DNA of 64,000 bases from Streptomyces sp. 2131.1 (GTDB taxonomy: Bacteria > Actinomycetota > Actinomycetes > Streptomycetales > Streptomycetaceae). The position numbers and the translations under genes are program-made. Below are positions 1 to 64,000 of the stretch, one piece after another. The notes beneath the pieces were generated by a model that saw only the letters and a list, made by a program, of their open reading frames with translations, was not told the DNA's origin and did no database searches. The DNA lies in the NCBI RefSeq assembly GCF_900105515.1, contig NZ_FNSY01000001.1, positions 2,294,001 through 2,358,000 of the forward strand, given 5' to 3'. Within the stretch, counting starts at the first letter, position 1, and each line of letters starts with the position of its first letter.

Positions 1-101
1 CCGCGCCAGAGGGTGTGCGCGAGCCCGGCGGCGGCGAGCGCGAGGGCGGCGCCGCGCACGCCCAGGGCCGCGGGCCCCGGCCGCGCCCACCTGGGGGTCA
101 C
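1..101 (-). CDS. Truncated gene, N-terminus of a probable membrane protein
   Basis: A reading frame opens at a GTG whose bases overlap the stop of the HD-GYP gene (GTGA overlap) and stays open to the window edge, giving 33 residues. After a basic start with Arg and Trp it becomes Ala/Leu-rich, like the beginning of a membrane segment. The overlap suggests it is translationally coupled to the upstream HD-GYP gene and belongs to the same operon. The rest lies outside the window, so the product cannot be named. It could be a second membrane-anchored signalling protein, but that is inference only. Confidence 0.5.
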   Translation of the reverse strand, partial: MTPRWARPGPAALGVRGAALALAAAGLAHTLWR

Positions 102-1525
102 CGGGGCCCCTCCCCCTCGGTGCCGTCCGGCCGGGGGCTCAGCGGTGCGGGGACGGGCCCGGCACTTTCCGCGTCCCGGGGCGGCGGCAGCTGCGTGTCG
201 TCGGCGGTCACGGCCCCGAACCAGCCGTGCCGCTCCAGGCCCCGCGCCAGGGCCCGCACCATCCGGGGGTCGAACTGTGTGCCCGCGCACCGCTTCAGCT
301 CCTCCACGGCGACCGGGACCGGCCGCCCGCGCCGGTAGGACCGGGTCGAGGTCATGGCGTCGAAGGCGTCGGCGACGGCGACGACCCGCGCGCACTCGGG
401 GATGCCCCGTCCGGAGAGCCCGTAGGGGTAGCCGCTGCCGTCGAGGCGTTCGTGGTGGTGCAGGATCGCGGCCCGGGCCTCGCCGAGGAAGCCGATGCCC
501 CTGACGATCTCGTGCCCGTACTCGGGGTGCAGCTCGATCACCCGCCGCTCCTCGGGGGTGAGCGGACCGTCCTTGCGCAGGACGCGGGTGGGGACGCCGA
601 GCTTGCCGACGTCGTGCAGGATGCCGGCGAACCGGAGGACCTCGACGCGTTCGCGGTCCATGCCCAGCTCCTGGGCGATGAGGACCGAGGCGCGGCCGAC
701 CCGTTCGCTGTGGCCCCGGGTGTAGGTGTCCTTGATGTCGACGGCCTGGACGAGGGCCCTGATGGTGGCCCGGTGCGCGGCGTGCTCGCGGTGGTACTGG
801 GCGAAGACCCAGCCCGAGATGTACATGGGCAGCAGCACGACGAGCGCGGCCGGCGGCCCGTACGAGCTGTTCCACAGGACGGCCATCATCAGCCCGGCGA
901 GGCCGTGCACGAGGTGGGGGCCGAGGGAGCGGGTCAGCAGTCCGCGCCAGGCGCGGCGGGCGGGCAGGTGTTCCGCTACGAGCAGGATCGACCCGTCGAG
1001 CAGGGCCAGCACGGCGCTGAAGGCGAGGGTGGCCGCGCAGACCGGCAGCAGGGCGTACGGGAGGTCGGGCGGGCTGCCGGGGGCGGGGCCGCCGAGCGCG
1101 GCGGGCCCGCCGAGGAGCGTGTGAACGCGGGCGGCCGCCCAGACGGCGAGGGCGAGCTCCGCGGCGCGCCAGATCCGGCGGGCGGCGGCGGGCGGCTTGT
1201 CGACCCGGCCCACGAGGGAGCCGGGCACCGCGACGAGCGCCGCCGCCGGGGGCGGGAGCAGGAGGGCCGCGGTGAGCAGCAGCGGGAAGAACGATCCGGC
1301 ACCGATCGGCCCCGAGCCGCTGAAGAACGGGAAGCGGCCGGGGAGTTCACAGGCGAGGCAGAGGCCGGCGAGCAGTCCGAGGGTGGCCCAGGGAGTCCCC
1401 GCGCCGGGACTCAGGGCGGGTGAGGCGCACAGGGCCGCTCCGAGGGCGACGGCGCCGATATGCGCCCGCACGGCCCCGCGTGTGGCTTTCACCCCGCCCC
1501 CCAGCTCCGCTCGTGAAGGGGCCAC
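98..1525 (-). CDS. Membrane-anchored HD-GYP domain phosphohydrolase
   Basis: The N-terminal half (about residues 20-235) holds six or more Ala/Leu/Val-rich hydrophobic segments, indicating an integral membrane sensor-like module. The C-terminal half is a classic HD-GYP domain: RGHSERVG, the metal-binding HDVGKLGVP (around residue 305), HPEYGHEI, the paired histidines in ILHHHERLDGSGYPYG (around 360) and VADAFDAMTS. HD-GYP proteins commonly hydrolyse cyclic di-GMP or related cyclic dinucleotides, and all metal ligands appear intact. The first GTG at 1525 lacks a clear ribosome binding site. A GTG eleven codons downstream (1492) is preceded by GGGGGG and may be the true start. It lies downstream of rsrA on the same strand, beyond a likely terminator. 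Confidence 0.85.
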   Translation of the reverse strand: MAPSRAELGGGVKATRGAVRAHIGAVALGAALCASPALSPGAGTPWATLGLLAGLCLACELPGRFPFFSGSGPIGAGSFFPLLLTAALLLPPPAAALVAVPGSLVGRVDKPPAAARRIWRAAELALAVWAAARVHTLLGGPAALGGPAPGSPPDLPYALLPVCAATLAFSAVLALLDGSILLVAEHLPARRAWRGLLTRSLGPHLVHGLAGLMMAVLWNSSYGPPAALVVLLPMYISGWVFAQYHREHAAHRATIRALVQAVDIKDTYTRGHSERVGRASVLIAQELGMDRERVEVLRFAGILHDVGKLGVPTRVLRKDGPLTPEERRVIELHPEYGHEIVRGIGFLGEARAAILHHHERLDGSGYPYGLSGRGIPECARVVAVADAFDAMTSTRSYRRGRPVPVAVEELKRCAGTQFDPRMVRALARGLERHGWFGAVTADDTQLPPPRDAESAGPVPAPLSPRPDGTEGEGPR

Positions 1526-1589
1526 GCTAACGAGCGGGGCGTCCCGGGCGGGGGCCGATGGGGGCGATTAGCACGTTCGGGTGAAGGTG

Positions 1590-1620
1590 CGGGGTGCTGC
1601 CCCTAGGGCAGAGCACCCCG
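1590..1620 (-). terminator. Probable terminator of the sigR-rsrA operon
   Basis: An inverted repeat (GGGGTGCT with AGCACCCC, plus an inner GCCC/GGGC pair) lies 6 nt past the rsrA stop. No long T tract follows, as is common for Streptomyces terminators. Confidence 0.55.
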
Positions 1621-1625
1621 GGGGG

Positions 1626-1946
1626 TCATTCCTTCGCTGCGGTCGGCACCTCGGTGCCGGAGACCGTGACGTCCTGGTCCGGCACCGCCTGTCCCGAGCG
1701 GATGAGGTCGATGCGGCCCATCACCTTGGAGCGCAGGTCGGCCGGTACGTCGTCCTGACCGCAGCAGCGCTTCACCAGCTTCTTCACGGCCTTCTCCAGG
1801 CCGTACTTCTCCAGGCAGGGGGAACACTCGACGAAATGCGCCTCGAACTTGGTGCAGTCGCTGTCGGGCATCTCCCGGTCGAGAAACTCGTAGAGGTGGT
1901 CGAGGACCTCTGCGCACTCCGTCTCGTGCGGCTCTCCGCAGCTCAT
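1626..1946 (-). CDS. rsrA: Zinc-binding redox-sensitive anti-sigma factor RsrA
   Basis: This 106-residue ZAS-family anti-sigma factor binds and inactivates SigR in reducing conditions and releases it when thiols are oxidised to disulfides. The key residues are visible at the positions known from S. coelicolor RsrA: Cys11, His37, Cys41 and Cys44 (the HxxxCxxC zinc motif), plus the Cys61-Cys62 pair. Its ATG overlaps the sigR TGA (ATGA), so synthesis should be translationally coupled to SigR and kept stoichiometric. It is cotranscribed from the sigma-R promoter upstream of sigR, forming a negative feedback loop. Confidence 0.97.
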
Positions 1947-2785
1947 GAGCCCGAGCCTTTCCGATCGTCCGACTCACCGGCGCCGGCGGGGACGAGCCCG
2001 CGGTCACGGGCGTAGTCCTCCAGCATGCCGCGCAGTTGACGGCGGCCCCGGTGCAGTCGGGACATCACCGTACCGATGGGAGTCCCCATGATGTCCGCGA
2101 TCTCCTTGTAGGCAAAGCCCTCGACATCGGCGAGATAGACCGCGATGCGGAACTCCTCCGGGATCGCCTGCAGCGCGGACTTCACGTCAGAGTCGGGCAG
2201 GTGGTCGAGGGCCTGCGACTCGGCGGAGCGCAGACCGGTCGACATGTGCGACTCGGCGCGGGCCAGCTGCCAGTCCTCGATCTCCTCGGCGGCGCTGCGC
2301 TGGGGTTCGCGCTGCTTCTTGCGGTACGAGTTGATGAAGGTGTTCGTGAGGATGCGGTACATCCACGCCTTGAGGTTGGTGCCCTCACGGAACTGATGGA
2401 AGGAGCCGTACGCCTTGGCATACGTCTCCTGGACCAGGTCCTCGGCGTCCGCGGGATTGCGCGTCATGCGCAGGGCGGCCGAGTACATCTGGTCGAGGAA
2501 ACCGAGGGCGTCGCGCTCGAAACGCGCGTTGCGCTCGGCCGTCGTCTCCTGAGGGCGGCCGTCGTCGGTCCCTGTGTCGGTCCCTGTGACCGGACCCACC
2601 TCCTCCAACGCTGGGGCGGAGCCGAAACCGGACCCGCTCGAATCGGAGAATAGTCGACCTTGGTCCGGCGCGGGCTGTCGATCCGTGCCGCCGAGTGACC
2701 GCTCCGGGGTGGTCTTGGCCGCGTGAAGGACCGTCCACTCCAGGTCAGCGGTGTTCGAGCGACGCGGGCAGATGGTCGAACCCAT
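1943..2785 (-). CDS. sigR: ECF sigma factor SigR (long form SigR' and short form)
   Basis: This is the thiol-oxidative-stress sigma factor. Region 2 (about residues 92-165, containing [17 protein letters not shown]) and region 4 (about 205-260, helix-turn-helix [20 protein letters not shown]) are intact. Two starts are plausible. The ATG at 2785 has GGAGAGGGAG 8 nt upstream and gives a 280-residue form with a Ser/Gly/Pro-rich extension. A GTG at 2599 (VGPVTG, just behind GGAGGAG) gives about 218 residues. In S. coelicolor a constitutive stable SigR and an inducible unstable N-extended SigR' are known, and this architecture matches. The sigma-R promoter at 2835-2862 would make transcripts that include the long-form start. 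The gene overlaps rsrA. Confidence 0.97.
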
Positions 2786-2834
2786 GCGACGGACTCCCTC
2801 TCCACTTACGACGTTGGCGTACCGATGTCCCTCA

Positions 2835-2862
2835 CAACAGCGGCCCTCCTCGGAGCATTCCC
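2835..2862 (-). promoter_or_regulatory. Sigma-R-dependent autoregulatory promoter of sigR
   Basis: GGGAAT (2862-2857) and GTTG (2838-2835) are separated by exactly 18 nt, a perfect match to the sigma-R consensus GGAAT-N18-GTT. Transcription would start near 2828, about 43 nt before the long-form ATG. Confidence 0.92.
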
Positions 2863-2882
2863 GGGGGTGCGAGGGGCTCGCG

Positions 2883-3533
2883 TCACGCGAGATCCGCCAG
2901 CCACCCGGCCACCGACCCGGTGAGGATCTCCATCGCCTGCTCCTCTGTCGTCCCGGACTTCTTGGGTACGGCGAAGCCGTGGTCGCCGTACGGCACCTCG
3001 GTGATCCGGTAGTCGCCGGGCGGGAATTCGGCGGGCTTCCCGAACGGGTCGTTGCCGCCCTGGACGACGAGGGTGGGCACTCCGGAGCCCAGGAGTTCGT
3101 CGGCGCGGGTCTTCTCGGGGCGGCCCGGCGGGTGCAGCGGGAAGCTGAGCGCGAGGACGGCCCGGGCGCCGAGCGGGGCCGCGGTGCGGCAGGCCACGCG
3201 GGCCCCCGCGCTGCGTCCGCCGGCGACGACCGGCAGTCCGCGGGCGGTCAGGGCCGGCCAGAGCCCGCGCCAGCCGGTGTCCAGCGTCTTCGGGGCGGGT
3301 GCGAGCTTCTTGCCGGCGACCCGCCAGGGCTGCTCCACGAGGGCGACGCTCACCCCGTGCGCGGGCAGGGCGGCGCCGATGGCCCTCAGGTCGCGGGCCT
3401 CGATGCCGCCGCCCGCGCCGTGGCCGAGGGCGAGCAGGAGGCGCGGGGCGGGGGCGTCCAGCCAGGTGACGCGGGCGGTGCCGGCCTCGGTCTCGAACGT
3501 TTCGGTGCGGGGTGTCACGGCGTCGGTGTTCAC
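2883..3533 (-). CDS. Small alpha/beta hydrolase (KANL3/Tex30 or dienelactone-hydrolase-like)
   Basis: A 216-residue single-domain alpha/beta hydrolase. It shows an oxyanion-loop region GHGAGGG, the nucleophile elbow [10 protein letters not shown] (Ser near residue 110), a late-strand Asp in VQGGNDPFG and the catalytic His in [11 protein letters not shown]. This layout fits the KANL3/Tex30 alpha/beta-hydrolase group. The substrate cannot be told from sequence. No signal peptide is seen, so it should be cytosolic. The GTG at 3533 (VNTDAV) is preferred over an upstream TTG because it follows GGATGGGG. It lies upstream of sigR on the same strand but is separated from it by the sigR promoter. Confidence 0.75.
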
Positions 3534-3597
3534 GGCCCCATCCAACCAACAGGCGGTGTGCGGTGCGGGGATGGCGCGTGGTCCCGGCGCGCGGGGC

Positions 3598-4413
3598 TCA
3601 GAAGAGGGTGCTCACCTCGGGTTCGGCCAGTTCGTCCTTCAGCTCGGGGCCGTTGTTGCGGACGTTGCTGACGGCGGTCGCGACCGGGTAGGCGCGCATC
3701 AGGCCGGGCGGCGGCGGCGAGAGCAGGGCGCGCAGCTCCTCCGGGTCGGTGCGGGAGGGGTCCAGCCAGTCGTCCCAGCGGTCCGGGGTGAGCATCAGCG
3801 GCATCCGGGGGTGGATGTCGGCGAGCGAGGCCGGTCCTTCGGCGGGGGCGACGGCGAGCGGTGTGGTCTCCGCCTCGGTGGTGATCACGGAGCAGGTGAC
3901 CCACCAGGCCTGCGGGTGGTCGTCGGGCAGTGTCCGGTCGCGCCAGAACTCGTACAGGCCGGCCATGGCGAAGACCGAGCCGTCGGCGGGCGTCACGAAG
4001 TAGGGCTGCTTGCGGGGGCGCTTGCGGCGGCCCTTCTCCTCCAGCTGCCGTTCCTCGGCGCCGGTCACCCACTCGTAATAGCCGTCGGCGGGCAGGATGC
4101 AACGCCGGGAGAGGAAGGGGCGGCGGAAGGACGGCTTCTCGTGAACGGTCTCGGCCCGGGCGTTGATCATCCGGGCGGCGCCCTCGGGGTTCTTGGCCCA
4201 GGACGGGACGAGCCCCCATTTCAGTGCGCGCATCTGGCGAACCGGGCGCTGGTCGTCCGCGTCCTTCACAGGACGCTCCAGTACGGCGTAGACCTCCTTG
4301 GTCGGCGCCACGTTGTAATCGGCCTCCAGCGTCTCGGCCGGTTCCCACTTCTCCACCTGGAAGAGTCCGGTCAGGTCCTCGGGCCGCCGACTCGCTGCAT
4401 ACCGTCCGCACAT
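3598..4413 (-). CDS. SRAP domain protein (HMCES/YedK-like abasic-site protein)
   Basis: A 271-residue SOS-response-associated-peptidase family protein. The start is fixed at the ATG giving MCGRY, because processing exposes catalytic Cys2, which forms a thiazolidine crosslink to abasic sites in single-stranded DNA. The other family residues are present: Asn in YNVAPTK, Glu in PADGYYEW and His in IHPRMPLML. It protects abasic sites at replication forks. Upstream the gene diverges from the M50-type protease with only 65 bp between starts, so both promoters are compressed or overlapping. The same gene sits near sigH and aroA in mycobacteria (from memory). Confidence 0.92.
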   Translation of the reverse strand: MCGRYAASRRPEDLTGLFQVEKWEPAETLEADYNVAPTKEVYAVLERPVKDADDQRPVRQMRALKWGLVPSWAKNPEGAARMINARAETVHEKPSFRRPFLSRRCILPADGYYEWVTGAEERQLEEKGRRKRPRKQPYFVTPADGSVFAMAGLYEFWRDRTLPDDHPQAWWVTCSVITTEAETTPLAVAPAEGPASLADIHPRMPLMLTPDRWDDWLDPSRTDPEELRALLSPPPPGLMRAYPVATAVSNVRNNGPELKDELAEPEVSTLF

Positions 4414-4478
4414 AAGTGCCAGACTGCCACGACCGCCGTCCCGAACGGACCCCACTTCCGCAAGGAGCCGCCCGCCCC

Positions 4479-5192
4479 ATGGACAGCACCGACCTCGGCA
4501 ACCTGTGGGACCGCGTCACCGGCACCCAGCCCGCCCCCGAGCAGTGGCTGGTGGTGGTGACCGCGACGGCGGCGCTCATCGCGGTCGTCCCGAACGTCCT
4601 GTGGCGGCTGTCGCGGAACACGATCACGATCGCCCACGAGGGCGGCCACGGCCTGGTCGCCCTGCTCACCGGCCGGCAGCTCTCGGGCATCCGGCTCCAC
4701 TCGGACACCAGCGGGCTCACGGTGAGCCGGGGCAAGCCGACCGGCATCGGCATGGTCCTGACCGCAGCGGCGGGCTACACCGCGCCCTCGCTGCTGGGGC
4801 TCGGCGGCGCGTGGCTGCTGGTGGACGGCCGGATCACGCTGCTGCTGTGGGTGGCCACGGCCCTGCTCGCGGCGATGCTGGTGATGATCCGCAATGTGTA
4901 CGGGGCGCTGACGGTGATCCTCACCGGTTCGCTCTTCCTGCTGGTGTCCTGGCTGGCCTCGCCGGCCTGGCAGTCGTTGTTCGCGTACAGCGTGGTGTGG
5001 TTCCTGCTGCTGGGCGGCGTACGTCCGGTGTTCGAGCTCCAGTCGAAGCGGCGGCACGGCGGGGCACCGGATTCGGACGCGGACCAGCTGTCCCGGCTGA
5101 CCGACGTCCCGGCGGCGCTGTGGCTGTTCCTCTTCCACGCGGTCTCGCTGTGCTCCCTGATCGGCGGCGGACGCTGGCTGCTGGGGCTGTGA
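4479..5192 (+). CDS. M50-like integral membrane metallopeptidase
   Basis: A 237-residue protein with about six hydrophobic segments. The zinc-binding motif HEGGH sits at the end of an early segment (ITIAHEGGHGLVALLTG, about residue 53), as in site-2/M50B proteases and related orphan families. A second conserved acidic ligand is not obvious, so catalytic activity is inferred. The ATG at 4479 (MDSTDLG) follows AAGGAG. No PDZ or CBS domain is attached. It is divergent from the SRAP gene and followed 37 bp later by aroA, with which it may be cotranscribed. The substrate is unknown. Regulated intramembrane proteolysis is a possibility only. Confidence 0.7.
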   Translation: MDSTDLGNLWDRVTGTQPAPEQWLVVVTATAALIAVVPNVLWRLSRNTITIAHEGGHGLVALLTGRQLSGIRLHSDTSGLTVSRGKPTGIGMVLTAAAGYTAPSLLGLGGAWLLVDGRITLLLWVATALLAAMLVMIRNVYGALTVILTGSLFLLVSWLASPAWQSLFAYSVVWFLLLGGVRPVFELQSKRRHGGAPDSDADQLSRLTDVPAALWLFLFHAVSLCSLIGGGRWLLGL

Positions 5193-5229
5193 CCGGGCTC
5201 ACTTCCCCCGAAACCTCTAAAGTGAGCGC

Positions 5230-6579
5230 ATGACCGAAAGTGCCGTGCACCCCGCCCTCTGGCCCGCCCCCTTCGCCGGCGGGGCCGTCGACGCGACCGT
5301 TACCGTGCCCGGTTCCAAGTCGGTCACCAACCGCGCCCTGGTGCTCGCCGCGCTCTCCTCGGAGCCGGGCTGGCTGCGCCGCCCGCTGCGGTCCCGCGAC
5401 ACCCTGCTGATGGCGGACGCGCTGCGCGCGATGGGCGTACGCATCGAGGAGACGGTGTCCTCCAGCTCCGCCGCGACGGGCGCGGCCGCCGGTCCGGAGG
5501 CGGCGGGTGAGGCGTGGCGGGTCATCCCGGCCCCGCTGCACGGTCCGGTGACCGTGGACGTCGGCAACGCCGGTACGGTCATGCGCTTCCTGCCCCCGGT
5601 CGCCGCGCTCGCCGACGGCCCCGTCCGCTTCGACGGCGACCCCCGCTCCTACGAGCGCCCGCTGACCGGGGTGATCGACGCGCTGCGGGTCCTGGGCGCC
5701 CGGATCGACGACGACTCCCGGGGATCGCTGCCGATGACCGTGCACGGCAGCGGCGCACTGGACGGCGGGCCGGTCGCGATCGACGCCTCCTCGTCCTCCC
5801 AGTTCGTCTCGGCGCTGCTGCTGTCCGCGCCGCGCTTCAACCAGGGCGTGGAGGTACGCCACACCGGCGACCGGCTCCCCTCCATGCCGCACATCCGGAT
5901 GACCGTCGACATGCTGCGGGCCGTCGGAGCGCAGGTGGACGAGCCGGAGACCGGCGGCGAGCCCAACGTGTGGCGGGTCTCCCCCTCCGCGCTCCTCGGC
6001 CGCGACCTGACCGTCGAGCCGGACCTGTCCAACGCCCAGCCGTTCCTCGCGGCGGCGCTGGTCACCGGTGGCCGGGTGACGATCCCGGACTGGCCGCTGC
6101 GCACCACGCAGCCCGGTGACGCGCTGCGCGAGATCTTCACCGCGATGGGCGGCAGCTGCGAACTGACCGAGCACGGGCTGATTTTCACGGGCTCGGGCCG
6201 CGTCCACGGCATCGACGTGGACCTCGGCGAGGTCGGCGAGCTGACCCCCGGCATCGCCGCCGTCGCGGCCCTGGCAGACTCCCCCTCCACGCTGAGCGGC
6301 ATCGCCCACCTGCGGCTGCACGAGACGGACCGGCTCGCCGCGCTCACCAAGGAGATCAACGAGCTCGGCGGCGACGTCACCGAGACGGCGGACGGCCTGC
6401 ACATCCGCCCGCGACCGCTGCACGGCGGTATTTTCCATACGTACAACGACCACCGGATGGCCACCGCGGGGTCGATCATCGGCCTTGCCGTCCCCGGAGT
6501 GGAGATCGAGAACGTGGCGACGACCGCCAAGACCCTGCCCGACTTCCCGCAGATGTGGACCGGAATGCTCGGGGCCTGA
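5230..6579 (+). CDS. aroA: 3-phosphoshikimate 1-carboxyvinyltransferase (EPSP synthase)
   Basis: Catalyses transfer of the enolpyruvyl group from PEP to shikimate-3-phosphate, the sixth step of the shikimate pathway to aromatic amino acids, in the cytosol. At 449 residues it is normal length. Recognisable motifs are [16 protein letters not shown] near the N-terminus, [11 protein letters not shown] (around 115), [20 protein letters not shown] and [13 protein letters not shown] near the C-terminus. The start ATG at 5230 follows AAGTGAG. rsgA begins 4 nt after its stop, so the two are cotranscribed, an order also found in mycobacteria. Confidence 0.97.
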
Positions 6580-6582
6580 GAC

Positions 6583-7599
6583 ATGCGCCGCTACGGCAAG
6601 AACCCCGACGAGGACGACATCCGCGTCCGTCCCAACCGCAAGGGCAACCGCCCGCGCACCCACATCCGGCCCAAGCACGAGGACGCCGAGGACGGCATGG
6701 TCCTCACCGTGGACCGGGGCCGCCTCACCGTCCTCGTCGGCGACCGCACGATCGTCGCGATGAAGGCCCGCGAGCTGGGCCGCAAGGCCGCGGTGGTCGG
6801 CGACACCGTCTCGCTGGTCGGCGACCTGTCCGGCGACAAGGACACCCTCGCCCGGATCGTCCGCATCGGCGAGCGCCGCTCGGTGCTGCGCCGCACGGCG
6901 GACGACGACGACCCGTTCGAGCGGGTGGTCGTGGCCAACGCGGACCAGCTGGCGATCGTCACCGCGCTGGCCGATCCGGAACCCCGCCCGCGCATGATCG
7001 ACCGGTGTCTGGTCGCCGCGTACGACGGCGGGCTCTCCCCGCTCCTGGTGCTGACCAAGTCCGACCTGGCGTCCCCGGACAAGCTGTTGGGCGCGTACAC
7101 CCCGCTGGGGGTGCCGTTCGTCGTGACCAGCCGCGAGGAGCTGGAGAACGGGGACGCGGCCGACCGGGTCCGCGAGCAGCTCGACGGCCGGGTGACCGCG
7201 TTCGTCGGGCACTCGGGCGTCGGCAAGACCACCCTGGTCAACGCGTTGGTCCCGAAGGAGAAGCGGCGTACCACCGGGGTCGTCAACTCGGTCACCGGAC
7301 GGGGCAGGCACACGACCACCTCGGCGCTGGCCCTGCCGCTGCCCGGCTACCGGGGCTGGGTGATCGACACCCCCGGCGTGCGCTCGTTCGGGCTGAACCA
7401 CATCGACCCCTCGCGGGTCATCAATGCCTTCCCGGACCTCCAGCCGGGCACCGAGGAGTGCCCGCGCGGCTGCACCCACGACAGCCACGAACCGGAATGC
7501 GCGCTGGACGCCTGGGTGGCGGCGGGGCACGCGGACCCGGCGCGGCTCGACTCGCTGCGCAGGCTGCTGTCCACGCGCAATCGCCGCGAGGACGACTGA
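6583..7599 (+). CDS. rsgA: Ribosome small-subunit-dependent GTPase RsgA
   Basis: A circularly permuted GTPase that checks late 30S ribosome maturation. The order of G motifs is permuted as expected: G4 LVLTKSDL (about residue 160) comes before G1 GHSGVGKTTLVNAL (about 207) and G3 IDTPGVRSFGL (about 265). An OB-fold region lies at about 35-110, and a C-terminal zinc site is formed by Cys and His residues in EECPRGCTHDSHEPEC. Its 338 residues are normal for the family. It is directly coupled to aroA with 3 nt between stop and ATG. No regulatory signal of its own is seen. Confidence 0.95.
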   Translation: MRRYGKNPDEDDIRVRPNRKGNRPRTHIRPKHEDAEDGMVLTVDRGRLTVLVGDRTIVAMKARELGRKAAVVGDTVSLVGDLSGDKDTLARIVRIGERRSVLRRTADDDDPFERVVVANADQLAIVTALADPEPRPRMIDRCLVAAYDGGLSPLLVLTKSDLASPDKLLGAYTPLGVPFVVTSREELENGDAADRVREQLDGRVTAFVGHSGVGKTTLVNALVPKEKRRTTGVVNSVTGRGRHTTTSALALPLPGYRGWVIDTPGVRSFGLNHIDPSRVINAFPDLQPGTEECPRGCTHDSHEPECALDAWVAAGHADPARLDSLRRLLSTRNRREDD

Positions 7600-7709
7600 T
7601 CTCCGGGCGGGCCGGGCACGTTTGCGATCACTCGCTTCCGGTAAGTGCATAATCACGCCCAGCGGCACCGGCTCCCGCCGGGCGGTCACCGATGCGGAGG
7701 GTGCGGACG

Positions 7710-8033
7710 ATGGCGTGGCTGCTGGTGGTGGTCGCGGGACTTCTGGAGACCGGTTTCGCGGTCTGCCTGAAGCTCTCGCACGGCTTCACCCGGCTGTGGC
7801 CGACTGTCGCGTTCTGCGTCTTCGCGCTCGGCAGCTTCGGCCTGCTGACCCTCTCGCTGAAGAAGCTCGACGTGGGGCCCGCGTACGCCGTGTGGACCGG
7901 CATCGGCGCGGCGGGGACGGCCATCTACGGCATGGTGTTCCTCGGAGACATCGTCTCCACGCTCAAGCTGGTGTCGATCTCGCTGGTGATCCTCGGCGTG
8001 ATCGGCCTCCAGCTCTCCGGGTCCGCGCACTGA
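7710..8033 (+). CDS. SMR-family exporter, Gdx/SugE-like
   Basis: A 107-residue, four-helix small multidrug resistance protein that acts as an antiparallel dimer. The essential Glu is in helix 1 (LLETGFAVCLKLSHG, around residue 13). The helix-2/3 signature GPAYAVWTGIGAAG, with Trp, matches the SugE/Gdx branch, many of whose members export guanidinium coupled to proton import. The ATG at 7710 follows GGAGG with 9 nt spacing. No guanidine riboswitch is recognised upstream, so assignment to guanidinium rather than quaternary ammonium export rests on helix sequence alone. Confidence 0.85.
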   Translation: MAWLLVVVAGLLETGFAVCLKLSHGFTRLWPTVAFCVFALGSFGLLTLSLKKLDVGPAYAVWTGIGAAGTAIYGMVFLGDIVSTLKLVSISLVILGVIGLQLSGSAH

Positions 8034-8087
8034 CCGCGCTCCGGGCCCGTGTGGCCCGGGTCTCCGGCGGGTCGATACTGTGACGGC

Positions 8088-8888
8088 ATGCCCGATTACC
8101 ACGATGATCTGCGCCTGGCCCATGTACTGGCGGACGCCGCCGACGCGGTGACGATGGACCGGTTCAAGGCTCTGGACCTCAAGGTCGAGACCAAGCCGGA
8201 CATGACGCCGGTGAGCGAGGCCGACAAGGCCGCCGAGGAGCTGATCCGGGGTCACCTGCAGCGGGCGCGCCCGCGCGACGCGATCCTGGGCGAGGAGTAC
8301 GGGATCGAGGGCTCGGGGCCGCGGCGCTGGGTGATCGACCCGATCGACGGCACCAAGAACTACGTGCGAGGCGTGCCGGTCTGGGCGACGCTGATCTCGT
8401 TGATGGAGGCGGGCGAACAGGGCTTCCAGCCGGTCATGGGGGTCGTGTCGGCGCCCGCGCTGAACCGGCGCTGGTGGGCGGCGAAGGGCGCGGGGGCGTA
8501 CACCGGGCGCAGCCTGACCTCGGCGACCCGGCTCCGGGTCTCCCAGGTGGAGCGGATCGCGGACGCCTCACTCGCGTACTCCTCGCTCACCGGCTGGGAG
8601 GAGCAGGGCCGGCTCGACGGGTTCCTGGACCTGACCCGCGCCTGCTGGCGCACCCGGGGTTACGGGGACTTCTGGCCCTACATGATGGTCGCCGAGGGGT
8701 CCGTGGACATCTGCGCGGAGCCGGAGCTCTCGCTGTGGGACATGGCGGCGAACGCCATCATCGTCCAGGAGGCGGGCGGCAGGTTCACCAGTCTGGACGG
8801 TGTGGACGGGCCGGGCGGCGGGAACGCGGCGGCGTCGAACGGCGCACTCCACCGCGAGCTGCTGGGGTATCTGAACCAGCGTTACTGA
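8088..8888 (+). CDS. hisN: Histidinol-phosphatase of the inositol monophosphatase family
   Basis: A 266-residue IMPase-fold phosphatase. Metal- and phosphate-binding motifs are intact: GEEYG (about residue 70), [14 protein letters not shown] (about 85) and the C-terminal [15 protein letters not shown]. In actinobacteria this subgroup (HisN) dephosphorylates histidinol phosphate in histidine biosynthesis, and the close match of [12 protein letters not shown] supports that over a generic inositol monophosphatase. The ATG at 8088 is chosen because MPDYHDDL begins the conserved part. The gene stands alone, with a weak hairpin after its stop. Confidence 0.9.
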
Positions 8889-8923
8889 GTGCGCTCCGCC
8901 GGTCGGGCGGCGTCACAGCATTC

Positions 8924-8954
8924 GAGGGGCGTGCGGCCGGTCCGCGCGCCCCTC
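8924..8954 (+). terminator. Possible hisN terminator
   Basis: GAGGGGCG pairs with CGCCCCTC around a GC-rich loop, starting 35 nt after the hisN stop. There is no T tract. Confidence 0.35.
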
Positions 8955-9072
8955 CACTGATCTTCGCGACCCCTTGCCGGGCCATCACATCGGTGCGACT
9001 CTGAGACCTCCCCCACTTGTGAACTTGTGAATCGGCACACGCGGCCGGTTCCCCGAGGAGGTGGCTCTCTTC

Positions 9073-9474
9073 ATGCTCGTCCGTGACGCCATGAGCACGG
9101 TGGTCCTGACCATCGGCCCCGACCACACCCTGCGCCAGGCCGCCCGGCTGATGTCGGCCCGCCGGATCGGAGCGGCCGTCGTCCACGACCCGGACACCTG
9201 CGGGCTCGGCATCCTCACCGAGCGCGACATCCTCGACGCCGTCGGATCGGGCCAGGACCCCGACACCGAGACGGCGTCCGCCCACACCACCACCGACGTG
9301 GTCTTCGCCGCGCCCTCCTGGACGCTCGAAGAGGCCGCGGCGGCCATGACGCACGGCGGCTTCCGGCATCTGATCGTGCTCGACGACGACGGGCCGGTCG
9401 GCGTCGTCTCCGTACGCGACATCATCCGCTGCTGGTCCCCGGCCCGCCGCCGCCCGGCCGAACTGGTCGGCTGA
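9073..9474 (+). CDS. Two-CBS-domain protein
   Basis: A 133-residue protein made of a pair of CBS motifs (Bateman module): MLVRDAMSTVVLTIGPDHTLRQAARLM...GLGILTERDILDAVGSG (about 1-60) and TTDVVFAAPSWTLEEAAAAM...GVVSVRDIIRCW (about 75-125). Stand-alone CBS pairs usually sense adenine nucleotides or similar ligands. The effector partner is unknown here. The ATG at 9073 fits GAGGAGGTGG about 10 nt upstream better than the GTG at 9061. It converges on katA across a shared terminator. Confidence 0.85.
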   Translation: MLVRDAMSTVVLTIGPDHTLRQAARLMSARRIGAAVVHDPDTCGLGILTERDILDAVGSGQDPDTETASAHTTTDVVFAAPSWTLEEAAAAMTHGGFRHLIVLDDDGPVGVVSVRDIIRCWSPARRRPAELVG

Positions 9475-9491
9475 CCGGCCCCGCACGCACG

Positions 9492-9526
9492 ACCGGCCCG
9501 GCCCCCGGGTGCGGGGCCGGGCCGGT
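9492..9526. terminator. Bidirectional terminator between the CBS gene and katA
   Basis: A 14-bp perfect GC-rich stem (ACCGGCCCGGCCCC / GGGGCCGGGCCGGT) with a 7-nt loop lies in the 66-bp convergent gap. Confidence 0.8.
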
Positions 9527-9540
9527 ACGGCCGAGGGGAC

Positions 9541-10992
9541 TCAGGCGCGCAGCGCCTGCACGGCCGCCTCCAGCCGCTTGCCGAAGTCCTCGTCGGCACG
9601 GCGGAAGTTACCGATCGCGCGCTCGGCGATGTCCTCGCGCGAGACCTTGGCGATGAACCCGGAGAGATTGTCGACCAGCCGGGTCTTCTCGTCCTCGGTC
9701 AGGAGCCGGTAGAGGTTCCCGGCCTGCACGAAGTCGTCGTCCTCGGCGTGGCGCGGGGTCTCGTGGCTGCCCGTGGCGCCCGCGACGGGCACGGCGCCCC
9801 ACAGCGGCCGGCCCGTCTCGGCGGGGCCGCCGAAGCTGTTCGGCTCGTAGTTCTTCGCGCCCTTGTGGCGGCCGTCGTACAGGTAGCCGTCCCGGCTGTT
9901 GGTCCGCGCCTCGGTGGCGTGCGGGCGGTTCACCGGCAGGTGGTCGGCGTTGATGCCGACGCGGTAGCGGTGGGCGTCGCCGTACGCGAAGAGACGGCCC
10001 TGGAGCATCTTGTCCGGGGACGGGCCGATGCCGGGCACGAAGTGCGCCGGGCTGAAGATCGACTGCTCGACCTCGGCGAAGATGTTCTCCGGGTTGCGGT
10101 TGAGCTCCAGCTTGCCGATCTCGACCGGCGGGTAGTCCGCGTGCGGCCACACCTTGGTGAGGTCGAACGGGTTGAATCGGTACGTCGCCGCCTCGGCCGC
10201 CGGCATGATCTGCACCTGCACCGTCCAGGACGGGAAGTCACCGCGCTCGATGGACTCGCGCAGGTCGCGCTGGTGGCTGTCCGGGTCCACACCGGAGAGG
10301 CGGACGGCCTCCTCGGTGGTGAGGTTCTTGATGCCCTGGTCGGTCTTGAAGTGGTACTTGACCCAGAAGACCTCTCCGGCCTCGTTCTGCCACTGGTAGG
10401 TGTGCGAGCCGAAGCCGTCCATGTGGCGGTACGAGGCGGGGATGCCGCGGTCACCGAAGAGCCAGGTCACCTGGTGGGTGGACTCGGGCGACAGCCCCCA
10501 GAAGTCCCAGACGTTGTCCGCCTCCTGGGAGCCGGTGTACGGGTCGCGCTTCTGGGTGTGGATGAAGTCGGGGAACTTGATGGCGTCCCGGATGAAGAAG
10601 ACCGGGGTGTTGTTGCCGACGAGGTCGTAGTTGCCGTCCTCGGTGTAGAACTTCAGCGCGAAGCCGCGCGGGTCCCGTGCGGCGTCGGCCGAACCGAGGT
10701 TGCCCGCGACGGTGGAGAAGCGGAGGAACGTCTCGGTCTGCTTGCCGACCTCGGAGAGGAACTTCGCCCGCGTCCACTGCGACACGTCACGGGTCAGCGT
10801 GAACGTCCCGTACGCGCCGGCGCCGCGGGCGTGCACCACGCGCTCCGGAATGCGCTCGCGGTTGAAGTGCGCGAGCTTCTCCATCAGCAGCTGGTCCTGC
10901 ACCAGGACAGGGCCGCCGACGCCGGCGGTCTCGCTGTTCTGGTTGTCGGCAACCGGTGCGCCGGCCTCCGTGGTGAGCGGTCCCTGCGTCAC
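9541..10992 (-). CDS. katA: Monofunctional heme catalase
   Basis: A 483-residue clade-3-type catalase that disproportionates hydrogen peroxide in the cytosol. The catalytic His is in [14 protein letters not shown] (about residue 55), the essential Asn in [14 protein letters not shown] (about 130), and the proximal Tyr-heme region is [14 protein letters not shown] (about 340). The start GTG at 10992 sits behind AGGAGG with 6 nt spacing. The gene is divergent from catR, and a Fur-type palindrome lies inside its promoter. This is the usual arrangement for peroxide-inducible catalase repressed by CatR/PerR. Confidence 0.96.
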
Positions 10993-11080
10993 GTGCGCCT
11001 CCTGCGTCGTATTCGCACGTCATGCCTTCATGCCGTGCGCGGCGCCCGCCTTTCCTGTCCTCGGCCGGTCGCCGTAAGCG

Positions 11081-11108
11081 ATCCTACATTGGACAAAGTC
11101 CAAGTCAA
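11081..11108 (-). promoter_or_regulatory. katA promoter of housekeeping-sigma type
   Basis: TTGACT (11108-11103) and TAGGAT (11086-11081) are separated by 16 nt and point toward katA, with a leader of roughly 80 nt. The entire CatR-type palindrome fits in the spacer. Confidence 0.75.
11089..11103. promoter_or_regulatory. CatR/PerR-like operator
   Basis: TTGGACAAAGTCCAA is a 7-1-7 inverted repeat with six of seven arm positions perfect, the geometry of PerR/Fur boxes. It occupies the katA promoter spacer and should block RNA polymerase when bound by metal-loaded CatR. Confidence 0.75.
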
Positions 11109-11155
11109 ATGAGCATCCAAAGTCGCACCTATTCAAGACCTGGCTCGTGCGCTGC

Positions 11156-11161
11156 TAGAAT
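11156..11161 (+). promoter_or_regulatory. Candidate -10 of the catR promoter (leaderless transcript)
   Basis: TAGAAT lies 8-13 nt before the ATG at 11169, with a weak -35-like TTCAAG 18 nt upstream. Transcription would start at or next to the ATG. No ribosome binding site is visible, so catR mRNA looks leaderless. Confidence 0.5.
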
Positions 11162-11168
11162 GGCGCCC

Positions 11169-11588
11169 ATGAGTGACCTGCTGGAACGACTTCGAGGACG
11201 CGGCTGGCGCATGACCGCGCAGCGGCGCGTCGTGGCCGAGGTCCTCGACGGGGACCATGTGCACCTGACCGCCGACGAGGTTCACGCCCGGGCGGTGGCC
11301 AAGCTGCCCGAGATCTCCCGCGCCACGGTCTACAACACGCTGGGCGAGATGGTGAGCCTCGGCGAGGTCATCGAGGTCTCCACCGACCGCCGCGCCAAGC
11401 GCTACGACCCCAACGCGCACCGCGCCCACCACCACCTGGTGTGCGCCCGGTGCGGCGCCATCCGCGACGTGCACCCGTCGGGCGACCCGCTGGCGGACCT
11501 GCCGGCCGGCGAGCGCTTCGGCTTCACGATCTCCGGCGTGGAACTGACCTACCGGGGCATCTGCCCGGACTGCGCCGCGGCGGCCTGA
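11169..11588 (+). CDS. catR: Fur-family peroxide-responsive repressor CatR
   Basis: A 139-residue Fur/PerR-type repressor. The N-terminal winged helix contains LRGRGWRMTAQRRVVAEVL and the recognition region EISRATVYNTLGEM. Metal ligands follow in HRAHHHLVCARCGAIRDVHP, and a structural zinc site is completed by CPDC near the C-terminus. In Streptomyces CatR represses catalase genes, and divergence from katA across a palindromic operator supports that job. An upstream ATG at 11160 would add three residues but overlaps the presumed -10 hexamer, so 11169 is chosen. A strong intrinsic terminator follows. Confidence 0.93.
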   Translation: MSDLLERLRGRGWRMTAQRRVVAEVLDGDHVHLTADEVHARAVAKLPEISRATVYNTLGEMVSLGEVIEVSTDRRAKRYDPNAHRAHHHLVCARCGAIRDVHPSGDPLADLPAGERFGFTISGVELTYRGICPDCAAAA

Positions 11589-11601
11589 CCGCCGAGCAGC
11601 G

Positions 11602-11625
11602 AACCGCCCCCTCGGGGGCGGTTTT
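11602..11625 (+). terminator. catR intrinsic terminator
   Basis: AACCGCCCC and GGGGCGGTT form a 9-bp stem with a CTCG tetraloop, followed by TT, starting 14 nt after the catR stop. Confidence 0.85.
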
Positions 11626-11650
11626 CGCGTGCGCACACGACACACAAGAC

Positions 11651-11684
11651 CGAGGGCCGGATCTTCGAAAAGATCCGGCCCTCG
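11651..11684 (-). terminator. Terminator of the first initiator tRNA gene
   Basis: A perfect 15-bp stem (CGAGGGCCGGATCTT with its complement) and CGAA loop lie 9 nt past the tRNA 3' end on the minus strand. Confidence 0.85.
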
Positions 11685-11692
11685 GCGTTCAG

Positions 11693-11766
11693 TAGCGGGG
11701 ACAGGATTTGAACCTGCGACCTCTGGGTTATGAGCCCAGCGAGCTACCGAGCTGCTCCACCCCGCG
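11693..11766 (-). tRNA. Initiator tRNA-fMet(CAU), copy 1
   Basis: A 74-nt cloverleaf without encoded CCA. Initiator hallmarks are three consecutive G:C pairs in the anticodon stem (GGG-CTCATAA-CCC) and an unpaired 1-72 position at the end of the CGCGGGG/CCCCGCT acceptor stem. The T arm reads GGTTCAAATCC. It is identical to the copy at 14312. Identity extends slightly beyond the tRNA (88 nt in all). Confidence 0.95.
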
Positions 11767-11780
11767 TCGTTGTGTGCACA

Positions 11781-11809
11781 ACCCTACGGGACGGCTCGGA
11801 CCAGCGCAA
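11781..11809 (-). promoter_or_regulatory. Promoter of tRNA-fMet copy 1
   Basis: TTGCGC (11809-11804), 17 nt, TAGGGT (11786-11781). This places the start a few bases upstream of the mature tRNA 5' end at 11766. Confidence 0.7.
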
Positions 11810-11854
11810 ATTCGTTTGGGCGGCCCGCGCCGTAGAGCCGAGGCCGAGCGCCAT

Positions 11855-11893
11855 GAGCATCCCGGGAACCTGGCAGTGGCGGCCCCCCGGCCG
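11855..11893. repeat. Direct repeat, copy A
   Basis: A 39-nt block starting GAGCATCCCGG and ending GGCCG, nearly identical to the block at 11963. It differs by a few one-base indels and substitutions. It lies in the 244-bp gap between tRNA-fMet copy 1 and the Sel1 gene, where no coding region is convincing. Confidence 0.75.
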
Positions 11894-11962
11894 ACATCCC
11901 GGAGGCCCTGCCGCGGCGGCCCGGCCGAAGGCTCGGGTCCCGGAGCCGGCGCCGGACGCACG

Positions 11963-11999
11963 GAGCATCCCGGAACCTTGCAGTGGCGGCCCCCGGCCG
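11963..11999. repeat. Direct repeat, copy B
   Basis: The 37-nt partner of the repeat at 11855, offset by 108 nt. Shared cores include GAGCATCCCGG, AGTGGCGGCCCCC and GGCCG. The function is unknown. Confidence 0.75.
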
Positions 12000-12010
12000 C
12001 CCACCGCGTC

Positions 12011-14098
12011 CTACGCCGTCAGCTCCTGGTGCAGCGCCTCGCGCAGCCGCGCCGCGCGCTCCGCGACCTCCGCCGGGCCCAGCTCGACCGCCCGCGCGCA
12101 CCAGCGCTGCCCCTCGGTCAGCTCACCGCGGCGCGCGGCGAGCAGGGCGAGCCGCAGCGCCGCTCGCCCGTGCCCGTCGGCGGCGGCGCGGGTCCACCAC
12201 AGGGCGGCCTCGCGCTCGCTGCCCTCGCGGGCGAGGAGCAGGCCGAGGTTGAACGCCCCGTTGCGGCTGCCGGACTCGGCCGCCTCCCGGTACCAGCGGC
12301 CGGCGCTCTCCACGTCCCCGCGCGAGGCGGCGAGCATGCCGACGCGGACCTGGGCGCGGCGATGCCCCTGCTCGGCGGCCCGCTCGTACCACTCCTCGCA
12401 CTCGCTCTTCTCCGGCAGCGGCTCGCCCAGGGCGGGCGGTCCGGGCGGCGGCTGCCGGGCGTCGAGCAGCCCGGCCAGCCGGAAGGCCGCCTCCGCGCTG
12501 CCGCCGCCCGCCGCACAGCGCAAATGCCGCTCGGCTTCCCGCTCCTCGCCGTGGTGCAGGAGCGCCATGCCGACCTGGAGCGCCGCCTCGGTGTGCCCGG
12601 CAGCCGCGGCCCGCTCGTACCAGAGCAGAGCGGTGCGATCATCGTCGCGGCCCGCGTAGAGGATGCCGAGGTTGAAAGCGGCGTCGACGCTGCCCGCCTC
12701 GGCCGCCTTGGAGAACCAGGGCTCGGCGCCGGCCGGGTCGCCGGCCTGGAGCAGGAGCACCGCGAGCGCGTTGGCGGCCTCGCGGTGACCCGCGTAAGCG
12801 GCGCGGCGGTACCACTGCTCGGCCTGGGCGGTCCGGTCCTGGGCGGCGCAGAGCAGCCCGAGGTTGTACGCCCCGTTGACGTCGCCCGCGTCCATCGCCG
12901 CCCGGTACCAGCGCTCGGCGGTCTGCTGCTCGCCCCGGGCCGCGTGCAGCGCGCCGAGGGCGTTCGCGGCGTTGCCGTCGCCGTCCTGGGCGGCGCGCAG
13001 CCACCAGACGGCGGCGCTCTCCCGGTCGCCCGCGTCGCGCAGCAGGAAGCCGAGCGCGCAGGCGGCCCGGGCCTCACCGGCCTTGGCGGAGATGAGGTAC
13101 CAGCGCCCGGCCTCCTTGAGCTCGCCGCGCTGTTCGAGGATGGCACCCAGGTGCAGGGCGGCACGCCGGTGTCCGCGCGCGGCGGCCTGCCGGTACCACT
13201 GCTCGGCCTCGCCGGTGCGGGAGGGCTCCGGGCCGGCGACCGGGCCGTCGCACTCGGCGGTGCGACGGGGCGCGGCCGGCTCCGCACCGGTGCGGGGGCC
13301 CAGGCCGGGGCGCCCGAACACCTCGTACGCGGCATCGGCGGCGTTGCGCTCCAGCAGGCGCGCCAGCCGGTAGGCCGCCTCGCGGTGGCCCTGCTCGGCG
13401 GCGGCGCGCAGCCAGCGCTCGGCGCCGACGTCGCTGCGGTGCTCCAGGAGGTCGGCGAGGGCGTACGCGCCGAGCGCGTGGCCCTGCTCCGCGGACTGGC
13501 GCAGCCAGTACTCCGCGGCGGGCTCGTCCCCGCGCTCGCGGAAGTGGCGGCCCAGGGCGTGCGCCGCGGCGGCGGAGCCGGCCACGGCGGCGGTGCGCCA
13601 CCAGCCGGCCGCCTCGTCGGGGTAGCCGCGCTGGTGAAGCAGGACACCCAGGTTGTTGGCGGCGGCCCGGTCGCCGTCGGCGGTGGCCCCCCGCAGATAG
13701 GGCTCGGCGCCGGCGAGGTCACCCCGGCGCAGGAGCAGCGCGCCGAGCACGCTCATCGACGCGGTGTCCCCGGCGTCGGCGGCACTGCGGTGACGCGCCT
13801 CGCTCTCGGCGCCGTCCGCGCTCGCCTCGGTCTCCGCCCCCTCGGCGTTCTCCACACCGGCGGCGGTCTCGAAAGTCTCTGCGGTCTCGACGCTCGCGGC
13901 ACTCTCCGCGTTCTCAGAGGTCTGGGTGCTCTCGGAAGGCTGGGTGCTCTCGTAGCCCTGGGTGCTCTCGATGGTGACGTTGTACTGCGCGGCGGCAGCG
14001 CCGAACACCACATCCGCCATCTTTTCCGCCGGATGGACGTGACCCCGCGCAAACCGCCCTGTCTTCAACAGAGTTGCCCTGTCCCCCATAAATACCAT
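12011..14098 (-). CDS. Large Sel1/TPR-repeat protein
   Basis: A 695-residue protein. After a low-complexity Ser/Thr/Glu-rich stretch (about residues 42-90) it is almost wholly Sel1-like repeats of about 36 residues. The repeat consensus contains A-L-G-x-L, GD-x-x-x-A-x-x-W-Y/L-R-x-A-A and a terminal GH-x-x-A-A. I see roughly 15 copies between residues 100 and 680. Sel1 arrays build curved solenoids that bind proteins. No signal peptide, membrane segment or enzymatic domain is present, so it is likely a cytosolic scaffold or effector-binding protein. Starts at 14098 and 14089 are both possible (MVFMGDR). The gene lies between two identical tRNA-fMet genes. Confidence 0.85.
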   Translation of the reverse strand: MVFMGDRATLLKTGRFARGHVHPAEKMADVVFGAAAAQYNVTIESTQGYESTQPSESTQTSENAESAASVETAETFETAAGVENAEGAETEASADGAESEARHRSAADAGDTASMSVLGALLLRRGDLAGAEPYLRGATADGDRAAANNLGVLLHQRGYPDEAAGWWRTAAVAGSAAAAHALGRHFRERGDEPAAEYWLRQSAEQGHALGAYALADLLEHRSDVGAERWLRAAAEQGHREAAYRLARLLERNAADAAYEVFGRPGLGPRTGAEPAAPRRTAECDGPVAGPEPSRTGEAEQWYRQAAARGHRRAALHLGAILEQRGELKEAGRWYLISAKAGEARAACALGFLLRDAGDRESAAVWWLRAAQDGDGNAANALGALHAARGEQQTAERWYRAAMDAGDVNGAYNLGLLCAAQDRTAQAEQWYRRAAYAGHREAANALAVLLLQAGDPAGAEPWFSKAAEAGSVDAAFNLGILYAGRDDDRTALLWYERAAAAGHTEAALQVGMALLHHGEEREAERHLRCAAGGGSAEAAFRLAGLLDARQPPPGPPALGEPLPEKSECEEWYERAAEQGHRRAQVRVGMLAASRGDVESAGRWYREAAESGSRNGAFNLGLLLAREGSEREAALWWTRAAADGHGRAALRLALLAARRGELTEGQRWCARAVELGPAEVAERAARLREALHQELTA
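13919..13973. repeat. 18-bp tandem repeat inside the Sel1 gene
   Basis: CTGGGTGCTCTCG recurs at 13922, 13940 and 13958, three units of 18 bp. It encodes ESTQ-type hexapeptides in the N-terminal linker of the Sel1 protein. Confidence 0.8.
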
Positions 14099-14265
14099 CG
14101 TCGCACCGCCTGTAACCCGCGTACACCTGGTATATCGCGGTCAGTGAGGTCACTTCAGCGTTTTGTCGACATGCCCACAGAGAGACAAGTCAAACACGTC
14201 CCCGGCCAACTCGTGCCCCTCGAACCGCACTTCACGCCCACCACATGAAAAAGTCACAGCGGCAC

Positions 14266-14305
14266 GACGAAGGCCCGGATCCCCTGGAGGATCCGGGCCT
14301 TCGTC
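14266..14305 (-). terminator. Terminator of the second initiator tRNA gene
   Basis: A 17-bp perfect stem (GACGAAGGCCCGGATCC with its complement) and 6-nt loop begin 7 nt past the tRNA 3' end on the minus strand. The 213-bp stretch 14099-14311 holds this hairpin, a 12-bp palindrome AGTGAGGTCACT at 14143-14154 and otherwise nothing recognised. Confidence 0.85.
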
Positions 14306-14311
14306 TTTCAG

Positions 14312-14385
14312 TAGCGGGGACAGGATTTGAACCTGCGACCTCTGGGTTATGAGCCCAGCGAGCTACCGAGCTGCTCCACCCCGCG
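14312..14385 (-). tRNA. Initiator tRNA-fMet(CAU), copy 2
   Basis: Identical in sequence to the copy at 11693, with the same CAT anticodon, three G:C pairs in the anticodon stem and mismatched 1-72 end. A -10-like TACGGT lies at 14404-14399, but no convincing -35 is seen. Confidence 0.95.
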
Positions 14386-14437
14386 TCGTTGTGTTCAAAC
14401 CGTACCACGACGCGAGGGTGGAGCTTTACCGGGTTAC

Positions 14438-17428
14438 TCAGCCCCCGCCCTCATCGCCCGCCTTGTCCGAAGCGGTGGATTTGTCGCCCTTATCGGCCTT
14501 GTCGGCGCCGTCGGTCTTCTTGTCGCCACCGTCGGACTTGCCGTCGTCGGACTTGCCGTCGTCGGCGGCCTTGGACTGGGCCGCCGCCGCGCGCTGCAGG
14601 GCGTCCTGGAGATCGGTCTGGGCCTTGCCGTAGGCCGCCCAGTCCTGCTTCTTCAGGGCCGCCTCGCCCTCCGTGTACGCCTTCTGCGCGTCGGCGATGG
14701 CCTTCTTGAGCGCGGCGTCACCGGTGGCCGGCGGCTGGCTCGTGTCCGGCGGCTCGGTGGTGTCGCCCGGTGGCTCGCTCGTATCGGAACCCTCGGCGCC
14801 GAAGACGGCGTTGAGCGCCTCACCGAGACTGTTCTCGAAGACGATCTTCGAACCGTAGGAGGCGGCCACCTTGCGCAGCAGCGGGTAGTTCTGCGTGCCA
14901 CCGCGCGTGTAGACCGGCTCTATGTAGAGGAAGCCCCCTTCGAGAGGCACGGTCAGCAGGTTGCCGTACTCGATGTCGGAGTCGGTGCCCTTGAGGTTTC
15001 TCACGAACTCGGCGACGTCGTCGTTGCCGTTGAGCTCACTCTGTACCTGGCCGGGGCCCTTCACCGCACCGGTGACTCTCAGCAGCCTTATCGTGCCGTA
15101 GTCCTTGCTGGCCGCGTCGGCGTCCACCGCCATGAACGCCCCGAGGTCGGGCCGTCCCTTCGGGGTGAACGTCGTGGTCAGCGAGAACTTCTGAGCCGTC
15201 TGACCCGGCATCTTTATGCTCAGGTAGTACGGCGGGACGGAGCCGGACTCCTTGTTGGTCGGGTCGTCCGGGACCTGCCAGGCGTCACTGCCGCTGTAGA
15301 ACTGCGCGGGGCTCGTGACGTGATAGCGGGTCAGCAGCTCGCGCTGCACCTTGAACAGGTCCTGCGGGTAGCGCAGGTGGTCCATCAGGTCCTGCGGGAT
15401 GTCCGCCCTGGACTTCACGGTCCCGGGGAACGCCTTGCGCCAGGTCTTGAGGACCGGGTCCTTGGTGTCCCACTCGTACAGCGTGACGGTGCCGTCGTAC
15501 GCGTCGACGGTGGCCTTCACCGAGTTGCGGATGTAGTTGACCTGGTTCTGCTGGGCGACGACCGCGCGCTGGTTGGTGGTCAGCGAGTCGGCCGTGGTGT
15601 CGCCGAGCGTGGTGCGCGAGGCGTACGGGTAGCCGTTGGTCGTCGTGTAGGCGTCGACGACCCACTGGATCCGCTTGTTCACCACGGCCGGGTAGGCGTC
15701 GCCGTCGATGGTGAGCCAGGGGGCCACCGCCTCGACGCGCTCCTTGGGCGTGCGGTTGTAGAGGATCCGCGAACCGTCGCCGATGGCTCCCGAGTACAGG
15801 ATCTGCGGCTCGCTGAACGCGACCGCGTACGCGGCGCGGTTGAACGCGTTGGAGAGGCTGACCCCGCTCTTGCCCTTGTAGCTGGTGGTCTTCTCGCCGT
15901 CCTCCTCGTAGTCGAGCTCCTTCTGGGGCCCGCCGACGATGGAGTACTGCTCGGTCTTCTCGCCGTAGTAGATCTCCTGCTGGTACGTGCCCAGGTCGCC
16001 GGTGGTCGGCAGCCCGGACTCGGTGAAGTCGGGAGACCCCTTCGGGTTCTGACCGGTCGTGGTCCCCCGGGCGGCGATGGCGCCGTAGCCGTGGGTGTAC
16101 GTGAAGTGGTCGTTGATCCAGTTGCGCTTGGGGATGCCCTGGATGTTGAGCTCGCGCAGACCGATGACCGTGTCCTGCTCCTTGCCGGACGCGTCCTTGT
16201 ACCGGTCGACGTCCAGCGTCTTGGGGAACTGGTAGTAGTTCCTCTTCTGCTGGAGCTGCTGGAAGGCCGGCGAGACGACGTTGGGGTCCATCACGCGGTA
16301 GCTCGCCGCGTCGTTCGCCGCCGCCCGGAGCTTGGTGTCGTCGTCCTCGGTGGACTTGCCCGTGTAGTCCGAGACCTGCGCGTCGTCGATGTCGTACGCG
16401 TCGCGCGTGGCCTCGATGTTCTTCCGGATGAACGGCGCTTCCTTGGCCTGCTCGTTCGGCTGGACCTGGAACTTCTGCACGATCGCCGGGTAGAGGCCGC
16501 CGATCAGGATGGCCGAGAGGACCATGAGACCGAAGCCGATGACCGGCAGCTGCCAGGTGCGCCGCCAGAGCGTCGCGAAGAACAGCACGGCGCAGATCGC
16601 GGCGATGCAGAACAGGATCGTCTTCGCCGGCAGGTAGGCGTTGGCGTCGACGTACCGCAGGCCCGTCCAGTTGTCCGTGGCCTTGAAGTCACTGGACTTC
16701 ACGGCCAGGCCGTAGCGGTCCAGCCAGTACGCCACGGCCTTCAGCGCGACGAAGACGCCGAGCAGCACCGAGAGGTGGCCGGTGGCCGCGCCCGTCGCCC
16801 GCGCGCCGGGACTGGTGACGCGAAGCCCGCCGTACAGGTAGTGGGTCAGGGCGGCGGCGATCAGCGAGAGCACCGTCGCCGCGAAGCCGAAGCCCAGCAG
16901 GAAGCGGTACCAGGGCAGGTCGAAGGCGTAGAAGGACACGTCCAGGTGGAACTGGGGGTCCTTCTGGCCGAACGACACGCCGTTCACGTACATCAGCCAG
17001 GTGCGCCACTGGCCCGAAGCCGAGGCCCCGGCGATCAGACCGACGAGCGCGGTGACCGCGAGCAGCACCCATTTCTTGTACGGGGCGAGGCTCATCCGGT
17101 AGCGGTCCAGGCTCTGCTGCTCCAGCGACATCGCGCTCAGCGGCGGCCGGAGCCGGTGCGCGAGCCAGATGTTCAGACCGACGGCCACGGCCATCAGCAG
17201 TCCGAAGACGAGGAACAGTCCGATCTTGGTCCACAGGGTGGTGGTGAAGACGGACGAATAAGCGACCGACCTGTACCAGAGCCAGTCCGTCCAGAACCCG
17301 GCGAACATGACGAACGCCATGGCGAGAATCGCCAGGACGCCCAGTGTCATGAGCAGGGTTCGGGCGCGCCGGGACGGGCGGCCGACTCTGATCCGTGGCC
17401 CGGTCGGGCCTCCGCCGCGGTCCGGCAT
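14438..17428 (-). CDS. UPF0182-family large membrane protein
   Basis: A 996-residue protein with seven clear transmembrane segments in the first 330 residues (for example [19 protein letters not shown] and [16 protein letters not shown]). A large, presumably extracytoplasmic domain of about 550 residues follows, rich in Tyr and Asn ([20 protein letters not shown] and similar). The C-terminus is an acidic and Lys-rich low-complexity tail ([10 protein letters not shown], then DDGKSDGG repeats). The family is near-universal in actinobacteria, but its function is not established. The ATG at 17428 (MPDRGGG) is preferred. It diverges from the PPA1309-type gene, as in other actinobacteria. Confidence 0.88.
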
Positions 17429-17556
17429 CTGGAAAGCCAACGTGCGCACCTCGAAGTTCGCGGGTCGTGTGGAGCGGGCCCAGCGATCGTAGAGCCCATC
17501 CCTTCAACTTACTGATGCTTTACCTAGTTCCCGTTCCCGGGGCGGAAGGAGGCAGG

Positions 17557-18126
17557 ATGTTGTCCATGCCCAACGTTTCCCCCTCAGGCCCCCCGATGGC
17601 CGCGAGCCCGCTCACCGTGGCGGTGCTCGAAATCGACGAGTACATCTCCAACCTCGGCTGGGACCAGCCGGCCCGGCTCTTCGCCCTGGTCGACACCGCG
17701 CGGCTGCGGGTCCAGGAGCCCGGCCTCGCCGCCCAGCTCGGCCTCGAGGACGACGGCGCCAAGGCCGCCGCGCTGACCCCCATCGAGCAGGAGGAGCTGC
17801 CCGCCGGTACGGCGCTGGACGAGTTCCTCGCCACGATCGCCTGGCCCGACGCGGTCGTCGGGTGCGCGATGACGGTGGAGCGGCTGATGCTGCCGCCGTC
17901 CGCCGAGGCGTCCGTGCCGGACGGGCTCGACGACAAGCGGCTGACCGAGTGGGTCGCCCAGCACCCCGACCGGCAGGAGGTGCGGATGACGGTGGCCGTC
18001 CTGCGGGACGGGGCGCGCGAGTCGGCCGTACGCCTGCGGGAGAAGGACTCGGCGAGCGAGGTGCTGACCGGGGCCGGTCTGGTGCCGGGGCTGGCCGAGG
18101 CGCTGGCCGCCACCTTCGAGTCCTGA
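17557..18126 (+). CDS. PPA1309-family conserved protein
   Basis: A 189-residue soluble protein. It begins after a near-ideal ribosome binding site (GGAAGGAGG, 5 nt before the ATG) and contains the conserved blocks LEIDEYISNLGWDQPARLFALVDT, WPDAVVGCAMTVERLMLPPSAE and MTVAVLRDGARESAVRLRE. This is an actinobacterial family of unknown function that recurs beside the UPF0182 and YlbL-type genes, an arrangement also kept here. There is no recognisable catalytic motif, signal peptide or membrane segment. Confidence 0.8.
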   Translation: MLSMPNVSPSGPPMAASPLTVAVLEIDEYISNLGWDQPARLFALVDTARLRVQEPGLAAQLGLEDDGAKAAALTPIEQEELPAGTALDEFLATIAWPDAVVGCAMTVERLMLPPSAEASVPDGLDDKRLTEWVAQHPDRQEVRMTVAVLRDGARESAVRLREKDSASEVLTGAGLVPGLAEALAATFES

Positions 18127-18154
18127 CCGTCCGCTCCGGCCCGTGGGGGTGCGG

Positions 18155-19243
18155 TCAGCCTGCCGAGCAGCTCGGCAGTCCGGCCGTGTCCCCCGCGCGG
18201 AGCTCGTCCAGCGACTTCTTGGCGTCGTCGATGGTCTTGACGCGGATCAGGGTGAGCCCGTCGGGGGTGTCGGACGCGGCGGCCGCGCAGTTCTCGTCGG
18301 GGGTGAGGAAGTAGCGGGCGCCGGCGTCGCGCGCGCCGACCAGCTTCATGGTGATCCCGCCGATCGGGCCGACCTTGCCGGCGTCATCGATGGTGCCGGT
18401 ACCGGCGATGAACTTGCCGCCCGTCAGCTGTCCCGGGGTCAGCTTGTCGACGATGCCCAGGGAGAACATCAGCCCCGCGCTCGGGCCGCCCACGTCGGCG
18501 AGCTTGATGTCGATGTCGAACGGGAAGGTGTGGTCCGTCCCCGCCTGGATGCCGACGATCGCGCGGTCCTCGTCGGGGGCCTTCACGGTGGAGAGAGTGA
18601 TCTTCTCGGTGCCCTCGGGCTCCTTGCCGGCCTTCTCCGCCGCCGCGGCGGTCCTGGCCGGGACGACCGTGAAGGTGACCTTCTGGCCGGGCTTGTGCTT
18701 GGTGACCAGCTTCGCGACGTCCTCGGGCTTCTCGACCGCGGTGCCGTCGACGTTCTTGATGATGTCGCCCGCGTGCAGCTTGCCCTGGGAAGGGCTGTCC
18801 TTGACGACGGTGGAGACCACGACGCGCGAGGTGACGGGGATGTTCAGCTCCTTGAGGGCCGCGACCTTGGCGCTCTCCTGCGACTGGCTGAACTCCTCGG
18901 CGTTCTCCTGCGTCGACTCCTCCTCCGTCTTGCCGTCCGGGTAGAGGGTGTCGTGCGGTACGACGACGCTGTCGTGGCCGAGCCATCCGGCGACGGCCTC
19001 GACGAGGTTCATGTTGTAGTCCGCGCCGGTGACCCGGACCGTCGTCATGTTGAGGTTGCCCGACGTCTTGTACGTCTTGTGGCCGGTGATCCGCAGGACG
19101 GGGTCGCCCTCGACGTCGCCGAGCGTGTTCACGGTCGGGCCGGGAGACATCTCCGAGTACGGCACTTTGATCAGCACGCCTGCGCAGAGCAGCGCGATGA
19201 GGATCAGCGTGGAGGCGAGCATCGTCGCGGTGCGGCGTGGCAT
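18155..19243 (-). CDS. Membrane-anchored PDZ/Lon-type serine protease (YlbL family)
   Basis: A 362-residue protein with one N-terminal membrane anchor (ATMLASTLILIALLCAGVLI), a middle PDZ-like domain (about 125-210, SRVVVSTVVKDSPSQGKLHAGDIIKNVDG) and a C-terminal Lon-type (S16) protease domain. The catalytic Ser is in GGPSAGLMFSLG (about residue 275) and the catalytic Lys in GPIGGITMKLVGARDAG (about 315). Both dyad residues are present, so activity is plausible on the outer face of the membrane. It converges with the PPA1309-type gene. The physiological substrate is unknown. Confidence 0.88.
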   Translation of the reverse strand: MPRRTATMLASTLILIALLCAGVLIKVPYSEMSPGPTVNTLGDVEGDPVLRITGHKTYKTSGNLNMTTVRVTGADYNMNLVEAVAGWLGHDSVVVPHDTLYPDGKTEEESTQENAEEFSQSQESAKVAALKELNIPVTSRVVVSTVVKDSPSQGKLHAGDIIKNVDGTAVEKPEDVAKLVTKHKPGQKVTFTVVPARTAAAAEKAGKEPEGTEKITLSTVKAPDEDRAIVGIQAGTDHTFPFDIDIKLADVGGPSAGLMFSLGIVDKLTPGQLTGGKFIAGTGTIDDAGKVGPIGGITMKLVGARDAGARYFLTPDENCAAAASDTPDGLTLIRVKTIDDAKKSLDELRAGDTAGLPSCSAG

Positions 19244-19336
19244 GGAACGACAGTACGGGAAGGGTCTGTCAGTGCACCGCCGGGGCCGGTCCGTACGGGG
19301 CCCGGGACGGGGGAGCGGAGGGCGGCGGAAACGGCC

Positions 19337-19525
19337 TCAGACGTTCGATATCTGCTCGACCGGCTCGGAACCGGAGTGGGACTTCTCCATGGCTTCGCGG
19401 AACCGCGCGTACCCGGCGAGTTCGGTGACGTCCCCGGCCGTGCGGTTTCGGGCGGCCCAGCCTCCCCATATCGCAGCGCCGAACGCGGCGAAAACCGGAA
19501 TCAACAACCAGGCGAGCGCTGCCAT
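19337..19525 (-). CDS. Small single-pass membrane protein
   Basis: A 62-residue protein with one N-terminal hydrophobic segment (ALAWLLIPVFAAFGAAIWGGWAA, split here by its Pro) and a polar tail containing GYARFREAMEKSH. The start ATG at 19525 has GGGAGG 6 nt upstream. No domain is recognised. It lies between the YlbL-type gene and moaE, all on the minus strand. Confidence 0.75.
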   Translation of the reverse strand: MAALAWLLIPVFAAFGAAIWGGWAARNRTAGDVTELAGYARFREAMEKSHSGSEPVEQISNV

Positions 19526-19652
19526 GCCGTCCTCCCTACCCCTGAGCGGTCGTGTCCGACCGATCAGCAGATTAACCATCTGGAAAAACAACGCTCGTGG
19601 CAGGGGTGCGGTTACGCAAATCGGGGCGGACGGCCGCCGTTCCGGTTTGCGC

Positions 19653-20114
19653 TCAGCAGGCTCCGACCCATTCGTCGGTGCCGTCCGAGAAACGCTGGTG
19701 CTTCCAGATCGGAACCTCGTGCTTGAGGTCGTCGATGAGCTTGCGGCTGGCCGCGAAGGCCTCCGCGCGGTGGGGGCAGGAGACCGCCACGACCACTGCG
19801 ATGTCGCCCACCCGCAGTTCACCCACCCGGTGGACGGCGGCCAGTGCCCGGACCGGGAAGTCGGCGACGACCTTCTCCGCGACCCGGCGCAGCTCGTCGG
19901 CGGCCGAGGGGTGGCACGAATAGCCGAGGCCGTCGACGTCCTGCCCGCCGTCGTGGTCGCGCACGGTGCCGACGAAGAGCGTGGTGCCGCCCGCGGCGTC
20001 GTCGCCGACCGCCCGGAAGACCTCGTCCACCGACAGCGGCGTGTCACGGATGTCCAGCAGCCTGATCGGGTCCTGCGCCGTCTGCTCGCCGGGGTGGTCG
20101 TACGTGAGTGCCAT
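19653..20114 (-). CDS. moaE: Molybdopterin synthase catalytic (large) subunit
   Basis: A 153-residue MoaE protein that, with the thiocarboxylated MoaD subunit, converts cyclic pyranopterin monophosphate to molybdopterin. Family signatures are GTTLFVGTVRDHDGG (about 48), a conserved stretch around VHRVGELRVGDIAVVVAVSCPHRAEAFAA split across strands, and the active-site Lys region LKHEVPIWKHQRF near the C-terminus. No moaD lies nearby. MoeZ at 52-53 kb is the activating enzyme type that would sulfurate MoaD. An ATG three codons upstream (20123) is an alternative start. Confidence 0.9.
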   Translation of the reverse strand: MALTYDHPGEQTAQDPIRLLDIRDTPLSVDEVFRAVGDDAAGGTTLFVGTVRDHDGGQDVDGLGYSCHPSAADELRRVAEKVVADFPVRALAAVHRVGELRVGDIAVVVAVSCPHRAEAFAASRKLIDDLKHEVPIWKHQRFSDGTDEWVGAC

Positions 20115-20221
20115 GACCCCCATCGTGCCGTACCGCGCCGACAGGACGGAATTGCCGATTCACCCGGCGGGCCGCGCCCCGCCTTGGAGCCTCCTACAGC
20201 CCCGGCCACCCGATGGGACGC

Positions 20222-21364
20222 TCAGATGCGGCGGCGGGCCTTGCGGGCGCGGCGCACCAGGGCCGCGGTGCCGAGGAGGGCGACGGTCGCACCGGCGGCA
20301 CCGGCCGCGGTGGCGTCCTTGCGGCCGAGGCGGCGGCCGGCGACGGTGTGGCGCCCCTCCACCTCCTCCAGGAGCGCGGCGAGCACCTCCTCGTTGGTCC
20401 AGCCCGGGCGCCAGCCCGCGTCGTGCAGCCGGCTCACGCTGACCACCCAGGGGTGCATGGTGTACGCGAGGTCGCCCGCGGGCGAGGGGGTCAGGCCGAT
20501 CCGGTGAAGCCGGGCCGCGGCGCCGAGCGCGACGGCGGAGGGCAGCTCCATACGGCGCACCCCGCTCAGCTCCTCGACCTCCTCCTGTTCCAGCCAGCCG
20601 TCGCAGCCGACCGCGAACTCCCCGTCGATCTTCTCCAGGGCGGCGTACTCCAGCGCCGTGACCAGGTCCTCGACGTGGCAGAACTGCCAGGCGGGCCGGG
20701 AACCGGCGACCACCAGCAGCCGGGGCGACTCGAAGTAGCGGGTCAGCGCGGTGTCCGTGCCGCCGACGAGCACGGCGGGGCGCACGACGGTGACCTGCAG
20801 CCCGGGGTGGGCGCGCGGTGCGCGGCGGCCCAGCCGTTCGATCTCCAGCAGGTCGCCGACACCGGTGGCCTCGGCGGTGGCCCGCAGCTCGGCGTCCTCG
20901 GCGAGCGGGAGGTCGTTGTCGGGCAGCGCCCCGTAGACCATCGCGGAGGTGCACAGGACGACGCGGTGGACACCGGCGGCCGCTGCGGCGGTCAGCACGG
21001 TCTGGGTGCCGCGCACGTTGTAGGCGGTGCGCGCGGCGGGGTCGGTCTCCAGGTCGAGGTCGAGCGCCAGGTGGACCACGACGTCGGCGCCGCGCAGCTT
21101 CTCGGCGATGGCGGGATCGCGGACGTCGAGCAGGTGCCAGGTCGCGTCGGAGACCTCGCCCCGGCGCTCGTCGATGGCGATGACCTGCTTGATCTCGTCG
21201 GAGGCCGCGAGGCGTGCGGTGAGCAGCTCACCGACGCCCGTCGCGGCTCCGGTGACGGCCACGACGGGGCCGCGGCTTCTGGGGCGGCCGGGGACGGACT
21301 TCTTCTCGGGTGACGGGTCGGCCAGGTTTCGCGCTGCGCGAACCTGCGGATCCGGGGAACTCAC
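20222..21364 (-). CDS. NAD-dependent epimerase/SDR-family protein
   Basis: A 380-residue extended short-chain dehydrogenase/reductase. The nucleotide-binding GAATGVGELL appears at about residue 40, an LLDVRD motif near 80, and VVLCTSAMVYGALPD near 150. The usual YxxxK catalytic pair is not clear, so activity may be altered. The C-terminus ends with a hydrophobic segment (GAAGATVALLGTAALV) and a strongly basic tail, suggesting membrane association. The GTG at 21364 sits behind GGAGG with 6 nt spacing. It is divergent from the DUF2342 gene. Confidence 0.75.
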   Translation of the reverse strand: MSSPDPQVRAARNLADPSPEKKSVPGRPRSRGPVVAVTGAATGVGELLTARLAASDEIKQVIAIDERRGEVSDATWHLLDVRDPAIAEKLRGADVVVHLALDLDLETDPAARTAYNVRGTQTVLTAAAAAGVHRVVLCTSAMVYGALPDNDLPLAEDAELRATAEATGVGDLLEIERLGRRAPRAHPGLQVTVVRPAVLVGGTDTALTRYFESPRLLVVAGSRPAWQFCHVEDLVTALEYAALEKIDGEFAVGCDGWLEQEEVEELSGVRRMELPSAVALGAAARLHRIGLTPSPAGDLAYTMHPWVVSVSRLHDAGWRPGWTNEEVLAALLEEVEGRHTVAGRRLGRKDATAAGAAGATVALLGTAALVRRARKARRRI

Positions 21365-21554
21365 CGGGCGCCTCCAGCGGTTGTCTTCAGTACGTACCCG
21401 CGTGACACGTACGTACCAGGTGGCGTCCATCCTGCCGCAGGCCCGGAGCAGGCGGAGCACTGAGGCCCTGAGCGGACTTGGTGTCTACGCTGGATGGAGA
21501 TGTCGGGCAGTCGCCGTCGGTTCCCACCGGCGGCCCTACGAGCCGAGGAAACCC

Positions 21555-23012
21555 GTGAGTGACACCCCATTCGGATTCGGCCTTCCGCCGGAGGAGCCGG
21601 ACGACGGCGACCAGGGCAAGAAGAACGACCCCACCGGAGGTGGGCAGGGTTCGGGCGGTCCGGCGAACCCGTTCGGCTTCGGCCCCGGCGCGGGCGGTGA
21701 CAACCCCTTCGCCGCCATGTTCGGCTCGATGAACCCGAACGACCTGGGCGCAGCGTTCCAGCAGCTCGGCCAGATGCTGAGCTACGAGGGCGGACCCGTC
21801 AACTGGGACATGGCCAAGCAGATCGCCCGCCAGACGGTGTCGCAGGGCACACCGGACGGCTCGAAGGACGCGAGCGTGGGCCCGGCCGAGCGCGGCGCGG
21901 TCGACGAGGCGCTGCGGCTCGCCGACCTCTGGCTGGACGGGGTGACGTCGATGCCCTCCGGCGCCATCTCCAGCGTGGCCTGGAGCCGTGCGGAGTGGGT
22001 GGAGGCGACGCTCCCGGCCTGGCAGCAGCTGGTGGACCCGGTCGCCGAGCGCGTGGGCCTCGCCATGGGCGATGTCCTGCCCGAGGAGATGCAGGCGATG
22101 GCGGGCCCGCTGATCGGCATGATGCGGTCGATGGGCGGCGCGATGTTCGGCCAGCAGATCGGGCAGGCCGTCGGCGTGCTGGCGGGCGAAGTGGTCGGCT
22201 CGACCGACATCGGGCTGCCGCTGGGCCCTGCGGGCCGCGCCGCGCTCCTCCCGCTGAACGTGGAGCGGTTCGGCAAGGACCTGAGCGTCCCGCAGGACGA
22301 GGTGCGCCTCTATCTGGCCCTGCGCGAGGCCGCCCACCAGCGGCTCTTCGCCCATGTGCCGTGGCTCCGCTCGCACCTCTTCGGTGCCGTCGAGGGCTAC
22401 GCGCGCGGCATCAAGGTCGACACCAGCAAGCTGGAGGACGTGGTCGGCCAGTTCGACCCCTCGCAGCCCGAGCAGCTGCAGGAGGCCCTTCAGCAGGGCA
22501 TGTTCCAGCCGGAGGAGACCCCGGAGCAGAAGGCGGCCCTGGCCCGCCTGGAGACGGCTCTCGCGCTGGTCGAGGGCTGGGTCGACGCGGTGGTGCACGC
22601 GGCGGCGAAGTCCCGGCTGACCTCGGCCGACGCGCTGCGCGAGACGATGCGCAGGCGCCGCGCCTCCGGTGGCCCCGCCGAGCAGACCTTCGCCACGCTG
22701 ATCGGCCTCCAGCTGCGTCCGCGCCGGCTGCGGGACGCGTCGCGGCTGTGGGCCTCGCTCACGGACGCCCGCGGTCTTGAGGGGCGCGACGCGCTCTGGG
22801 AGCACCCCGACATGCTCCCGACCGCTCACGACCTGGACGACCCGGACGGCTTCGTCCACCACGAGCAGCTGGACTTCTCCGAGCTGGACAAGATGCTCGG
22901 CGAGGCGGCGAACGGCCCGCAGAAGCCCTCCCCCGGGGCCGACGCGGCGGACGACGGCACCGAGGACGAGGGCGACCGGAAGACCGACGGCAAGGACGAC
23001 ACCGACAAGTGA
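21555..23012 (+). CDS. DUF2342/zinc-dependent metalloprotease-like protein
   Basis: A 485-residue protein of the actinobacterial DUF2342 (zincin_2) family. It has a Gly/Pro/Asp-rich N-terminus (FGFGLPPEEPDD), a helical core starting at LSYEGGPVNWDMAKQIARQT, and a degenerate zinc-type motif in LALREAAHQRLFAHVPWL (about residue 265) instead of canonical HExxH. The C-terminus is acidic (DDGTEDEGDRKTDGKDDTDK). Proteolytic activity is unproven. The start GTG is at 21555. The NUDIX gene begins inside its stop (GTGA), so they form an operon. Mycobacteria keep the same gene near the UPF0182 and YlbL-type genes (from memory). Confidence 0.8.
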   Translation: MSDTPFGFGLPPEEPDDGDQGKKNDPTGGGQGSGGPANPFGFGPGAGGDNPFAAMFGSMNPNDLGAAFQQLGQMLSYEGGPVNWDMAKQIARQTVSQGTPDGSKDASVGPAERGAVDEALRLADLWLDGVTSMPSGAISSVAWSRAEWVEATLPAWQQLVDPVAERVGLAMGDVLPEEMQAMAGPLIGMMRSMGGAMFGQQIGQAVGVLAGEVVGSTDIGLPLGPAGRAALLPLNVERFGKDLSVPQDEVRLYLALREAAHQRLFAHVPWLRSHLFGAVEGYARGIKVDTSKLEDVVGQFDPSQPEQLQEALQQGMFQPEETPEQKAALARLETALALVEGWVDAVVHAAAKSRLTSADALRETMRRRRASGGPAEQTFATLIGLQLRPRRLRDASRLWASLTDARGLEGRDALWEHPDMLPTAHDLDDPDGFVHHEQLDFSELDKMLGEAANGPQKPSPGADAADDGTEDEGDRKTDGKDDTDK

Positions 23013-23557
23013 GCCTGCACGACGACGCCGTCCTCGAACTGAAGGGGTACGGGGCCGGAGCCGGCCCCGGCCAGAACGAGCTGCGTGACACGTATCTGGA
23101 GCACCTGGCGCGCCACCCGGACGGTATGTGGAAGTCCTGCGAGGCCGGGCACCTCACGGCGAGCGCCCTGGTTGTGGACCCGGAGCGCGGCCGGGTGCTG
23201 CTCACCCTGCACCGGAAGCTGCGGATGTGGTTGCAGATGGGCGGCCACTGCGAGCCGGGTGACGCCTCGCTGGCGGCCGCCGCGCTGCGGGAGGCGACGG
23301 AGGAATCCGGTATCACCGGGCTGACCCTGCTGGCGGGCGGGCCGGTGATCCTGGACCGGCACCGGATCCCGGCGCCGTGCCACTGGCACCTGGACGTGCA
23401 GTACGCGGCCCTGGCCCCGGCTGGCGCGACGGAGAACATCAGCGAGGAGTCCCTCGAACTGCGCTGGTTCGCCTACGACGAGGTGGCCGAGGTCGCCGAC
23501 GCCTCGGTGATCCGGCTGATGGAGCGTACGCGAGCGGCGCTCGACGGCCGCCGGTAA
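23009..23557 (+). CDS. NUDIX hydrolase
   Basis: A 182-residue protein with the Nudix box GGHCEPGDASLAAAALREATEESG (pattern G-x5-E-x7-REx2EEx2, about residues 73-96; Glu and Arg ligands present, given here in part). Such enzymes cleave nucleoside diphosphate-linked compounds. The substrate cannot be inferred. Its GTG overlaps the stop of the DUF2342 gene, so expression is coupled. It converges on the AIM24 cluster across a strong hairpin. Confidence 0.85.
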   Translation: MSLHDDAVLELKGYGAGAGPGQNELRDTYLEHLARHPDGMWKSCEAGHLTASALVVDPERGRVLLTLHRKLRMWLQMGGHCEPGDASLAAAALREATEESGITGLTLLAGGPVILDRHRIPAPCHWHLDVQYAALAPAGATENISEESLELRWFAYDEVAEVADASVIRLMERTRAALDGRR

Positions 23558-23576
23558 CCGCCTGTGGGACCACAGC

Positions 23577-23612
23577 GGTAAGGGGCGGCCTCCATAGAGG
23601 CCGCCCCTTACC
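23577..23612. terminator. Bidirectional terminator between the NUDIX gene and AIM24 cluster
   Basis: A 16-bp perfect stem (GGTAAGGGGCGGCCTC with its complement) and CATA loop lie in the convergent gap between 23557 and 23626. Confidence 0.88.
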
Positions 23613-23625
23613 GTCGGTGTGTGGC

Positions 23626-24381
23626 TCAGTTCCAGGAGTTGTTCTGGTTCTGGCCGTGCGCCCCGTGCTGGCCCATGCCGTACTGGGCGGCGAGGCCCTG
23701 TCCGATCTGGGCGTTCTGCGGCGGCATCAGCTCGCTCGGCTGCACCAGGGCGAAGCCCTGCCCGAGGAAGCTGAGCTCCCAGCCCTCGCCGGTGTTGCCG
23801 CGCCGGCGGAAGACGCCCGACGAGTGCGTCTGGGCCTGCATCTGCACCCGCAGTGAGCTGGACCAGGCGACGATGGCGTCGGCGTCCGCGCTGACGTACT
23901 TGTCGGGCGTGACCTGCATCATCAGCGGCTGGCCCGAGGTCATCAGAGCGACCTTGCCGGTGCCGGAGATGTTGAGCTGGTACTTGCCGGTGCCCGAGAT
24001 GCCGTACTGGCTGTCCACGGCGATGACCTCGGTGTGCAGCGAGGAGTCCAGCGCCAGGACGTAGGAGCTGTCCACGGTCAGGCCGTCGCGGTCGACGTCC
24101 ACGACGTGGATGTACTGCGCCAGGTTGGCGAGGTAGACGGTGCCCTGCCCGGAGCAGCGCATCAGGTCCAGGCCCTCGCCCGTGTAGGCGCGGGCGCTGC
24201 GCTGGGCGTTCGACTGGTACTCGCCGTCGAACTCCATCAGCCCCTGGTAGGCGACCATGGCGCCCTTGCGGGCGAGGACATCGTCGTGGCCGGTCAGCGC
24301 GACCCGCAGGAGCTGCGGGTTCTGGATGGCGTAGCGCTCGTGGGACTGCTGTTCCGTGAGGCCGAAAAGCGAACTCTGCAT
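23626..24381 (-). CDS. AIM24-family protein, paralogue 1
   Basis: A 251-residue beta-rich protein of the AIM24 (TRAP-like) family. Recurring motifs are AMVAYQGLMEFDG, GQGTVYLANLAQYIHVVDVD, DSQYGISGTGKYQLNISGTGKVALMTSG and a C-terminal FLGQGFALVQPSELMPP, followed by a Gln/Gly/Asn tail. Bacterial members have no firm function. Yeast Aim24 supports inner-membrane organisation in mitochondria. It is the last of three AIM24 genes in tandem, 19 nt after paralogue 2, so one operon is likely. Confidence 0.82.
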   Translation of the reverse strand: MQSSLFGLTEQQSHERYAIQNPQLLRVALTGHDDVLARKGAMVAYQGLMEFDGEYQSNAQRSARAYTGEGLDLMRCSGQGTVYLANLAQYIHVVDVDRDGLTVDSSYVLALDSSLHTEVIAVDSQYGISGTGKYQLNISGTGKVALMTSGQPLMMQVTPDKYVSADADAIVAWSSSLRVQMQAQTHSSGVFRRRGNTGEGWELSFLGQGFALVQPSELMPPQNAQIGQGLAAQYGMGQHGAHGQNQNNSWN

Positions 24382-24400
24382 GATGTGTTCTCCCTCCCCG

Positions 24401-25081
24401 TCAGTGCCGGACGCGCAGCCGGTCGGTGCTGTCCTCGCTCGGCTGCACGACGACGATCCCCTGGCCGGAGAAGGCCATCTGGAACGCCTCGCCGCTGCCC
24501 CGCCCGATGAGCGAGGACGCCTTGAAGCTGCGCTTGCCCTTCACCTTGAGGTTCGGGGACCAGGCGACCAGGGCGTCCGGGTCGACGTACGTCTCGTCCT
24601 CGCCGCGTCCGCAGTCGACGACGATCGGCGTGCCGCGCGAGGTGATCGCGACCCAGCCGGTGCCGGAGATGCAGACGTTCCACAGGCCCTGGCCGGCGAA
24701 CTTGGCGAGGCCCTTGACCCGCTCGACGCCCCAGGTGAGGTGGCCGTCGAAGGCGAGGACGTTGGTGCCGTTGACCGAGAGGGAGTCGTTGTTGAGGTTG
24801 ACGACGACGACGTCGGCGCCGTAGTCGGCGAGGTAGAGCAGCCCGTCGCCGGTGCACTTCATCAGCGGCGCGCCCTCGCCGGTGATCCACTGCGAGGCGA
24901 TCTGACGGACGGCCGGCGGGTTGGGTTCGTACTGGATGAAGCCCTCGTACGCGACCATCGATCCGGTGCGCGCGTAGAGGTCCTGGCCGGTCGCCATGGC
25001 GACCTTCAGCATGGAATGGCCGTGGTTCTCCATCCGTGCCGTGACGGGGGTCGGGGCGTAGCCCGCGAGTTGCTGGTTCAT
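24401..25081 (-). CDS. AIM24-family protein, paralogue 2
   Basis: A 226-residue AIM24-family protein. The same block order as its neighbours is visible: TGSMVAYEGFIQYEP, GLLYLADYGADVVVVNLN, LAKFAGQGLWNVCISGTGWVAI, and FSGQGIVVVQPSED at the C-terminus. It has no signal peptide, is 11 nt downstream of the TerD-AIM24 fusion and 19 nt upstream of paralogue 1. The tight spacing and shared fold suggest the three products act together, perhaps as a hetero-oligomer. That is inference. Confidence 0.82.
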   Translation of the reverse strand: MNQQLAGYAPTPVTARMENHGHSMLKVAMATGQDLYARTGSMVAYEGFIQYEPNPPAVRQIASQWITGEGAPLMKCTGDGLLYLADYGADVVVVNLNNDSLSVNGTNVLAFDGHLTWGVERVKGLAKFAGQGLWNVCISGTGWVAITSRGTPIVVDCGRGEDETYVDPDALVAWSPNLKVKGKRSFKASSLIGRGSGEAFQMAFSGQGIVVVQPSEDSTDRLRVRH

Positions 25082-25092
25082 GACGGGCTCCC

Positions 25093-26715
25093 TCAGACCT
25101 CGTAGGGCTGGACGACGATGAAGTTGCCGGGTGCGCCCCGGAACTGGAGGTTCACGGTCTCGCCGCTGTGTCCGGGGTAGGCGTTGCGGCGCAGCCGGAC
25201 CTGGCTGGAGACGATCACCTGCGACGCGGACGACCAGGCCACGACTGCGTTGCAGTCGGCGAAGGTGGTCGGGGTGACCGGCAGGACCACGGGGGTTCCG
25301 TGGGTCTTGACGACGACGGTGCCGGTGCCCTGGAACTGCATCGTGAACAGGGCGCCGCCGGGGATGCCGTGGCCCTCGATCCGGCGGACCTCGTACTGGA
25401 GGCTCTCGTCGAAGGCGAGCACGTTCTCCGCGGAGACGCAGATGCCGTCGCCCTGGAGTTCGATCGCGTGCAGATGGGAGCCTTCCTCGGCGAGGAAGAC
25501 CTGCCCGCGGCCCGTACAGCGCATCAGCTGCATTTCCTGGCCGGTGGCGTTGCCCACCATGCGGCCTGCGAAACCGGCGCCCTTGTAGCTGAAGTCGACC
25601 TTGCCCTGGTACATCACCATGCTGCCCTGCCGGGCCAGGACGCCCGTGCCGCCCATGGTGAGGTCGACGCGCATGAGCTGCTGGTTCTGCGGGGTCCAGC
25701 GCTGACCGGTCGCGGTCTCCTTGTACGGCTGGAGTGCGGCCTGCAGCCCTGCACCGGCGGCCTGGGGCACACCACCGGGCATGCCCTGTCCGCCCGGCGG
25801 CATGCCCGGGGGCTGCTGACCGTACGGGGACGGCGGCTGCTGTCCGTAGGGCGCGGGAGCCTGGCCGGGGACCTGCCCGAACTGCGGCTGGTGTGGCTGC
25901 TGCCCGAACTGCGGCTGCTGGGGCTGGGCGGGCTGCCCGTACGGGGCCGGCGGTGCGGGCGGCGGGGGCACAGTGCCGCCGGGCGGGGTCATCGGCGCGA
26001 TGATCGTCGGCGCGGCGTGCATCTGCTGCTGCGGGGTCGGCGCCGGGGCGGGAGCCGACGGCGGGGTCCCGAAGGACGGCGCGGGCTGCGGCGCGGCCGG
26101 GGCACCGAACGAAGGGGCCGGGGCGGCCTGGGCGGGCGGAGCGAACGACGGGGCGGCTGCCTGCGGCGGCGCAGCGGCCGGCGTCTCCTCGGCGACCTCG
26201 CCGCCGAAGTTCTTCAGCAGCGCCTCCAGACCGCCGTCGAAGCCCTGGCCCACCGCGGCGAAGCGCCAGACGTCCTTGAGGTAGAAGTCACCCAGCATGA
26301 CCGCGCGCTCGGTGCTGAACTCCGAGCCGTTGAACGCGTACCTGACGACTTCATCGCCGCCCGCCACGATCCGGATGTACCCGGGCCCGACCTGCGACAT
26401 CTGACCGGCACCGTCGACCGTCGCGGTGAACGAGAGCTTGTGGATGTTCGCCGGAACGCGGTCCAGGGTGACACGGAACGACTCGGTGTCACCGCTCTGG
26501 GCACCGAGGAGCTGAATCGACTCCTCGGGGGATTTCGGCTGATTGAAAAAGATGAAATACCGGTCGTCGGAGAGCTGCTCATTGGCATCGAGCCCGAAGC
26601 AGCTGATGTCAAAGCTCAGCCCCGGGCCGGCGATCTGCACACCTACGTACAGGTCCGTCCCCGGCGTGAGATCGCTGATCTTGGCCTTGTGGCCGCGTTG
26701 GAATTCCCTGGCCAT
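25093..26715 (-). CDS. TerD-AIM24 fusion protein
   Basis: A 540-residue two-domain protein. Residues 1 to about 180 form a TerD domain with the calcium-site-type sequences YVGVQIAGPGLSFDISCFGLDANEQLSDDRYFIFFNQ (long block, given here without alignment), IHKLSFTATVDG and FNGSEFSTERAVMLGDFYLKD, read as separate strands. About residues 190-320 are a Pro/Gln/Ala-rich linker with repeated GQQPPSPYGQ-type units. The C-terminal about 210 residues are an AIM24 domain. TerD proteins are tied to tellurite and envelope-stress phenotypes in Streptomyces. It leads the AIM24 operon. ATG 26715 (MAREFQRGHK) is chosen as the conserved TerD start. Upstream, TCTGTACCGG is repeated. Confidence 0.85.
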   Translation of the reverse strand: MAREFQRGHKAKISDLTPGTDLYVGVQIAGPGLSFDISCFGLDANEQLSDDRYFIFFNQPKSPEESIQLLGAQSGDTESFRVTLDRVPANIHKLSFTATVDGAGQMSQVGPGYIRIVAGGDEVVRYAFNGSEFSTERAVMLGDFYLKDVWRFAAVGQGFDGGLEALLKNFGGEVAEETPAAAPPQAAAPSFAPPAQAAPAPSFGAPAAPQPAPSFGTPPSAPAPAPTPQQQMHAAPTIIAPMTPPGGTVPPPPAPPAPYGQPAQPQQPQFGQQPHQPQFGQVPGQAPAPYGQQPPSPYGQQPPGMPPGGQGMPGGVPQAAGAGLQAALQPYKETATGQRWTPQNQQLMRVDLTMGGTGVLARQGSMVMYQGKVDFSYKGAGFAGRMVGNATGQEMQLMRCTGRGQVFLAEEGSHLHAIELQGDGICVSAENVLAFDESLQYEVRRIEGHGIPGGALFTMQFQGTGTVVVKTHGTPVVLPVTPTTFADCNAVVAWSSASQVIVSSQVRLRRNAYPGHSGETVNLQFRGAPGNFIVVQPYEV

Positions 26716-26846
26716 GCGTAACGACCGTCCCCCATCCGGAAGGTGAATGCGTCGCGTCAGGCTATCCGCAAACTCCGGCATCGGGCGAAGCCGGTACAGA
26801 CCCGGTACAGAAACACCGGACTCCGCTCACCCGGCGCCACCACGCG

Positions 26847-27467
26847 TCACTCGCCGCGCGCGGCAGGCAGGTGCGGCAGCCGGTCGGCCGCCACCACCCC
26901 CTCCAGATATCCGCGGGCCCGCTCGGTACGGGGGTATGCGTCCAGCAGGCGCCAGAACCGCGGCCCGTGCCCGGGCACCAGGAGATGCGCCAGCTCATGG
27001 ACGAGCACGTAGTCCACGACGTATTCCGGCATGCCCTGCAGCCTGTGCGACAGCCGGATGCTGCCCTCGGCCGGGGTGCAGGAGCCCCATCGGGTGTTCT
27101 GGTTGGTCACCCACCGCACGGAGGCGGGCCTGGCCCGGCCCTCGAAGTACTGGGCGGACAGGCGCTCCGCCCGCTCGGCCAGCTCGGTGTCGCCGAGGAC
27201 GCGCTTGCTCTCCTGAGCGGCGAGCTTGTCGAGCATCACGCTCACCCAGCGCTGCTCCTCGGCCTCGGACATCCGGGCGGGGATCAGCACGATGGTGCGG
27301 TCGCCCTCGCGATAGGCGGAGACCGTTCTGCTGCGGCGGGCGCTCCTGCGGACCTCGACCGCGCTCGTCGCCGGGGCGCGGCGGGCAGGGTTCGCATCGC
27401 GCCGGCGGGCTCCGGCGCCGGGCACGGCAGGCTCCCCGGCGAGGCCGGGCGACTGGTCGGCGGGCAC
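26847..27467 (-). CDS. YgjP/DUF45-type metallopeptidase
   Basis: A 206-residue protein with the YgjP-like (WLM-type) signatures NQNTRWGSCTPAEGSIRLSHRL (about residue 120, given here as one block boundary) and VDYVLVHELAHLLVPGHGPRFWRLL. The zinc ligands are HELAH plus a downstream His in GHGPRFW. Such proteins are thought to be zinc metallopeptidases, some fused to endonucleases. Here it stands alone. The N-terminus is basic and Pro/Ala-rich. The GTG at 27467 is the annotated start. It is divergent from the ThiF-like gene across 194 bp that holds a DnaA-type box and no clear promoter. Confidence 0.85.
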   Translation of the reverse strand: MPADQSPGLAGEPAVPGAGARRRDANPARRAPATSAVEVRRSARRSRTVSAYREGDRTIVLIPARMSEAEEQRWVSVMLDKLAAQESKRVLGDTELAERAERLSAQYFEGRARPASVRWVTNQNTRWGSCTPAEGSIRLSHRLQGMPEYVVDYVLVHELAHLLVPGHGPRFWRLLDAYPRTERARGYLEGVVAADRLPHLPAARGE

Positions 27468-27570
27468 GCCACGACGTTACCCGCTGTGCGTACGGGAAGT
27501 CCCGCCCCTGGGACGGTTCTCCATGATCGGCCCCACGCCTTGCACCATTTGAACGACTAATACCCACGCC

Positions 27571-27579
27571 TGTGGATAA
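27571..27579 (-). promoter_or_regulatory. Isolated DnaA-box-like 9-mer
   Basis: TTATCCACA on the minus strand, in the gap between the YgjP-type and ThiF-like genes. It is a perfect E. coli-type DnaA box, but single and away from oriC. Confidence 0.4.
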
Positions 27580-27661
27580 CTTTCCGCGCGCCTCGCCGGA
27601 CCGCTGCATTCTGGCAAAGGAACTCGCACAGGAGTCACAGCCACACAGACGGGGGGAAGCC

Positions 27662-28810
27662 GTGCATCCAATGTTGAAACCAGCGCTGCGCCGCGCATGG
27701 CGGGGTGGGGACACCGTGCAATTCGGAGTGACACCCGCGCATGCGGTGAAGGTCGGTCCGATGGATATCGCGACGGGTTGTTTCCTCGAACTGCTCGACG
27801 GCACCAGAGGTATGCCCCTGCTGCGCCAGGAGGCCAGGGCGCTGGACCTGAGCGAGCGTCATGTGGACGCGCTGGTGATGCGTCTGCTGGACGCGGGGCT
27901 GGTGGACGACGTACGGGCGGGCGGCCCGGAGGCCGACGCCCTGCGCGACCGGGCGGACACCCTGGAGCGCCACCGCCCCGACCTTGCGTCGCTCTCCGTG
28001 GTGCATCCCGAGCCCGGCGGAGGGCTGCGCAGACTCGCGGCCCGGCGCTCGATGCGGGTGCAGGTCCGGGGCGCCGGGCGGGTCGGCGCGGCCGTCGCGG
28101 CGGTGCTCTCCGGAGCCGGAGTGGGACGGGTCGAGGTGCTGGACGGCGGATGTACGGAGCCGGGTGATGTGGCGCCCGGCGGACTCCCCGCCTCCGCCGT
28201 CGGGGAGCGCAGGGACATGGCGGCGCGGCAGCTGGTCCGCCGCGCCGCCCCCGGGCCGGGACCGCGCGCGCCGGGGGCGGCGGGCGGTGGTCAGGCAGGG
28301 CGGGAGCCGGGTCTGTCGCTGGTCGTGGTCGCCCCGCGCGACGGCTTCTCCGGGTACGTCCCCGATCCGGGCACCGCCGAGCCGTGGATCTCCTCGGGCA
28401 CCCCTCATCTGTATGCGGGCGTGATGGAGGCCACCGGCTTCGTCGGGCCCCTGGTCCTGCCCGGCGGGACGGCGTGCGCCGGCTGCGTGCACCTGAACCG
28501 GCGGGACCGGGACCAGCAGTGGCCGCGCATGCTGGCGCAGTGGCAGTCCGGCCGGCGCGGTGCCGTGCAGGCGTGCGACCTGGGCCTGGCCACGGCGGTG
28601 GCAGGTCTCGCGGCCTCGCACGCGCTGGCCTTCCTGGACGGCGAGCTGCCTTCCAGCGCCGGTGCCCGGTGGGAGGCGGCGCTGCCGCTGTTGGACTGGA
28701 GGTCGGAGCGGATCGGCGCCCACCTCGACTGTTCCTGTGGGGCCGCCGGTCACACTGAGGGGGTCCGCGCCTCCGGGGCCGGCGCGGCGCACGACACAAT
28801 GGCCGGGTAA
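27662..28810 (+). CDS. Degenerate E1/ThiF-like protein with PqqD-like N-terminal domain
   Basis: A 382-residue protein. The first about 90 residues look like a winged-helix/PqqD-type module (VQFGVTPAHAVKVGPMD, then a helical TRGMPLLRQEARALDLSE stretch). A Rossmann-type E1 fold follows: VRGAGRVGAAVAAVLSGAG and VEVLDGG. Cysteines in TACAGCVHLNRRDRD and CSCGAAGH look like a CxxC plus CxC zinc site. The adenylation Arg motif (NLxRQ) typical of MoeB/ThiF is not found, so it is probably not an active E1. This layout resembles leader-binding partner proteins of thiazole/oxazole peptide systems, yet no precursor or YcaO gene is present. The GTG at 27662 follows GGGGGAAG. The ABC1 gene starts 41 nt later. 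Confidence 0.65.
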   Translation: MHPMLKPALRRAWRGGDTVQFGVTPAHAVKVGPMDIATGCFLELLDGTRGMPLLRQEARALDLSERHVDALVMRLLDAGLVDDVRAGGPEADALRDRADTLERHRPDLASLSVVHPEPGGGLRRLAARRSMRVQVRGAGRVGAAVAAVLSGAGVGRVEVLDGGCTEPGDVAPGGLPASAVGERRDMAARQLVRRAAPGPGPRAPGAAGGGQAGREPGLSLVVVAPRDGFSGYVPDPGTAEPWISSGTPHLYAGVMEATGFVGPLVLPGGTACAGCVHLNRRDRDQQWPRMLAQWQSGRRGAVQACDLGLATAVAGLAASHALAFLDGELPSSAGARWEAALPLLDWRSERIGAHLDCSCGAAGHTEGVRASGAGAAHDTMAG

Positions 28811-28851
28811 CCGCCGCACGCAGCGCGGCAGTCTGGGAATTGGAGGGGCAT

Positions 28852-30345
28852 ATGTCTGATCTTCCCCGGAAGGCGGTCACCCGTACCGCCAAGCTGGCCG
28901 CGCTGCCTTTGGGGTTCGCCGGCCGCGCCACCTGGGGCCTGGGCAAGCGCATCGGCGGGAAGTCGGCGGAGCTGGTGGCACGTGAGGTGCAACAACGCAC
29001 GGCTGATCAGCTCTTCAAGGTCCTCGGGGAGCTGAAGGGCGGGGCGATGAAGCTCGGCCAGGCCCTGTCCGTCTTCGAGTCCGCGCTGCCCGAGGAGGTC
29101 GCGGGCCCCTACCGTGCGGCGCTCACCAAGCTCCAGGAGGCCGCCCCGCCCATGCCGAGCGGCACGGTGCACGCGGTGCTGGCGGAGCGGCTCGGCGAGG
29201 ACTGGCGGGAGTTGTTCCTGACGTTCGACGACACGCCGTCGGCCGCCGCGTCGATCGGCCAGGTGCACCGGGCGGTGTGGCACGACGGCCGGGACGTGGC
29301 CGTGAAGGTGCAGTACCCGGGCGCGGGCGAGGCCCTGCTCTCGGACCTGACCCAGCTCAGCCGGTTCGCCCGGCTGCTGGGTCCGCTGATCCCGGGCATG
29401 GACATCAAGCCGCTCATCACGGAGCTGCGCGACCGGGTGTCGGAGGAGCTGGACTACGAGCAGGAAGCGCGGTCCCAGCAGGAGCACGCCGAGGAGTTCG
29501 CGGACGATCCCGATGTCGTGGTCCCCGGGGTGGTCCACCAGTCGGCGCAAGTGCTGGTCACCGAGTGGATCGACGGTGTCCCGCTGGCCGACGTGATCGC
29601 CGGCGGCACGGCCGAGCAGCGCGACCGGGCCGGCCAGCTCCTCGCCCGGTTCCTCTTCTCGGGCCCGGCGCGCACGGGGCTGCTGCACGCCGACCCGCAC
29701 CCGGGCAACTTCCGGCTGCTGCCCCCGGAGGCGGAGGCGTCCGGCGAGGAGGGCGACGAGGGTGTGGAGGCGGCCCGGTGGCGTCTCGGCGTCCTCGACT
29801 TCGGGACGGTGGACCGGCTGCCGGGCGGGCTGCCGCAGCCCATCGGGGACGCGTTGCGGCTGACGCTCGGGGGTGACGCCGACGGGGTCTACGAGATGCT
29901 GCGGGCGGAGGGGTTCGTCAAGGACTCGATCGACCTGGAGCCGGACGCGGTGCTGGACTACCTGCTGCCCATCATCGAGCCGGCCGCGGTGGAGGAGTTC
30001 ACGTTCAGCCGGAGCTGGCTGCGCCGGCAGGCCGCCCGGATAGCCGACCCGCGCTCCCCCGCCCACCAGTTGGGCAAGCAGTTGAACCTGCCGCCCTCCT
30101 ATCTGCTGATACACCGGGTGACCCTCAGCACGATCGGAGTGCTGTGCCAGCTGGGCGCCACGGTCCGGCTCCGCGACGAGCTCGAATCATGGCTCCCGGG
30201 GTTCCTGCCGCCGGAGGACATGGAGACGGAGGGCCGGGACCCGGTGGAGGGCGTGGACCCGGTGGAAGACGTGGACCCGGACCACGCGGACCCGGACCAC
30301 GTACCACCGGCGCCGAGGTCCGCCGAGACGGTGGACGCCGGCTAG
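28852..30345 (+). CDS. ABC1/UbiB-type atypical kinase
   Basis: A 497-residue ABC1 (UbiB/ADCK) family protein. All family hallmarks are visible: KxGQ in LKGGAMKLGQALSVFESALP (about residue 65), the Ala-rich loop AAASIGQVHRAVW (about 132), the VAVKVQYPG ATP-site Lys, the catalytic HADPHPGNF (about 282) and the metal-binding LDFGTVDRLPGG (about 320). These proteins act as ATPases or kinases for lipid/isoprenoid-linked processes. The precise substrate in actinomycetes is unknown. The start ATG at 28852 sits behind GGAGGGG. The C-terminal tail is a low-complexity Asp/Pro/Val stretch. In mycobacteria the same gene lies beside whiB7 (from memory). Confidence 0.9.
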   Translation: MSDLPRKAVTRTAKLAALPLGFAGRATWGLGKRIGGKSAELVAREVQQRTADQLFKVLGELKGGAMKLGQALSVFESALPEEVAGPYRAALTKLQEAAPPMPSGTVHAVLAERLGEDWRELFLTFDDTPSAAASIGQVHRAVWHDGRDVAVKVQYPGAGEALLSDLTQLSRFARLLGPLIPGMDIKPLITELRDRVSEELDYEQEARSQQEHAEEFADDPDVVVPGVVHQSAQVLVTEWIDGVPLADVIAGGTAEQRDRAGQLLARFLFSGPARTGLLHADPHPGNFRLLPPEAEASGEEGDEGVEAARWRLGVLDFGTVDRLPGGLPQPIGDALRLTLGGDADGVYEMLRAEGFVKDSIDLEPDAVLDYLLPIIEPAAVEEFTFSRSWLRRQAARIADPRSPAHQLGKQLNLPPSYLLIHRVTLSTIGVLCQLGATVRLRDELESWLPGFLPPEDMETEGRDPVEGVDPVEDVDPDHADPDHVPPAPRSAETVDAG

Positions 30346-30389
30346 CCCGGCCCCGGACCGGCCCCCGGGGGCGGCCCCGGACCCAAAAG

Positions 30390-30430
30390 GCCCCCGGGGC
30401 CGGTCCGTCGGACGGATCGGCCCCGGGGGC
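30390..30430. terminator. Terminator between the ABC1 kinase gene and wblC region
   Basis: A 13-bp stem (GCCCCCGGGGCCG with its complement) with an inner GTCCG/CGGAC pairing. Read on the minus strand it is followed by CTTTT, so it ends the transcript coming from wblC and the small downstream gene. Confidence 0.8.
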
Positions 30431-30527
30431 GGGGTACTGCTGTGTGGGTGACACCGGGGAGGCGCGGCCCGCCGGGCGCAGAGAGCGGCTGCGCCCGGGC
30501 GGTGGCTTCCGTGGGCCGGCCGGCGGC

Positions 30528-30797
30528 TCAGTGCATGACGGCCATGGCCAGCGCGCGGCGGGCGCGCATGGAGGCGCGCTCGGCACGGCGCTGCATCCGC
30601 CGGGCGGAGACCAGGCGCACGGCCTGACGTTCCGCTTCGGCCTCGTGCAGGCGGTCGTGCATATGCGCACGGGCCAGGGCTTCTGGGATGAGTTGCATTT
30701 CGCGGGTCCTGTTCTGACGCGAGTCGTTCGCGCCGATGATGGTGACGTCCGGGGTCGCGGAGCCGGCGGGCTCGGCCGTGGGGGTGGGGATGGTCAT
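30528..30797 (-). CDS. Small basic conserved-type protein downstream of wblC
   Basis: An 89-residue protein whose C-terminal half is strongly helical and Arg-rich (QLIPEALARAHMHDRLHEAE, then ARRMQRRAERASMRARRALA). The N-terminus is Pro/Thr-rich and could be untranslated, since an internal ATG at 30698 gives a 56-residue protein starting MQLIPEAL. Ribosome binding sites are weak for both. It follows wblC on the same strand and ends before a strong terminator, so it probably shares the wblC transcript. The high Arg content suggests nucleic-acid or ribosome contact, an inference only. Confidence 0.6.
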   Translation of the reverse strand: MTIPTPTAEPAGSATPDVTIIGANDSRQNRTREMQLIPEALARAHMHDRLHEAEAERQAVRLVSARRMQRRAERASMRARRALAMAVMH

Positions 30798-30889
30798 TGG
30801 TGCCTGGTTTCGGGGGTCGTGGGTCAGGGGACGGTCGATGGTTCCGATGCGCTTCATGGGCTTGGGGGCCGGGACCCCCAGGTCGGCGG

Positions 30890-31258
30890 TCACGCCGCGA
30901 CCGGGTTCTTGCGCGGACGGCCACGGGGCCGCTTCCGGGCGACGACGACGCCCTGGATGAAGAGCTCGCCACCCCAGACGCCCCAGGGCTCGCGGCGCTC
31001 CTTGGCACCGGCGAGACATGCCTCGACGAGCGGGCAGGTGCGGCAGAGGGACTTGGCGTACTCGACGTCGGCCGGGGACTCGGCGAAGAAGACCTCCGGG
31101 TCGTAGGCGCGGCAGGGGACGGGTACGCCGAGGTTCTCGATGGCGTCGTCGAGCGCGGTGAGCGCGGTGAGGGGGGTCAAGGTGGAGTCCTCCGTGGAGC
31201 CGGGCGGGGAGATCGTGTCGGAAGGCGGTACGGACGGGGCGTGCGCTTCGAGTTGCAC
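30890..31258 (-). CDS. wblC: WhiB7-type antibiotic-resistance regulator WblC
   Basis: A 122-residue WhiB-like iron-sulfur protein. The four cluster cysteines are in VPCRAYDPEVFF, LCRTCPLVEAC; the WhiB turn GVWGGE follows, and the C-terminus carries the AT-hook RPRGRPRK that is specific to WhiB7/WblC. The protein binds the housekeeping sigma factor region 4 and AT-rich DNA upstream of -35 elements to switch on ribosome-protection, efflux and modification genes when translation is inhibited. Start: GTG at 31258 (VQLEAHAPS) behind CGAGGA. An in-frame TTG at 31372 falls in the terminator T tract and is rejected. The 5' leader is about 600 nt and carries an ORF and a terminator. Confidence 0.94.
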   Translation of the reverse strand: MQLEAHAPSVPPSDTISPPGSTEDSTLTPLTALTALDDAIENLGVPVPCRAYDPEVFFAESPADVEYAKSLCRTCPLVEACLAGAKERREPWGVWGGELFIQGVVVARKRPRGRPRKNPVAA

Positions 31259-31365
31259 GGTGGTGGTGTCCTCGTCTGGTCGTTTCCGGCCTGTTGGCCG
31301 GGGGGCGGCTGGTACCAGGTCCTGCTTGTCCCGAGGCTCCTTCGTGCTGTCTCGTCCGTTGGGAC

Positions 31366-31409
31366 AAAACAAAAGGGCCGCGGATCCCGAGTGGGGTTCC
31401 GCGGCCCTG
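31366..31409 (-). terminator. Leader terminator (attenuator) of wblC
   Basis: AGGGCCGCGGA pairs with TCCGCGGCCCT (one mismatch, then three more GC pairs inside), followed on the minus strand by TTTTGTTTTG. This complete intrinsic terminator sits 108 nt before the wblC GTG and 22 nt after the leader ORF stop. Confidence 0.9.
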
Positions 31410-31431
31410 AAGGCGCCGGCCTGATGCTGGA

Positions 31432-31770
31432 TCAGGCTGGATCACTCCAGGGTTCAGGCCCACGGAAGGCCCACATCGTGTGGTGGTGCTTCGTCTGCTC
31501 GGTGACGCCGGCTTCCGCTCCCGCACCGACGGCCGCAAAGGCATAGGCCTGGGCCTGTCCCTTCGCTACTGCTGCCACCGGTGCCTGGGTCGGTCGCTCA
31601 TTGCGCTCCCGCACGGGAAGGCCGGCCAGGGACATCGGAATGACGGCGGAGACGCCGGACACACCGGTGGCGCGCAGGGAGGACTTCGGGGAGCGGGCGA
31701 GAAGGCCGAGCGAGCAGGCGGAGACGACCGAGAGATCGGTCATTTTGTTGGTCTCGATGATGCTGATCAC
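31432..31770 (-). CDS. 112-codon leader ORF (uORF) of wblC
   Basis: This frame begins with GTG at 31770 behind an ideal AGGAGG (8 nt spacing), within the wblC leader, and encodes 112 residues. The start is MISIIETNKMTDLS. The middle is Ala/Val/Ser-rich without a known domain, and the end is HHHTMWAFRGPEPWSDPA. It stops 22 nt before the terminator hairpin. whiB7/wblC leaders are known to be controlled by uORF translation: efficient translation permits termination, and ribosome stalling under antibiotics allows read-through. Length and position here fit that role. Whether the peptide itself has a function is unknown. Codon usage is less GC-biased (AAT, ATT, TAT, TTT occur). Confidence 0.85.
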   Translation of the reverse strand: MISIIETNKMTDLSVVSACSLGLLARSPKSSLRATGVSGVSAVIPMSLAGLPVRERNERPTQAPVAAVAKGQAQAYAFAAVGAGAEAGVTEQTKHHHTMWAFRGPEPWSDPA

Positions 31771-31881
31771 TTCAATCGCCTCCTCTCGGCGTCTCGGGGG
31801 ACCGGCGGGCCGGTCCTGCGTATTCGGATAAGTACAGCACGGAGCCAGGGCTTCAGAGAAGCCGCTGTTTCCGTGGTTAAG

Positions 31882-31921
31882 AACCTATGGTGATGACTGG
31901 GGCGGGCGCAAACTATTTTTT
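31882..31921 (-). promoter_or_regulatory. WhiB7-type autoregulated promoter of wblC
   Basis: TTGCGC (31911-31906), 18 nt, TAGGTT (31887-31882), preceded by the AT-rich AAAAAATA at 31921-31914 only two bases upstream of the -35. AT-rich DNA directly upstream of the -35 is the known binding signature of WhiB7/WblC. The start would be near 31875. Confidence 0.8.
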
Positions 31922-31934
31922 CGACGAGTTTTTC

Positions 31935-34166
31935 TCACACCTCGTCGGTGGCCGCCACCTCGACCTCACGCCCGTCCCCACCTGCGCAGATGTCCAGAAC
32001 GGCGGCGCCGAAGCGGCCCAGCTTCCGCGCGCCGACCCCTGCGATCCCGGCCAGTTCCCCCTCGGTGGAGGGCACCGCCTCCGCGATGGCCATCAGCGTC
32101 CGGTCGGTGAAGACGCAGTAGGCGGGCTGGCCGATCTCCCGGGCGCGGACCGCCCGCCAGTCGTGGAGCCGCTCGTACAGCGCCTCGTCCATGTCGGACG
32201 GGCAGTCGTCGCAGCGCATCAGCTTCATCTCGCCGGCGTCCGTCAGCGTCTTCCCGCAGACCCGGCACCGGGCGGGCCCCCGGGGCTTGCGACGGGCCAC
32301 CGGCCGCCCGTCGCCGCCGGCGCCTCCCGCACCGCCGCCACCGCTCCAGACGCCCGCACCTCCCGCGCCGCCCGCCGCGCCCCGGCCGCCGGGGGCCGTG
32401 GAGCCGGGGCGGAGGCCGTTCAGGAAGCGGGTCGGCCGGCGCCCGGGCCGGCTGCCGGGCGACCGGGACAGCGACCACGACAGAGCGAGGTGGAGACGGG
32501 CCCGGGTGACGCCGACGTACAGCAGCCGGCGCTCCTCCTCGATCTGCTCGTCCGTCTTGGCGTAGGTGATCGGCATCATGCCCTCGGTCAGCCCGACCAG
32601 GAACACCGCGTCCCACTCCAGGCCCTTCGCCGAGTGCAGCGACGCCAGGGTGACGCCCTGGACCGTGGGGGCGTGCTGGGCGGCGGCCCGCTCGTCCAGC
32701 TCGGCGACCAGGTCGGAGAGGGTCGCCCCCGGCCTGGCCCGCTCGAAGTCCTCCGCGAGCCGCACCAGGGCGGCCAGGGACTCCCAGCGGTCGCGCACCG
32801 CGCCGGAGCCGGCCGGCGGCTCGCTGCGCCAGCCCTTCGTGGAGAGCACCGCCCGCACCTCGGCGGGAAGCCCCTCCGCGTGGTCCAGGAGCGGGTCGTT
32901 GCCGCCCGCCCGGGCCGCGCCGCGCAGGGCGACGCCCGCCTCGCGCACCTCCGCGCGCTCGAAGAACCGCTCGGCGCCCCGGAGCTGGTAGGGCACGCCC
33001 GCGTCCGCGAGAGCCTGTTCGTAGATCTCGGACTGGGCGTTGATCCGGTAGAGCACCGCGATCTCGCCGGCCGGGACACCCGCGGCGATCAGGTCGCGGA
33101 TGCGGCGGGCGGTGCCCTCGGCCTCGCCGGGCTCGTCCGCATACTCGACGAAGGCGGGCTCGGGGCCGCCCTCGCGCTGCGAGACCAGGTCGAGGCGGTG
33201 CTCGGCCGCCCGGCCGGTTGCCTGGGCGAGCAGCCCGTTGGCCAGGTGGACCACCTGCGGGGTGGAGCGGTAGTCGCGGACGAGCTTGACGACGGTGGCC
33301 GCCGGGTGACGGGTGCGGAAGTTGAGCAGGTGGTCGGGGGTCGCGCCGGTGAAGGAGTAGATCGTCTGGCCGGCGTCGCCGACGACGCAGAGGCTGTCCC
33401 GGTCGCCGAGCCAGAGGTCGAGGAGCCGCTGCTGGAGCGGGCTCACGTCCTGGTACTCGTCGACCACGAAGTGCTGGTACTGGCGGCGGACGTGGTCGGC
33501 GATGTCGTGCCGGTCCTGGAGGATGCCGACGGTCAGGAGCAGCACGTCCTCGAAGTCGATCACCGTGCGCTCGCGCTTCAGCTCCTCGTAGGTCTCGTAG
33601 ACCTTGGCGACCTCCGCCGGGTCGCGCGGGGCGTCCCGCTGGGCCTTGGCGACCACGGCCGGGTAGTCGGCGGGGACGGTCTGGGTGACCTTGGCCCACT
33701 CGATCTCGCTCGTGACGTCGCGCAGTTCGTTGCGGTCGAGACGCAGGCCGCAGCGGGCCGCCGCCTCGGCGACCAGCTGGACCTTGCGCTCCAGGAGCCG
33801 GGGCAGGTCGCCACCGACTGCTTTCGGCCAGAAGTACTGGAGCTGGCGCAGCGCCGCGGAGTGGAAGGTCCGCGCCTGCACTCCGCCGGCGCCCAGCTGG
33901 CGCAGCCGGCCGCGCATCTCGCCGGCCGCCCGGTTGGTGAACGTGACGGCCAGGACGCTCGACGGCTGGAGTATGCCCGCGCGCACCCCGTAGGCGATGC
34001 GGTGCGTGATGGCGCGCGTCTTGCCCGTACCGGCTCCGGCCAGCACGCACACCGGTCCCCGCAGGGCCGTCGCGACCTCGCGCTGCTCGGGGTCGAGCCC
34101 GTCGAGGACGGCGTCCGCGGTGTCCGGGACCCGGGGGAAGAGGGTGGAGTGCGTTGCTGAGGTCAC
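31935..34166 (-). CDS. uvrD2: Superfamily 1 helicase UvrD2 with HRDC domain
   Basis: A 743-residue UvrD/PcrA-like 3'-5' helicase. Walker A AGAGTGKTRAITHRIAYG (near residue 45), VTFTNRAAGEMRGRL, FVVDEYQDVSPLQQRLL (Walker B), VVGDAGQTIYSFTGA and the late motif VTRARLHLALSWS are all present. After the motor comes a four-Cys element (CRVCGKTL and RCDDCPSD) and a C-terminal HRDC-like domain ending in GIAGVGARKLGRFGAA. This order defines actinobacterial UvrD2. Start GTG at 34166 (VTSATHSTLF). It lies upstream of the wblC promoter on the same strand and is divergent from mrx1, an order shared with mycobacteria (from memory). Confidence 0.93.
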   Translation of the reverse strand: MTSATHSTLFPRVPDTADAVLDGLDPEQREVATALRGPVCVLAGAGTGKTRAITHRIAYGVRAGILQPSSVLAVTFTNRAAGEMRGRLRQLGAGGVQARTFHSAALRQLQYFWPKAVGGDLPRLLERKVQLVAEAAARCGLRLDRNELRDVTSEIEWAKVTQTVPADYPAVVAKAQRDAPRDPAEVAKVYETYEELKRERTVIDFEDVLLLTVGILQDRHDIADHVRRQYQHFVVDEYQDVSPLQQRLLDLWLGDRDSLCVVGDAGQTIYSFTGATPDHLLNFRTRHPAATVVKLVRDYRSTPQVVHLANGLLAQATGRAAEHRLDLVSQREGGPEPAFVEYADEPGEAEGTARRIRDLIAAGVPAGEIAVLYRINAQSEIYEQALADAGVPYQLRGAERFFERAEVREAGVALRGAARAGGNDPLLDHAEGLPAEVRAVLSTKGWRSEPPAGSGAVRDRWESLAALVRLAEDFERARPGATLSDLVAELDERAAAQHAPTVQGVTLASLHSAKGLEWDAVFLVGLTEGMMPITYAKTDEQIEEERRLLYVGVTRARLHLALSWSLSRSPGSRPGRRPTRFLNGLRPGSTAPGGRGAAGGAGGAGVWSGGGGAGGAGGDGRPVARRKPRGPARCRVCGKTLTDAGEMKLMRCDDCPSDMDEALYERLHDWRAVRAREIGQPAYCVFTDRTLMAIAEAVPSTEGELAGIAGVGARKLGRFGAAVLDICAGGDGREVEVAATDEV

Positions 34167-34205
34167 CCCGCCATGCTGCCAGGTCGTACGAGGCGGGTGC
34201 GGCGG

Positions 34206-34214
34206 TTGTCCACA
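34206..34214 (+). promoter_or_regulatory. Isolated DnaA box
   Basis: TTGTCCACA, the Streptomyces consensus DnaA box, in the 317-bp uvrD2-mrx1 gap. A single copy; function not shown. The rest of the gap holds the sigma-R promoter and no gene. Confidence 0.45.
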
Positions 34215-34338
34215 GGGGTGACGTATCCGTCGTACTAATGCCGAGGGCGCCAAACCACCACGCCGGGGGCGCCGGACCGCCGCGCCGGGGACGCCGGATC
34301 GGGCCCGCGAGGCCCGTCCCCGTAAGGCCCCCGGCGCC

Positions 34339-34366
34339 GGGAATGGCGGCCGGGCCCCGTACGTTC
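34339..34366 (+). promoter_or_regulatory. Sigma-R promoter of mrx1
   Basis: GGGAAT (34339-34344) and GTTC (34363-34366) with exactly 18 nt between, matching GGAAT-N18-GTT. The start would fall near 34373, about 110 nt before the mrx1 ATG. Confidence 0.9.
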
Positions 34367-34483
34367 ACCTGACGTGCGGCACCGCACGCCCCGCCCCCGT
34401 GTGACACACGAGACGTGACGCAGGGGCCTGACGGGCGTGACGGAACTGCCGGGACCGATGAGAAGACAGAGGAGCGCGAAAAC

Positions 34484-34741
34484 ATGCCGGGCACTGTGAC
34501 GATGTACAGCACCACGTGGTGCGGCTACTGCCGTCGGCTGAAGGGGCAGATGGACCGCGAGGGCATCGCCTACAGCGAAATCAACATCGAGCAGGACCCG
34601 GAGTCGGCGGCCTTCGTCGAGAAGGCCAATGGCGGAAACCAGACGGTCCCGACCGTGCTGGTGGTCCCCGCCGGCGGCGGCGAGGACGTCGTCATGACGA
34701 ACCCGAGCCTCGCCCAGGTGAAGCAGGCCCTCGGGGTCTGA
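34484..34741 (+). CDS. mrx1: Mycoredoxin (mycothiol-dependent glutaredoxin-like)
   Basis: An 85-residue thioredoxin-fold protein with the active site TTWCGYCRRL. CGYC is diagnostic of mycoredoxin-1, which reduces mycothiol-mixed disulfides using mycothiol. The cis-Pro region is QTVPTVLV, and the tail ends in NPSLAQVKQALGV. The ATG at 34484 follows GAGGAG. A perfect sigma-R promoter upstream places it in the thiol-stress regulon with sigR in this same window. It is divergent from uvrD2 and convergent with nudC across a strong terminator. Confidence 0.94.
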   Translation: MPGTVTMYSTTWCGYCRRLKGQMDREGIAYSEINIEQDPESAAFVEKANGGNQTVPTVLVVPAGGGEDVVMTNPSLAQVKQALGV

Positions 34742-34762
34742 TCGCCCAGGATTTCCGGCACT

Positions 34763-34800
34763 CCCCGCCCCCTCCGGTCAGCTCACCGGTGGGGGCGGGG
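34763..34800. terminator. Bidirectional terminator between mrx1 and nudC
   Basis: CCCCGCCCCC pairs with GGGGGCGGGG, with an inner CCGG/CCGG pair, in the 75-bp convergent gap. Confidence 0.85.
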
Positions 34801-34816
34801 TCGTGTCCGGGGCCGG

Positions 34817-35764
34817 TCAGATGCCCGCGCGGACCGGCTTCGGGAGGGGCTTGCCGTACCAGAGCTCGATCAGGCGGGAGGCGATCGAGATACCGAACGG
34901 GGGCAGGATCTCGCCCGACTCGAACGCGGCGGTCAGCTCCTCGCGGGAGAACCAGCGCGCCTCCTCGATCTCCTCGCCGTCCACGTTGATGTCGAACGTC
35001 GTGGCGCGGGCCATGAAGCCCAGCATCAGGCTGGACGGGAACGGCCAGGGCTGGCTGGCGACGTACTCGACCTCGCCGACCGTGATACCGGCCTCCTCGA
35101 AGACCTCGCGGGCCACGGACTGCTCGATCGACTCGCCCGGCTCGACGAATCCGGCGAGCGTGGAGAAGCGTCCCTCGGGCCAGTGGACCTGGCGGCCGAG
35201 CAGGGCCCGGTCCCGGTCGTCGGTGACGAGCATGATGACCGCCGGGTCGGTGCGCGGGTAGTGCTCGGCGCCGCAGGCCGGGCAGCGGCGGATGTGGCCG
35301 GCCGCCGCGATGACCGTGCGCTCGCCGCAGCGGGAGCAGAAGCGGTGCAGCCGCTGCCAGTTCTCCAGGGCCACCGCGTGCACCATCAGGCCGGCGTCGC
35401 GGGGGCCGAGCAGCAGGCCCGCCTCGCGCAGCCCCGCCGGGCGGGCGGACTGGTCCATGCGGCCCGGCAGCGAGTCCTTCTGGAGCGCGAAGTAGCTGAC
35501 GCCGTCCGCGTCCGTGCCGAGGAAGTAGCGGTGGGTCTCGGTGACGGGGGCCTCGAATGCGGGCGTCATCACGAGTTCGGTGCCGTCGTCGGTGTCGTCG
35601 ATCAGCACCTGGCCCCCGGAGACCACGAAGACCCGGGTCGTCGGGTGGCTCCACGCGGCGGACAGCCATGCCTCGTCGAGGCGGTGGTGTGCCGCGCGGT
35701 CGATGCCGCTCGGCGCGGTCAGACCGATGGGCCGGTCTGCGGTGGCGTTGTCGAAGGTGCTCAC
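34817..35764 (-). CDS. nudC: NADH pyrophosphatase NudC
   Basis: A 315-residue NudC-type Nudix enzyme that hydrolyses NAD(H) to NMN(H) and AMP, and in bacteria removes 5' NAD caps from RNA. The zinc ribbon is formed by CSRCGE and RCPACGAEHYPRTDP (about residues 145-175). The Nudix box runs from GFVEPGESIEQSVAREVFEE onwards (about 225). Downstream, SQPWPFPSSLMLGF is the NudC-specific SQPWPFPxS motif. Start is the GTG at 35764. It is 44 nt downstream of the M20 peptidase gene on the same strand, likely one transcript. Confidence 0.95.
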   Translation of the reverse strand: MSTFDNATADRPIGLTAPSGIDRAAHHRLDEAWLSAAWSHPTTRVFVVSGGQVLIDDTDDGTELVMTPAFEAPVTETHRYFLGTDADGVSYFALQKDSLPGRMDQSARPAGLREAGLLLGPRDAGLMVHAVALENWQRLHRFCSRCGERTVIAAAGHIRRCPACGAEHYPRTDPAVIMLVTDDRDRALLGRQVHWPEGRFSTLAGFVEPGESIEQSVAREVFEEAGITVGEVEYVASQPWPFPSSLMLGFMARATTFDINVDGEEIEEARWFSREELTAAFESGEILPPFGISIASRLIELWYGKPLPKPVRAGI

Positions 35765-35808
35765 AGGTGCTTCCTACTCCCCCGGGATGGATCGGGCGTT
35801 CAGAGAGT

Positions 35809-37203
35809 TCAGCGGAGGGCGGCCGCCAGGTCGCTCCAGAGATGGGCGGCGGTCTCGACGCCCTTGAACAGCAGGTCCAGCTCGACCTTCTCGTCGGGGG
35901 CGTGCCAGCCGTCGGACGGTACGGAGATGCCGAGGAAGAGGACGGGGGCGCCGAGCACGTCCTGGAGGTCGGCGGCGGGTCCCGAACCCCCTTCCCGGGT
36001 GAAGAGGACCTTCGTGCCGAAGGCCCGGCCCATGGCCCGGACCACGGCCTGGAGCGCCGGGTGGTCCAGGGGCGTCAGACAGGGCCGGGTGGCGGGGAGG
36101 AAGGTGATCCGGTGGCTGATTCCGGCCGGGATACGGGCCTCGGCCCAGGCCCGTACGACCTGCTGGATGTGGTCGGGGTCCTGGCCGGCCACCAGCCGGA
36201 AGCTGATCTTGGCGCGGGCGGACGAGGGGATGATCGTCTTGCTGCCGGCGCCCTGGTAGCCGCCGCCGATGCCGTTGACCTCGGCGGTCGGGCGGGCCCA
36301 GATCCGCTCCAGCGTGGAGTACCCCGCCTCGCCGGAGGCGGCCCGGGACCTGGCGGTGCGCAGCCATTCGGCCTCGTCGAACGGCAGCTCGGCGAAGAGG
36401 GCGCGTTCGGTGTCGGTGAGTTCGGCCACGCCGTCGTAGAAGCCGGGGACGGCGATCCGTCCGTCCGCGTCGTGGAGTGCGGCGACCAGGCGGGCGATCT
36501 CGGTGGCCGGGTTGGGTACGGCGCCGCCGAACGAGCCCGAGTGGATGTCCTGGCCCGGTCCGTGCAGCTCGATCTCGCACTCGGCGAGGCCGCGCATCCC
36601 GGTGCAGACGGTCGGCGTGGTCTCGTTCCACATGCCGGTGTCGGAGACGATCACCGCGTCGGCGGCGAGCCGGTCGGCGTACCGCTCGACCAGGTCGCGG
36701 AAGTGCGGGGAGCCCGACTCCTCCTCGCCCTCGACGATCAGCTTCAGGTGGACGGCGGGGGCGGTGCGGCCGGTGGCGGCGAGGTGGGCCCGGACGCCGA
36801 GGGTGTGGAAGAACACCTGCCCCTTGTCGTCGGCCGCGCCGCGTCCGTACATCCGGCCGTCGCGGATCACCGGCTCGAAGGGCTCGGTGCTCCAGCCGTC
36901 CTCGCGGGCGGCGGGCTGCACGTCGTGGTGTCCGTACACGAGGACCGCGGGAGCCGCCGGGTCGTCGGAGGGCCACTCGGCGAAGACGGCGGGCGCCCCG
37001 CCCGTCTCCCAGATCTCGGCGACCGGGAAGCCGGTCTCCTTCAGCTTGGCCGACAGCCACTCGGCGCTGCGCCGTACGTCCCCCTCGTGCTCCGGCTGGG
37101 CGGATACGGAGGGGATGCGCAGCCACTCGGCGAGGTCGTCGAGGAAGGCCGTGCGGTGCTGCTCGGTGTACGTACGGACGGCGCTGTCCGGGGTGTCGCT
37201 CAT
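35809..37203 (-). CDS. M20-family dipeptidase/peptidase
   Basis: A 464-residue M20 metallopeptidase of the CNDP/PepV-like dipeptidase type. Dinuclear zinc motifs include VLVYGHHDVQPA (about residue 90, His and Asp), GRGAADDKGQVFFH (bridging Asp), LIVEGEEESGSP (catalytic Glu) and SDTGMWN. A lid/dimerisation region sits between about 180 and 310. It should cleave small peptides in the cytosol, since no signal peptide is seen. It begins 10 nt upstream of the end of adnB on the same strand and precedes nudC. Confidence 0.92.
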   Translation of the reverse strand: MSDTPDSAVRTYTEQHRTAFLDDLAEWLRIPSVSAQPEHEGDVRRSAEWLSAKLKETGFPVAEIWETGGAPAVFAEWPSDDPAAPAVLVYGHHDVQPAAREDGWSTEPFEPVIRDGRMYGRGAADDKGQVFFHTLGVRAHLAATGRTAPAVHLKLIVEGEEESGSPHFRDLVERYADRLAADAVIVSDTGMWNETTPTVCTGMRGLAECEIELHGPGQDIHSGSFGGAVPNPATEIARLVAALHDADGRIAVPGFYDGVAELTDTERALFAELPFDEAEWLRTARSRAASGEAGYSTLERIWARPTAEVNGIGGGYQGAGSKTIIPSSARAKISFRLVAGQDPDHIQQVVRAWAEARIPAGISHRITFLPATRPCLTPLDHPALQAVVRAMGRAFGTKVLFTREGGSGPAADLQDVLGAPVLFLGISVPSDGWHAPDEKVELDLLFKGVETAAHLWSDLAAALR

Positions 37204-37213
37204 GACCTTCAGC

Positions 37214-40200
37214 TTATCCGTCCGACGGAAGTGGCTCGTCCAGGAGGATGCGCTCCAGCTCCGGACGGCCCGGCAGGGAGGCCGGGCGCACGGCCTCGCC
37301 GCTGCGGACGAAGAGGAAGGTGGCGGTGACGTCGCTCAGCGGCAGCCCGTGCAGTTCGGCCCAGGCCAGCCGGTAGACGGCGAGCTGGAGCGGGTCGGCG
37401 GTGTGGGTGCGGCTGGTCTTCCAGTCGACGATCTCGTACGTGTCCCCCGTGCGGTAGACGGCGTCGATACGGCCCCGGATCACCCGGCCCGCCAGCGTGA
37501 TCTGGAACGGCGTCTCCACGCGGTACGGGGTGCGGCGGGCGTACGGGGTCCGCTCGAATGCCTCCTTCAGCTCGGCGAGGTCGCGCTCGTCGGCGATGTC
37601 GGCGTCGCTCTCGTCGCCGCCGGGCAGCTCGTCGGGGCCGAGCATGGGCAGCGGCAGCTCCTCGAACCGGGACTCCACCCAGGCGTGGAAGCGGGTGCCC
37701 CGGCGGGCGGCCGGCTGCGGCGGGCGGGGCATGGGCCGGGCCAGCTCCCGGGCGAAGGCGTCCGGGTCGTCGGCGAGGCGCAGCAGCTGGGTCGCGGAGA
37801 GCGAGGCGGGGACGAGGACGTCGCGCACGGTGGCGCGGGCCCGGCGCAGCTCCCCGGCCAGCGCCTCCAGGTCCCGGTCCCAGGAGGCGAGGGTGCGCGT
37901 CTCCTCGGGGGTGAGGCGGGCCGGGGTGCGGGGGGCGGGGACCTCCGGGGGCTCGGGCCGGGCCAGCAGCTCCATGACCGTGTCCGCGGCGGCCCTGCGG
38001 CGGGCCAGCGCGCCGGGGTCCAGCGGGAGCGGCCAGGCGTGGTCGGCGGAGGCGTCGGCCAGGGCCGGGTTCTCGTCGGTCCCGGGGGGCTCGTCCGCCC
38101 ACGCCTCGATCTCGCCGTACCCGGCGGCGCAGTGCTCGTACAGCGCGTGCAGGAAGGCGGACGGGCCGCGGGGCTTCTTCTGGGTGGGGCCCCACCAGTG
38201 GCCGGAGCCGAGGAGCAGCGAGCGGGGGCGTGTGAAGGTGACGTAGCCGAGGCGCAGCTCCTCCGTGTGCTGGTGCTCCTTCATCTCCTCCTTGAAGCCC
38301 TTCAGGCCCTTGGCGTCGTAGCTGTGGAGGGCGGGAAGGGTGGCCGTGTCGCCGCGCAGGGCGTGCGGGAGGACCTTGGCCTGGGAGGTCCAGGCGTCCC
38401 GGGACTGGCCGCTGGGGAACTGGCCGCCGACGAGGCCGGGCACGGCGACGACGTCCCACTCAAGGCCCTTGGACTTGTGGGCGGTGAGGACCTTGACGGT
38501 GTTCTCGCCGCCGGGCAGCGCGTTGTCCAGGCCCTTCTCGTACTGGGCGGCGGTGCGCAGGAAGCCGAGGAAGGCGAGCAGCGTGGCCTCGCCGTCGACG
38601 GCGGCGAAGCGGGCGGCGATGTCGAGGAAGTTGCCGAGGGTCTCGCGGCGTCGGGCGGCCAGGGCCTGCGGGGACGCGGAGAGCTCGACCTCCAGGCCGG
38701 TGGTGGCGAGGACGCGGTGCAGGACGTCCATCAGGGGGTCGGCGAGCGAGCGGCGCAGGTCGCGCAGTTCGGCGGCGAGGCGGGCGAAGCGGATCCGGGC
38801 CTCGGTGGAGAACGGAAGCCGGTCGTCCTCCTCGCCGCCCGCGTCCAGGAAGGTGTCCAGGGCGTCGGCGAGGGAGATCACCTCGGCCGGGTCGATCCCT
38901 TCGACGGCCTCGGCGAGCCTGCGGTCGGGGTCGTGGTCCTCGTCGCTGTGGGTGGCGCGGTGGACGAGGAGGCGGGCGCGGCGGCCGAGGAGGGCCAGGT
39001 CGCGGGGGCCGATCCGCCAGCGGGGGCCGGTGAGCAGGCGGACCAGGGCGGCGTTGGCCCCGGGGTCCTGGAGGACCTCGCAGACGGCGACGAGGTCGGC
39101 GACCTCGGGGAGGTGGAGCAGCCCGGCGAGGCCGACGACCTCGACCGGGATGTCGCGGGCGACCAGGGCGGCCTGGATCTCCGGGAAGTCGCCGGCGGTG
39201 CGGCACAGGACGGCGATCTCACCGGGCGCCTTGCCGGTGCGCACGAGGTGGGCGATCGAGTCCGCGAGCCAGGCGGTCTCCTCGGCATGGGTGGGCAGCA
39301 GGGCGCAGCGGACGAGGCCGTCGCGCTCGGCGCCGGGGGCGGGGCGCAGCGCCTCGACGCCCTCGTGCATGGCGCGCAGGGGGGCCGCGAGCCCGTTGGC
39401 GAGGTGGAGGAGGCGGCCGCCGCTGCGGCGGTTCTCGCTCAGCGCGTAGCGGGTGGCGGGGGTGCCGTCGGCGTGCGGGAAGTGGTGCGGGAAGTCGTCG
39501 AGGTTGGCGACGGAGGCGCCGCGCCAGCCGTAGATGGCCTGGCAGGGGTCGCCGACGGCGGTGACGGCGTGCCCGGTCGGCTCGCCGGTGCCGGGGGTGC
39601 TGCCGAAGAGAGCGGAGAGCAGGAGGCGCTGGGCGACGGAGGTGTCCTGGTATTCGTCGAGCAGGACGACCCGGTACTCGTCGCGCAGTATCGCGCCGAC
39701 CTCGGGGCGGGTGAGGGCCAGCTCGGCGGAGAGGGCGATCTGGTCGCCGAAGTCGAGGAGGTCGCGGCTCCGCTTGGCCTCGCGGTAGCGCCGGGTCAGC
39801 GCGAGCAGTTCGCGGCGGGCCTCGGCGGTCTCGGGGATCTTGCGCAGTTCGGCGTTGCTGAGCTTGGCGGTCTCCAGCGTGCGGAGCAGTTCGGTGTCGT
39901 ACGCGTCGAGCTGTTCGGGGCGTACGAGGTGCTCGGCCAGCTCGGCGTCGAGGGCGAGCAGATCGCTGACGAGGGTGGGGAAGGACCTGGTCAGGGCGGG
40001 GTAGGGGCCGGGGGCCTCGCGCAGCACGCGGGCCGCGAGCTGGTAGCGGGTGGCGTCGGCGAGGAGGCGGATGCCCGGCTCGAGCCCGATGCGCAGTCCG
40101 TGCTCGGTCAGCAGCCGCCCCGCGAAGGCGTGGTACGTGGAAATGCTGGGCTCGCCCGGGGGGTTGTCCGGGTCGATCACGTCCGGGTCGGTGACTCCGG

Positions 40201-40468
40201 CGGCGACGAGTGCCTTGCGTACGCGCTCCGCCAGCTCACCGGCCGCCTTGTTGGTGAAGGTGAGCCCGAGGACCTGCTCGGGGGCGACCTGACCGGTGCC
40301 GACCAGCCACACCACGCGGGCGGCCATCACCGTGGTCTTCCCCGACCCGGCTCCGGCCACGATCACCTGAGGGGCGGGCGGCGCGGTGATGCAGGCCGTC
40401 TGCTCCGGGGTGAAGGGAATGCCGAGGAGCTCCTTGAGCTGCTCGGGATCGGTGAGGCGCGGGGACAC
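37214..40468 (-). CDS. adnB: AdnAB-type helicase-nuclease subunit (AdnB-like)
   Basis: A 1084-residue UvrD-like motor with C-terminal RecB-family nuclease. The motor has Walker A VAGAGSGKTTVMAARVVWL (about 35), LTFTNKAAGELAERV, LLDEYQDTSVAQRLLL and AVGDPCQAIYGWRGAS. The nuclease near the C-terminus shows GTRFHAWVE, GRIDAVYRTGDTYEIVDWKT (catalytic Asp and Lys) and LQLAVYRLAWAE. No iron-sulfur cysteines are seen. AdnAB resects double-strand breaks in actinobacteria and is reported essential in Streptomyces. The A/B label follows mycobacterial usage from memory and could be reversed. Start GTG at 40468 (VSPRLTDPEQ). Unlike mycobacteria, it is separated from adnA by a gene on the opposite strand. 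Confidence 0.88.
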   Translation of the reverse strand: MSPRLTDPEQLKELLGIPFTPEQTACITAPPAPQVIVAGAGSGKTTVMAARVVWLVGTGQVAPEQVLGLTFTNKAAGELAERVRKALVAAGVTDPDVIDPDNPPGEPSISTYHAFAGRLLTEHGLRIGLEPGIRLLADATRYQLAARVLREAPGPYPALTRSFPTLVSDLLALDAELAEHLVRPEQLDAYDTELLRTLETAKLSNAELRKIPETAEARRELLALTRRYREAKRSRDLLDFGDQIALSAELALTRPEVGAILRDEYRVVLLDEYQDTSVAQRLLLSALFGSTPGTGEPTGHAVTAVGDPCQAIYGWRGASVANLDDFPHHFPHADGTPATRYALSENRRSGGRLLHLANGLAAPLRAMHEGVEALRPAPGAERDGLVRCALLPTHAEETAWLADSIAHLVRTGKAPGEIAVLCRTAGDFPEIQAALVARDIPVEVVGLAGLLHLPEVADLVAVCEVLQDPGANAALVRLLTGPRWRIGPRDLALLGRRARLLVHRATHSDEDHDPDRRLAEAVEGIDPAEVISLADALDTFLDAGGEEDDRLPFSTEARIRFARLAAELRDLRRSLADPLMDVLHRVLATTGLEVELSASPQALAARRRETLGNFLDIAARFAAVDGEATLLAFLGFLRTAAQYEKGLDNALPGGENTVKVLTAHKSKGLEWDVVAVPGLVGGQFPSGQSRDAWTSQAKVLPHALRGDTATLPALHSYDAKGLKGFKEEMKEHQHTEELRLGYVTFTRPRSLLLGSGHWWGPTQKKPRGPSAFLHALYEHCAAGYGEIEAWADEPPGTDENPALADASADHAWPLPLDPGALARRRAAADTVMELLARPEPPEVPAPRTPARLTPEETRTLASWDRDLEALAGELRRARATVRDVLVPASLSATQLLRLADDPDAFARELARPMPRPPQPAARRGTRFHAWVESRFEELPLPMLGPDELPGGDESDADIADERDLAELKEAFERTPYARRTPYRVETPFQITLAGRVIRGRIDAVYRTGDTYEIVDWKTSRTHTADPLQLAVYRLAWAELHGLPLSDVTATFLFVRSGEAVRPASLPGRPELERILLDEPLPSDG

Positions 40469-40773
40469 TCCACAGAGGCTAACCGGCGCCACCGACAACC
40501 CGCGAAGCCGGACGAAGCCGGGCACCCTCGGCAGCCTGCAAAGCCATGCGCACCCGGCGTGCCGGGCGCCCGCCGGCAGCGCGGGCCACCGCCCGGAGAG
40601 GCCGAGAAGTGCCTCCCGCCGGTGCAACGAGCGGTCTAGGTTGTCAATGATCGTTCAGGACCGCCGCCGCTCACATCCGACGCCTTTCTGCACGCATCGC
40701 GCGGCACGCCGTCCTACACGGCACCGGCGCACGCCGGCCCGCGCGCACCGCCCATCCCGACGAGGACGCTCCT
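40469..40773. other. Divergent intergenic region adnB / methyltransferase
   Basis: A 305-bp gap with no convincing coding region. It must carry promoters for both genes. On the minus strand a consensus TTGACA occurs at about 40643-40638, but no -10 stands at the right distance. Several GC-rich inverted repeats (for example around 40585-40625) are unassigned. Confidence 0.4.
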
Positions 40774-41691
40774 GTGAACGCCGACGCTCCCGGTCCCGCC
40801 GACCTGGACACCACCGCCGAGCTCCGTAAGCGCATCGACACGACGAAGGCGCACCCCGCTCGGGTCTACGACGTCTTCCTCGGCGGCAAGGACAACTACC
40901 CGGCCGACCGCGAGGCCGCGGCCATGGCGCTGGCCGCCAATCCGCGCGGCTACCTCACCGTGCGGCACAACCGGGACTTCATGCGGCGCGCGGTGACCCT
41001 CGCGGCGCACGACGGCATCCGGCAGTTCCTGGACATCGGCACCGGGCTGCCGACACAGGCGAATGTGCACCAGATCGCGCAGGGCATCGCGGCCGAGTCC
41101 CGCGTGGTCTACGTCGACAACGACCCGGTGGTCCTGGTGCACGCTCAGGCCCTGCTCACCAGCGGTCCCGAGGGCCGTACCGACTACATCGAGGCGGACC
41201 TGCGGGACCCGGACCGCATCCTGGAGGCCGCCCGCCGCACCCTCGACTTCGACCGGCCGGTCACCCTGGTCCTGGCGGCCGTGACCCACTTCATCGAGGA
41301 CGAGACGGCCTACCCGGTCGTGAAGCGGCTCGTGGACGCGCTCGCCCCCGGCAGCGTCCTCGTCCTGAGCAACGTCGGCTCGGACCTCAACCAGGAGCAG
41401 GTCGGCAGCATCACGAAGGGTTTCAAGGACCGCGGCTTCGCCATGGTGCGCCGGTCGTACGCCCAGATGGAGCGCTTCGTCACCGACAACGGCCTGGAGC
41501 TGCTCGACCCCGGCATCGTCCCCGTGCACCGCTGGCGTCCCGAGCGGGTCGTCGACCTGCCGGAGGCCGAGGACCCCGACCCCGAGTTCGTGGCGGGCCT
41601 GGACGAGCTGGACCGTACGCGCTACCAGGACATCAACGACGTCACCGACGCCGATGTCAGTGTCTACGGCCTGGTGGCCCGCAAGCACTGA
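40774..41691 (+). CDS. SAM-dependent methyltransferase of the Streptomyces DUF574 family
   Basis: A 305-residue class I methyltransferase. The N-terminal signature ARVYDVFLGGKDNYPADREAA is typical of DUF574 (SAV2177-type) proteins, which occur in many copies in Streptomyces. The SAM site is QFLDIGTGLPTQANVHQIAQ (motif I, about 90) with an acidic end of strand 2 in VVYVDNDPVVL. The substrate is unknown. The start GTG at 40774 follows GAGGA. It runs opposite to adnA and adnB, and its TGA directly abuts the reversed adnA stop with no intervening base, leaving no room for a separate terminator. Confidence 0.85.
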   Translation: MNADAPGPADLDTTAELRKRIDTTKAHPARVYDVFLGGKDNYPADREAAAMALAANPRGYLTVRHNRDFMRRAVTLAAHDGIRQFLDIGTGLPTQANVHQIAQGIAAESRVVYVDNDPVVLVHAQALLTSGPEGRTDYIEADLRDPDRILEAARRTLDFDRPVTLVLAAVTHFIEDETAYPVVKRLVDALAPGSVLVLSNVGSDLNQEQVGSITKGFKDRGFAMVRRSYAQMERFVTDNGLELLDPGIVPVHRWRPERVVDLPEAEDPDPEFVAGLDELDRTRYQDINDVTDADVSVYGLVARKH

Positions 41692-44600
41692 TCACTCGAC
41701 GACGTGCCGCCCCTCCGGCTGCGCGCTGCACGACGCCTTGAAGGCGCAGTGCCCGCAGTGCTGGCCGGTCGAGGGGGTGAACCGTTCGTCCAGTACGCGG
41801 CCCGCGGCGGTCGCCAGCAGGTCGGAGACCCACTCTGAGTCCGGCGGCGCCTGCGCCTGGACCTTGGGCGCGGCGTCGCCGCCCTCCTTCTTGGGGGCGG
41901 CCTGGCGCAGCTGTACGAGTTCGGCACCGCCCGGCTCGGGCCGCGTACCGCCGAAGGCGTCGTCGACCGCCCCTTCCCGTACCGCCAGCTGGTAAACGGC
42001 GAGCTGGGGGTGGTGCTGCACCTCGTCCTTCGTCGGGGCCTGCTTGCCGGTCTTGAAGTCGACGACGTAGGCCCGGTCCTCGGCGTCCCGCTCGACGCGG
42101 TCCATGGAGCCCCGGATACGCACCTCGTACTCTCCCGCCTCCAGCGTCACGTCGAAGTCGTGCTCACTGGCGACGGGTGTGCGGCCGGCCCGGTCCATGA
42201 CGTGCCAGCGCAGGAAGCGTTCGAGGGCTGCGCGTGCCTGGTCCTTCTCCTGGTGCGACTTCCAGGGGGCGTCGAAGACGAGTCCGTCCCAGACCGAGTC
42301 GAGGCGTTCCATGAGGACGGCCAGATCGGCGGGCGTACGGCCGGAGGCGACCTCGTCGGCCAGGACGTGGACGACGTTGCCGAAGCCCTGGGCGGCGGTC
42401 GCCGGCTCGTCGGCCTTCACCTCGCGGCCCAGGAACCACTGGAGCGCGCAGGTGTTGGCGAGCTGGTCGAGCGCGCTGCCGGAGAGGGTGACGGGCTGGT
42501 CCCGGTCGCGCAGCGGTACCGCCGAGCGGGTCGGCTCGTACAGGCCCCACCAGCGGTACGGGTGGGCGGCGGGCACGAGCGGCCGGTCGTCCTCGTCGCT
42601 GAGCGCCGCCAGCCGGGCCAGGCGCCGGGCGGCCTCCTCGCGCAGCGCGTCCGACGCGGCGGGGTCCACGGTGGTGGCGCGCAGCTCTGCGACGAGCGCG
42701 GCGACGGACAGCGGGCGGCGCGGGCGCCCGGTGACGTCCCGGGGTTCGACGCCCAGCTCGGCGAGGAAGCGCGAGGGCTGGTCGCCGTCGTCGGCGGGGG
42801 CCTTGACCGCGGTGACGACCAGGCGCTCGCGGGCGCGGGTCGCCGCCACGTAGAACAGCCGCCGCTCCTCCGCGAGGAGGGCGCCGGGAGTCAGGGGTTC
42901 GGCGAGGCCGTCGCGGCCGATCCGGTCCGCTTCGAGCAGCGAGCCGCGGCGGCGCAGGTCCGGCCAGAGCCCCTCCTGCACGCCCGCGACGACGACGAGC
43001 CGCCACTCCAGGCCCTTGGAGCGGTGAGCGGTCATCAGCCGGACGGCGTCGGGGCGGACCGCGCGCCGGGAGAGGGTGTCGGCCGCGATGTCCTGGGCGT
43101 CGACCTCCTCCAGGAAGTTCAGCGCACCCCGGCCGCCGGTGCGCTCCTCGGCACGGGCGGCGGTGTCGAACAGGGCGCAGACCGCGTCGAGGTCGCGGTC
43201 CGCGTTGCGCCCGGCGGCGCCCCCGCGCAGGGCCGCGCGCTCCAGCCGGTCCGGCCACGGGGTGCCGGACCACAGCGCCCACAGAGCCTCCTCGGCGGTG
43301 CCGCCGGCCTCCAGCAGTTCGCGCGCGGTACGCAGCAGAGCGCCCAGACGCTGGGCGCCCCGGGCGTACGACGGGTCGTGCGTCACCAGCCGCTCCGGCT
43401 CGGCGAGCGCACGGGCCAGCAGCTCGCCGGAGGGCGCGGGCACGCGGTTGCCCGCGGCGCGCTCCTCGTCCCGCAGTGCGCGGCCGAGGCGCCGCAGATC
43501 GGCGGCGTCCATCGCGCCGAGGGGCGAGGAGAGCAGGGTGAGCGCGGTCTCGGTACCGAGCCACGGCGCGGGGCCGTCGGGAGCCTTGGCGTCCACGGGA
43601 GCCTTGGCGTCCACGGGAGCCGCCGGGGTCTCGGGAGCTTTGGCGGCCTCGGGAGCCACCGGGGTCTCGGGAGCCTTGGCGTCCTCGGGGGCCGCCGGGG
43701 TTTCGGGAGCCTCAGCCGCCCCACCCCCCAGCGCCGCCGCCGCCACCGCGCGCAGCGCCGTCAGGAGGGGGCCCACCGCCGGCTCGTGGCGCAGGGCCAG
43801 GTCGTCGCCGTCCACCTCCAGCGGGACGCCCGCCGAGATCAGGGCCCGGCGCAGGGAGGGCAGCGTGCGGCCGCCGGCCCGGACGAGCACCGCCATCTCG
43901 GACCATGGCACCCCGTCCTCCAGGTGCGCCCGGCGCAGCAGGTCCGCGATGTTGTCCAGCTCCGTGGAGGCGGTCGGGTAGGTGTACGCCTCCACGCTGC
44001 CGCCCTCGCGGACCGCGCGCAGTTCGCGGTGGGCGCGGACCTTCGCCGACGGCAGCCGGGTGAGCGGCATCCGCCGGGTCAGCAGCCGGGTGGCGTCGAG
44101 CAGCCGGTCGCCGGAACGGCGCGAGGTCGTGAGGACGCCGACCGGGGCCGGGGCCCCGTCCGCGCGCCGGAACATCTCGGGGAAGTCGAGGATGCCGTTC
44201 ACATCGGCGCCCCGGAACGCGTAGATCGACTGGTCCGGGTCACCGAAGGCGATCAGGTCGCGTCCGCCGCCGCCTCCCGGTGCGCTCCCCCGGTTGCCGG
44301 CCAGCGCGTGCAGCAGCCGCACCTGGGCGGGGTCGGTGTCCTGGTACTCGTCGACGAGGACCGCGTCGTACTTCTCGGCCAGCAGCGCCGACACCTCGGG
44401 GCGCTCCGCGAGCAGCACCGCGCGGTGCACCAGCTCCGCGTAGTCGAGCACGCCCTGGGCGTCCAGCACGTCGAGGTACTCGGCGAGGAAGCGGGCGGCG
44501 GCGCCCCAGTCGGGCCGGCCGGTGCTCCGGGCGAAGTCGGCGAGGGAGTCGGGGCCGAGGCCCAGCTCACGGCTGCGGGCGAGCACCGCGCGTACCTCGT

Positions 44601-45144
44601 CGGCGAAGCCGCGCGTGGTCAGGCAGGCGCGCAGCTCGTCGGGCCAGCGGATGTGCGGGCGCCCCTCCTTCTCCAGGTCGAGCTGGCCGGCCAGCAGGTC
44701 GCGGACGGTCACGTCCTGCTCGGGGCCGGAGAGCAGCCGCAGCGGGTCCGCGAAGAGGTCGGCGTCCTGGTGGGCGCGGACGAGGGCGTAACAGAAGGAG
44801 TGGAAGGTGGTGGCCTGCGGTCCCCGGGCGGCGCCGAGCCGGGCGGCCATCCGGTCGCGCAGTTCGACGGCGGCCTTGCGGCTGAAGGTGAGGATCAGCA
44901 GGCGGGCCGGGTCGGTGCCCTTGGCGATGCGCGCGGCGACGGCCTCGACGAGCGTGGTGGTCTTGCCCGTACCGGGTCCGGCGAGGACCAGGAGCGGTCC
45001 GCCGGGGTGATCAACCACCGCGCGCTGCGCCGCGTCCAGGAGAGGGGGCTCCACCGAACCCGGCAGGGTACGCACCAGCCGGTACGGGCCCGTGGTCCCC
45101 GGCCGTGCGTGACGGTGGGGACTGGTGGTGGAGGAGGTGCTCAC
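41692..45144 (-). CDS. adnA: AdnAB-type helicase-nuclease subunit with Fe-S nuclease (AdnA-like)
   Basis: A 1150-residue UvrD-like motor plus RecB-family nuclease. The motor shows Walker A LAGPGTGKTTTLVEAVAARI (about 55), LTFSRKAAVELRDRM, LVDEYQDTDPAQVRLLHAL and AFGDPDQSIYAFRGAD. The nuclease has VVHVLADEVASG, VDFKTGKQAPTKDEV and LAVYQLAVREG. A distant Cys in NTCALQWFLG and CGHCAFKASC (CxxC-x5-C) form an AddB-type 4Fe-4S nuclease cluster. Between motor halves (about 475-530) is a hexapeptide Pro/Ala/Lys repeat insert. Start GTG at 45144. AdnA/AdnB assignment follows the Fe-S feature and mycobacterial order from memory. Confidence 0.88.
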   Translation of the reverse strand: MSTSSTTSPHRHARPGTTGPYRLVRTLPGSVEPPLLDAAQRAVVDHPGGPLLVLAGPGTGKTTTLVEAVAARIAKGTDPARLLILTFSRKAAVELRDRMAARLGAARGPQATTFHSFCYALVRAHQDADLFADPLRLLSGPEQDVTVRDLLAGQLDLEKEGRPHIRWPDELRACLTTRGFADEVRAVLARSRELGLGPDSLADFARSTGRPDWGAAARFLAEYLDVLDAQGVLDYAELVHRAVLLAERPEVSALLAEKYDAVLVDEYQDTDPAQVRLLHALAGNRGSAPGGGGGRDLIAFGDPDQSIYAFRGADVNGILDFPEMFRRADGAPAPVGVLTTSRRSGDRLLDATRLLTRRMPLTRLPSAKVRAHRELRAVREGGSVEAYTYPTASTELDNIADLLRRAHLEDGVPWSEMAVLVRAGGRTLPSLRRALISAGVPLEVDGDDLALRHEPAVGPLLTALRAVAAAALGGGAAEAPETPAAPEDAKAPETPVAPEAAKAPETPAAPVDAKAPVDAKAPDGPAPWLGTETALTLLSSPLGAMDAADLRRLGRALRDEERAAGNRVPAPSGELLARALAEPERLVTHDPSYARGAQRLGALLRTARELLEAGGTAEEALWALWSGTPWPDRLERAALRGGAAGRNADRDLDAVCALFDTAARAEERTGGRGALNFLEEVDAQDIAADTLSRRAVRPDAVRLMTAHRSKGLEWRLVVVAGVQEGLWPDLRRRGSLLEADRIGRDGLAEPLTPGALLAEERRLFYVAATRARERLVVTAVKAPADDGDQPSRFLAELGVEPRDVTGRPRRPLSVAALVAELRATTVDPAASDALREEAARRLARLAALSDEDDRPLVPAAHPYRWWGLYEPTRSAVPLRDRDQPVTLSGSALDQLANTCALQWFLGREVKADEPATAAQGFGNVVHVLADEVASGRTPADLAVLMERLDSVWDGLVFDAPWKSHQEKDQARAALERFLRWHVMDRAGRTPVASEHDFDVTLEAGEYEVRIRGSMDRVERDAEDRAYVVDFKTGKQAPTKDEVQHHPQLAVYQLAVREGAVDDAFGGTRPEPGGAELVQLRQAAPKKEGGDAAPKVQAQAPPDSEWVSDLLATAAGRVLDERFTPSTGQHCGHCAFKASCSAQPEGRHVVE
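43579..43716. repeat. 18-bp tandem repeat within adnA
   Basis: About 7-8 imperfect 18-bp units of the type GGGAGCCTTGGCGTCCAC or GGGAGCCGCCGGGGTCTC. They encode alternating PETPAA, PEDAKA, PEAAKA and PVDAKA hexapeptides. Confidence 0.9.
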
Positions 45145-45384
45145 GTGGGTTCGCCGGTCCTGAGGGGTGTACGGGTGGTGAGGGCGCGCTGTCGCCCGCG
45201 AACTGAAGACGCTACTCCGGCACGCCCCCGGAATGCGCCGGGACGGCTGCGGAGCGCGTCACGTTCTCCGGGTTCCGGGGCCCCGGCCGATGCGGCGACG
45301 CCCCCGGACCGGCCGGCCCCCGCGGCCCGTCGGCGCCCGCGCCGACCCGGCTCCGCCCGATCCGCCGTCCGATGGCCGAAGCTG

Positions 45385-45774
45385 TCAGGTGTGAGCTCCC
45401 CCACCGCCGCCGGCCGCCTCCGCCGGGCCGCCCGTCACCCCGTCCCACCGCGCGCGCCGCATGTCCAGGCGCGGGAGGTGGCCCTCCGCGCTCGCGGGGA
45501 CCTCGCGCAGCGGGGTGCTCTCCGCGCGGTAGTGGTCCAGGGCGCGCAGCTCGTGGCCGGGCAGCAGCTTGCCGTCGGAGCGCACCACGCGCCACCACGG
45601 CACCGCGCTCCCGTACAGCGCCATGGCCCGGCCGACCTGGCGCGGGCCGCCCTCCTCCAGCCACTCCGCGACATCGCCGTACGTCATGACGCGGCCGGGC
45701 GGGATCAGTTCGGCGACGTCGAGCACGCGCTCCGCGTACTCCGGCAGCGCGTCGCCCGTCGGGTGTTCGCTCAT
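45385..45774 (-). CDS. Alkyltransferase-like protein (ATL)
   Basis: A 129-residue protein of the O6-alkylguanine transferase DNA-binding family. The helix-turn-helix region PPGRVMTYGDVAEWLEEGGPRQVGRAM is clear (shown by its ends; Tyr and Arg finger conserved). The active site that would be PCHR reads VPWWRVVRSDG, so the acceptor Cys is replaced by Trp. Such ATLs bind O6-alkylguanine lesions and flag them for nucleotide excision repair instead of repairing directly. ATG 45774 (MSEHPTGD) is chosen. It is upstream of adnA on the same strand but 240 bp away. Confidence 0.9.
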   Translation of the reverse strand: MSEHPTGDALPEYAERVLDVAELIPPGRVMTYGDVAEWLEEGGPRQVGRAMALYGSAVPWWRVVRSDGKLLPGHELRALDHYRAESTPLREVPASAEGHLPRLDMRRARWDGVTGGPAEAAGGGGGAHT

Positions 45775-45995
45775 CCGCCCCATCCTGCCGTACCCCACCG
45801 ACACTCCCCTTCGGGCCGTGTCCGCGCGCACACGCAGCGTGCGCGCGGCGGGAAAGTTGCGTATCTTGCGCTTCGCACGCCCCCGCATCGCACCCTGATG
45901 CCCCCTTGCGCCCGTCGGCCGTGCCACCATCATGCGGGCGGTGACCGGTGATACGAGAACACGAAGACCAATCAGAGGCGACGAAGGAGCAGGGC

Positions 45996-48713
45996 GTGCA
46001 GCCACCGAAGGCGGCCGACGACGCCTCCGATGCCGAGCCGCGTCCGGACAGTGACCGGCGGCGGCCGGAGACGGACGCGGAGTACCCGGCAGGTTCGACG
46101 CTCGCCACCTCCGACGAGGCGCTGACCGAGCGCGTCTCCGGGGACGAACCCCTGCTGCCCGCCCGTGTGCACCGCCCCTCCGACCTGATGCGCCTGCTCA
46201 TCGGGGTGCTGGCGGTCGTCGTGCTGTTCTCCGTCGCCGCCTTCGCCCACGGCACGACCACCGGCCTCGAACAGGACATCAACAAGGGCACGGGCCAGGC
46301 TCCCGACCTGCTGATCAAGCTGGCCGGGCTGGTCTCCAGCATCGCCGTGCTGCTCGTCCCGGTCGCCTTCGCCATCGAGCGGCTGATCAAACGCGACGGG
46401 CTGCGCATCGCGGACGGGGTGCTGGCCGCGGTCCTGGCGCACGGCGTGACGCTCGCCACGGACCTCTGGGTCGCCAAGGCCGCCTCCGGAACGTTGCGGG
46501 ACGCGCTGACCCAGCCGCAGCCAGGTGACGCGGTCACCGACCCCGTACACGGCTACCTCGCCCCTGTGATCGCGTACATGACCGCCGTCGGCATGGCGAG
46601 ACGGCCGCGCTGGCGGGTCGTGCTGTGGATGGTGTTGCTGCTGGACGCCTTCGCGATGCTGGTCGGCGGCTACACGACCCCGTTCTCCATCGTGCTGACG
46701 GTGCTCATCGGCTGGACGGTGGCGTACGGCACGCTGTACGCGGTCGGCTCGCCGAACGTCCGCCCGACCGGCCAGCACCTGATGGCCGGCCTGCGGCACG
46801 TCGGCTTCCGGCCGGTCACCGCGATGCGTGCCGAGGAGGCGCCCGACGCCGGCGACCAGAGCGACCGGGGGCGCCGCTATCTGGTGTCCCTGGAGGACGG
46901 GCCACCGCTCGACGTGACCGTCGTCGACCGCGAGCAGCAGGCCCAGGGCTTCTTCTACCGGGTGTGGCGACGGCTCACCCTGCGCGGCATCACCCAGCGG
47001 CGGTCCATCCAGTCGCTGCGCCAGGCCCTGGAGCAGGAGGCGCTGCTCGCGTACGCGGCCATCGCCGCCGGTGCCAACGCGCCCAAGCTCATCGCCACCT
47101 CCGAGCTGGGCCCGGACGCCGTGATGCTGGTCTACGAGCACATCGGCGGCCGGTCCCTGGACGCCCTGGAGGACGCCGAGATCACCGACGACGTGGTGCG
47201 CGGTGCCTGGGAGCAGGTGAAGGCGCTCCAGTCGCGCCGGATCGCGCACCGCAGGCTCACGGGCGACGCCATCCTGGTGGATCGTTTCGGCAAGGTGTTC
47301 ATCACCGATCTGCGCGGCGGTGAGATCGCGGCCGGTGACCTGGTGCTGCGGATGGACGTCGCGCAGCTGCTCACCACGACCGGTCTACGGGTGGGACCCG
47401 AGCGGGCCGTGGCCGCCGCGCTCGCCGTGCTCGGCCCGGACGCGGTCGCCGACTGCCTGCCGCTGCTCCAGCCGATCGCGCTCAGCCGCTCCACCCGGGC
47501 GCACCTGCGCCGGCTCGCCCGGGAACGGTCGCAGCGCGAGCGCGAGGCCGTCCTGGAGGCGTCCGACGCGGCCAAGCGCGCCAGGGCCGAGGACGCCGAG
47601 CTGTCCAAGGAGGACCGCAAGAGCGCCCGCAAGTCGCTGCGCACCGAGAAGCAGGCCGAGAAGCGGGCCATGGACGACGCGCTCGAAGAGGCGCGCGAGG
47701 AGGACCTGCTCTCCCAGATCCGCCGGGAGGTCCTGCTGATCCGTCCGCAGGCCCCGGTCGAACCGGTCCGCCTGGAACGCATCAAGCCGCGCACCCTGTT
47801 CAGCTTCATCGCCGGTGCCATCGCCGCGTACTTCCTGATCTCGCAGGTCACCGAGGCCGACTTCGGGGCGGTCGTGGAGCAGGCGGAGTGGGGCTGGGTG
47901 GCCGCCGCGCTCGGCTTCTCGGCCCTCAGTTACGTGGCCGCCGCGATGAGCCTGCTGGGCTTCGTGCCCGAGCGGGTGTCGTTCGGCAAGACGGTCCTCG
48001 CCCAGGTCGCCGGGTCGTTCGTGAAGATCGTGGCGCCCGCGGCGGTCGGCGGGGTCGCGCTGAACACCCGGTTCCTCCAGCGTTCCGGGGTCCGGCCCGG
48101 GCTCGCGGTGGCCAGTGTGGGCGCCTCGCAGCTGTTCGGTCTGGGCTGCCACATCCTGCTGCTGGGCGCCTTCGGCTATCTGACCGGCACCGAGAAGACC
48201 CCGTCCTCGCTCACCCCGTCCAGGACCGTGATCGCCGGGCTGCTGACGGTGGCCGTGCTGGTGCTCGTGGTCACCGCGATCCCGTTCCTGCGGAAGTTCG
48301 TGGTGACCCGGGTGCGGTCGCTGTTCGCCGGGGTCGTGCCCCGCATGCTCGATGTGGTGCAGCGGCCGCAGAAACTGCTCACCGGCATCGGCGGGATGCT
48401 GCTCCTGACGGGCCTGTTCGTGATGTGCCTGGACGCGTCGGTGCGGGCGTTCAGCGGACCGGACACCCCGCACCTCAGCTACGCGAGCATCGCGGTCGTC
48501 TTCCTCGCCGGCAACGCGCTCGGCTCGGCCGCGCCGACCCCGGGCGGAATGGGCGCGGTCGAGGGTGCGCTGACGCTGGGTCTGATCGCGGTCGGGCTGC
48601 CGAAGGAGGTCGCCGCCCCGGCGGTGCTGCTGTTCCGGCTGATGACCCTGTGGCTGCCGGTCCTTCCCGGCTGGCTGTGCTTCAACCACCTCACGCGCAA
48701 GGGCGAGCTCTGA
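45996..48713 (+). CDS. Pseudokinase fused to YbhN/LPG-synthase-type membrane domain
   Basis: A 905-residue fusion. Order: acidic N-terminus (1-60), about five membrane segments (75-250, including LLIGVLAVVVLFSVAAFA), a kinase-like domain (about 290-520), a charged Lys/Glu/Arg helix (about 525-600) and a C-terminal eight-helix UPF0104 domain (about 610-900) with AGNALGSAAPTPGGMGAVEG, the family signature. In the kinase part the loop reads IAHRRLTGDAILVD and ITDLRGGE, so the catalytic Asp of HxD and the DFG motif are lost. It is likely a pseudokinase. YbhN-type domains are linked to lipid flipping or aminoacyl-lipid synthesis, with no synthase domain here. GTG 45996 has AAGGAG. Confidence 0.82.
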   Translation: MQPPKAADDASDAEPRPDSDRRRPETDAEYPAGSTLATSDEALTERVSGDEPLLPARVHRPSDLMRLLIGVLAVVVLFSVAAFAHGTTTGLEQDINKGTGQAPDLLIKLAGLVSSIAVLLVPVAFAIERLIKRDGLRIADGVLAAVLAHGVTLATDLWVAKAASGTLRDALTQPQPGDAVTDPVHGYLAPVIAYMTAVGMARRPRWRVVLWMVLLLDAFAMLVGGYTTPFSIVLTVLIGWTVAYGTLYAVGSPNVRPTGQHLMAGLRHVGFRPVTAMRAEEAPDAGDQSDRGRRYLVSLEDGPPLDVTVVDREQQAQGFFYRVWRRLTLRGITQRRSIQSLRQALEQEALLAYAAIAAGANAPKLIATSELGPDAVMLVYEHIGGRSLDALEDAEITDDVVRGAWEQVKALQSRRIAHRRLTGDAILVDRFGKVFITDLRGGEIAAGDLVLRMDVAQLLTTTGLRVGPERAVAAALAVLGPDAVADCLPLLQPIALSRSTRAHLRRLARERSQREREAVLEASDAAKRARAEDAELSKEDRKSARKSLRTEKQAEKRAMDDALEEAREEDLLSQIRREVLLIRPQAPVEPVRLERIKPRTLFSFIAGAIAAYFLISQVTEADFGAVVEQAEWGWVAAALGFSALSYVAAAMSLLGFVPERVSFGKTVLAQVAGSFVKIVAPAAVGGVALNTRFLQRSGVRPGLAVASVGASQLFGLGCHILLLGAFGYLTGTEKTPSSLTPSRTVIAGLLTVAVLVLVVTAIPFLRKFVVTRVRSLFAGVVPRMLDVVQRPQKLLTGIGGMLLLTGLFVMCLDASVRAFSGPDTPHLSYASIAVVFLAGNALGSAAPTPGGMGAVEGALTLGLIAVGLPKEVAAPAVLLFRLMTLWLPVLPGWLCFNHLTRKGEL

Positions 48714-48817
48714 GCCACTGAGCCCCACGGTCGCCCGCGAGGGGCTTTGGCTGCACCGGCCACCCACTTGGACCGGCACCCCGTGCACCCGCCCCCGCGC
48801 CACCGCAGCATGGAGCG

Positions 48818-50419
48818 ATGAGGACCTCCCCTGCCCTGCGCGCCGCGGCCCTCGCCGCCACCGTGACCGTGCTGTTCCCGCTCGCCGGCTGCGCGGACGG
48901 CGGTGACAAGGACGCGGCCGACCGCCCGACGAACGCGCCGCGCGCGGCGAACGCCGCCACCGGCACCCCGTCCGGCCTCGCCTCCCAGAAGCTGACGTGG
49001 AAGAAGTGCCCCGCCCCTTCCCAGGCGCAGGGGGGCGGCAAACCGCCGTCGCCGCTGCCGGGCGGGGCGGACTGGGAGTGCGCCTCCATGAAGGCCCCCC
49101 TCGACTACGCGAAGCCCGACGGCGACACCATCGAGCTGGCGCTGATCCGTGCCAGGGCCATCAACGCGAAGAAGCGGATCGGATCGCTGATCTTCAACTT
49201 CGGCGGCCCCGGCGGCTCGGGCGTCGCCACCCTGCCCGCCTTCGGCAGCGAGTACGACAAGCTGCGCACCCGCTACGACCTGGTGAGCTTCGACCCGCGC
49301 GGAGTGGGGAACAGCGACGGCGTCGAGTGCGAGACCGACAAGCAGCTGGACGCGCGCTACCAGGAGGACGGCACCCCGGACGACGCGGCGGAGCAGAAGG
49401 CGTTCGTCCAGGACACCAAGAGGTTCGCCGCCGCCTGCGAGAAGCGGTCCGGCAAGCAGCTTCCCTTCGTCGGTACCACCAACGCCGCCCGCGACATGGA
49501 CCTGATGCGCCAGGTACTCGGCGACGAGAAGCTGTACTACTTCGGCATCTCGTACGGCACCGAGCTGGGCGGCGTCTACGCGCATCTGTTCCCCAAGACC
49601 GTGGGCCGGTCGGTCCTGGACGCGGTCGTCGACCCGACCCAGAACGCCGAGGAGTCCTCGCTCGGCCAAGCCAAGGGCTTCCAGCTCGCCCTGGACAACT
49701 TCGCCAAGGCCTGCGCGGACCGGGGCGACGCCTGCAAGCTGCCCGGGTCCGACGCGAAGGAGATCGAGCAGGGCATCTCCGGGCTGCTGGACCGGCTGGA
49801 GAAGAAACCCGTCCAGGGCATCGGCGCCCGGAAGCTGACGGAGACCCAGGCCACCACCGGCATCGCGGCGGCCCTCTACTCCAAGGAGACCTGGCCGCTG
49901 CTGGAACAGGGTGTGGACGAGGCCGACGGCGGGAACGGCGCCCTGCTCCTGGCACTCGCCGACTCCCTCAACGGCCGCTCCGACGACGGCCGCTACGACA
50001 ACTCGGCCGCCGCCTACACGGCGATCAGCTGCGCCGACTCGCGCGAGCGGTTCACCGTGGACCAGACCAAGGCGAAACTCCCCGCATTCCGTGACGCCTC
50101 GCCCGTCTTCGGGAACTACCTCGGCTGGGGCCTGATGGGCTGCACCGACTGGCCGGTCAAGGGCACCTGGAAGACCCCCGACGTCAGCGCCCCCGGCTCC
50201 GCCCCCATCCTCGTCATCGGCAACACCGGCGATCCGGCGACCCCGTACGAGGGCGCCGAGGCGATGGCCGAGGAACTGGGCGAGGGCGTCGGCGTGCAGA
50301 TGACGTACAAGGGCCAGGGACACGGCGCGTACAACAGCGGCGACGCCTGCGTACAGAAGGCGGTCGGCGGCTACCTGCTCGACGGCAAGGTCCCGGATTC
50401 CGGCACGGTCTGCGGCTGA
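48818..50419 (+). CDS. Secreted tripeptidyl-aminopeptidase-like lipoprotein, copy 1
   Basis: A 533-residue alpha/beta hydrolase of the Streptomyces Tap/SlpD/SlpE type. The signal peptide ends at the lipobox PLAGC (Cys 26), so it should be a lipoprotein on the outer membrane face. The oxyanion region is NFGGPGGSG, the nucleophile elbow YFGISYGTELGG (Ser about 250), the acid IGNTGDPATPYEGA and the His in GQGHGAYNSG. Such enzymes release tripeptides from the N-terminus of secreted proteins. It is followed 70 nt later by a paralogue on the same strand. A short spacer precedes it after the YbhN fusion gene. Confidence 0.9.
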   Translation: MRTSPALRAAALAATVTVLFPLAGCADGGDKDAADRPTNAPRAANAATGTPSGLASQKLTWKKCPAPSQAQGGGKPPSPLPGGADWECASMKAPLDYAKPDGDTIELALIRARAINAKKRIGSLIFNFGGPGGSGVATLPAFGSEYDKLRTRYDLVSFDPRGVGNSDGVECETDKQLDARYQEDGTPDDAAEQKAFVQDTKRFAAACEKRSGKQLPFVGTTNAARDMDLMRQVLGDEKLYYFGISYGTELGGVYAHLFPKTVGRSVLDAVVDPTQNAEESSLGQAKGFQLALDNFAKACADRGDACKLPGSDAKEIEQGISGLLDRLEKKPVQGIGARKLTETQATTGIAAALYSKETWPLLEQGVDEADGGNGALLLALADSLNGRSDDGRYDNSAAAYTAISCADSRERFTVDQTKAKLPAFRDASPVFGNYLGWGLMGCTDWPVKGTWKTPDVSAPGSAPILVIGNTGDPATPYEGAEAMAEELGEGVGVQMTYKGQGHGAYNSGDACVQKAVGGYLLDGKVPDSGTVCG

Positions 50420-50489
50420 ACGTCCGCGGGGCTCCCCCTACGATGGGCGAACTGCCGTACGGGCAGGGCTCGACGGGGAGGGAACGCAC

Positions 50490-52055
50490 GTGGTCGCACA
50501 CGCACGGGCCGGGGCGCTGGCCGCCGCCGCACTGTTGCTGACGGGGGTGCTCGCGGGGTGCGAGGACGGTACGGACGACAAGCCGGGCAAGCGGGCGGAC
50601 GGCGGCACGGCCTCGTCGCCCGCCGCCCCCTCCTCGTCACCTGAGGCGAGCGGGCTGCCCGCCTCGCTCACCTCGCAGCACCCGGACTGGACCCGCTGCA
50701 AGGCGCCCGAGGGCGGTGAGGCGCCGGGCTCCGAGTGGCGGTGCGCCGCGGTGAAGGTGCCGCTGGACTACGCGAAGCCCGAGGGCGACACGATCGGCAT
50801 CGCCCTGATCCGCAAGCAGGCGACGGACAAGGGCAGGCGCCTGGGTTCGATGCTGTTCAACTTCGGCGGACCCGGCGGCTCCGGCGTCTCGATACTGCCG
50901 CGCGCCGGAAGCGCGTACGCGAGCCTCAACGCCCGTTACGACCTGGTGGGCTTCGACCCGCGCGGGGTGGCACGGAGCTCCGGCGTGCGGTGCCGGGGCG
51001 ACAAGGCGCAGGAGAAGGCGTACCAGGACGTCGACATGACCCCGGACACGGCGGCCGAGGAGGCGGCGTTCATGAAGGACGGCGCCGACTTCGGGGCCGG
51101 CTGCGCGCGTCTCTCCGGCAAGGTTCTCCCGTACGTCGGTACAACGAACGCCGCCCGCGACATGGACCTGATCCGCGAGGTGCTCGGGGACAGGAAGCTG
51201 ACGTACTTCGGGATGTCGTACGGCACCGAACTGGGCGGCACGTACGCCCATCTCTTCCCGAAGAACGTGGGGCGTACGGTCTTCGACGCGGTCGTCGACC
51301 CGACCGCGGACTCCACCGGGCACGCGCGCAACCAGGCGACCGGCTTCCAGCGGGCCCTGGACAACTACTTCAAGGACCGCGGCCAGGACCCGAAGGCGGG
51401 CACCCGGCGCATCACCGCCCTGCTGAAGCGGATCGACGCGAAGCCGCTGCCGACCGGCACGGACCGCACCCTCAACGAGTCCCTCGCGATCACCGGCATC
51501 GTGCTCCCCCTCTACTCCGAGGACAGCTGGCCGGCCCTCACCCGGGCCCTGGAGGAGGCGGAGAACGGCAGTGGCGCCACGCTGCTCCAGCTCGCCGACT
51601 CGTACAACGGCCGGGACGCGGGCGGCCACTACGACACCCAGAACCACTCGCAGCGGGCCATCTCCTGCGCGGACGGCAGGGCGAGGCCCACGGCCGCCGA
51701 GGCCAGGGCGCTGCTGCCCGAGTTCGAGAAGCTGTCCCCGGTCTTCGGCCCGTTCCTGGCCTGGGACACGGCGGGCTGGTGCTCCGGCTGGCCGGTGGAG
51801 GGCGAGCACGACAACCCGGAGGCGAGCGCTCCGGGTGCCGGTCCGATCCTGGTGGTCGGGACGACGGGCGACCCGGCGACGCCGTACGAGGGTGCCCGTC
51901 GGATGGCGGACGAGCTGGGCAAGGGTGTCGGTGTGCTGGTGTCCAACAAGGGCGAGGGGCACGGCGCGTACGGCGTGAGCAGCTGTGTGACGTCGACCGT
52001 GGACGCGTACTTCCTGGACGGCAAGGTGCCGGCGGACGGCAAGAGCTGCTCCTGA
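50490..52055 (+). CDS. Secreted tripeptidyl-aminopeptidase-like lipoprotein, copy 2
   Basis: A 521-residue paralogue of the preceding gene, with the same order of motifs: lipobox VLAGC (Cys 24), NFGGPGGSGVSIL, YFGMSYGTELGG (nucleophile Ser), VGTTGDPATPYEGA and GEGHGAYGVSS. Start GTG at 50490 behind GGGGAGGGAA. The two copies differ in the lid region (about 300-400) and so may differ in substrate preference. Tandem duplication is the simplest origin. It converges with moeZ across a strong hairpin. Confidence 0.9.
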   Translation: MVAHARAGALAAAALLLTGVLAGCEDGTDDKPGKRADGGTASSPAAPSSSPEASGLPASLTSQHPDWTRCKAPEGGEAPGSEWRCAAVKVPLDYAKPEGDTIGIALIRKQATDKGRRLGSMLFNFGGPGGSGVSILPRAGSAYASLNARYDLVGFDPRGVARSSGVRCRGDKAQEKAYQDVDMTPDTAAEEAAFMKDGADFGAGCARLSGKVLPYVGTTNAARDMDLIREVLGDRKLTYFGMSYGTELGGTYAHLFPKNVGRTVFDAVVDPTADSTGHARNQATGFQRALDNYFKDRGQDPKAGTRRITALLKRIDAKPLPTGTDRTLNESLAITGIVLPLYSEDSWPALTRALEEAENGSGATLLQLADSYNGRDAGGHYDTQNHSQRAISCADGRARPTAAEARALLPEFEKLSPVFGPFLAWDTAGWCSGWPVEGEHDNPEASAPGAGPILVVGTTGDPATPYEGARRMADELGKGVGVLVSNKGEGHGAYGVSSCVTSTVDAYFLDGKVPADGKSCS

Positions 52056-52070
52056 CGACACCGCACATGC

Positions 52071-52109
52071 CGAAGGGGCCGGCCCGCGCGACGCGGACCG
52101 GCCCCTTCG
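52071..52109. terminator. Bidirectional terminator between the peptidase gene and moeZ
   Basis: CGAAGGGGCCGG pairs with CCGGCCCCTTCG (12 bp) in the 61-bp convergent gap. Confidence 0.85.
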
Positions 52110-52116
52110 AGGTCTT

Positions 52117-53295
52117 CTAGTAGACCGGCTTCTCGGGCTCGATCTGGTTGACCCAGCCGATCACGCCGCCGCCCAGGTGGACCGCGTCGGCGAAGCCCGC
52201 CGACTTGAGGACCGCGAGGACTTCCGCACTGCGGACACCCGTCTTGCAGTTCAGGACGATGCGACGGTCCTGGGGGAGGTCCTGGAGGGCGTTGCCCATC
52301 AGGAACTCGTTCTTCGGGACCAGCCGGGAGCCCGGGATCGACACGATCTCGTACTCGTTCGGCTCGCGGACGTCGATGATCTCGATCTTCTCGTCGGCGT
52401 CGATCCACTCCTTGAGCTGCTTCGGAGTGATCGTCGAACCGGCCGCCGCCTCCTGGGCCTCCTCGGACACGACGCCGCAGAAGGCCTCGTAGTCGATGAG
52501 CTCGGTGACGGTGGGGTTCTCACCGCAGACCGCGCAGTCGGGGTCCTTGCGGACCTTGACCTGCCGGTACTGCATCTCCAGGGCGTCGTAGATCATCAGC
52601 CGGCCGACCAGCGGGTCGCCGATGCCGGCGAGCAGCTTGATGGCCTCGTTGACCTGGATGGAGCCGATGGAGGCGCAGAGCACGCCGAGGACGCCGCCCT
52701 CGGCGCAGGACGGAACCATGCCCGGCGGGGGCGGCTCCGGGTAGAGGCAGCGGTAGCAGGGGCCGTGCTCGGACCAGAACACGGACGCCTGGCCGTCGAA
52801 GCGGTAGATCGAGCCCCAGACGTAGGGCTTGTTCAGCAGGACCGCGGCGTCGTTGACGAGATAGCGGGTGGCGAAGTTGTCCGTGCCGTCCACGATCAGG
52901 TCGTACTGGGAGAAGATGTCCATCACGTTGTCGGCTTCGAGCCGCTCCTCGTGAAGGACCACGTTGACCAGGGGGTTGATGCCCTGGACGGTCTCCTTGG
53001 CCGACAGGGCCTTGGACTTGCCGATGTCGCCCTGGCTGTGGATGACCTGGCGCTGCAGGTTCGACTCGTCGACCTCGTCGAACTCCACGATGCCGAGCGT
53101 GCCGACACCGGCGGCGGCCATGTACATCAGGGCCGGCGAACCGAGGCCGCCGGCGCCGACACAGAGCACCTTCGCGTTCTTCAGCCGCTTCTGCCCGTCC
53201 ATCCCGACATCCGGGATGATCAGGTGGCGGGAGTACCTGCGGACCTCGTCGACGGTGAGCTCAGCAGCTGGCTCGACCAGGGGTGGCAGCGACAC
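52117..53295 (-). CDS. moeZ: MoeZ: adenylyltransferase/sulfurtransferase
   Basis: A 392-residue fusion of a MoeB-like E1 domain and a rhodanese domain. The E1 part has GAGGLGSPALMYMAAAG (nucleotide loop), the adenylation Arg in ESNLQRQVIHSQ, catalytic-Cys region and the zinc Cys pairs CYRC and CAVC. The rhodanese part has IIDVREPNEYEIVSIPGS and the persulfide Cys in LNCKTGVRS. It activates and thiocarboxylates ubiquitin-like sulfur carriers (MoaD, CysO, ThiS-like) for molybdopterin, cysteine and related synthesis. GTG 53295 is the start. A perfect sigma-R promoter lies 67-93 nt upstream, fitting the role of MoeZ in sulfur supply under thiol stress. Confidence 0.95.
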   Translation of the reverse strand: MSLPPLVEPAAELTVDEVRRYSRHLIIPDVGMDGQKRLKNAKVLCVGAGGLGSPALMYMAAAGVGTLGIVEFDEVDESNLQRQVIHSQGDIGKSKALSAKETVQGINPLVNVVLHEERLEADNVMDIFSQYDLIVDGTDNFATRYLVNDAAVLLNKPYVWGSIYRFDGQASVFWSEHGPCYRCLYPEPPPPGMVPSCAEGGVLGVLCASIGSIQVNEAIKLLAGIGDPLVGRLMIYDALEMQYRQVKVRKDPDCAVCGENPTVTELIDYEAFCGVVSEEAQEAAAGSTITPKQLKEWIDADEKIEIIDVREPNEYEIVSIPGSRLVPKNEFLMGNALQDLPQDRRIVLNCKTGVRSAEVLAVLKSAGFADAVHLGGGVIGWVNQIEPEKPVY

Positions 53296-53361
53296 AGGAA
53301 CCTCAACAATGCAGGTGGTCGGTTTCTACGTACTTCGACTACGTACGGTTGTTCTTGCCGT

Positions 53362-53388
53362 AACACTGCCACGCCCCCTCTCATTCCG
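53362..53388 (-). promoter_or_regulatory. Sigma-R promoter of moeZ
   Basis: CGGAAT (53388-53383) and GTT (53364-53362) with exactly 18 nt between. It overlaps the last codons of the upstream spherulin-4-like gene (stop at 53381). The start would be near 53355. Confidence 0.88.
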
Positions 53389-54208
53389 AGATACCAGGTC
53401 CGATCCGCGAGACGATTTCGTCCCAGTACCTGGGCAGTGCCGCGAATGGGTCGCTTTGTCCGCGACCGTTCCCCGGACCCGCGCGACCGCCTCGGTCGGT
53501 GAAGAAGATCGTCCCCGCGCCCTGCCAGCGGGCGATGCGCATCGCCTCCTCCAGATGCGTGCGCGGGACGCCGTGCACGAAGTGCGCGAACCGGCCGGGC
53601 GGATAGTCGGCCGTCCACTCCGCCACCTGCGACCAGCGGTAGTCGCTCCACGCGCCCCGGAACGTCACCAGCTGGTCCCCCGTCTCGGCGTAGCCCGGGT
53701 ACGGGTGCGTGTCGTGCCCCAGCACGACATGCCCGCCGCCCCTCCCCAGGAACGCCCGCAGGGTGCCGGTGAGCCGCCGCACGCCGGGCAGACCGGCGCG
53801 GTCGGCCGGACAGCGGTCGAGGTAGAAGCCGTCCACCCGGTACCAGTCGAGGAACGACCGGGCGTCGGCGAGCAGTTCCCCGAAGGGCCGGGCCCCGTGG
53901 GCGAGGTCGAGCTGCCCGAGGAGCCCGCCGCCCGCCGCCCGCACGGTGTCGACGGGCTCCCCGTCGCGCAGCGCGCGGGCCCGGGCGTTGCGCAGCCGGC
54001 CCGCCGCCTCCAGACAGTGCGGGTCGGGCCTGCTGCCGGGGCCGTTGTCGATGTTGAGGACCGCCCAGTGCAGCGGGGTGCCCGGGCGGGTCAGCTCCGC
54101 CCATTCGGCGGGCGCGAGCAGCGGGTGGGCGTAGCCGGGTACGCCGAAGCCGAGCCGGTCGGCGCCGCTGGCGCGGCGGGCGGTGCCGGTACTGGTCAGA
54201 TACGGCAC
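53381..54208 (-). CDS. Spherulin-4/GH114-like glycoside hydrolase family protein
   Basis: A 275-residue TIM-barrel type protein of the spherulin-4 family. Diagnostic strings are VPGYAHPLLAPAEWAEL, VLNIDNGPGSRPDPHCLEA, a strand ending in GQLDLAHG, the acidic DWYRVDGFYLDRCPAD (about residue 125), VVLGHDTHPYPGYAETGDQL and FRGAWSDYRWSQ. Related domains hydrolyse partially deacetylated galactosamine-type exopolysaccharides (the hydrolase part of PelA). No signal peptide is visible with the GTG at 54208, which has GGAGG 5 nt upstream and overlaps the epimerase gene. It may therefore act inside the cell or be exported differently. Confidence 0.75.
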   Translation of the reverse strand: MPYLTSTGTARRASGADRLGFGVPGYAHPLLAPAEWAELTRPGTPLHWAVLNIDNGPGSRPDPHCLEAAGRLRNARARALRDGEPVDTVRAAGGGLLGQLDLAHGARPFGELLADARSFLDWYRVDGFYLDRCPADRAGLPGVRRLTGTLRAFLGRGGGHVVLGHDTHPYPGYAETGDQLVTFRGAWSDYRWSQVAEWTADYPPGRFAHFVHGVPRTHLEEAMRIARWQGAGTIFFTDRGGRAGPGNGRGQSDPFAALPRYWDEIVSRIGPGISE

Positions 54209-55161
54209 GCCGCCTCCATCCAGATGTCGGCCAGGGACTCCTCCAGGTTGATCCGGGGGCGCCAGCCGAGCCGGTCCCGGGCGGTGCGGACGTCGGCCTG
54301 CTGCCAGGCGCCGCAGCCGTCCGGGTACGGGGACGGGGTGGCCGAGAGGTGCTCGATGACCGACTCGGACGAGGTGCGGGGGGCGTGGATGGGGAGGCGC
54401 GCGGGGGGCGTGTCCAGCTCGTGGAGCGCGCCGGCGTATCCGGCGACCTTGGCGAGGACGGCCGCCGCGTCGCGCAGCCGGACGGCGCGGCCGGTGCCGA
54501 TGTTGACGACGCCCTGCGCGGCGGAGAGGGAGGCGGCATGCACGGCCCGCGCCACATCGCGTACGTCGACGAAGTCCCGCTGCACCCCGAGGCCGCTGAG
54601 CTTCAGCTCGCCGTCGCCGGACTGCATGGTGCGGCGCATGGCCTCGGCGAGCCGGCCGAGCGGGGAGCCGGCCGGGGTCCCGGGACCGACCGGCGAGAAG
54701 ACCCGCAGCACGACCGCGTCGAGGCCGGAGCCGAGGACGAGCTCGGTGGCGGCGAGCTTGCTGACGCCGTACGGGCCGCCGGGGCGCGGGATGGCGTCCT
54801 CGGCGGTGGAGGACCCTGGCTGGGAGGGCCCGTACTCCGAGGCGCAGCCGACCTGGACGAGGCGGGCGGTGCAGCGGCTGCGCCGCATGGCCTCGCAGAC
54901 GGTGGCGACGGCGACGGTGTTGTGCCGGGTGAGGTCGCGGGCGCCGCCCCGGGTCGCGCCGGCGCAGTTGACGACGACGCCGGGATGCACGGCGTCGAGG
55001 AAGCGGGTGAGCGCTCCGGGGCTGCCGTTCGCGAGGTCGAACCGTACGTCGGCGTCGTCGCCGCGGCCGAGTGCGGTGAGGTGGACGGCGGGGTCGGCGA
55101 GCAGCCGGTCGGCCACGAACCGGCCGATGAATCCGTTGGCTCCGAGCAGCAGCACCCTCAT
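54196..55161 (-). CDS. NAD-dependent sugar epimerase/dehydratase
   Basis: A 321-residue extended SDR enzyme of the nucleotide-sugar epimerase type. The Rossmann loop LLLGANGFIGRFVADRL is at the N-terminus, a Ser-rich catalytic strand VQVGCASEYGPS near 125, and the YGVSKLAATEL catalytic Tyr/Lys near 150. QRDFVDVRDVARAVHAA near 215 is typical of UDP-sugar enzymes. The Ser of SxSE may be replaced by Cys/Ala-Ser, so the exact reaction is uncertain. It overlaps the spherulin-4-like gene at its end and sits between that gene and a membrane protein and glycosyltransferase, which suggests a sugar-nucleotide supply role for a polysaccharide. Confidence 0.85.
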   Translation of the reverse strand: MRVLLLGANGFIGRFVADRLLADPAVHLTALGRGDDADVRFDLANGSPGALTRFLDAVHPGVVVNCAGATRGGARDLTRHNTVAVATVCEAMRRSRCTARLVQVGCASEYGPSQPGSSTAEDAIPRPGGPYGVSKLAATELVLGSGLDAVVLRVFSPVGPGTPAGSPLGRLAEAMRRTMQSGDGELKLSGLGVQRDFVDVRDVARAVHAASLSAAQGVVNIGTGRAVRLRDAAAVLAKVAGYAGALHELDTPPARLPIHAPRTSSESVIEHLSATPSPYPDGCGAWQQADVRTARDRLGWRPRINLEESLADIWMEAACRI

Positions 55162-55217
55162 CGCGCACCGCCTTGGGGCCGACGGCGGGCTGCCGGTGCG
55201 GGGGATTGCGGGGTCAT
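55158..55217 (-). CDS. 19-codon leader ORF coupled to the epimerase gene
   Basis: ATG at 55217 has the strongest ribosome binding site in the area (AAGGAG, 8 nt spacing). The frame encodes MTPQSPAPAARRRPQGGAR and stops by overlapping the epimerase ATG (ATGA). The epimerase itself has only a weak site (GGCGGTG). This looks like a translational-coupling leader peptide, but it is short and could be chance. Confidence 0.45.
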   Translation of the reverse strand: MTPQSPAPAARRRPQGGAR

Positions 55218-55302
55218 GTCGGTGTCTCCTTGGGGAAGTTTCGTACGGTTCGGGTGGTGACGGCCCGCGGCGTCGGCTCCGCGGACCGGCTCGGGGGCCG
55301 CC

Positions 55303-56628
55303 TCAGGGGGCGGCGTGTGCGGACGCCCTGGAGAGGGCGAGGGTGGCGGTGATCAGCAGGCCGAGGGCGGCCGCGCCGCAGGCGAGCGCGGGGACGGCCC
55401 CGGCGCCCGCCGCTTCGACGAGGGCGTCGACCGGGCGGGCGACGGCGTGGAGCCCGGGCAGCCGGCCGGCCAGGATCAGGGCGGGGGCGGCGGCCTCGAC
55501 CGCGCAGGCGGCGGCGAGTCCGGTGGCGGCGGGTTCGGGGAAACCGTGGACGGCCAACAGCCGGGCCAGCAGGAGCAGCAGCCCGAGGGCGGCGGCCCCG
55601 ACCGGTGCGCCGCCGCTGCCGAGTCCCAGGCGGGCCAGGTACAGCAGCACGGCGAGCGTGCAGAGGAAGAGCGCGACGACGCCGAAGAGCAGGGGGCGCG
55701 CGCCGGCCGCGAACTCCTCCAGAGCGTGGCTGCCGTGCAGTCTGCGGTGGGCGGACAGGGCGAAGATGTGGGCGCACCAGGCGGCGGGCGCCACCGCCAC
55801 GGCGAGCGCCGGCAGGGGTGCCGGGGTCAGCGTCCAGGGGCCTTCCGGGCCCCCGCTGAGGACTTGGTGCAACAGCGCGTCGCCGTACAGCACGTAGCCG
55901 AGCAGCCAGCAGACGCACAGGGCCGCGGTGCCGGAGAAGCGGGGCTCGGCGCGCAGCGGGCCGGTGCGCACGGCGAGGACGAGCACGACGAGCGTGAGCA
56001 GGGCCCCACCGCAGCCGATGGCGAGCCGTGCGTCGCCGCCGAGCAGCCCGTCGGTGAGCCGGAGAGCGCCGAACGTCGACAGGCAGGCGGCGCCCGGCAG
56101 CAGCGCCCGCAGGGTCCAGGCAGCGCGCGTGGTGACGTCGCGCGCCGGAGCGGGGCCCGTCGCGACGGACTCCCCCGCGACCGCGGGGACCCGGGCGAAG
56201 AGCTCCTCGGCGAGCGAGAACACGTCCCGGTGCCGGTAGCGGGCGGCGGTCCGGTCGGTGACCCCGTGCGCCTCAAGACCCGCGGCGATCTCCAGCGGAT
56301 CGACGGCCCGCTCACACAGCTCCCGGTGCCGGTGCATGAGAGCCCGCACCGGATCGGCGGTCCCCCGCCGCCCGGCGACGGCCTTGCGCACGGCGGCGTT
56401 ACGGGCGGCGTGCGGGTGAGCGGCGTGCGCGACCTCCGGGGGGCGTACGGGGGCGTGCGCGGGCGCTTCCGGCGAAGAACCGTTCACTGCGGAACCGGCG
56501 CGCGCGGGCGCGTCGGGCGAGGAGCCTTCCGCCATGGCACCGGCGTGCGCGGGCGCGCCTCCGGTGGTGTGCGCCGACTCCCCCGGCGCGCTCCCCTCAA
56601 GGGCGTCCTCGTGGCCCTCGCGGCTCAT
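55303..56628 (-). CDS. Polytopic membrane protein of the polysaccharide-type cluster
   Basis: A 441-residue protein. The first about 100 residues are Ala/Gly/Pro/His-rich and disordered-looking. Residues about 105-165 are a conserved helical module (LMHRHRELCERAVDPLEIAA and RTAARYRHRDVFSLAEELFA). The rest has about nine hydrophobic segments. It could be the transporter or scaffold partner of the neighbouring PelF-like glycosyltransferase, in the place PelG takes in Pel operons. I cannot show homology to PelG by eye. ATG 56628 is preceded by GGAGG. The gap to the glycosyltransferase gene is 46 bp. Confidence 0.7.
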   Translation of the reverse strand: MSREGHEDALEGSAPGESAHTTGGAPAHAGAMAEGSSPDAPARAGSAVNGSSPEAPAHAPVRPPEVAHAAHPHAARNAAVRKAVAGRRGTADPVRALMHRHRELCERAVDPLEIAAGLEAHGVTDRTAARYRHRDVFSLAEELFARVPAVAGESVATGPAPARDVTTRAAWTLRALLPGAACLSTFGALRLTDGLLGGDARLAIGCGGALLTLVVLVLAVRTGPLRAEPRFSGTAALCVCWLLGYVLYGDALLHQVLSGGPEGPWTLTPAPLPALAVAVAPAAWCAHIFALSAHRRLHGSHALEEFAAGARPLLFGVVALFLCTLAVLLYLARLGLGSGGAPVGAAALGLLLLLARLLAVHGFPEPAATGLAAACAVEAAAPALILAGRLPGLHAVARPVDALVEAAGAGAVPALACGAAALGLLITATLALSRASAHAAP

Positions 56629-56674
56629 CGTCGTTCCTCCGTGCTGCTGTTCGGCCGGGCCCGTCGGCCCGTGG

Positions 56675-58531
56675 TCACGCATCGCTGCCCCCGGCGCCCG
56701 CCCAGCTCGGGGTGCGGCCGGCGCGTTCGTCCCCGTCCGGGACCGGCCAGTGGTCCCGGACGTGGGCTTCCGGCGGGGTGGCGAAGGGGCGCGGGGTGTC
56801 GTCGGCGGGCAGGAACCTCTCGCGCACCGGGGCCCGTGCGATCAGGTCCAGGTAGATCCCGCGGAAGGCGGCCAGGTTCTGCTCGACCGTGAAGAGCTCG
56901 AGCGCCCGGGCGCGCGCCGCCGCACCCAGGCGTGCACGGCGCGCAGGGTCGCGCAGGAGCGCGACGCACGCGTCCGCGAGCGCCCGGGGGTTGCGCGGCG
57001 GGACCACGAGGCCCGTGCCGCCGATGACCTCGACGACCGCGCCGACGTCCGTGGAGACCGTGGCCCGGCCGCAGAACATCGCCTCGACCAGGCTGATCGG
57101 GAAGCCCTCGACGACGCTGGAGAGCACCACGACGCCGCCGGCCCCGTACGCCTGGGCCAGGTCGGGCACCTCGGGTCCGCCGATCTCCTCGAAGGTGACC
57201 GGCCCCTCCCCGTCGCCCGCTGTCCGGTCGAAGTCGCCTGCGGGCTCGTCGGAGTCGCGCACGGTCCCGTCGGAGGCGCGCACGGGCCCGTCGAGGTCGC
57301 CCGCCGCCCCGTCGGAGGGGAAGAGCTGGGCGGCCAAGGTGCGGCAGCGCTCCAAGTAGGCGGCGCCCGCCGGGTCCTGGGCCGGGGCCCCGATGATCCG
57401 CAGCCGGGCCTCCGGCTCGGCGAGGCGCACCTCGGCGAAGGCGTGCAGCAGGGCGATCAGGTCCTTGGCGGGCTCGATGCGGCCGACCCAGACGAGCGTG
57501 TCGGGCCCGCCGTCGTCCTCGCTCTCGCCGAGCGCCGCGAACCGGGCGGACTCCATGCCGGGGTAGACGGTCCGCACCTTCGCGGGGTCGGCGCCGCACC
57601 GCTCCTGCCAGCGGCGGGCGTGGGTGTTGCCGGGGGTGACGAGCGCGGCCTGCCGGTAGACCTCGGTGGCGAGCAGCCCGTGGAAGTTGGCGAGGAGCGC
57701 CCGCACCGGTGCGCCGGCCGGGGCGCCGCCGGACGCGAGGTAGTGCGCCCGGACCCGCACGGCGTGCTCGGTGACCAGCAGCGGGACGCCGAAGAAGCGT
57801 TTGGCCAGCAGACCCGGGAGGGCGGCGACGCCGCCTGCCGTGGCATGGCAGAGGTCGACGGCTCCGAGGCCGTCCTCGTCGTACCAGTCGAGGGAGAGGG
57901 GGCGCAGCGCCCGGTCCAGTTCGGCGGTGAAGGCGAGGAGGTCGGCGACGGAGGCGGTCTGGACTGTGCGTCCGGTGCCGGGCGCCCGGCAAGCGGCCTC
58001 CAGGATGCGCACGGCCGTCTCGGAGCGCAGGGCGGCGGGCAGTCCGCCGTACTCGAAGGCGAGTTCGGCGAGTCCGTAGAGGCCGCGCGTGAACCGCTCG
58101 TCCGCGAGCCGGGACGCGGCGCCTTCCGTACGGGCGCCGGTCCCGGCGTCCGCCGTCTCGCCCCTGTCGCCGTCCGCCGCACCGCAGACCGCGGCCGCCA
58201 GGTCCGCGAAGCGGGTGGTGAAGAGGCGGCGTTCGCGCCGGGCGTAGGTCCGCGCGCCCCCTCCGGTGAGCAGCCGGGCGAGCGGCCCCCGGGGGGCGTG
58301 CAGGCCGAGGGTCTCCTCGTCAGCGGTCCACAGGGGCGCCGTCCGCACGCCGACGACCTGGGCCGGCAGCCGGACCCAGCCCTGCGCCTCCTGTTCGGCG
58401 GAGCGGCTGAGCGCGAAGAGGTCGAACTCGTGCTGCGCGAGCCCGCGTACCAGACGGTCGCACCAGAGTCTGGACTCACCGGTCGCGTACGGATAGCCAC
58501 CGTCGGTGAGCAGTCCGATCCGCACGAGCAC
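56675..58531 (-). CDS. PelF-like GT4 glycosyltransferase (DUF3492 type)
   Basis: A 618-residue family-4 glycosyltransferase with the PelF/DUF3492 N-terminal domain: RIGLLTDGGYPYATGESRLW at the start, FDLFALSRS, and VDLCHATAGGVAALPGLLAK around 235. The GT-B donor half has TVYPGMESARF, LVWVGRIEPAKDLIALL (about 355), and the nucleotide-sugar-binding VVLSSVVEGFPISLVEAMFC (E-x7-E, about 500). An Asp/Gly-rich insertion of about 60 residues (around 430-470) is unusual. In Pel systems PelF polymerises amino sugars from UDP donors. Start is the GTG at 58531. A 16-bp hairpin lies in its leader. Confidence 0.85.
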   Translation of the reverse strand: MLVRIGLLTDGGYPYATGESRLWCDRLVRGLAQHEFDLFALSRSAEQEAQGWVRLPAQVVGVRTAPLWTADEETLGLHAPRGPLARLLTGGGARTYARRERRLFTTRFADLAAAVCGAADGDRGETADAGTGARTEGAASRLADERFTRGLYGLAELAFEYGGLPAALRSETAVRILEAACRAPGTGRTVQTASVADLLAFTAELDRALRPLSLDWYDEDGLGAVDLCHATAGGVAALPGLLAKRFFGVPLLVTEHAVRVRAHYLASGGAPAGAPVRALLANFHGLLATEVYRQAALVTPGNTHARRWQERCGADPAKVRTVYPGMESARFAALGESEDDGGPDTLVWVGRIEPAKDLIALLHAFAEVRLAEPEARLRIIGAPAQDPAGAAYLERCRTLAAQLFPSDGAAGDLDGPVRASDGTVRDSDEPAGDFDRTAGDGEGPVTFEEIGGPEVPDLAQAYGAGGVVVLSSVVEGFPISLVEAMFCGRATVSTDVGAVVEVIGGTGLVVPPRNPRALADACVALLRDPARRARLGAAARARALELFTVEQNLAAFRGIYLDLIARAPVRERFLPADDTPRPFATPPEAHVRDHWPVPDGDERAGRTPSWAGAGGSDA

Positions 58532-58604
58532 ACCCCCGATCTCCCTTGTGAGCGGCCACCGTTGGATCGGCGACTCGCGGCGGGACGACCGTAAGCGGAT
58601 ACGC

Positions 58605-58640
58605 CGGTGGCGCGACGGACGGTTGTCCGTCGCGCCACCG
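58605..58640. repeat. Perfect inverted repeat in the leader of the glycosyltransferase gene
   Basis: CGGTGGCGCGACGGAC and its complement (16 bp) around GGTT, within the 214-bp gap between the DUF3152 gene end and the glycosyltransferase start. No T tract is present. It may be the terminator of the DUF3152 transcript or a regulatory hairpin. Confidence 0.6.
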
Positions 58641-58745
58641 AAAGGGGTGAACCGGCGTAACTTTCCCGCCCTGATAGCGTTCTGTCGCGCTATAGAGGCG
58701 GAGTGTCACCGAAAGAGTGGCTCACAAAGGCTGCTTGATACCCAC

Positions 58746-60062
58746 TCAGCCCTCGGGATACACCCAGGGGTTGGGGCGGCATTTGATGCCGTTGAGGTCC
58801 AGCGTCTTGGTCTGCTGCTGCATGACCGGCGCGAGCGCGCCCTTCGTCCGGCAGCTCACATGGTTGTGGCCGAGCCGGTGGCCGACCTCGTGGTTGATCA
58901 GCATCTGCCGGTACGGGAACAGCTTGTCCGGGCCGAAGGTGGCGGAACCCTGGGCCCAGCGATAGGCGTTGATCATCACGCGCTCGGTGGCGGCCGAGTC
59001 GCAGGAGACGTTGTCCTCCATGGTGTCCAGGCCCGACTTCTCGCACCACTTCCCGGTCGTGCCGGGGCTCGCCAGGGTGATGACGAAGTCCGGCTTGCCC
59101 TCGGAGATCCGCTCGAAGGTCATGTCGCCGTCGTGCGCCCAGCTCCGGTCGTCGTTGAGGGTCTCCTGGACGGCCCTGGCGAACAGCTGCGCGTCCAGCC
59201 CGAGCCCCTTCTCGACGTCGATCCGGTAGCTGTGCTTCGTCCCCTTGCCGGGCGCCTTCGCGGTACCGGGCACGGTCTCGAACTTGCCCGAACCCGTCAG
59301 CGCCGGGGACAGCGGATAGGGCTTGGCCATCTTCTGTTCGTACGTCAGGGGCTTGACGGCCGCCTCGGGCGAAGGGGTCGTGCGGCCGTCCGAACGGGAG
59401 GCGTCGCCCTGCTCGTCCCGGTCGACACCCGCGGCCTGGGCGGCACCGCTCCCGGAGGTGCGGTCGTGGGCGACCTGGCCGGCCACGACGACCGCGAGCA
59501 CGGTGGTCACCGCCGCAGCGGCGATGCCGGTGAACGTACGCCCCCGGCCGCCCTTGGAGTCCTTGGCCCGGACCGGGCCCGGCTCCGGTTCGGGTTCCTC
59601 GCCGCGCGGCGATTCCGGCTCGCGCGCGTCCCAGTCGGTGACGGAGCGGTACGGGTCCTCGGGCGCCCCGCTCCGCCGGCGCGAGGCGGGCGGCGCGCCG
59701 TCGAACGCCTCGACGAACTCGCGCCGCGGGCCCGGTATGAACGGCCGGGCGCCGGTGGCCTGCTGCTGGTTCGCGGGGTGCGGGACGCCGGGCCGGGCGC
59801 CGGGTGCGGGGGCGCGCGGGCCGGGTCCGCCGGGCGCGCGCATCGGGCCCGCGCCCCAGCCGCCGCCGGGTTCACGCTGTTCGGGGTGTCCGCCGCGCAC
59901 CTCGGGGGCCCCGGGGAGGGGCCCGGCCGCGGGTCCGGCCTGCCGTCTGCGCCGTCCGGTGCCGACGGCGGGCCGGGCGGCCTCGCGCCCCGCCTCGTCC
60001 GCCTCGGTCTGCCCGGTCCCGGGCGCGCTGGGCGCAGGGCCCTTCCGGCTGTGTCGTCCCAC
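58746..60062 (-). CDS. DUF3152 membrane-anchored metzincin-like protein
   Basis: A 438-residue protein. A long Pro/Gly/Arg-rich cytoplasmic N-terminus (1-175) precedes one membrane segment (RTFTGIAAAAVTTVLAVVVA), a linker and the C-terminal DUF3152 domain (about 260-438). That domain carries the extended zinc motif LINHEVGHRLGHNHVSC (HExxHxxGxxH), the metzincin pattern, with Cys residues in GKWCEKS, VSCDSA and KCRPNPW that could form disulfides outside the cell. The conserved actinobacterial family is uncharacterised. GTG 60062 (VGRHSRKG) is chosen because it starts just after the upstream gene stops. The mycobacterial homologue lies directly next to moeZ (from memory). Confidence 0.82.
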   Translation of the reverse strand: MGRHSRKGPAPSAPGTGQTEADEAGREAARPAVGTGRRRRQAGPAAGPLPGAPEVRGGHPEQREPGGGWGAGPMRAPGGPGPRAPAPGARPGVPHPANQQQATGARPFIPGPRREFVEAFDGAPPASRRRSGAPEDPYRSVTDWDAREPESPRGEEPEPEPGPVRAKDSKGGRGRTFTGIAAAAVTTVLAVVVAGQVAHDRTSGSGAAQAAGVDRDEQGDASRSDGRTTPSPEAAVKPLTYEQKMAKPYPLSPALTGSGKFETVPGTAKAPGKGTKHSYRIDVEKGLGLDAQLFARAVQETLNDDRSWAHDGDMTFERISEGKPDFVITLASPGTTGKWCEKSGLDTMEDNVSCDSAATERVMINAYRWAQGSATFGPDKLFPYRQMLINHEVGHRLGHNHVSCRTKGALAPVMQQQTKTLDLNGIKCRPNPWVYPEG

Positions 60063-60070
60063 GCCCTGGA

Positions 60071-61036
60071 TCAGCTCCTGCCGCATTCGTCGAGCAATTC
60101 CCGGAACGCCTGGGCGACCGCCTCCGGGTACTCCATCATCGCCACGTGCCCGGCGTCGGGCAGTGTCAGCAGGCGCGCGTCGCGGAAGGCCGCGGACGCC
60201 CTGCGGGCCATCCGGAACGAGACGAGCTGGTCCCGTCCGCCGTACACCAGCTGGGTCGGCGCGAGCACCCGCTCGGCCTGACGCCACAGCCCGTGCTGTC
60301 CGCCCAACGTGTACGCGTCGACGATGCCACGGGCGGAACGCGCCATGGCGTCCCAGAAGTACGGCAGTTCCAGCCTGCGCTCCATTTCGGCCACCGCGTC
60401 GCGGAAGCCCGTGTCGGAGACCCGTGCCGGATCGCCGTAACAGAGTGCCATGACTCCGCGGGTGCGCTCCTCCGCGGTCCAGTCCCGGGTCAGCCGGGCG
60501 AACAGGGAGGCGACGCCCGGGAGTGCGAGCAGGGCGGTCGGGGCGGCCGAGCGCTGGACCCGGATCTCGGGGAGCGCGGGCGAGACGAGGGTGAGCGTGC
60601 GGACCAGGTCGGGGCGGACCGCGGCGACCCGGGTGGCCACCGCGCCGCCCAGCGAGTTGCCGAACAGGTGGACGGGGCCGCGTTCCTGGGCGTCCAGCAG
60701 GCGGATGACCGCGCGGGCGTGCCCGGTGACCGAGTAGTTGCCGTCGTCCGGGGGCGGCGAGTCACCGAAACCGGGCAGGTCGACGGCCTCGCAGTCGACC
60801 AGTTCCTCCAGGAGCGGCATCAGGGCCGTCCAATTCTGCGAGGAGCCGCCGAGACCGTGCACGAAGAGGGCGGGCGGCAGTCCGGGCCCCCGGGACGGCC
60901 GCGAACGGAGGGTGAGCGTCAGGCCGGGCAGTTCGACGGAGCGCAGCCGCTCCCCCTCCGCAACCCTGACGGTGCTCACCGTGGGGGCCACCGCTGCGGC
61001 GACGGCGCGGACTCCCGGCAGCTCGGTCGAAGACAT
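60071..61036 (-). CDS. Alpha/beta hydrolase
   Basis: A 321-residue alpha/beta hydrolase with oxyanion HGLGGSSQNW (about 60), GFGDSPPPDDGNY, nucleophile elbow HLFGNSLGGAVATRVAA (Ser about 128), acid in VYGGRDQLVS and His in LPDAGHVAMMEYPEAVAQAF. All triad residues are present. The lid (about 175-235) is of average length. No signal peptide is seen. It is 8 nt from the DUF3152 gene on the same strand, so the two are cotranscribed. The substrate is unknown; LipV-type esterase in mycobacterial nomenclature is a possible comparison. Confidence 0.88.
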   Translation of the reverse strand: MSSTELPGVRAVAAAVAPTVSTVRVAEGERLRSVELPGLTLTLRSRPSRGPGLPPALFVHGLGGSSQNWTALMPLLEELVDCEAVDLPGFGDSPPPDDGNYSVTGHARAVIRLLDAQERGPVHLFGNSLGGAVATRVAAVRPDLVRTLTLVSPALPEIRVQRSAAPTALLALPGVASLFARLTRDWTAEERTRGVMALCYGDPARVSDTGFRDAVAEMERRLELPYFWDAMARSARGIVDAYTLGGQHGLWRQAERVLAPTQLVYGGRDQLVSFRMARRASAAFRDARLLTLPDAGHVAMMEYPEAVAQAFRELLDECGRS

Positions 61037-61146
61037 GCGGCAATGTTACGAGATGATCACACCGGGGTTCATGTGTTCGCCGTCACACGATCGCATAGCG
61101 GCTTTACGGGGTACCTCATAGGCTCGAACCGAGGAAGGGAGTCACC

Positions 61147-61362
61147 ATGACGGTCGACCCGAGGGACCCGGAGACCTTCGAGGACGTCCAGCCGGACGAA
61201 CCCGACCAGGAGACGCCCGAGGCGGACGCCGCCGAGCAGCACGCGGACCTGCGTCCGGAGAGCGACGAACCGCTCACGGATCTCGACCGCGGCGGCGTCA
61301 GCGAGGCGGACGCGGCGGACCAGGCCCGCGTCGTTCCCCAGGATGAGGACGATTACCGCTGA
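61147..61362 (+). CDS. Small acidic protein
   Basis: A 71-residue, highly acidic protein (Asp/Glu about 40 percent) with no Cys and no hydrophobic segment. It reads MTVDPRDPETFEDVQPDEPD and ends PQDEDDYR, and is probably disordered. The start ATG at 61147 follows GGGAG. No domain is recognised. It is divergent from the alpha/beta hydrolase and 168 bp before the TetR gene. Confidence 0.7.
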   Translation: MTVDPRDPETFEDVQPDEPDQETPEADAAEQHADLRPESDEPLTDLDRGGVSEADAADQARVVPQDEDDYR

Positions 61363-61530
61363 TACGTCCCGCTCTGCGCCCCGGGCCGGACAATCTGCGG
61401 CTACCGCACTCGTCCGGTCCGTGAAATTCTGCGTCCGCGCCGCGCATACCGGGGTTACCCAAAAGTACGATGTCGGTATGGCGCGGCACGTACGGAACCG
61501 CTGTGTCGGACCACGAATTTGGGAGGCGGC

Positions 61531-62172
61531 GTGACAGCCATCGAGCAGACCGAGGCGGCGCGCCCGCGGGGCACTCGCCTGCCCCGCCGCGCCCGACGCA
61601 ACCAGCTGCTGGGAGCCGCGCAGGAGGTCTTCGTCGCGCAGGGCTACCACTCCGCGGCGATGGACGACATCGCGGAGCGCGCCGGAGTCAGCAAGCCGGT
61701 GCTCTACCAGCACTTCCCGGGCAAGCTGGAGCTCTACCTGGCCCTCCTCGACCAGCACTGCGAGTCGCTGCTCCAGGCGGTGCGCACGGCGCTTGCGTCG
61801 ACCACCGACAACAAGCTGCGCGTGGCCGCGACGATGGACGCGTACTTCGCGTACGTGGAGGACGAGGGCGGCGCCTTCCGACTCGTCTTCGAGTCCGACC
61901 TGACCAACGAGCCCGCCGTGCGCGAGCGCGTGGACCGGGTCTCGCTCCAGTGCGCCGAGGCGATCTCCGACGTGATCGCGGGCGACACGGGCCTGTCCAA
62001 GGACGAGTCCATGCTCCTCGCGGTGGGCCTCGGCGGGGTGTCCCAGGTGGTCGCCCGGTACTGGCTGTCCAGCCGGTCGGCCATTCCGCGCGACACGGCG
62101 GTCCAGCTGCTCACCTCGCTGGCCTGGCGGGGTATCGCCGGCTTCCCGCTGCACGGCATCGATCAGCACTGA
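61531..62172 (+). CDS. TetR-family transcriptional regulator
   Basis: A 213-residue TetR regulator. The N-terminal helix-turn-helix is RRNQLLGAAQEVFVAQGYHS and MDDIAERAGVSKPVLYQHFP with the typical tail KLELYLALLDQH. The C-terminal ligand domain is about 65-205. GTG 61531 sits behind GGGAGG. It is followed by the DUF3107 gene 131 bp later, the same pairing seen in mycobacteria (from memory). The ligand and targets are unknown. Confidence 0.9.
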   Translation: MTAIEQTEAARPRGTRLPRRARRNQLLGAAQEVFVAQGYHSAAMDDIAERAGVSKPVLYQHFPGKLELYLALLDQHCESLLQAVRTALASTTDNKLRVAATMDAYFAYVEDEGGAFRLVFESDLTNEPAVRERVDRVSLQCAEAISDVIAGDTGLSKDESMLLAVGLGGVSQVVARYWLSSRSAIPRDTAVQLLTSLAWRGIAGFPLHGIDQH

Positions 62173-62303
62173 CCGCCCGGCGGCCGCCCGTGTTCGCTGC
62201 GGGCGTGCCCCGGGGAGCCCTGACGAGTCCCCTCAGCGGGCTAATGTGTGCTGCGTACGGCGCGGCTCACCGCGCAGGGACTGACCGTCGGAGGGACATA
62301 GCC

Positions 62304-62531
62304 GTGGAGGTCAAGATCGGGGTGCAGCACACGCCCCGGGAGATCGTTCTGGAGAGCGGGCTTTCCGCCGAAGAGGTCGAGAGCGCGGTGTCCGAGGCGC
62401 TCGCCGGCAAGGCGGCGCTGCTCAGCCTCACGGACGAGAAGGGCCGCAAGGTCCTCGTGCCGGCCGACCGGATCGCCTACGTGGAGATCGGCGAGCCCAG
62501 CACGCGACGGGTCGGGTTCGGCGCGCTCTAG
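62304..62531 (+). CDS. DUF3107 small conserved protein
   Basis: A 75-residue protein, VEVKIGVQHTPREIVLESGL at the start, then VLVPADRIAYVEIGEPSTRR near the end, matching the DUF3107 family that is near-universal in actinobacteria. GTG 62304 has GGAGGG 8 nt upstream. The function is unknown. Its recurring position next to the TetR gene suggests a linked role. Confidence 0.88.
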   Translation: MEVKIGVQHTPREIVLESGLSAEEVESAVSEALAGKAALLSLTDEKGRKVLVPADRIAYVEIGEPSTRRVGFGAL

Positions 62532-62555
62532 GGCGTACGGACGCGGAGACCGCGG

Positions 62556-62592
62556 AGCGGCCCGGTGGGGATTCCCCGCCGGGCCGCTTCTC
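62556..62592 (+). terminator. DUF3107 intrinsic terminator
   Basis: AGCGGCCCGG pairs with CCGGGCCGCT, with inner GGGG/CCCC, followed by TCTCTT, 25 nt after the stop. Confidence 0.8.
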
Positions 62593-62732
62593 TTCGTTCT
62601 GCCGCCGGTGCTGTGGCCCGGCTGTGCGTCGGCTGGGCGAAGCCTGTGCGCCGAAGGGTTGTGACCGGTCACTCACGGGTAGTACGAGCAGGACAGAAGC
62701 GCCCGTTCCGTATACCTGCGAGGTGATCGTCC

Positions 62733-63002
62733 GTGATGGTGGAAGTGTTGAGCGCCGTCGTGCTCGGAGCAGTCCTCTCCTGGGCGGCACTGCGCTCACT
62801 GCCGGGCCGCCTCCCCGCCCGCCTGACCGTGTTCGGTACGGGGGCGCTCGGGGCCGTCTTCGGCGCGTCCCTGATGCACTCGGTGCTGGGGCCGGACCAC
62901 GAGGCGGCCACCGTGGTCGGCGCCGTGCTCATCGCCGCCGTCACGGTGTCCCTGCTGATCCGGCCGCGCAGCCGCCGGCTGAACCGGTCGGCCGCCGCCT
63001 GA
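62733..63002 (+). CDS. Small membrane protein
   Basis: An 89-residue protein with three hydrophobic segments (VLSAVVLGAVLSWAAL, LTVFGTGALGAVFGASL, VVGAVLIAAVTVSLLI) and a basic C-terminus (RPRSRRLNRSAAA). It starts at GTG 62733 or ATG 62736, behind GAGGTGA. Its three-segment, Gly-rich pattern recalls the GlsB/YeaQ type, but I cannot confirm membership. It ends 21 bp before the converging ferritin-like gene. Confidence 0.65.
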   Translation: MMVEVLSAVVLGAVLSWAALRSLPGRLPARLTVFGTGALGAVFGASLMHSVLGPDHEAATVVGAVLIAAVTVSLLIRPRSRRLNRSAAA

Positions 63003-63023
63003 CACCGGCTGCCGGGAAAAGCC

Positions 63024-63758
63024 CTACGCGGCGAGCCCCAGGGCGGCCATGCGCTTGGTGTGCGCCTCGGTGATCCGGGAGAACATCCGGCCGACCTCCG
63101 CCAGGTCGAAGCCGTCGGCGACCCCGCCGACCAGCATCGTCGACAGCGCGTCCCGGTCCGCGACCACACGCTGCGCCTGCGAGAGCGCCTCGCCCATCAG
63201 CCGCCGCGCCCACAGCGCCAGCCGGCCGCCGACCCGCGGGTCGGCCTCGATCGCGGCGCGCACCTTCTCGACGGCGAAGTTGCCGTGGCCCGTGTCGTCG
63301 AGCACGGCGAGGACCAGGGAGCGGGTGTCGGAGTCGAGCCGGGCCGCGACCTCCCGGTAGAAGTCACTGGCGATCGAGTCGCCGACGTACGCCTTGACCA
63401 GGCCCTCCAGCCAGTCGGAGGGAGCGGTCTGGCGGTGGAAGTCGTCGAGCGCCCGGGCGAACGGCTCCATGGCGGCGGTCGGCTCCACCTCGATGGCCGT
63501 GAGCCGCTCGGTGAGCTGCTCGAAGTGGTGGAACTCGGCGGACGCCATCTTCGCCAGCTCCGCCTTGTCGCCCAGGGTCGGCGCGAGCTTGGCGTCCTCC
63601 GCGAGCCGCTCGAAGGCCGCGAGCTCCCCGTAGGCGAGCGCGCCCAGCAGATCGACGACAGCGGCCCGGTACTGCGGCTGCGCGGACGCGGTGGCCCAGT
63701 CCTGGTCGGCGATCCGGGTCGTCGCGGGGGTTTCAGTGGCGTTGTCAGGCGTCTCCAT
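63024..63758 (-). CDS. Ferritin-like diiron protein (MiaE-like)
   Basis: A 244-residue all-helical protein. Diiron-type ligands are visible in YGELAAFERLAEDA, MASAEFHHFEQL, KAYVGDSIASDFYREVAARL and VLDDTGHGNFAVEKV, giving two ExxH-like pairs in a four-helix bundle. The fold resembles the tRNA-hydroxylase MiaE-like family used in mycobacterial annotation. The reaction is unknown. ATG 63758 (METPDNATE) is chosen. It converges with the small membrane protein gene and diverges from whatever follows the window. Confidence 0.8.
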   Translation of the reverse strand: METPDNATETPATTRIADQDWATASAQPQYRAAVVDLLGALAYGELAAFERLAEDAKLAPTLGDKAELAKMASAEFHHFEQLTERLTAIEVEPTAAMEPFARALDDFHRQTAPSDWLEGLVKAYVGDSIASDFYREVAARLDSDTRSLVLAVLDDTGHGNFAVEKVRAAIEADPRVGGRLALWARRLMGEALSQAQRVVADRDALSTMLVGGVADGFDLAEVGRMFSRITEAHTKRMAALGLAA

Positions 63759-64000
63759 GCAGCGCAGAATAGCCCGCCCCGACGGGAGCCGAAGGGTCCG
63801 GCCGTCGACCCACGTCACACCGATCCGACGAATTCACCCAACACAGATGCGCGGATCCGGGGTACAGTGGTAATGCGCTTACTGAGCACTTTGCATCTGC
63901 TCGTGGCGCGAAATTGAATGAGGATGCCCGGTCGGTGGCCCGATCGGCTCCGACCCGACAGCCCTCCACGCGGTGCGTGCACACGTACGACCGCAGATGA
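63759..64000 (+). other. Leader region of a gene beyond the window
   Basis: This 242-bp stretch has no convincing ORF. A -10-like TACAGT occurs near 63863-63868, without a clear -35. By synteny with mycobacteria a DEAD-box RNA helicase would follow, and such genes often have long leaders. This is inference. Confidence 0.35.

Follow-up and report, generated by a model that had tools for sequence, protein, structure and literature searches.

The window, the whole 64,000-nt stretch of Streptomyces sp. 2131.1 DNA that was analysed, contains four co-directional minus-strand open reading frames, GT, MEM, EPI and SPH, which occupy 53381-58531, where a sequence-only reading had placed a polysaccharide gene unit. 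The features of the locus are as follows:

52117..53295, minus strand: moeZ (ThiF plus rhodanese), the constant downstream neighbour
53381..54214 (start approximate), minus strand: SPH, Spherulin4/GH135-like, from PF12138 and spherulin-4 structures
54196..55161, minus strand: EPI, an extended SDR for NDP-sugars, from PF01370 and nearest solved relatives
55303..56628 (alternative start 56682), minus strand: MEM, a membrane protein, from its reading frame and predicted structure
56675..58531, minus strand: GT, a PelF/DUF3492-type GT4 glycosyltransferase, from Pfam, NCBIfam and a motif check
58605..58683 (hairpin 58605-58640), minus strand: conserved cis-element 5′ of GT, from upstream sequence comparison
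58746..60287, minus strand: DUF3152 gene, an upstream neighbour in part of the genomes only

The start of SPH overlaps the stop of EPI, the MEM ATG at 56628 is preceded by GGAGG, and the unit leaves no space for a further gene, which bears on PelE.

For comparison we used 80 named Streptomyces loci, which are the best 80 of 563 confirmed SPH matches and were all included; because they were found through SPH similarity, SPH is present in them by construction. A further 40 stretches were picked from SPH matches, and 33 of these (L038-L070) have SPH adjoining or near moeZ. No identical SPH DNA sequence is common to the named loci (best 80 of 563) and L038-L070. The nearest relatives of the unit form a paralogous seven-gene cluster with the order AGD-GT-MEM-LEGB-NT-EPI-SPH, comprising an Agd3-like deacetylase (AGD), a PelF (GT), a 12-helix MATE/MurJ-fold exporter (MEM), a LegB-like dehydratase (LEGB) and a nucleotidyltransferase (NT) besides EPI and SPH. 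By tblastn this cluster is complete in 22 of the 27 loci L071-L097, and moeZ occurs in none of these stretches. Compared with it, the window unit is without AGD, LEGB and NT, and its MEM sequence is shorter by about four helices. The paralogue AGD matches the Agd3 Pfam model weakly (best 1.6e-6, 14/19 matched) and its profile found no match in a PDB search; the LegB-like 4,6-dehydratase scores 453 bits for a cut-off of 475.

GT matches DUF3492 (PF11997) at 86.8 bits (cut-off 23.3) together with GT4 domains in Pfam, and PelF is its top family among the 25 NCBIfam families listed. Its score against the PelF equivalog NF038011, 98.9 bits, is 1.1 under the cut-off of 100, so the proposed PelF-type glycosyltransferase stands as a matter of nearest family, just outside the equivalog itself; the paralogue GTs of L073 and L074 score about 173. 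The EX7E and GR...K donor motif is intact and every donor-site residue examined is kept, so that GT appears intact from its sequence and a polymer could still be made. Among the 33 GTs checked (L069 has no GT, hence this number), the donor Lys is missing in L052-L054.

EPI matches PF01370 in Pfam. Tyr131 and Lys135 (YxxxK) are kept, and Cys106 occupies what we take to be the position of the triad Ser, set 25 residues before Tyr by the GalE spacing, in place of a canonical Ser-Tyr-Lys triad. This Cys is found in 80/80 named loci (best 80 of 563) and 39/47 other window-type copies; paralogue EPIs have Ser in 23/24, with one unread. An SDR with Cys in place of this Ser may still be active. The nearest solved relative is a GDP-6-deoxy-lyxo-4-hexulose reductase (122 bits), which would suit a reading of EPI as a 4-ketoreductase for an NDP-6-deoxy(amino)sugar, with the polymer family built from such a sugar and not from GalNAc. 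In the paralogue, nucleotidyltransferase, LegB-like dehydratase and EPI stand side by side, as in 6-deoxysugar routes, and LegB is described as dehydrating GDP-GlcNAc (PMC7439481, excerpt). However, UDP-glucose 4-epimerases come next among the solved relatives (84 bits), the closest relative of LegB in the window's own genome has only 30-33% identity, and all three sugar genes are missing from L088 and L092. We regard this chemistry as possible, if short of probable; it is compatible with the explanation that we prefer below.

SPH matches Spherulin4 (PF12138) at 52.5 bits (cut-off 30.2), the domain expected of GH135 (Sph3), and among solved structures it comes closest to the spherulin-4 chains 5c5g and 5d6t (5c5g at E 5.8e-19 with the family profile). 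Of the earlier label 'spherulin-4/GH114-like hydrolase', the first half is upheld; the GH114 reading was rejected on this match and these structures, and the genome's sole GH114 match is about 2.85 Mb distant. Catalytic positions were fixed through the 5c5g alignment and Glu222. As the catalytic Asp we took that of the FFDE motif, presumably residue 166. It was chosen over Asp196, printed as the nucleophile in the excerpt of PMC12054363 that names Glu222 as an Sph3 catalytic residue, because its distance to the Glu fits other families; Glu222, and not the Asp numbering, carries the conclusion that the general acid is lost. In the window the Asp is kept and the Glu222 position is Arg, which breaks the Asp/Glu pair. 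We counted these residues in 61 sequences (L038-L097 plus the window), assigned by best score to 34 window-type proteins, which take in the window, L069 and the full-cluster L070, and 27 paralogues. Both residues are kept in 27/27 paralogues; the window-type set (n=34) retains Asp in 22 and Glu in 2 (L065, which has both catalytic residues, and L070), and the named loci (best 80 of 563) retain Asp in 59/80 and Glu in 0/80. No signal peptide was seen on the window SPH, and, whichever candidate start was taken, 0/80 named SPH proteins (best 80 of 563) showed a hydrophobic leader, with AGD as positive control at 22/25. The suggestion of a PelA-type hydrolase is not sustained: the general acid of this Spherulin4/GH135 protein is missing in 32/34 window-type and 80/80 named copies (best 80 of 563), and none of the four proteins has a deacetylase domain.

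MEM has no match in Pfam or NCBIfam. In the model of the window protein, a low-confidence N-terminus precedes a conserved helical module of ~55 aa (about residues 92-146, numbered from ATG 56628) and then about 8 TM helices, in keeping with the polytopic membrane protein predicted earlier. Pfam gave no match for the module of the window copy; of the paralogue modules, one has a chance-level DUF2688 match (E 0.082) and another none. MEM is homologous to the paralogue membrane proteins of MOP fold. The paralogue model has 12 TM helices, and Foldseek returns MATE, WzxE and MurJ rows for it at probability 1.00, with 3 rows at E<=0.001; in VIA, 49/50 rows are titled MATE, WzxE, MurJ or MOP, with Z up to 19.9. 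The remaining VIA row is 5c6n, titled 'protein A'. For the window model, VIA rows 1-13 are MOP at Z 9.5-12.4, short of the value of 13 recommended for helical proteins; row 14, an ABC exporter with Z 9.4, does as well as the lowest MOP rows, and Foldseek gives nothing under E 0.001. From the window model alone the MOP assignment would thus be weak, and its strength comes from the homologous paralogue only (Z 19.9). After the module, 39/41 moeZ-linked copies have 6-8 hydrophobic helices and 9/10 counted paralogues have 10-11. We read the modelled MEM as a MOP (MATE/MurJ) fold short of about 4 helices, about a third, and so not a two-lobed 12-TM exporter. An 8-TM MEM might work as a dimer, or the polymer could be exported by another flippase of the genome.

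Family searches of the genome gave further absences. A PF12138 search returned 0 matches despite the presence of SPH, so empty answers of that family search are trusted only where a control is positive. For PelG (PF16933), neither MEM nor the genome gave a match, with a positive Thermotoga maritima control, and 0/23 paralogue-type MEMs matched; membership of MEM in PelG by sequence was rejected, and a clear PelG is missing, as had been claimed. PelD (PF16963) had no genome match, and no control match either. Agd3-like AGD had 0 matches in the genome in a search in which 32/61 genus genomes were positive, and none in the 80 named loci (best 80 of 563).

One reading of these data is a working minimal Pel/GAG system, in which a PelF-type GT would polymerise GalNAc, EPI act as 4-epimerase, MEM export and SPH trim. 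An intact GT nearest PelF, a MEM related to MOP exporters and a gene set that parallels the fungal uge3, gtb3 and sph3 (PMC7229062, excerpt) all favour it. We nevertheless consider it unlikely: no deacetylase is linked and no Agd3-like match occurs in the genome, the acid residue of SPH is gone, SPH would be on the wrong membrane side for trimming because it is leaderless, MEM is about 4 TM helices short, and five genus members keep GT, MEM and EPI at the locus with SPH missing. Classical Pel export by the window unit appears unlikely from its sequences; with one catalytic residue gone from SPH and roughly a third of the exporter helices missing, the classical polymer is probably no longer made.

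Several observations bear on the co-occurrence of the genes, which is more than chance, and on the age of the unit. First, the order GT, MEM, EPI, SPH, moeZ is found in 31/33 loci L038-L070 (exceptions L069 and L070), and the named loci (best 80 of 563) contain moeZ in 80/80, EPI in 80/80, MEM in 76/80 and GT in 71/80, so that the expected co-occurrence over genomes is confirmed; a small sugar-polymer gene set beside moeZ is kept in most Streptomyces genomes examined. In the 9 GT-less named loci (best 80 of 563), the sequence ends only 1.1-2.5 kb past SPH. Second, EPI adjoins moeZ in 80/80 named loci (best 80 of 563), and DUF3152 lies in the flank of only 35/80; among the loci of this set with GT and without DUF3152, 34/36 extend at least 3 kb past the GT match. 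The description 'inserted between moeZ and DUF3152' is not confirmed by these counts. Third, EPI is beside moeZ in 13/14 family genomes picked for an absent or only weak SPH match, and no SPH was found at the moeZ locus in these. A recent insertion was rejected within the family on the two EPI-moeZ adjacencies and the EPI tree, which together point to a long-standing presence of the unit there.

Median dN/dS, estimated on the window together with 15 named loci close to it (GT: 13), was 0.05 for EPI, 0.26 for SPH, 0.31 for GT and 0.40 for MEM, with 0.13 for moeZ; by these estimates purifying selection acts on each of the four genes and is strongest on EPI. This raises the possibility that the locus is maintained for the sake of EPI, a highly constrained enzyme of NDP-sugars linked to moeZ or to general metabolism, while GT, MEM and SPH drift as remnants of the old cluster. 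The stronger constraint on EPI than on moeZ, its place by moeZ in the SPH-poor genomes and the missing GT donor Lys in L052-L054 agree with such a view. But purifying selection acts on GT, MEM and SPH too, the three stay together in 31/33 loci, and a conserved cis-element stands before GT, not before EPI; we find this reading quite improbable.

That element comprises AACG-N16-GTTACG, TTCACCCCTTTYGG and a predicted hairpin of about 15 bp with an AACC loop, and occurs once in its own genome. It was surveyed in 67/71 GT-positive named loci (best 80 of 563), those with an unambiguous GT start and no less than 120 bp of sequence before it. Rfam gave no match at the gathering threshold over 52000-60400. 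Covariation in the hairpin is not clearly above shuffles, 41/500 of which reach the observed number of double-change pairs, so the putative hairpin element may act as RNA or as DNA. Read in reverse, CGTAAC-N16-CGTT, the first of these motifs resembles the sigma-BldN site CGTAAC-N16-CGTTGA (PMC2375139, excerpt), a likeness that we only note because the site faces DUF3152, on the other strand, away from GT.

The full set of seven genes stands in one genome, G015 (L070/L197), with moeZ about 3.6 kb on; its MEM is predicted to have 11 helices and its SPH keeps both catalytic residues. Its EPI groups with the moeZ-linked side (SH-aLRT 100), its SPH is nearest L069 on that side, and its GT falls between the groups, the nearest GTs by path being paralogues. 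These are quick trees with SH-aLRT support only and long-branch warnings; the EPI tree leaves out 5/75 loci with no EPI of 200 residues and does not settle the branching order inside the moeZ-linked clade. The moeZ-linked unit may have arisen by reduction, but L070 could be a later gain instead.

Taken together, we favour, at a probability of roughly 60%, a unit descended by reduction and repurposing from an actinobacterial Agd3/GAG- and Pel-like cluster, beside moeZ since early in the family. EPI would still bind or supply an NDP-sugar, and GT would transfer the sugar at the cytoplasmic face with a shortened MOP-fold partner, whose conserved helical module is the likely docking part; SPH would be an intracellular, non-catalytic carbohydrate-binding or assembly subunit, and the product, rather than a deacetylated Pel polymer for export, would be a short glycan attached to the membrane or wall. 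The name 'Pel-like exopolysaccharide cluster' then describes ancestry and not the probable present product, because the SPH acid is lost, no deacetylase is linked or matched Agd3-like in the genome, and the unit is old. A bolder and rather doubtful version is a near-universal Streptomyces non-exporting GT complex, with a gutted flippase as anchor, a dead GH135 as cytosolic glycan holder, a constrained Cys-triad SDR as core and its own hairpin control. Envelope glycans of Streptomyces are poorly assigned to genes, and such a complex, if true, would mean that the best-studied antibiotic producers make an envelope glycan not yet described, perhaps with a link to the sulfur-carrier activator MoeZ. 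The pattern is unusual in that decay of a biofilm-polymer cluster has affected the hydrolase and the exporter, with the glycosyltransferase and sugar enzyme still selected. Full and reduced clusters offer a clean comparison for the roles of SPH, exporter and deacetylase in GAG/Pel-type synthesis, and such loci should not be annotated as Pel biosynthesis or galactosaminidase.

Literature searches, one of them with S. coelicolor locus tags of presumed moeZ neighbours, showed no paper on this moeZ-side locus among the papers searched. The neighbourhood enters the excerpt of PMC4340878 only through SCO5178 (moeB) among those tags.

Among known systems, the seven-gene paralogue evidently represents the published actinobacterial Agd3/galactosaminogalactan-like operons (PMC7229062, excerpt), agd3-containing operons that encode a GT and a multi-spanning membrane protein, joined in some Actinobacteria by a Spherulin-4 gene. 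The window unit shares these components, GT, multi-spanning membrane protein, NDP-sugar enzyme and Spherulin4 occurring together as in Agd3/GAG-like loci, but is without deacetylase, dehydratase and nucleotidyltransferase, and has a short MEM and an SPH without the acid. With the fungal galactosaminogalactan cluster of uge3, gtb3, agd3, sph3 and ega3 (PMC7229062, excerpt) it has in common an epimerase-type SDR, a glycosyltransferase and an Sph3/GH135 relative, whereas agd3 and a linked ega3 are absent, GT and MEM are separate genes, and SPH has neither acid nor leader. Bacillus cereus pelDEA(DA)FG likewise has a PelF-type GT beside a MOP-related membrane protein (PMC7112168 and PMC13254593, excerpts); unlike it, the window has no Pfam PelG or PelA deacetylase, and has an NDP-sugar enzyme and Spherulin4. 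PelG is placed in the MOP superfamily (PMC13254593, excerpt), and MEM is homologous to paralogues of that fold. The idea of a distinct actinobacterial variant is borne out.

Four minus-strand open reading frames occupy the interval in which the sequence-only reading had placed a Pel-like polysaccharide cluster, between moeZ and a DUF3152 gene (flanks assigned by Pfam/NCBIfam). These and an upstream cis-element are as follows.

58531-56675, minus strand: glycosyltransferase (GT), DUF3492 + GT4 (Pfam)
56682, or better 56628 (preceded by GGAGG), to 55303, minus strand: membrane protein (MEM)
55161-54196, minus strand: NDP-sugar SDR (EPI), NAD-epimerase (Pfam/NCBIfam)
about 54214-53381, minus strand: Spherulin4 protein (SPH; Pfam/NCBIfam), start overlapping the EPI stop
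58605-58683 (79 bp), upstream of GT: cis-element, AACG-N16-GTTACG plus a hairpin of about 15 bp

PelF is the top NCBIfam family for GT (98.9 bits, cut-off 100), bearing out its earlier assignment as PelF-type; MEM has no Pfam or NCBIfam match. Among solved structures SPH comes closest to the spherulin-4 chains 5c5g and 5d6t, of GH135, so that of the proposed 'spherulin-4/GH114-like hydrolase' the spherulin-4 half stands and GH114, a separate family, is ruled out. The genome has one GH114 (endo-galactosaminidase family) gene, a strong match far from the unit (G000:C3:5204651-5205304, L200).

The locus is real and conserved, and not a recent insertion. In a sample of 200 family genomes, 162 have an SPH match, with strong matches (E 1.6e-70 or better) in 58 of 63 same-genus genomes, own included (counted by eye). 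Among 40 stretches hand-chosen from these matches and fetched wide, 33 show moeZ beside SPH or close to it, and the gene-neighbourhood comparison suggested by the sequence-only reading gave the order GT-MEM-EPI-SPH-moeZ in 31 of these 33, with co-occurrence across genomes; of the two exceptions, L069 has EPI, SPH and moeZ only in its stretch, and L070 is a full cluster treated below.

In the best 80 of 563 confirmed SPH-profile matches (hereafter named loci, all from Streptomyces, with SPH present by construction), the SPH match stops 63-104 bp before the moeZ match in 80/80, and EPI is found in 80, MEM in 76 and GT in 71; the nine GT-less loci extend merely 1.1-2.5 kb past SPH.

EPI adjoins moeZ in 13 of 14 genomes picked for an absent or weak SPH match and then searched for moeZ. 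All five genus members among them (G172, G154, G068, G098 and G113) carry GT, MEM and EPI at moeZ, with no SPH match at that locus. Because this linkage to moeZ recurs across family genomes, including SPH-poor ones, the unit is old in the family. DUF3152 is an inconstant neighbour, several loci having other genes between it and GT, among them, by appearance, an ABC transporter set.

The cis-element was aligned from 18 hand-chosen loci. Its hairpin core lies 84-129 bp ahead of GT in 63 of the 67 named loci (best 80 of 563) whose upstream DNA could be used; the four misses are two poly-C tracts at the spot and two loop variants. The core is present in 32 of the 35 of those loci without a DUF3152 match, and the hairpin therefore travels with GT. 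It also occurs in 37/45 unnamed moeZ loci. The element has one copy in the genome (≤3 mismatches) and no Rfam family at the gathering threshold. Its reverse reading, CGTAAC-N16-CGTT, resembles a sigma-BldN promoter directed away from the unit. The C runs at the hairpin place just upstream of GT in L104 and L114 look like sequencing or assembly artefacts in public assemblies.

Pairwise dN/dS, taken over the window and close named relatives, has a median of 0.05 for EPI, 0.13 for moeZ, 0.26 for SPH, 0.31 for GT and 0.40 for MEM; therefore none of these genes is drifting freely.

Weak SPH matches revealed a second, paralogous kind of locus (27 loci, L071-L097, none with the hairpin core). By tblastn, 22 of the 27 have one order, AGD-GT-MEM-LEGB-NT-EPI-SPH, adding an Agd3-like deacetylase, a LegB-like dehydratase and a nucleotidyltransferase. 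L082 also has MEM, by motif; L083 has no AGD within its stretch; and L075, L088 and L092 have no LEGB, NT or EPI by tblastn, L075 also lacking AGD. The four-gene form AGD-GT-MEM-SPH is seen in L088 and L092. Both scanned paralogue GTs exceed the PelF cut-off (about 173 bits). Of 19 AGD members, 14 match Agd3_CE (best E 1.6e-6) and 4 match CBM87_Agd3; the AGD profile found no PDB chain. Scored with the LegB family (cut-off 475), the L073 LEGB reaches 453 bits, and NT matches are sugar-1-phosphate nucleotidyltransferases, none above a cut-off. LegB dehydrates GDP-GlcNAc, according to a passage of PMC7439481, which makes a 6-deoxysugar route through NT, LEGB and EPI plausible; if so, paralogue polymers would differ from plain GalNAc. 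The seven genes possibly provide a route to a 6-deoxy-amino-sugar polymer.

The window type differs from this cluster in gene content, exporter and catalytic residues. None of the named loci (best 80 of 563) has an AGD, LEGB or NT match, and the window's genome has no AGD match, though 32/61 genus genomes match in the same search. The paralogue MEM model has 12 transmembrane helices (pLDDT 85.3), as does PelG, described in part of PMC13254593 as a 12-helix MOP-superfamily protein. For the paralogue model, Foldseek gave a probability of 1.00 to matches with MATE, WzxE and MurJ chains, three of them having E 0.001 or better, and 49 of 50 VIA rows are titled MATE, WzxE, MurJ or MOP (Z up to 19.9), the remaining one being 5c6n, titled 'protein A'. 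The window MEM aligns to the paralogue MEM across the helical module and C-terminal part, and its model has about 8 helices (pLDDT 80.7); its VIA rows 1-13 are MOP (Z 9.5-12.4) and the next row is an ABC exporter with Z 9.4, so that this match alone is not decisive.

The SPH catalytic positions, mapped through the profile-5c5g alignment, are the Asp of FFDE and the Glu of VFEAT, the latter named as Sph3 Glu222 in a passage of PMC12054363. Both are kept in 27/27 paralogues. The window SPH has Asp and, for Glu222, Arg; window-type copies keep Asp in 22/34 and Glu in 2/34 (L065 and the full cluster L070), and named loci (best 80 of 563) in 59/80 and 0/80. No candidate start gave a named SPH (best 80 of 563) a hydrophobic leader (0/80; AGD control 22/25), and the same permissive test found one in 7/28 SPHs of L070-L097. 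The window EPI retains the SDR-triad Tyr and Lys, and its codon 106 (TGC, 54844-54846) places Cys at the triad Ser position, as in 80/80 named loci (best 80 of 563) and 39/47 other window-type copies; the paralogues have Ser in 23/24, one unread. This Cys occurs beside moeZ, a sulfur-carrier activator gene. The window GT has its donor-site Arg, Lys and both Glu intact. The donor Lys is absent in L052-L054 and replaced by Arg in L055, and Asp replaces the first Glu of EX7E in L052 and L054; judged by sequence, the L052-L054 GTs, one lineage, are possible pseudo-enzymes.

One genome (L070/L197) has all seven genes. Its MEM is predicted with 11 helices, its SPH retains both catalytic residues, and moeZ follows about 3.6 kb downstream beyond other ORFs. 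Its EPI shares one side of a branch with the moeZ-linked copies (SH-aLRT 100), its SPH is nearest L069 and groups with the window type, and its GT lies between both groups (support 100 either side), nearest by path to paralogues. We read this as the ancestral arrangement near moeZ, the window type having arisen from it by reduction, though the reverse order is also possible.

The EPI profile is closest to GDP-6-deoxyhexulose reductase (122 bits; the first chain named UDP-glucose 4-epimerase scores 84). EPI may prepare or bind an NDP-sugar that GT would transfer, the shortened MOP-like MEM and its helical module could anchor GT, and a cytosolic SPH without its acid residue might bind the product or complex. 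With a complete exporter and the deacetylase missing, the unit is unlikely to export a long Pel-like polymer; of the Pel-like cluster first proposed, what holds is Pel/GAG (galactosaminogalactan)-cluster descent, with PelF nearest.

PMC7229062 describes operons around agd3 homologues that encode a glycosyltransferase and a multi-spanning membrane protein, with Spherulin-4 genes added in some Actinobacteria. The paralogous cluster agrees with the operons described there in gene content, and the locus is a variant of an already known Pel/GAG-type cluster.
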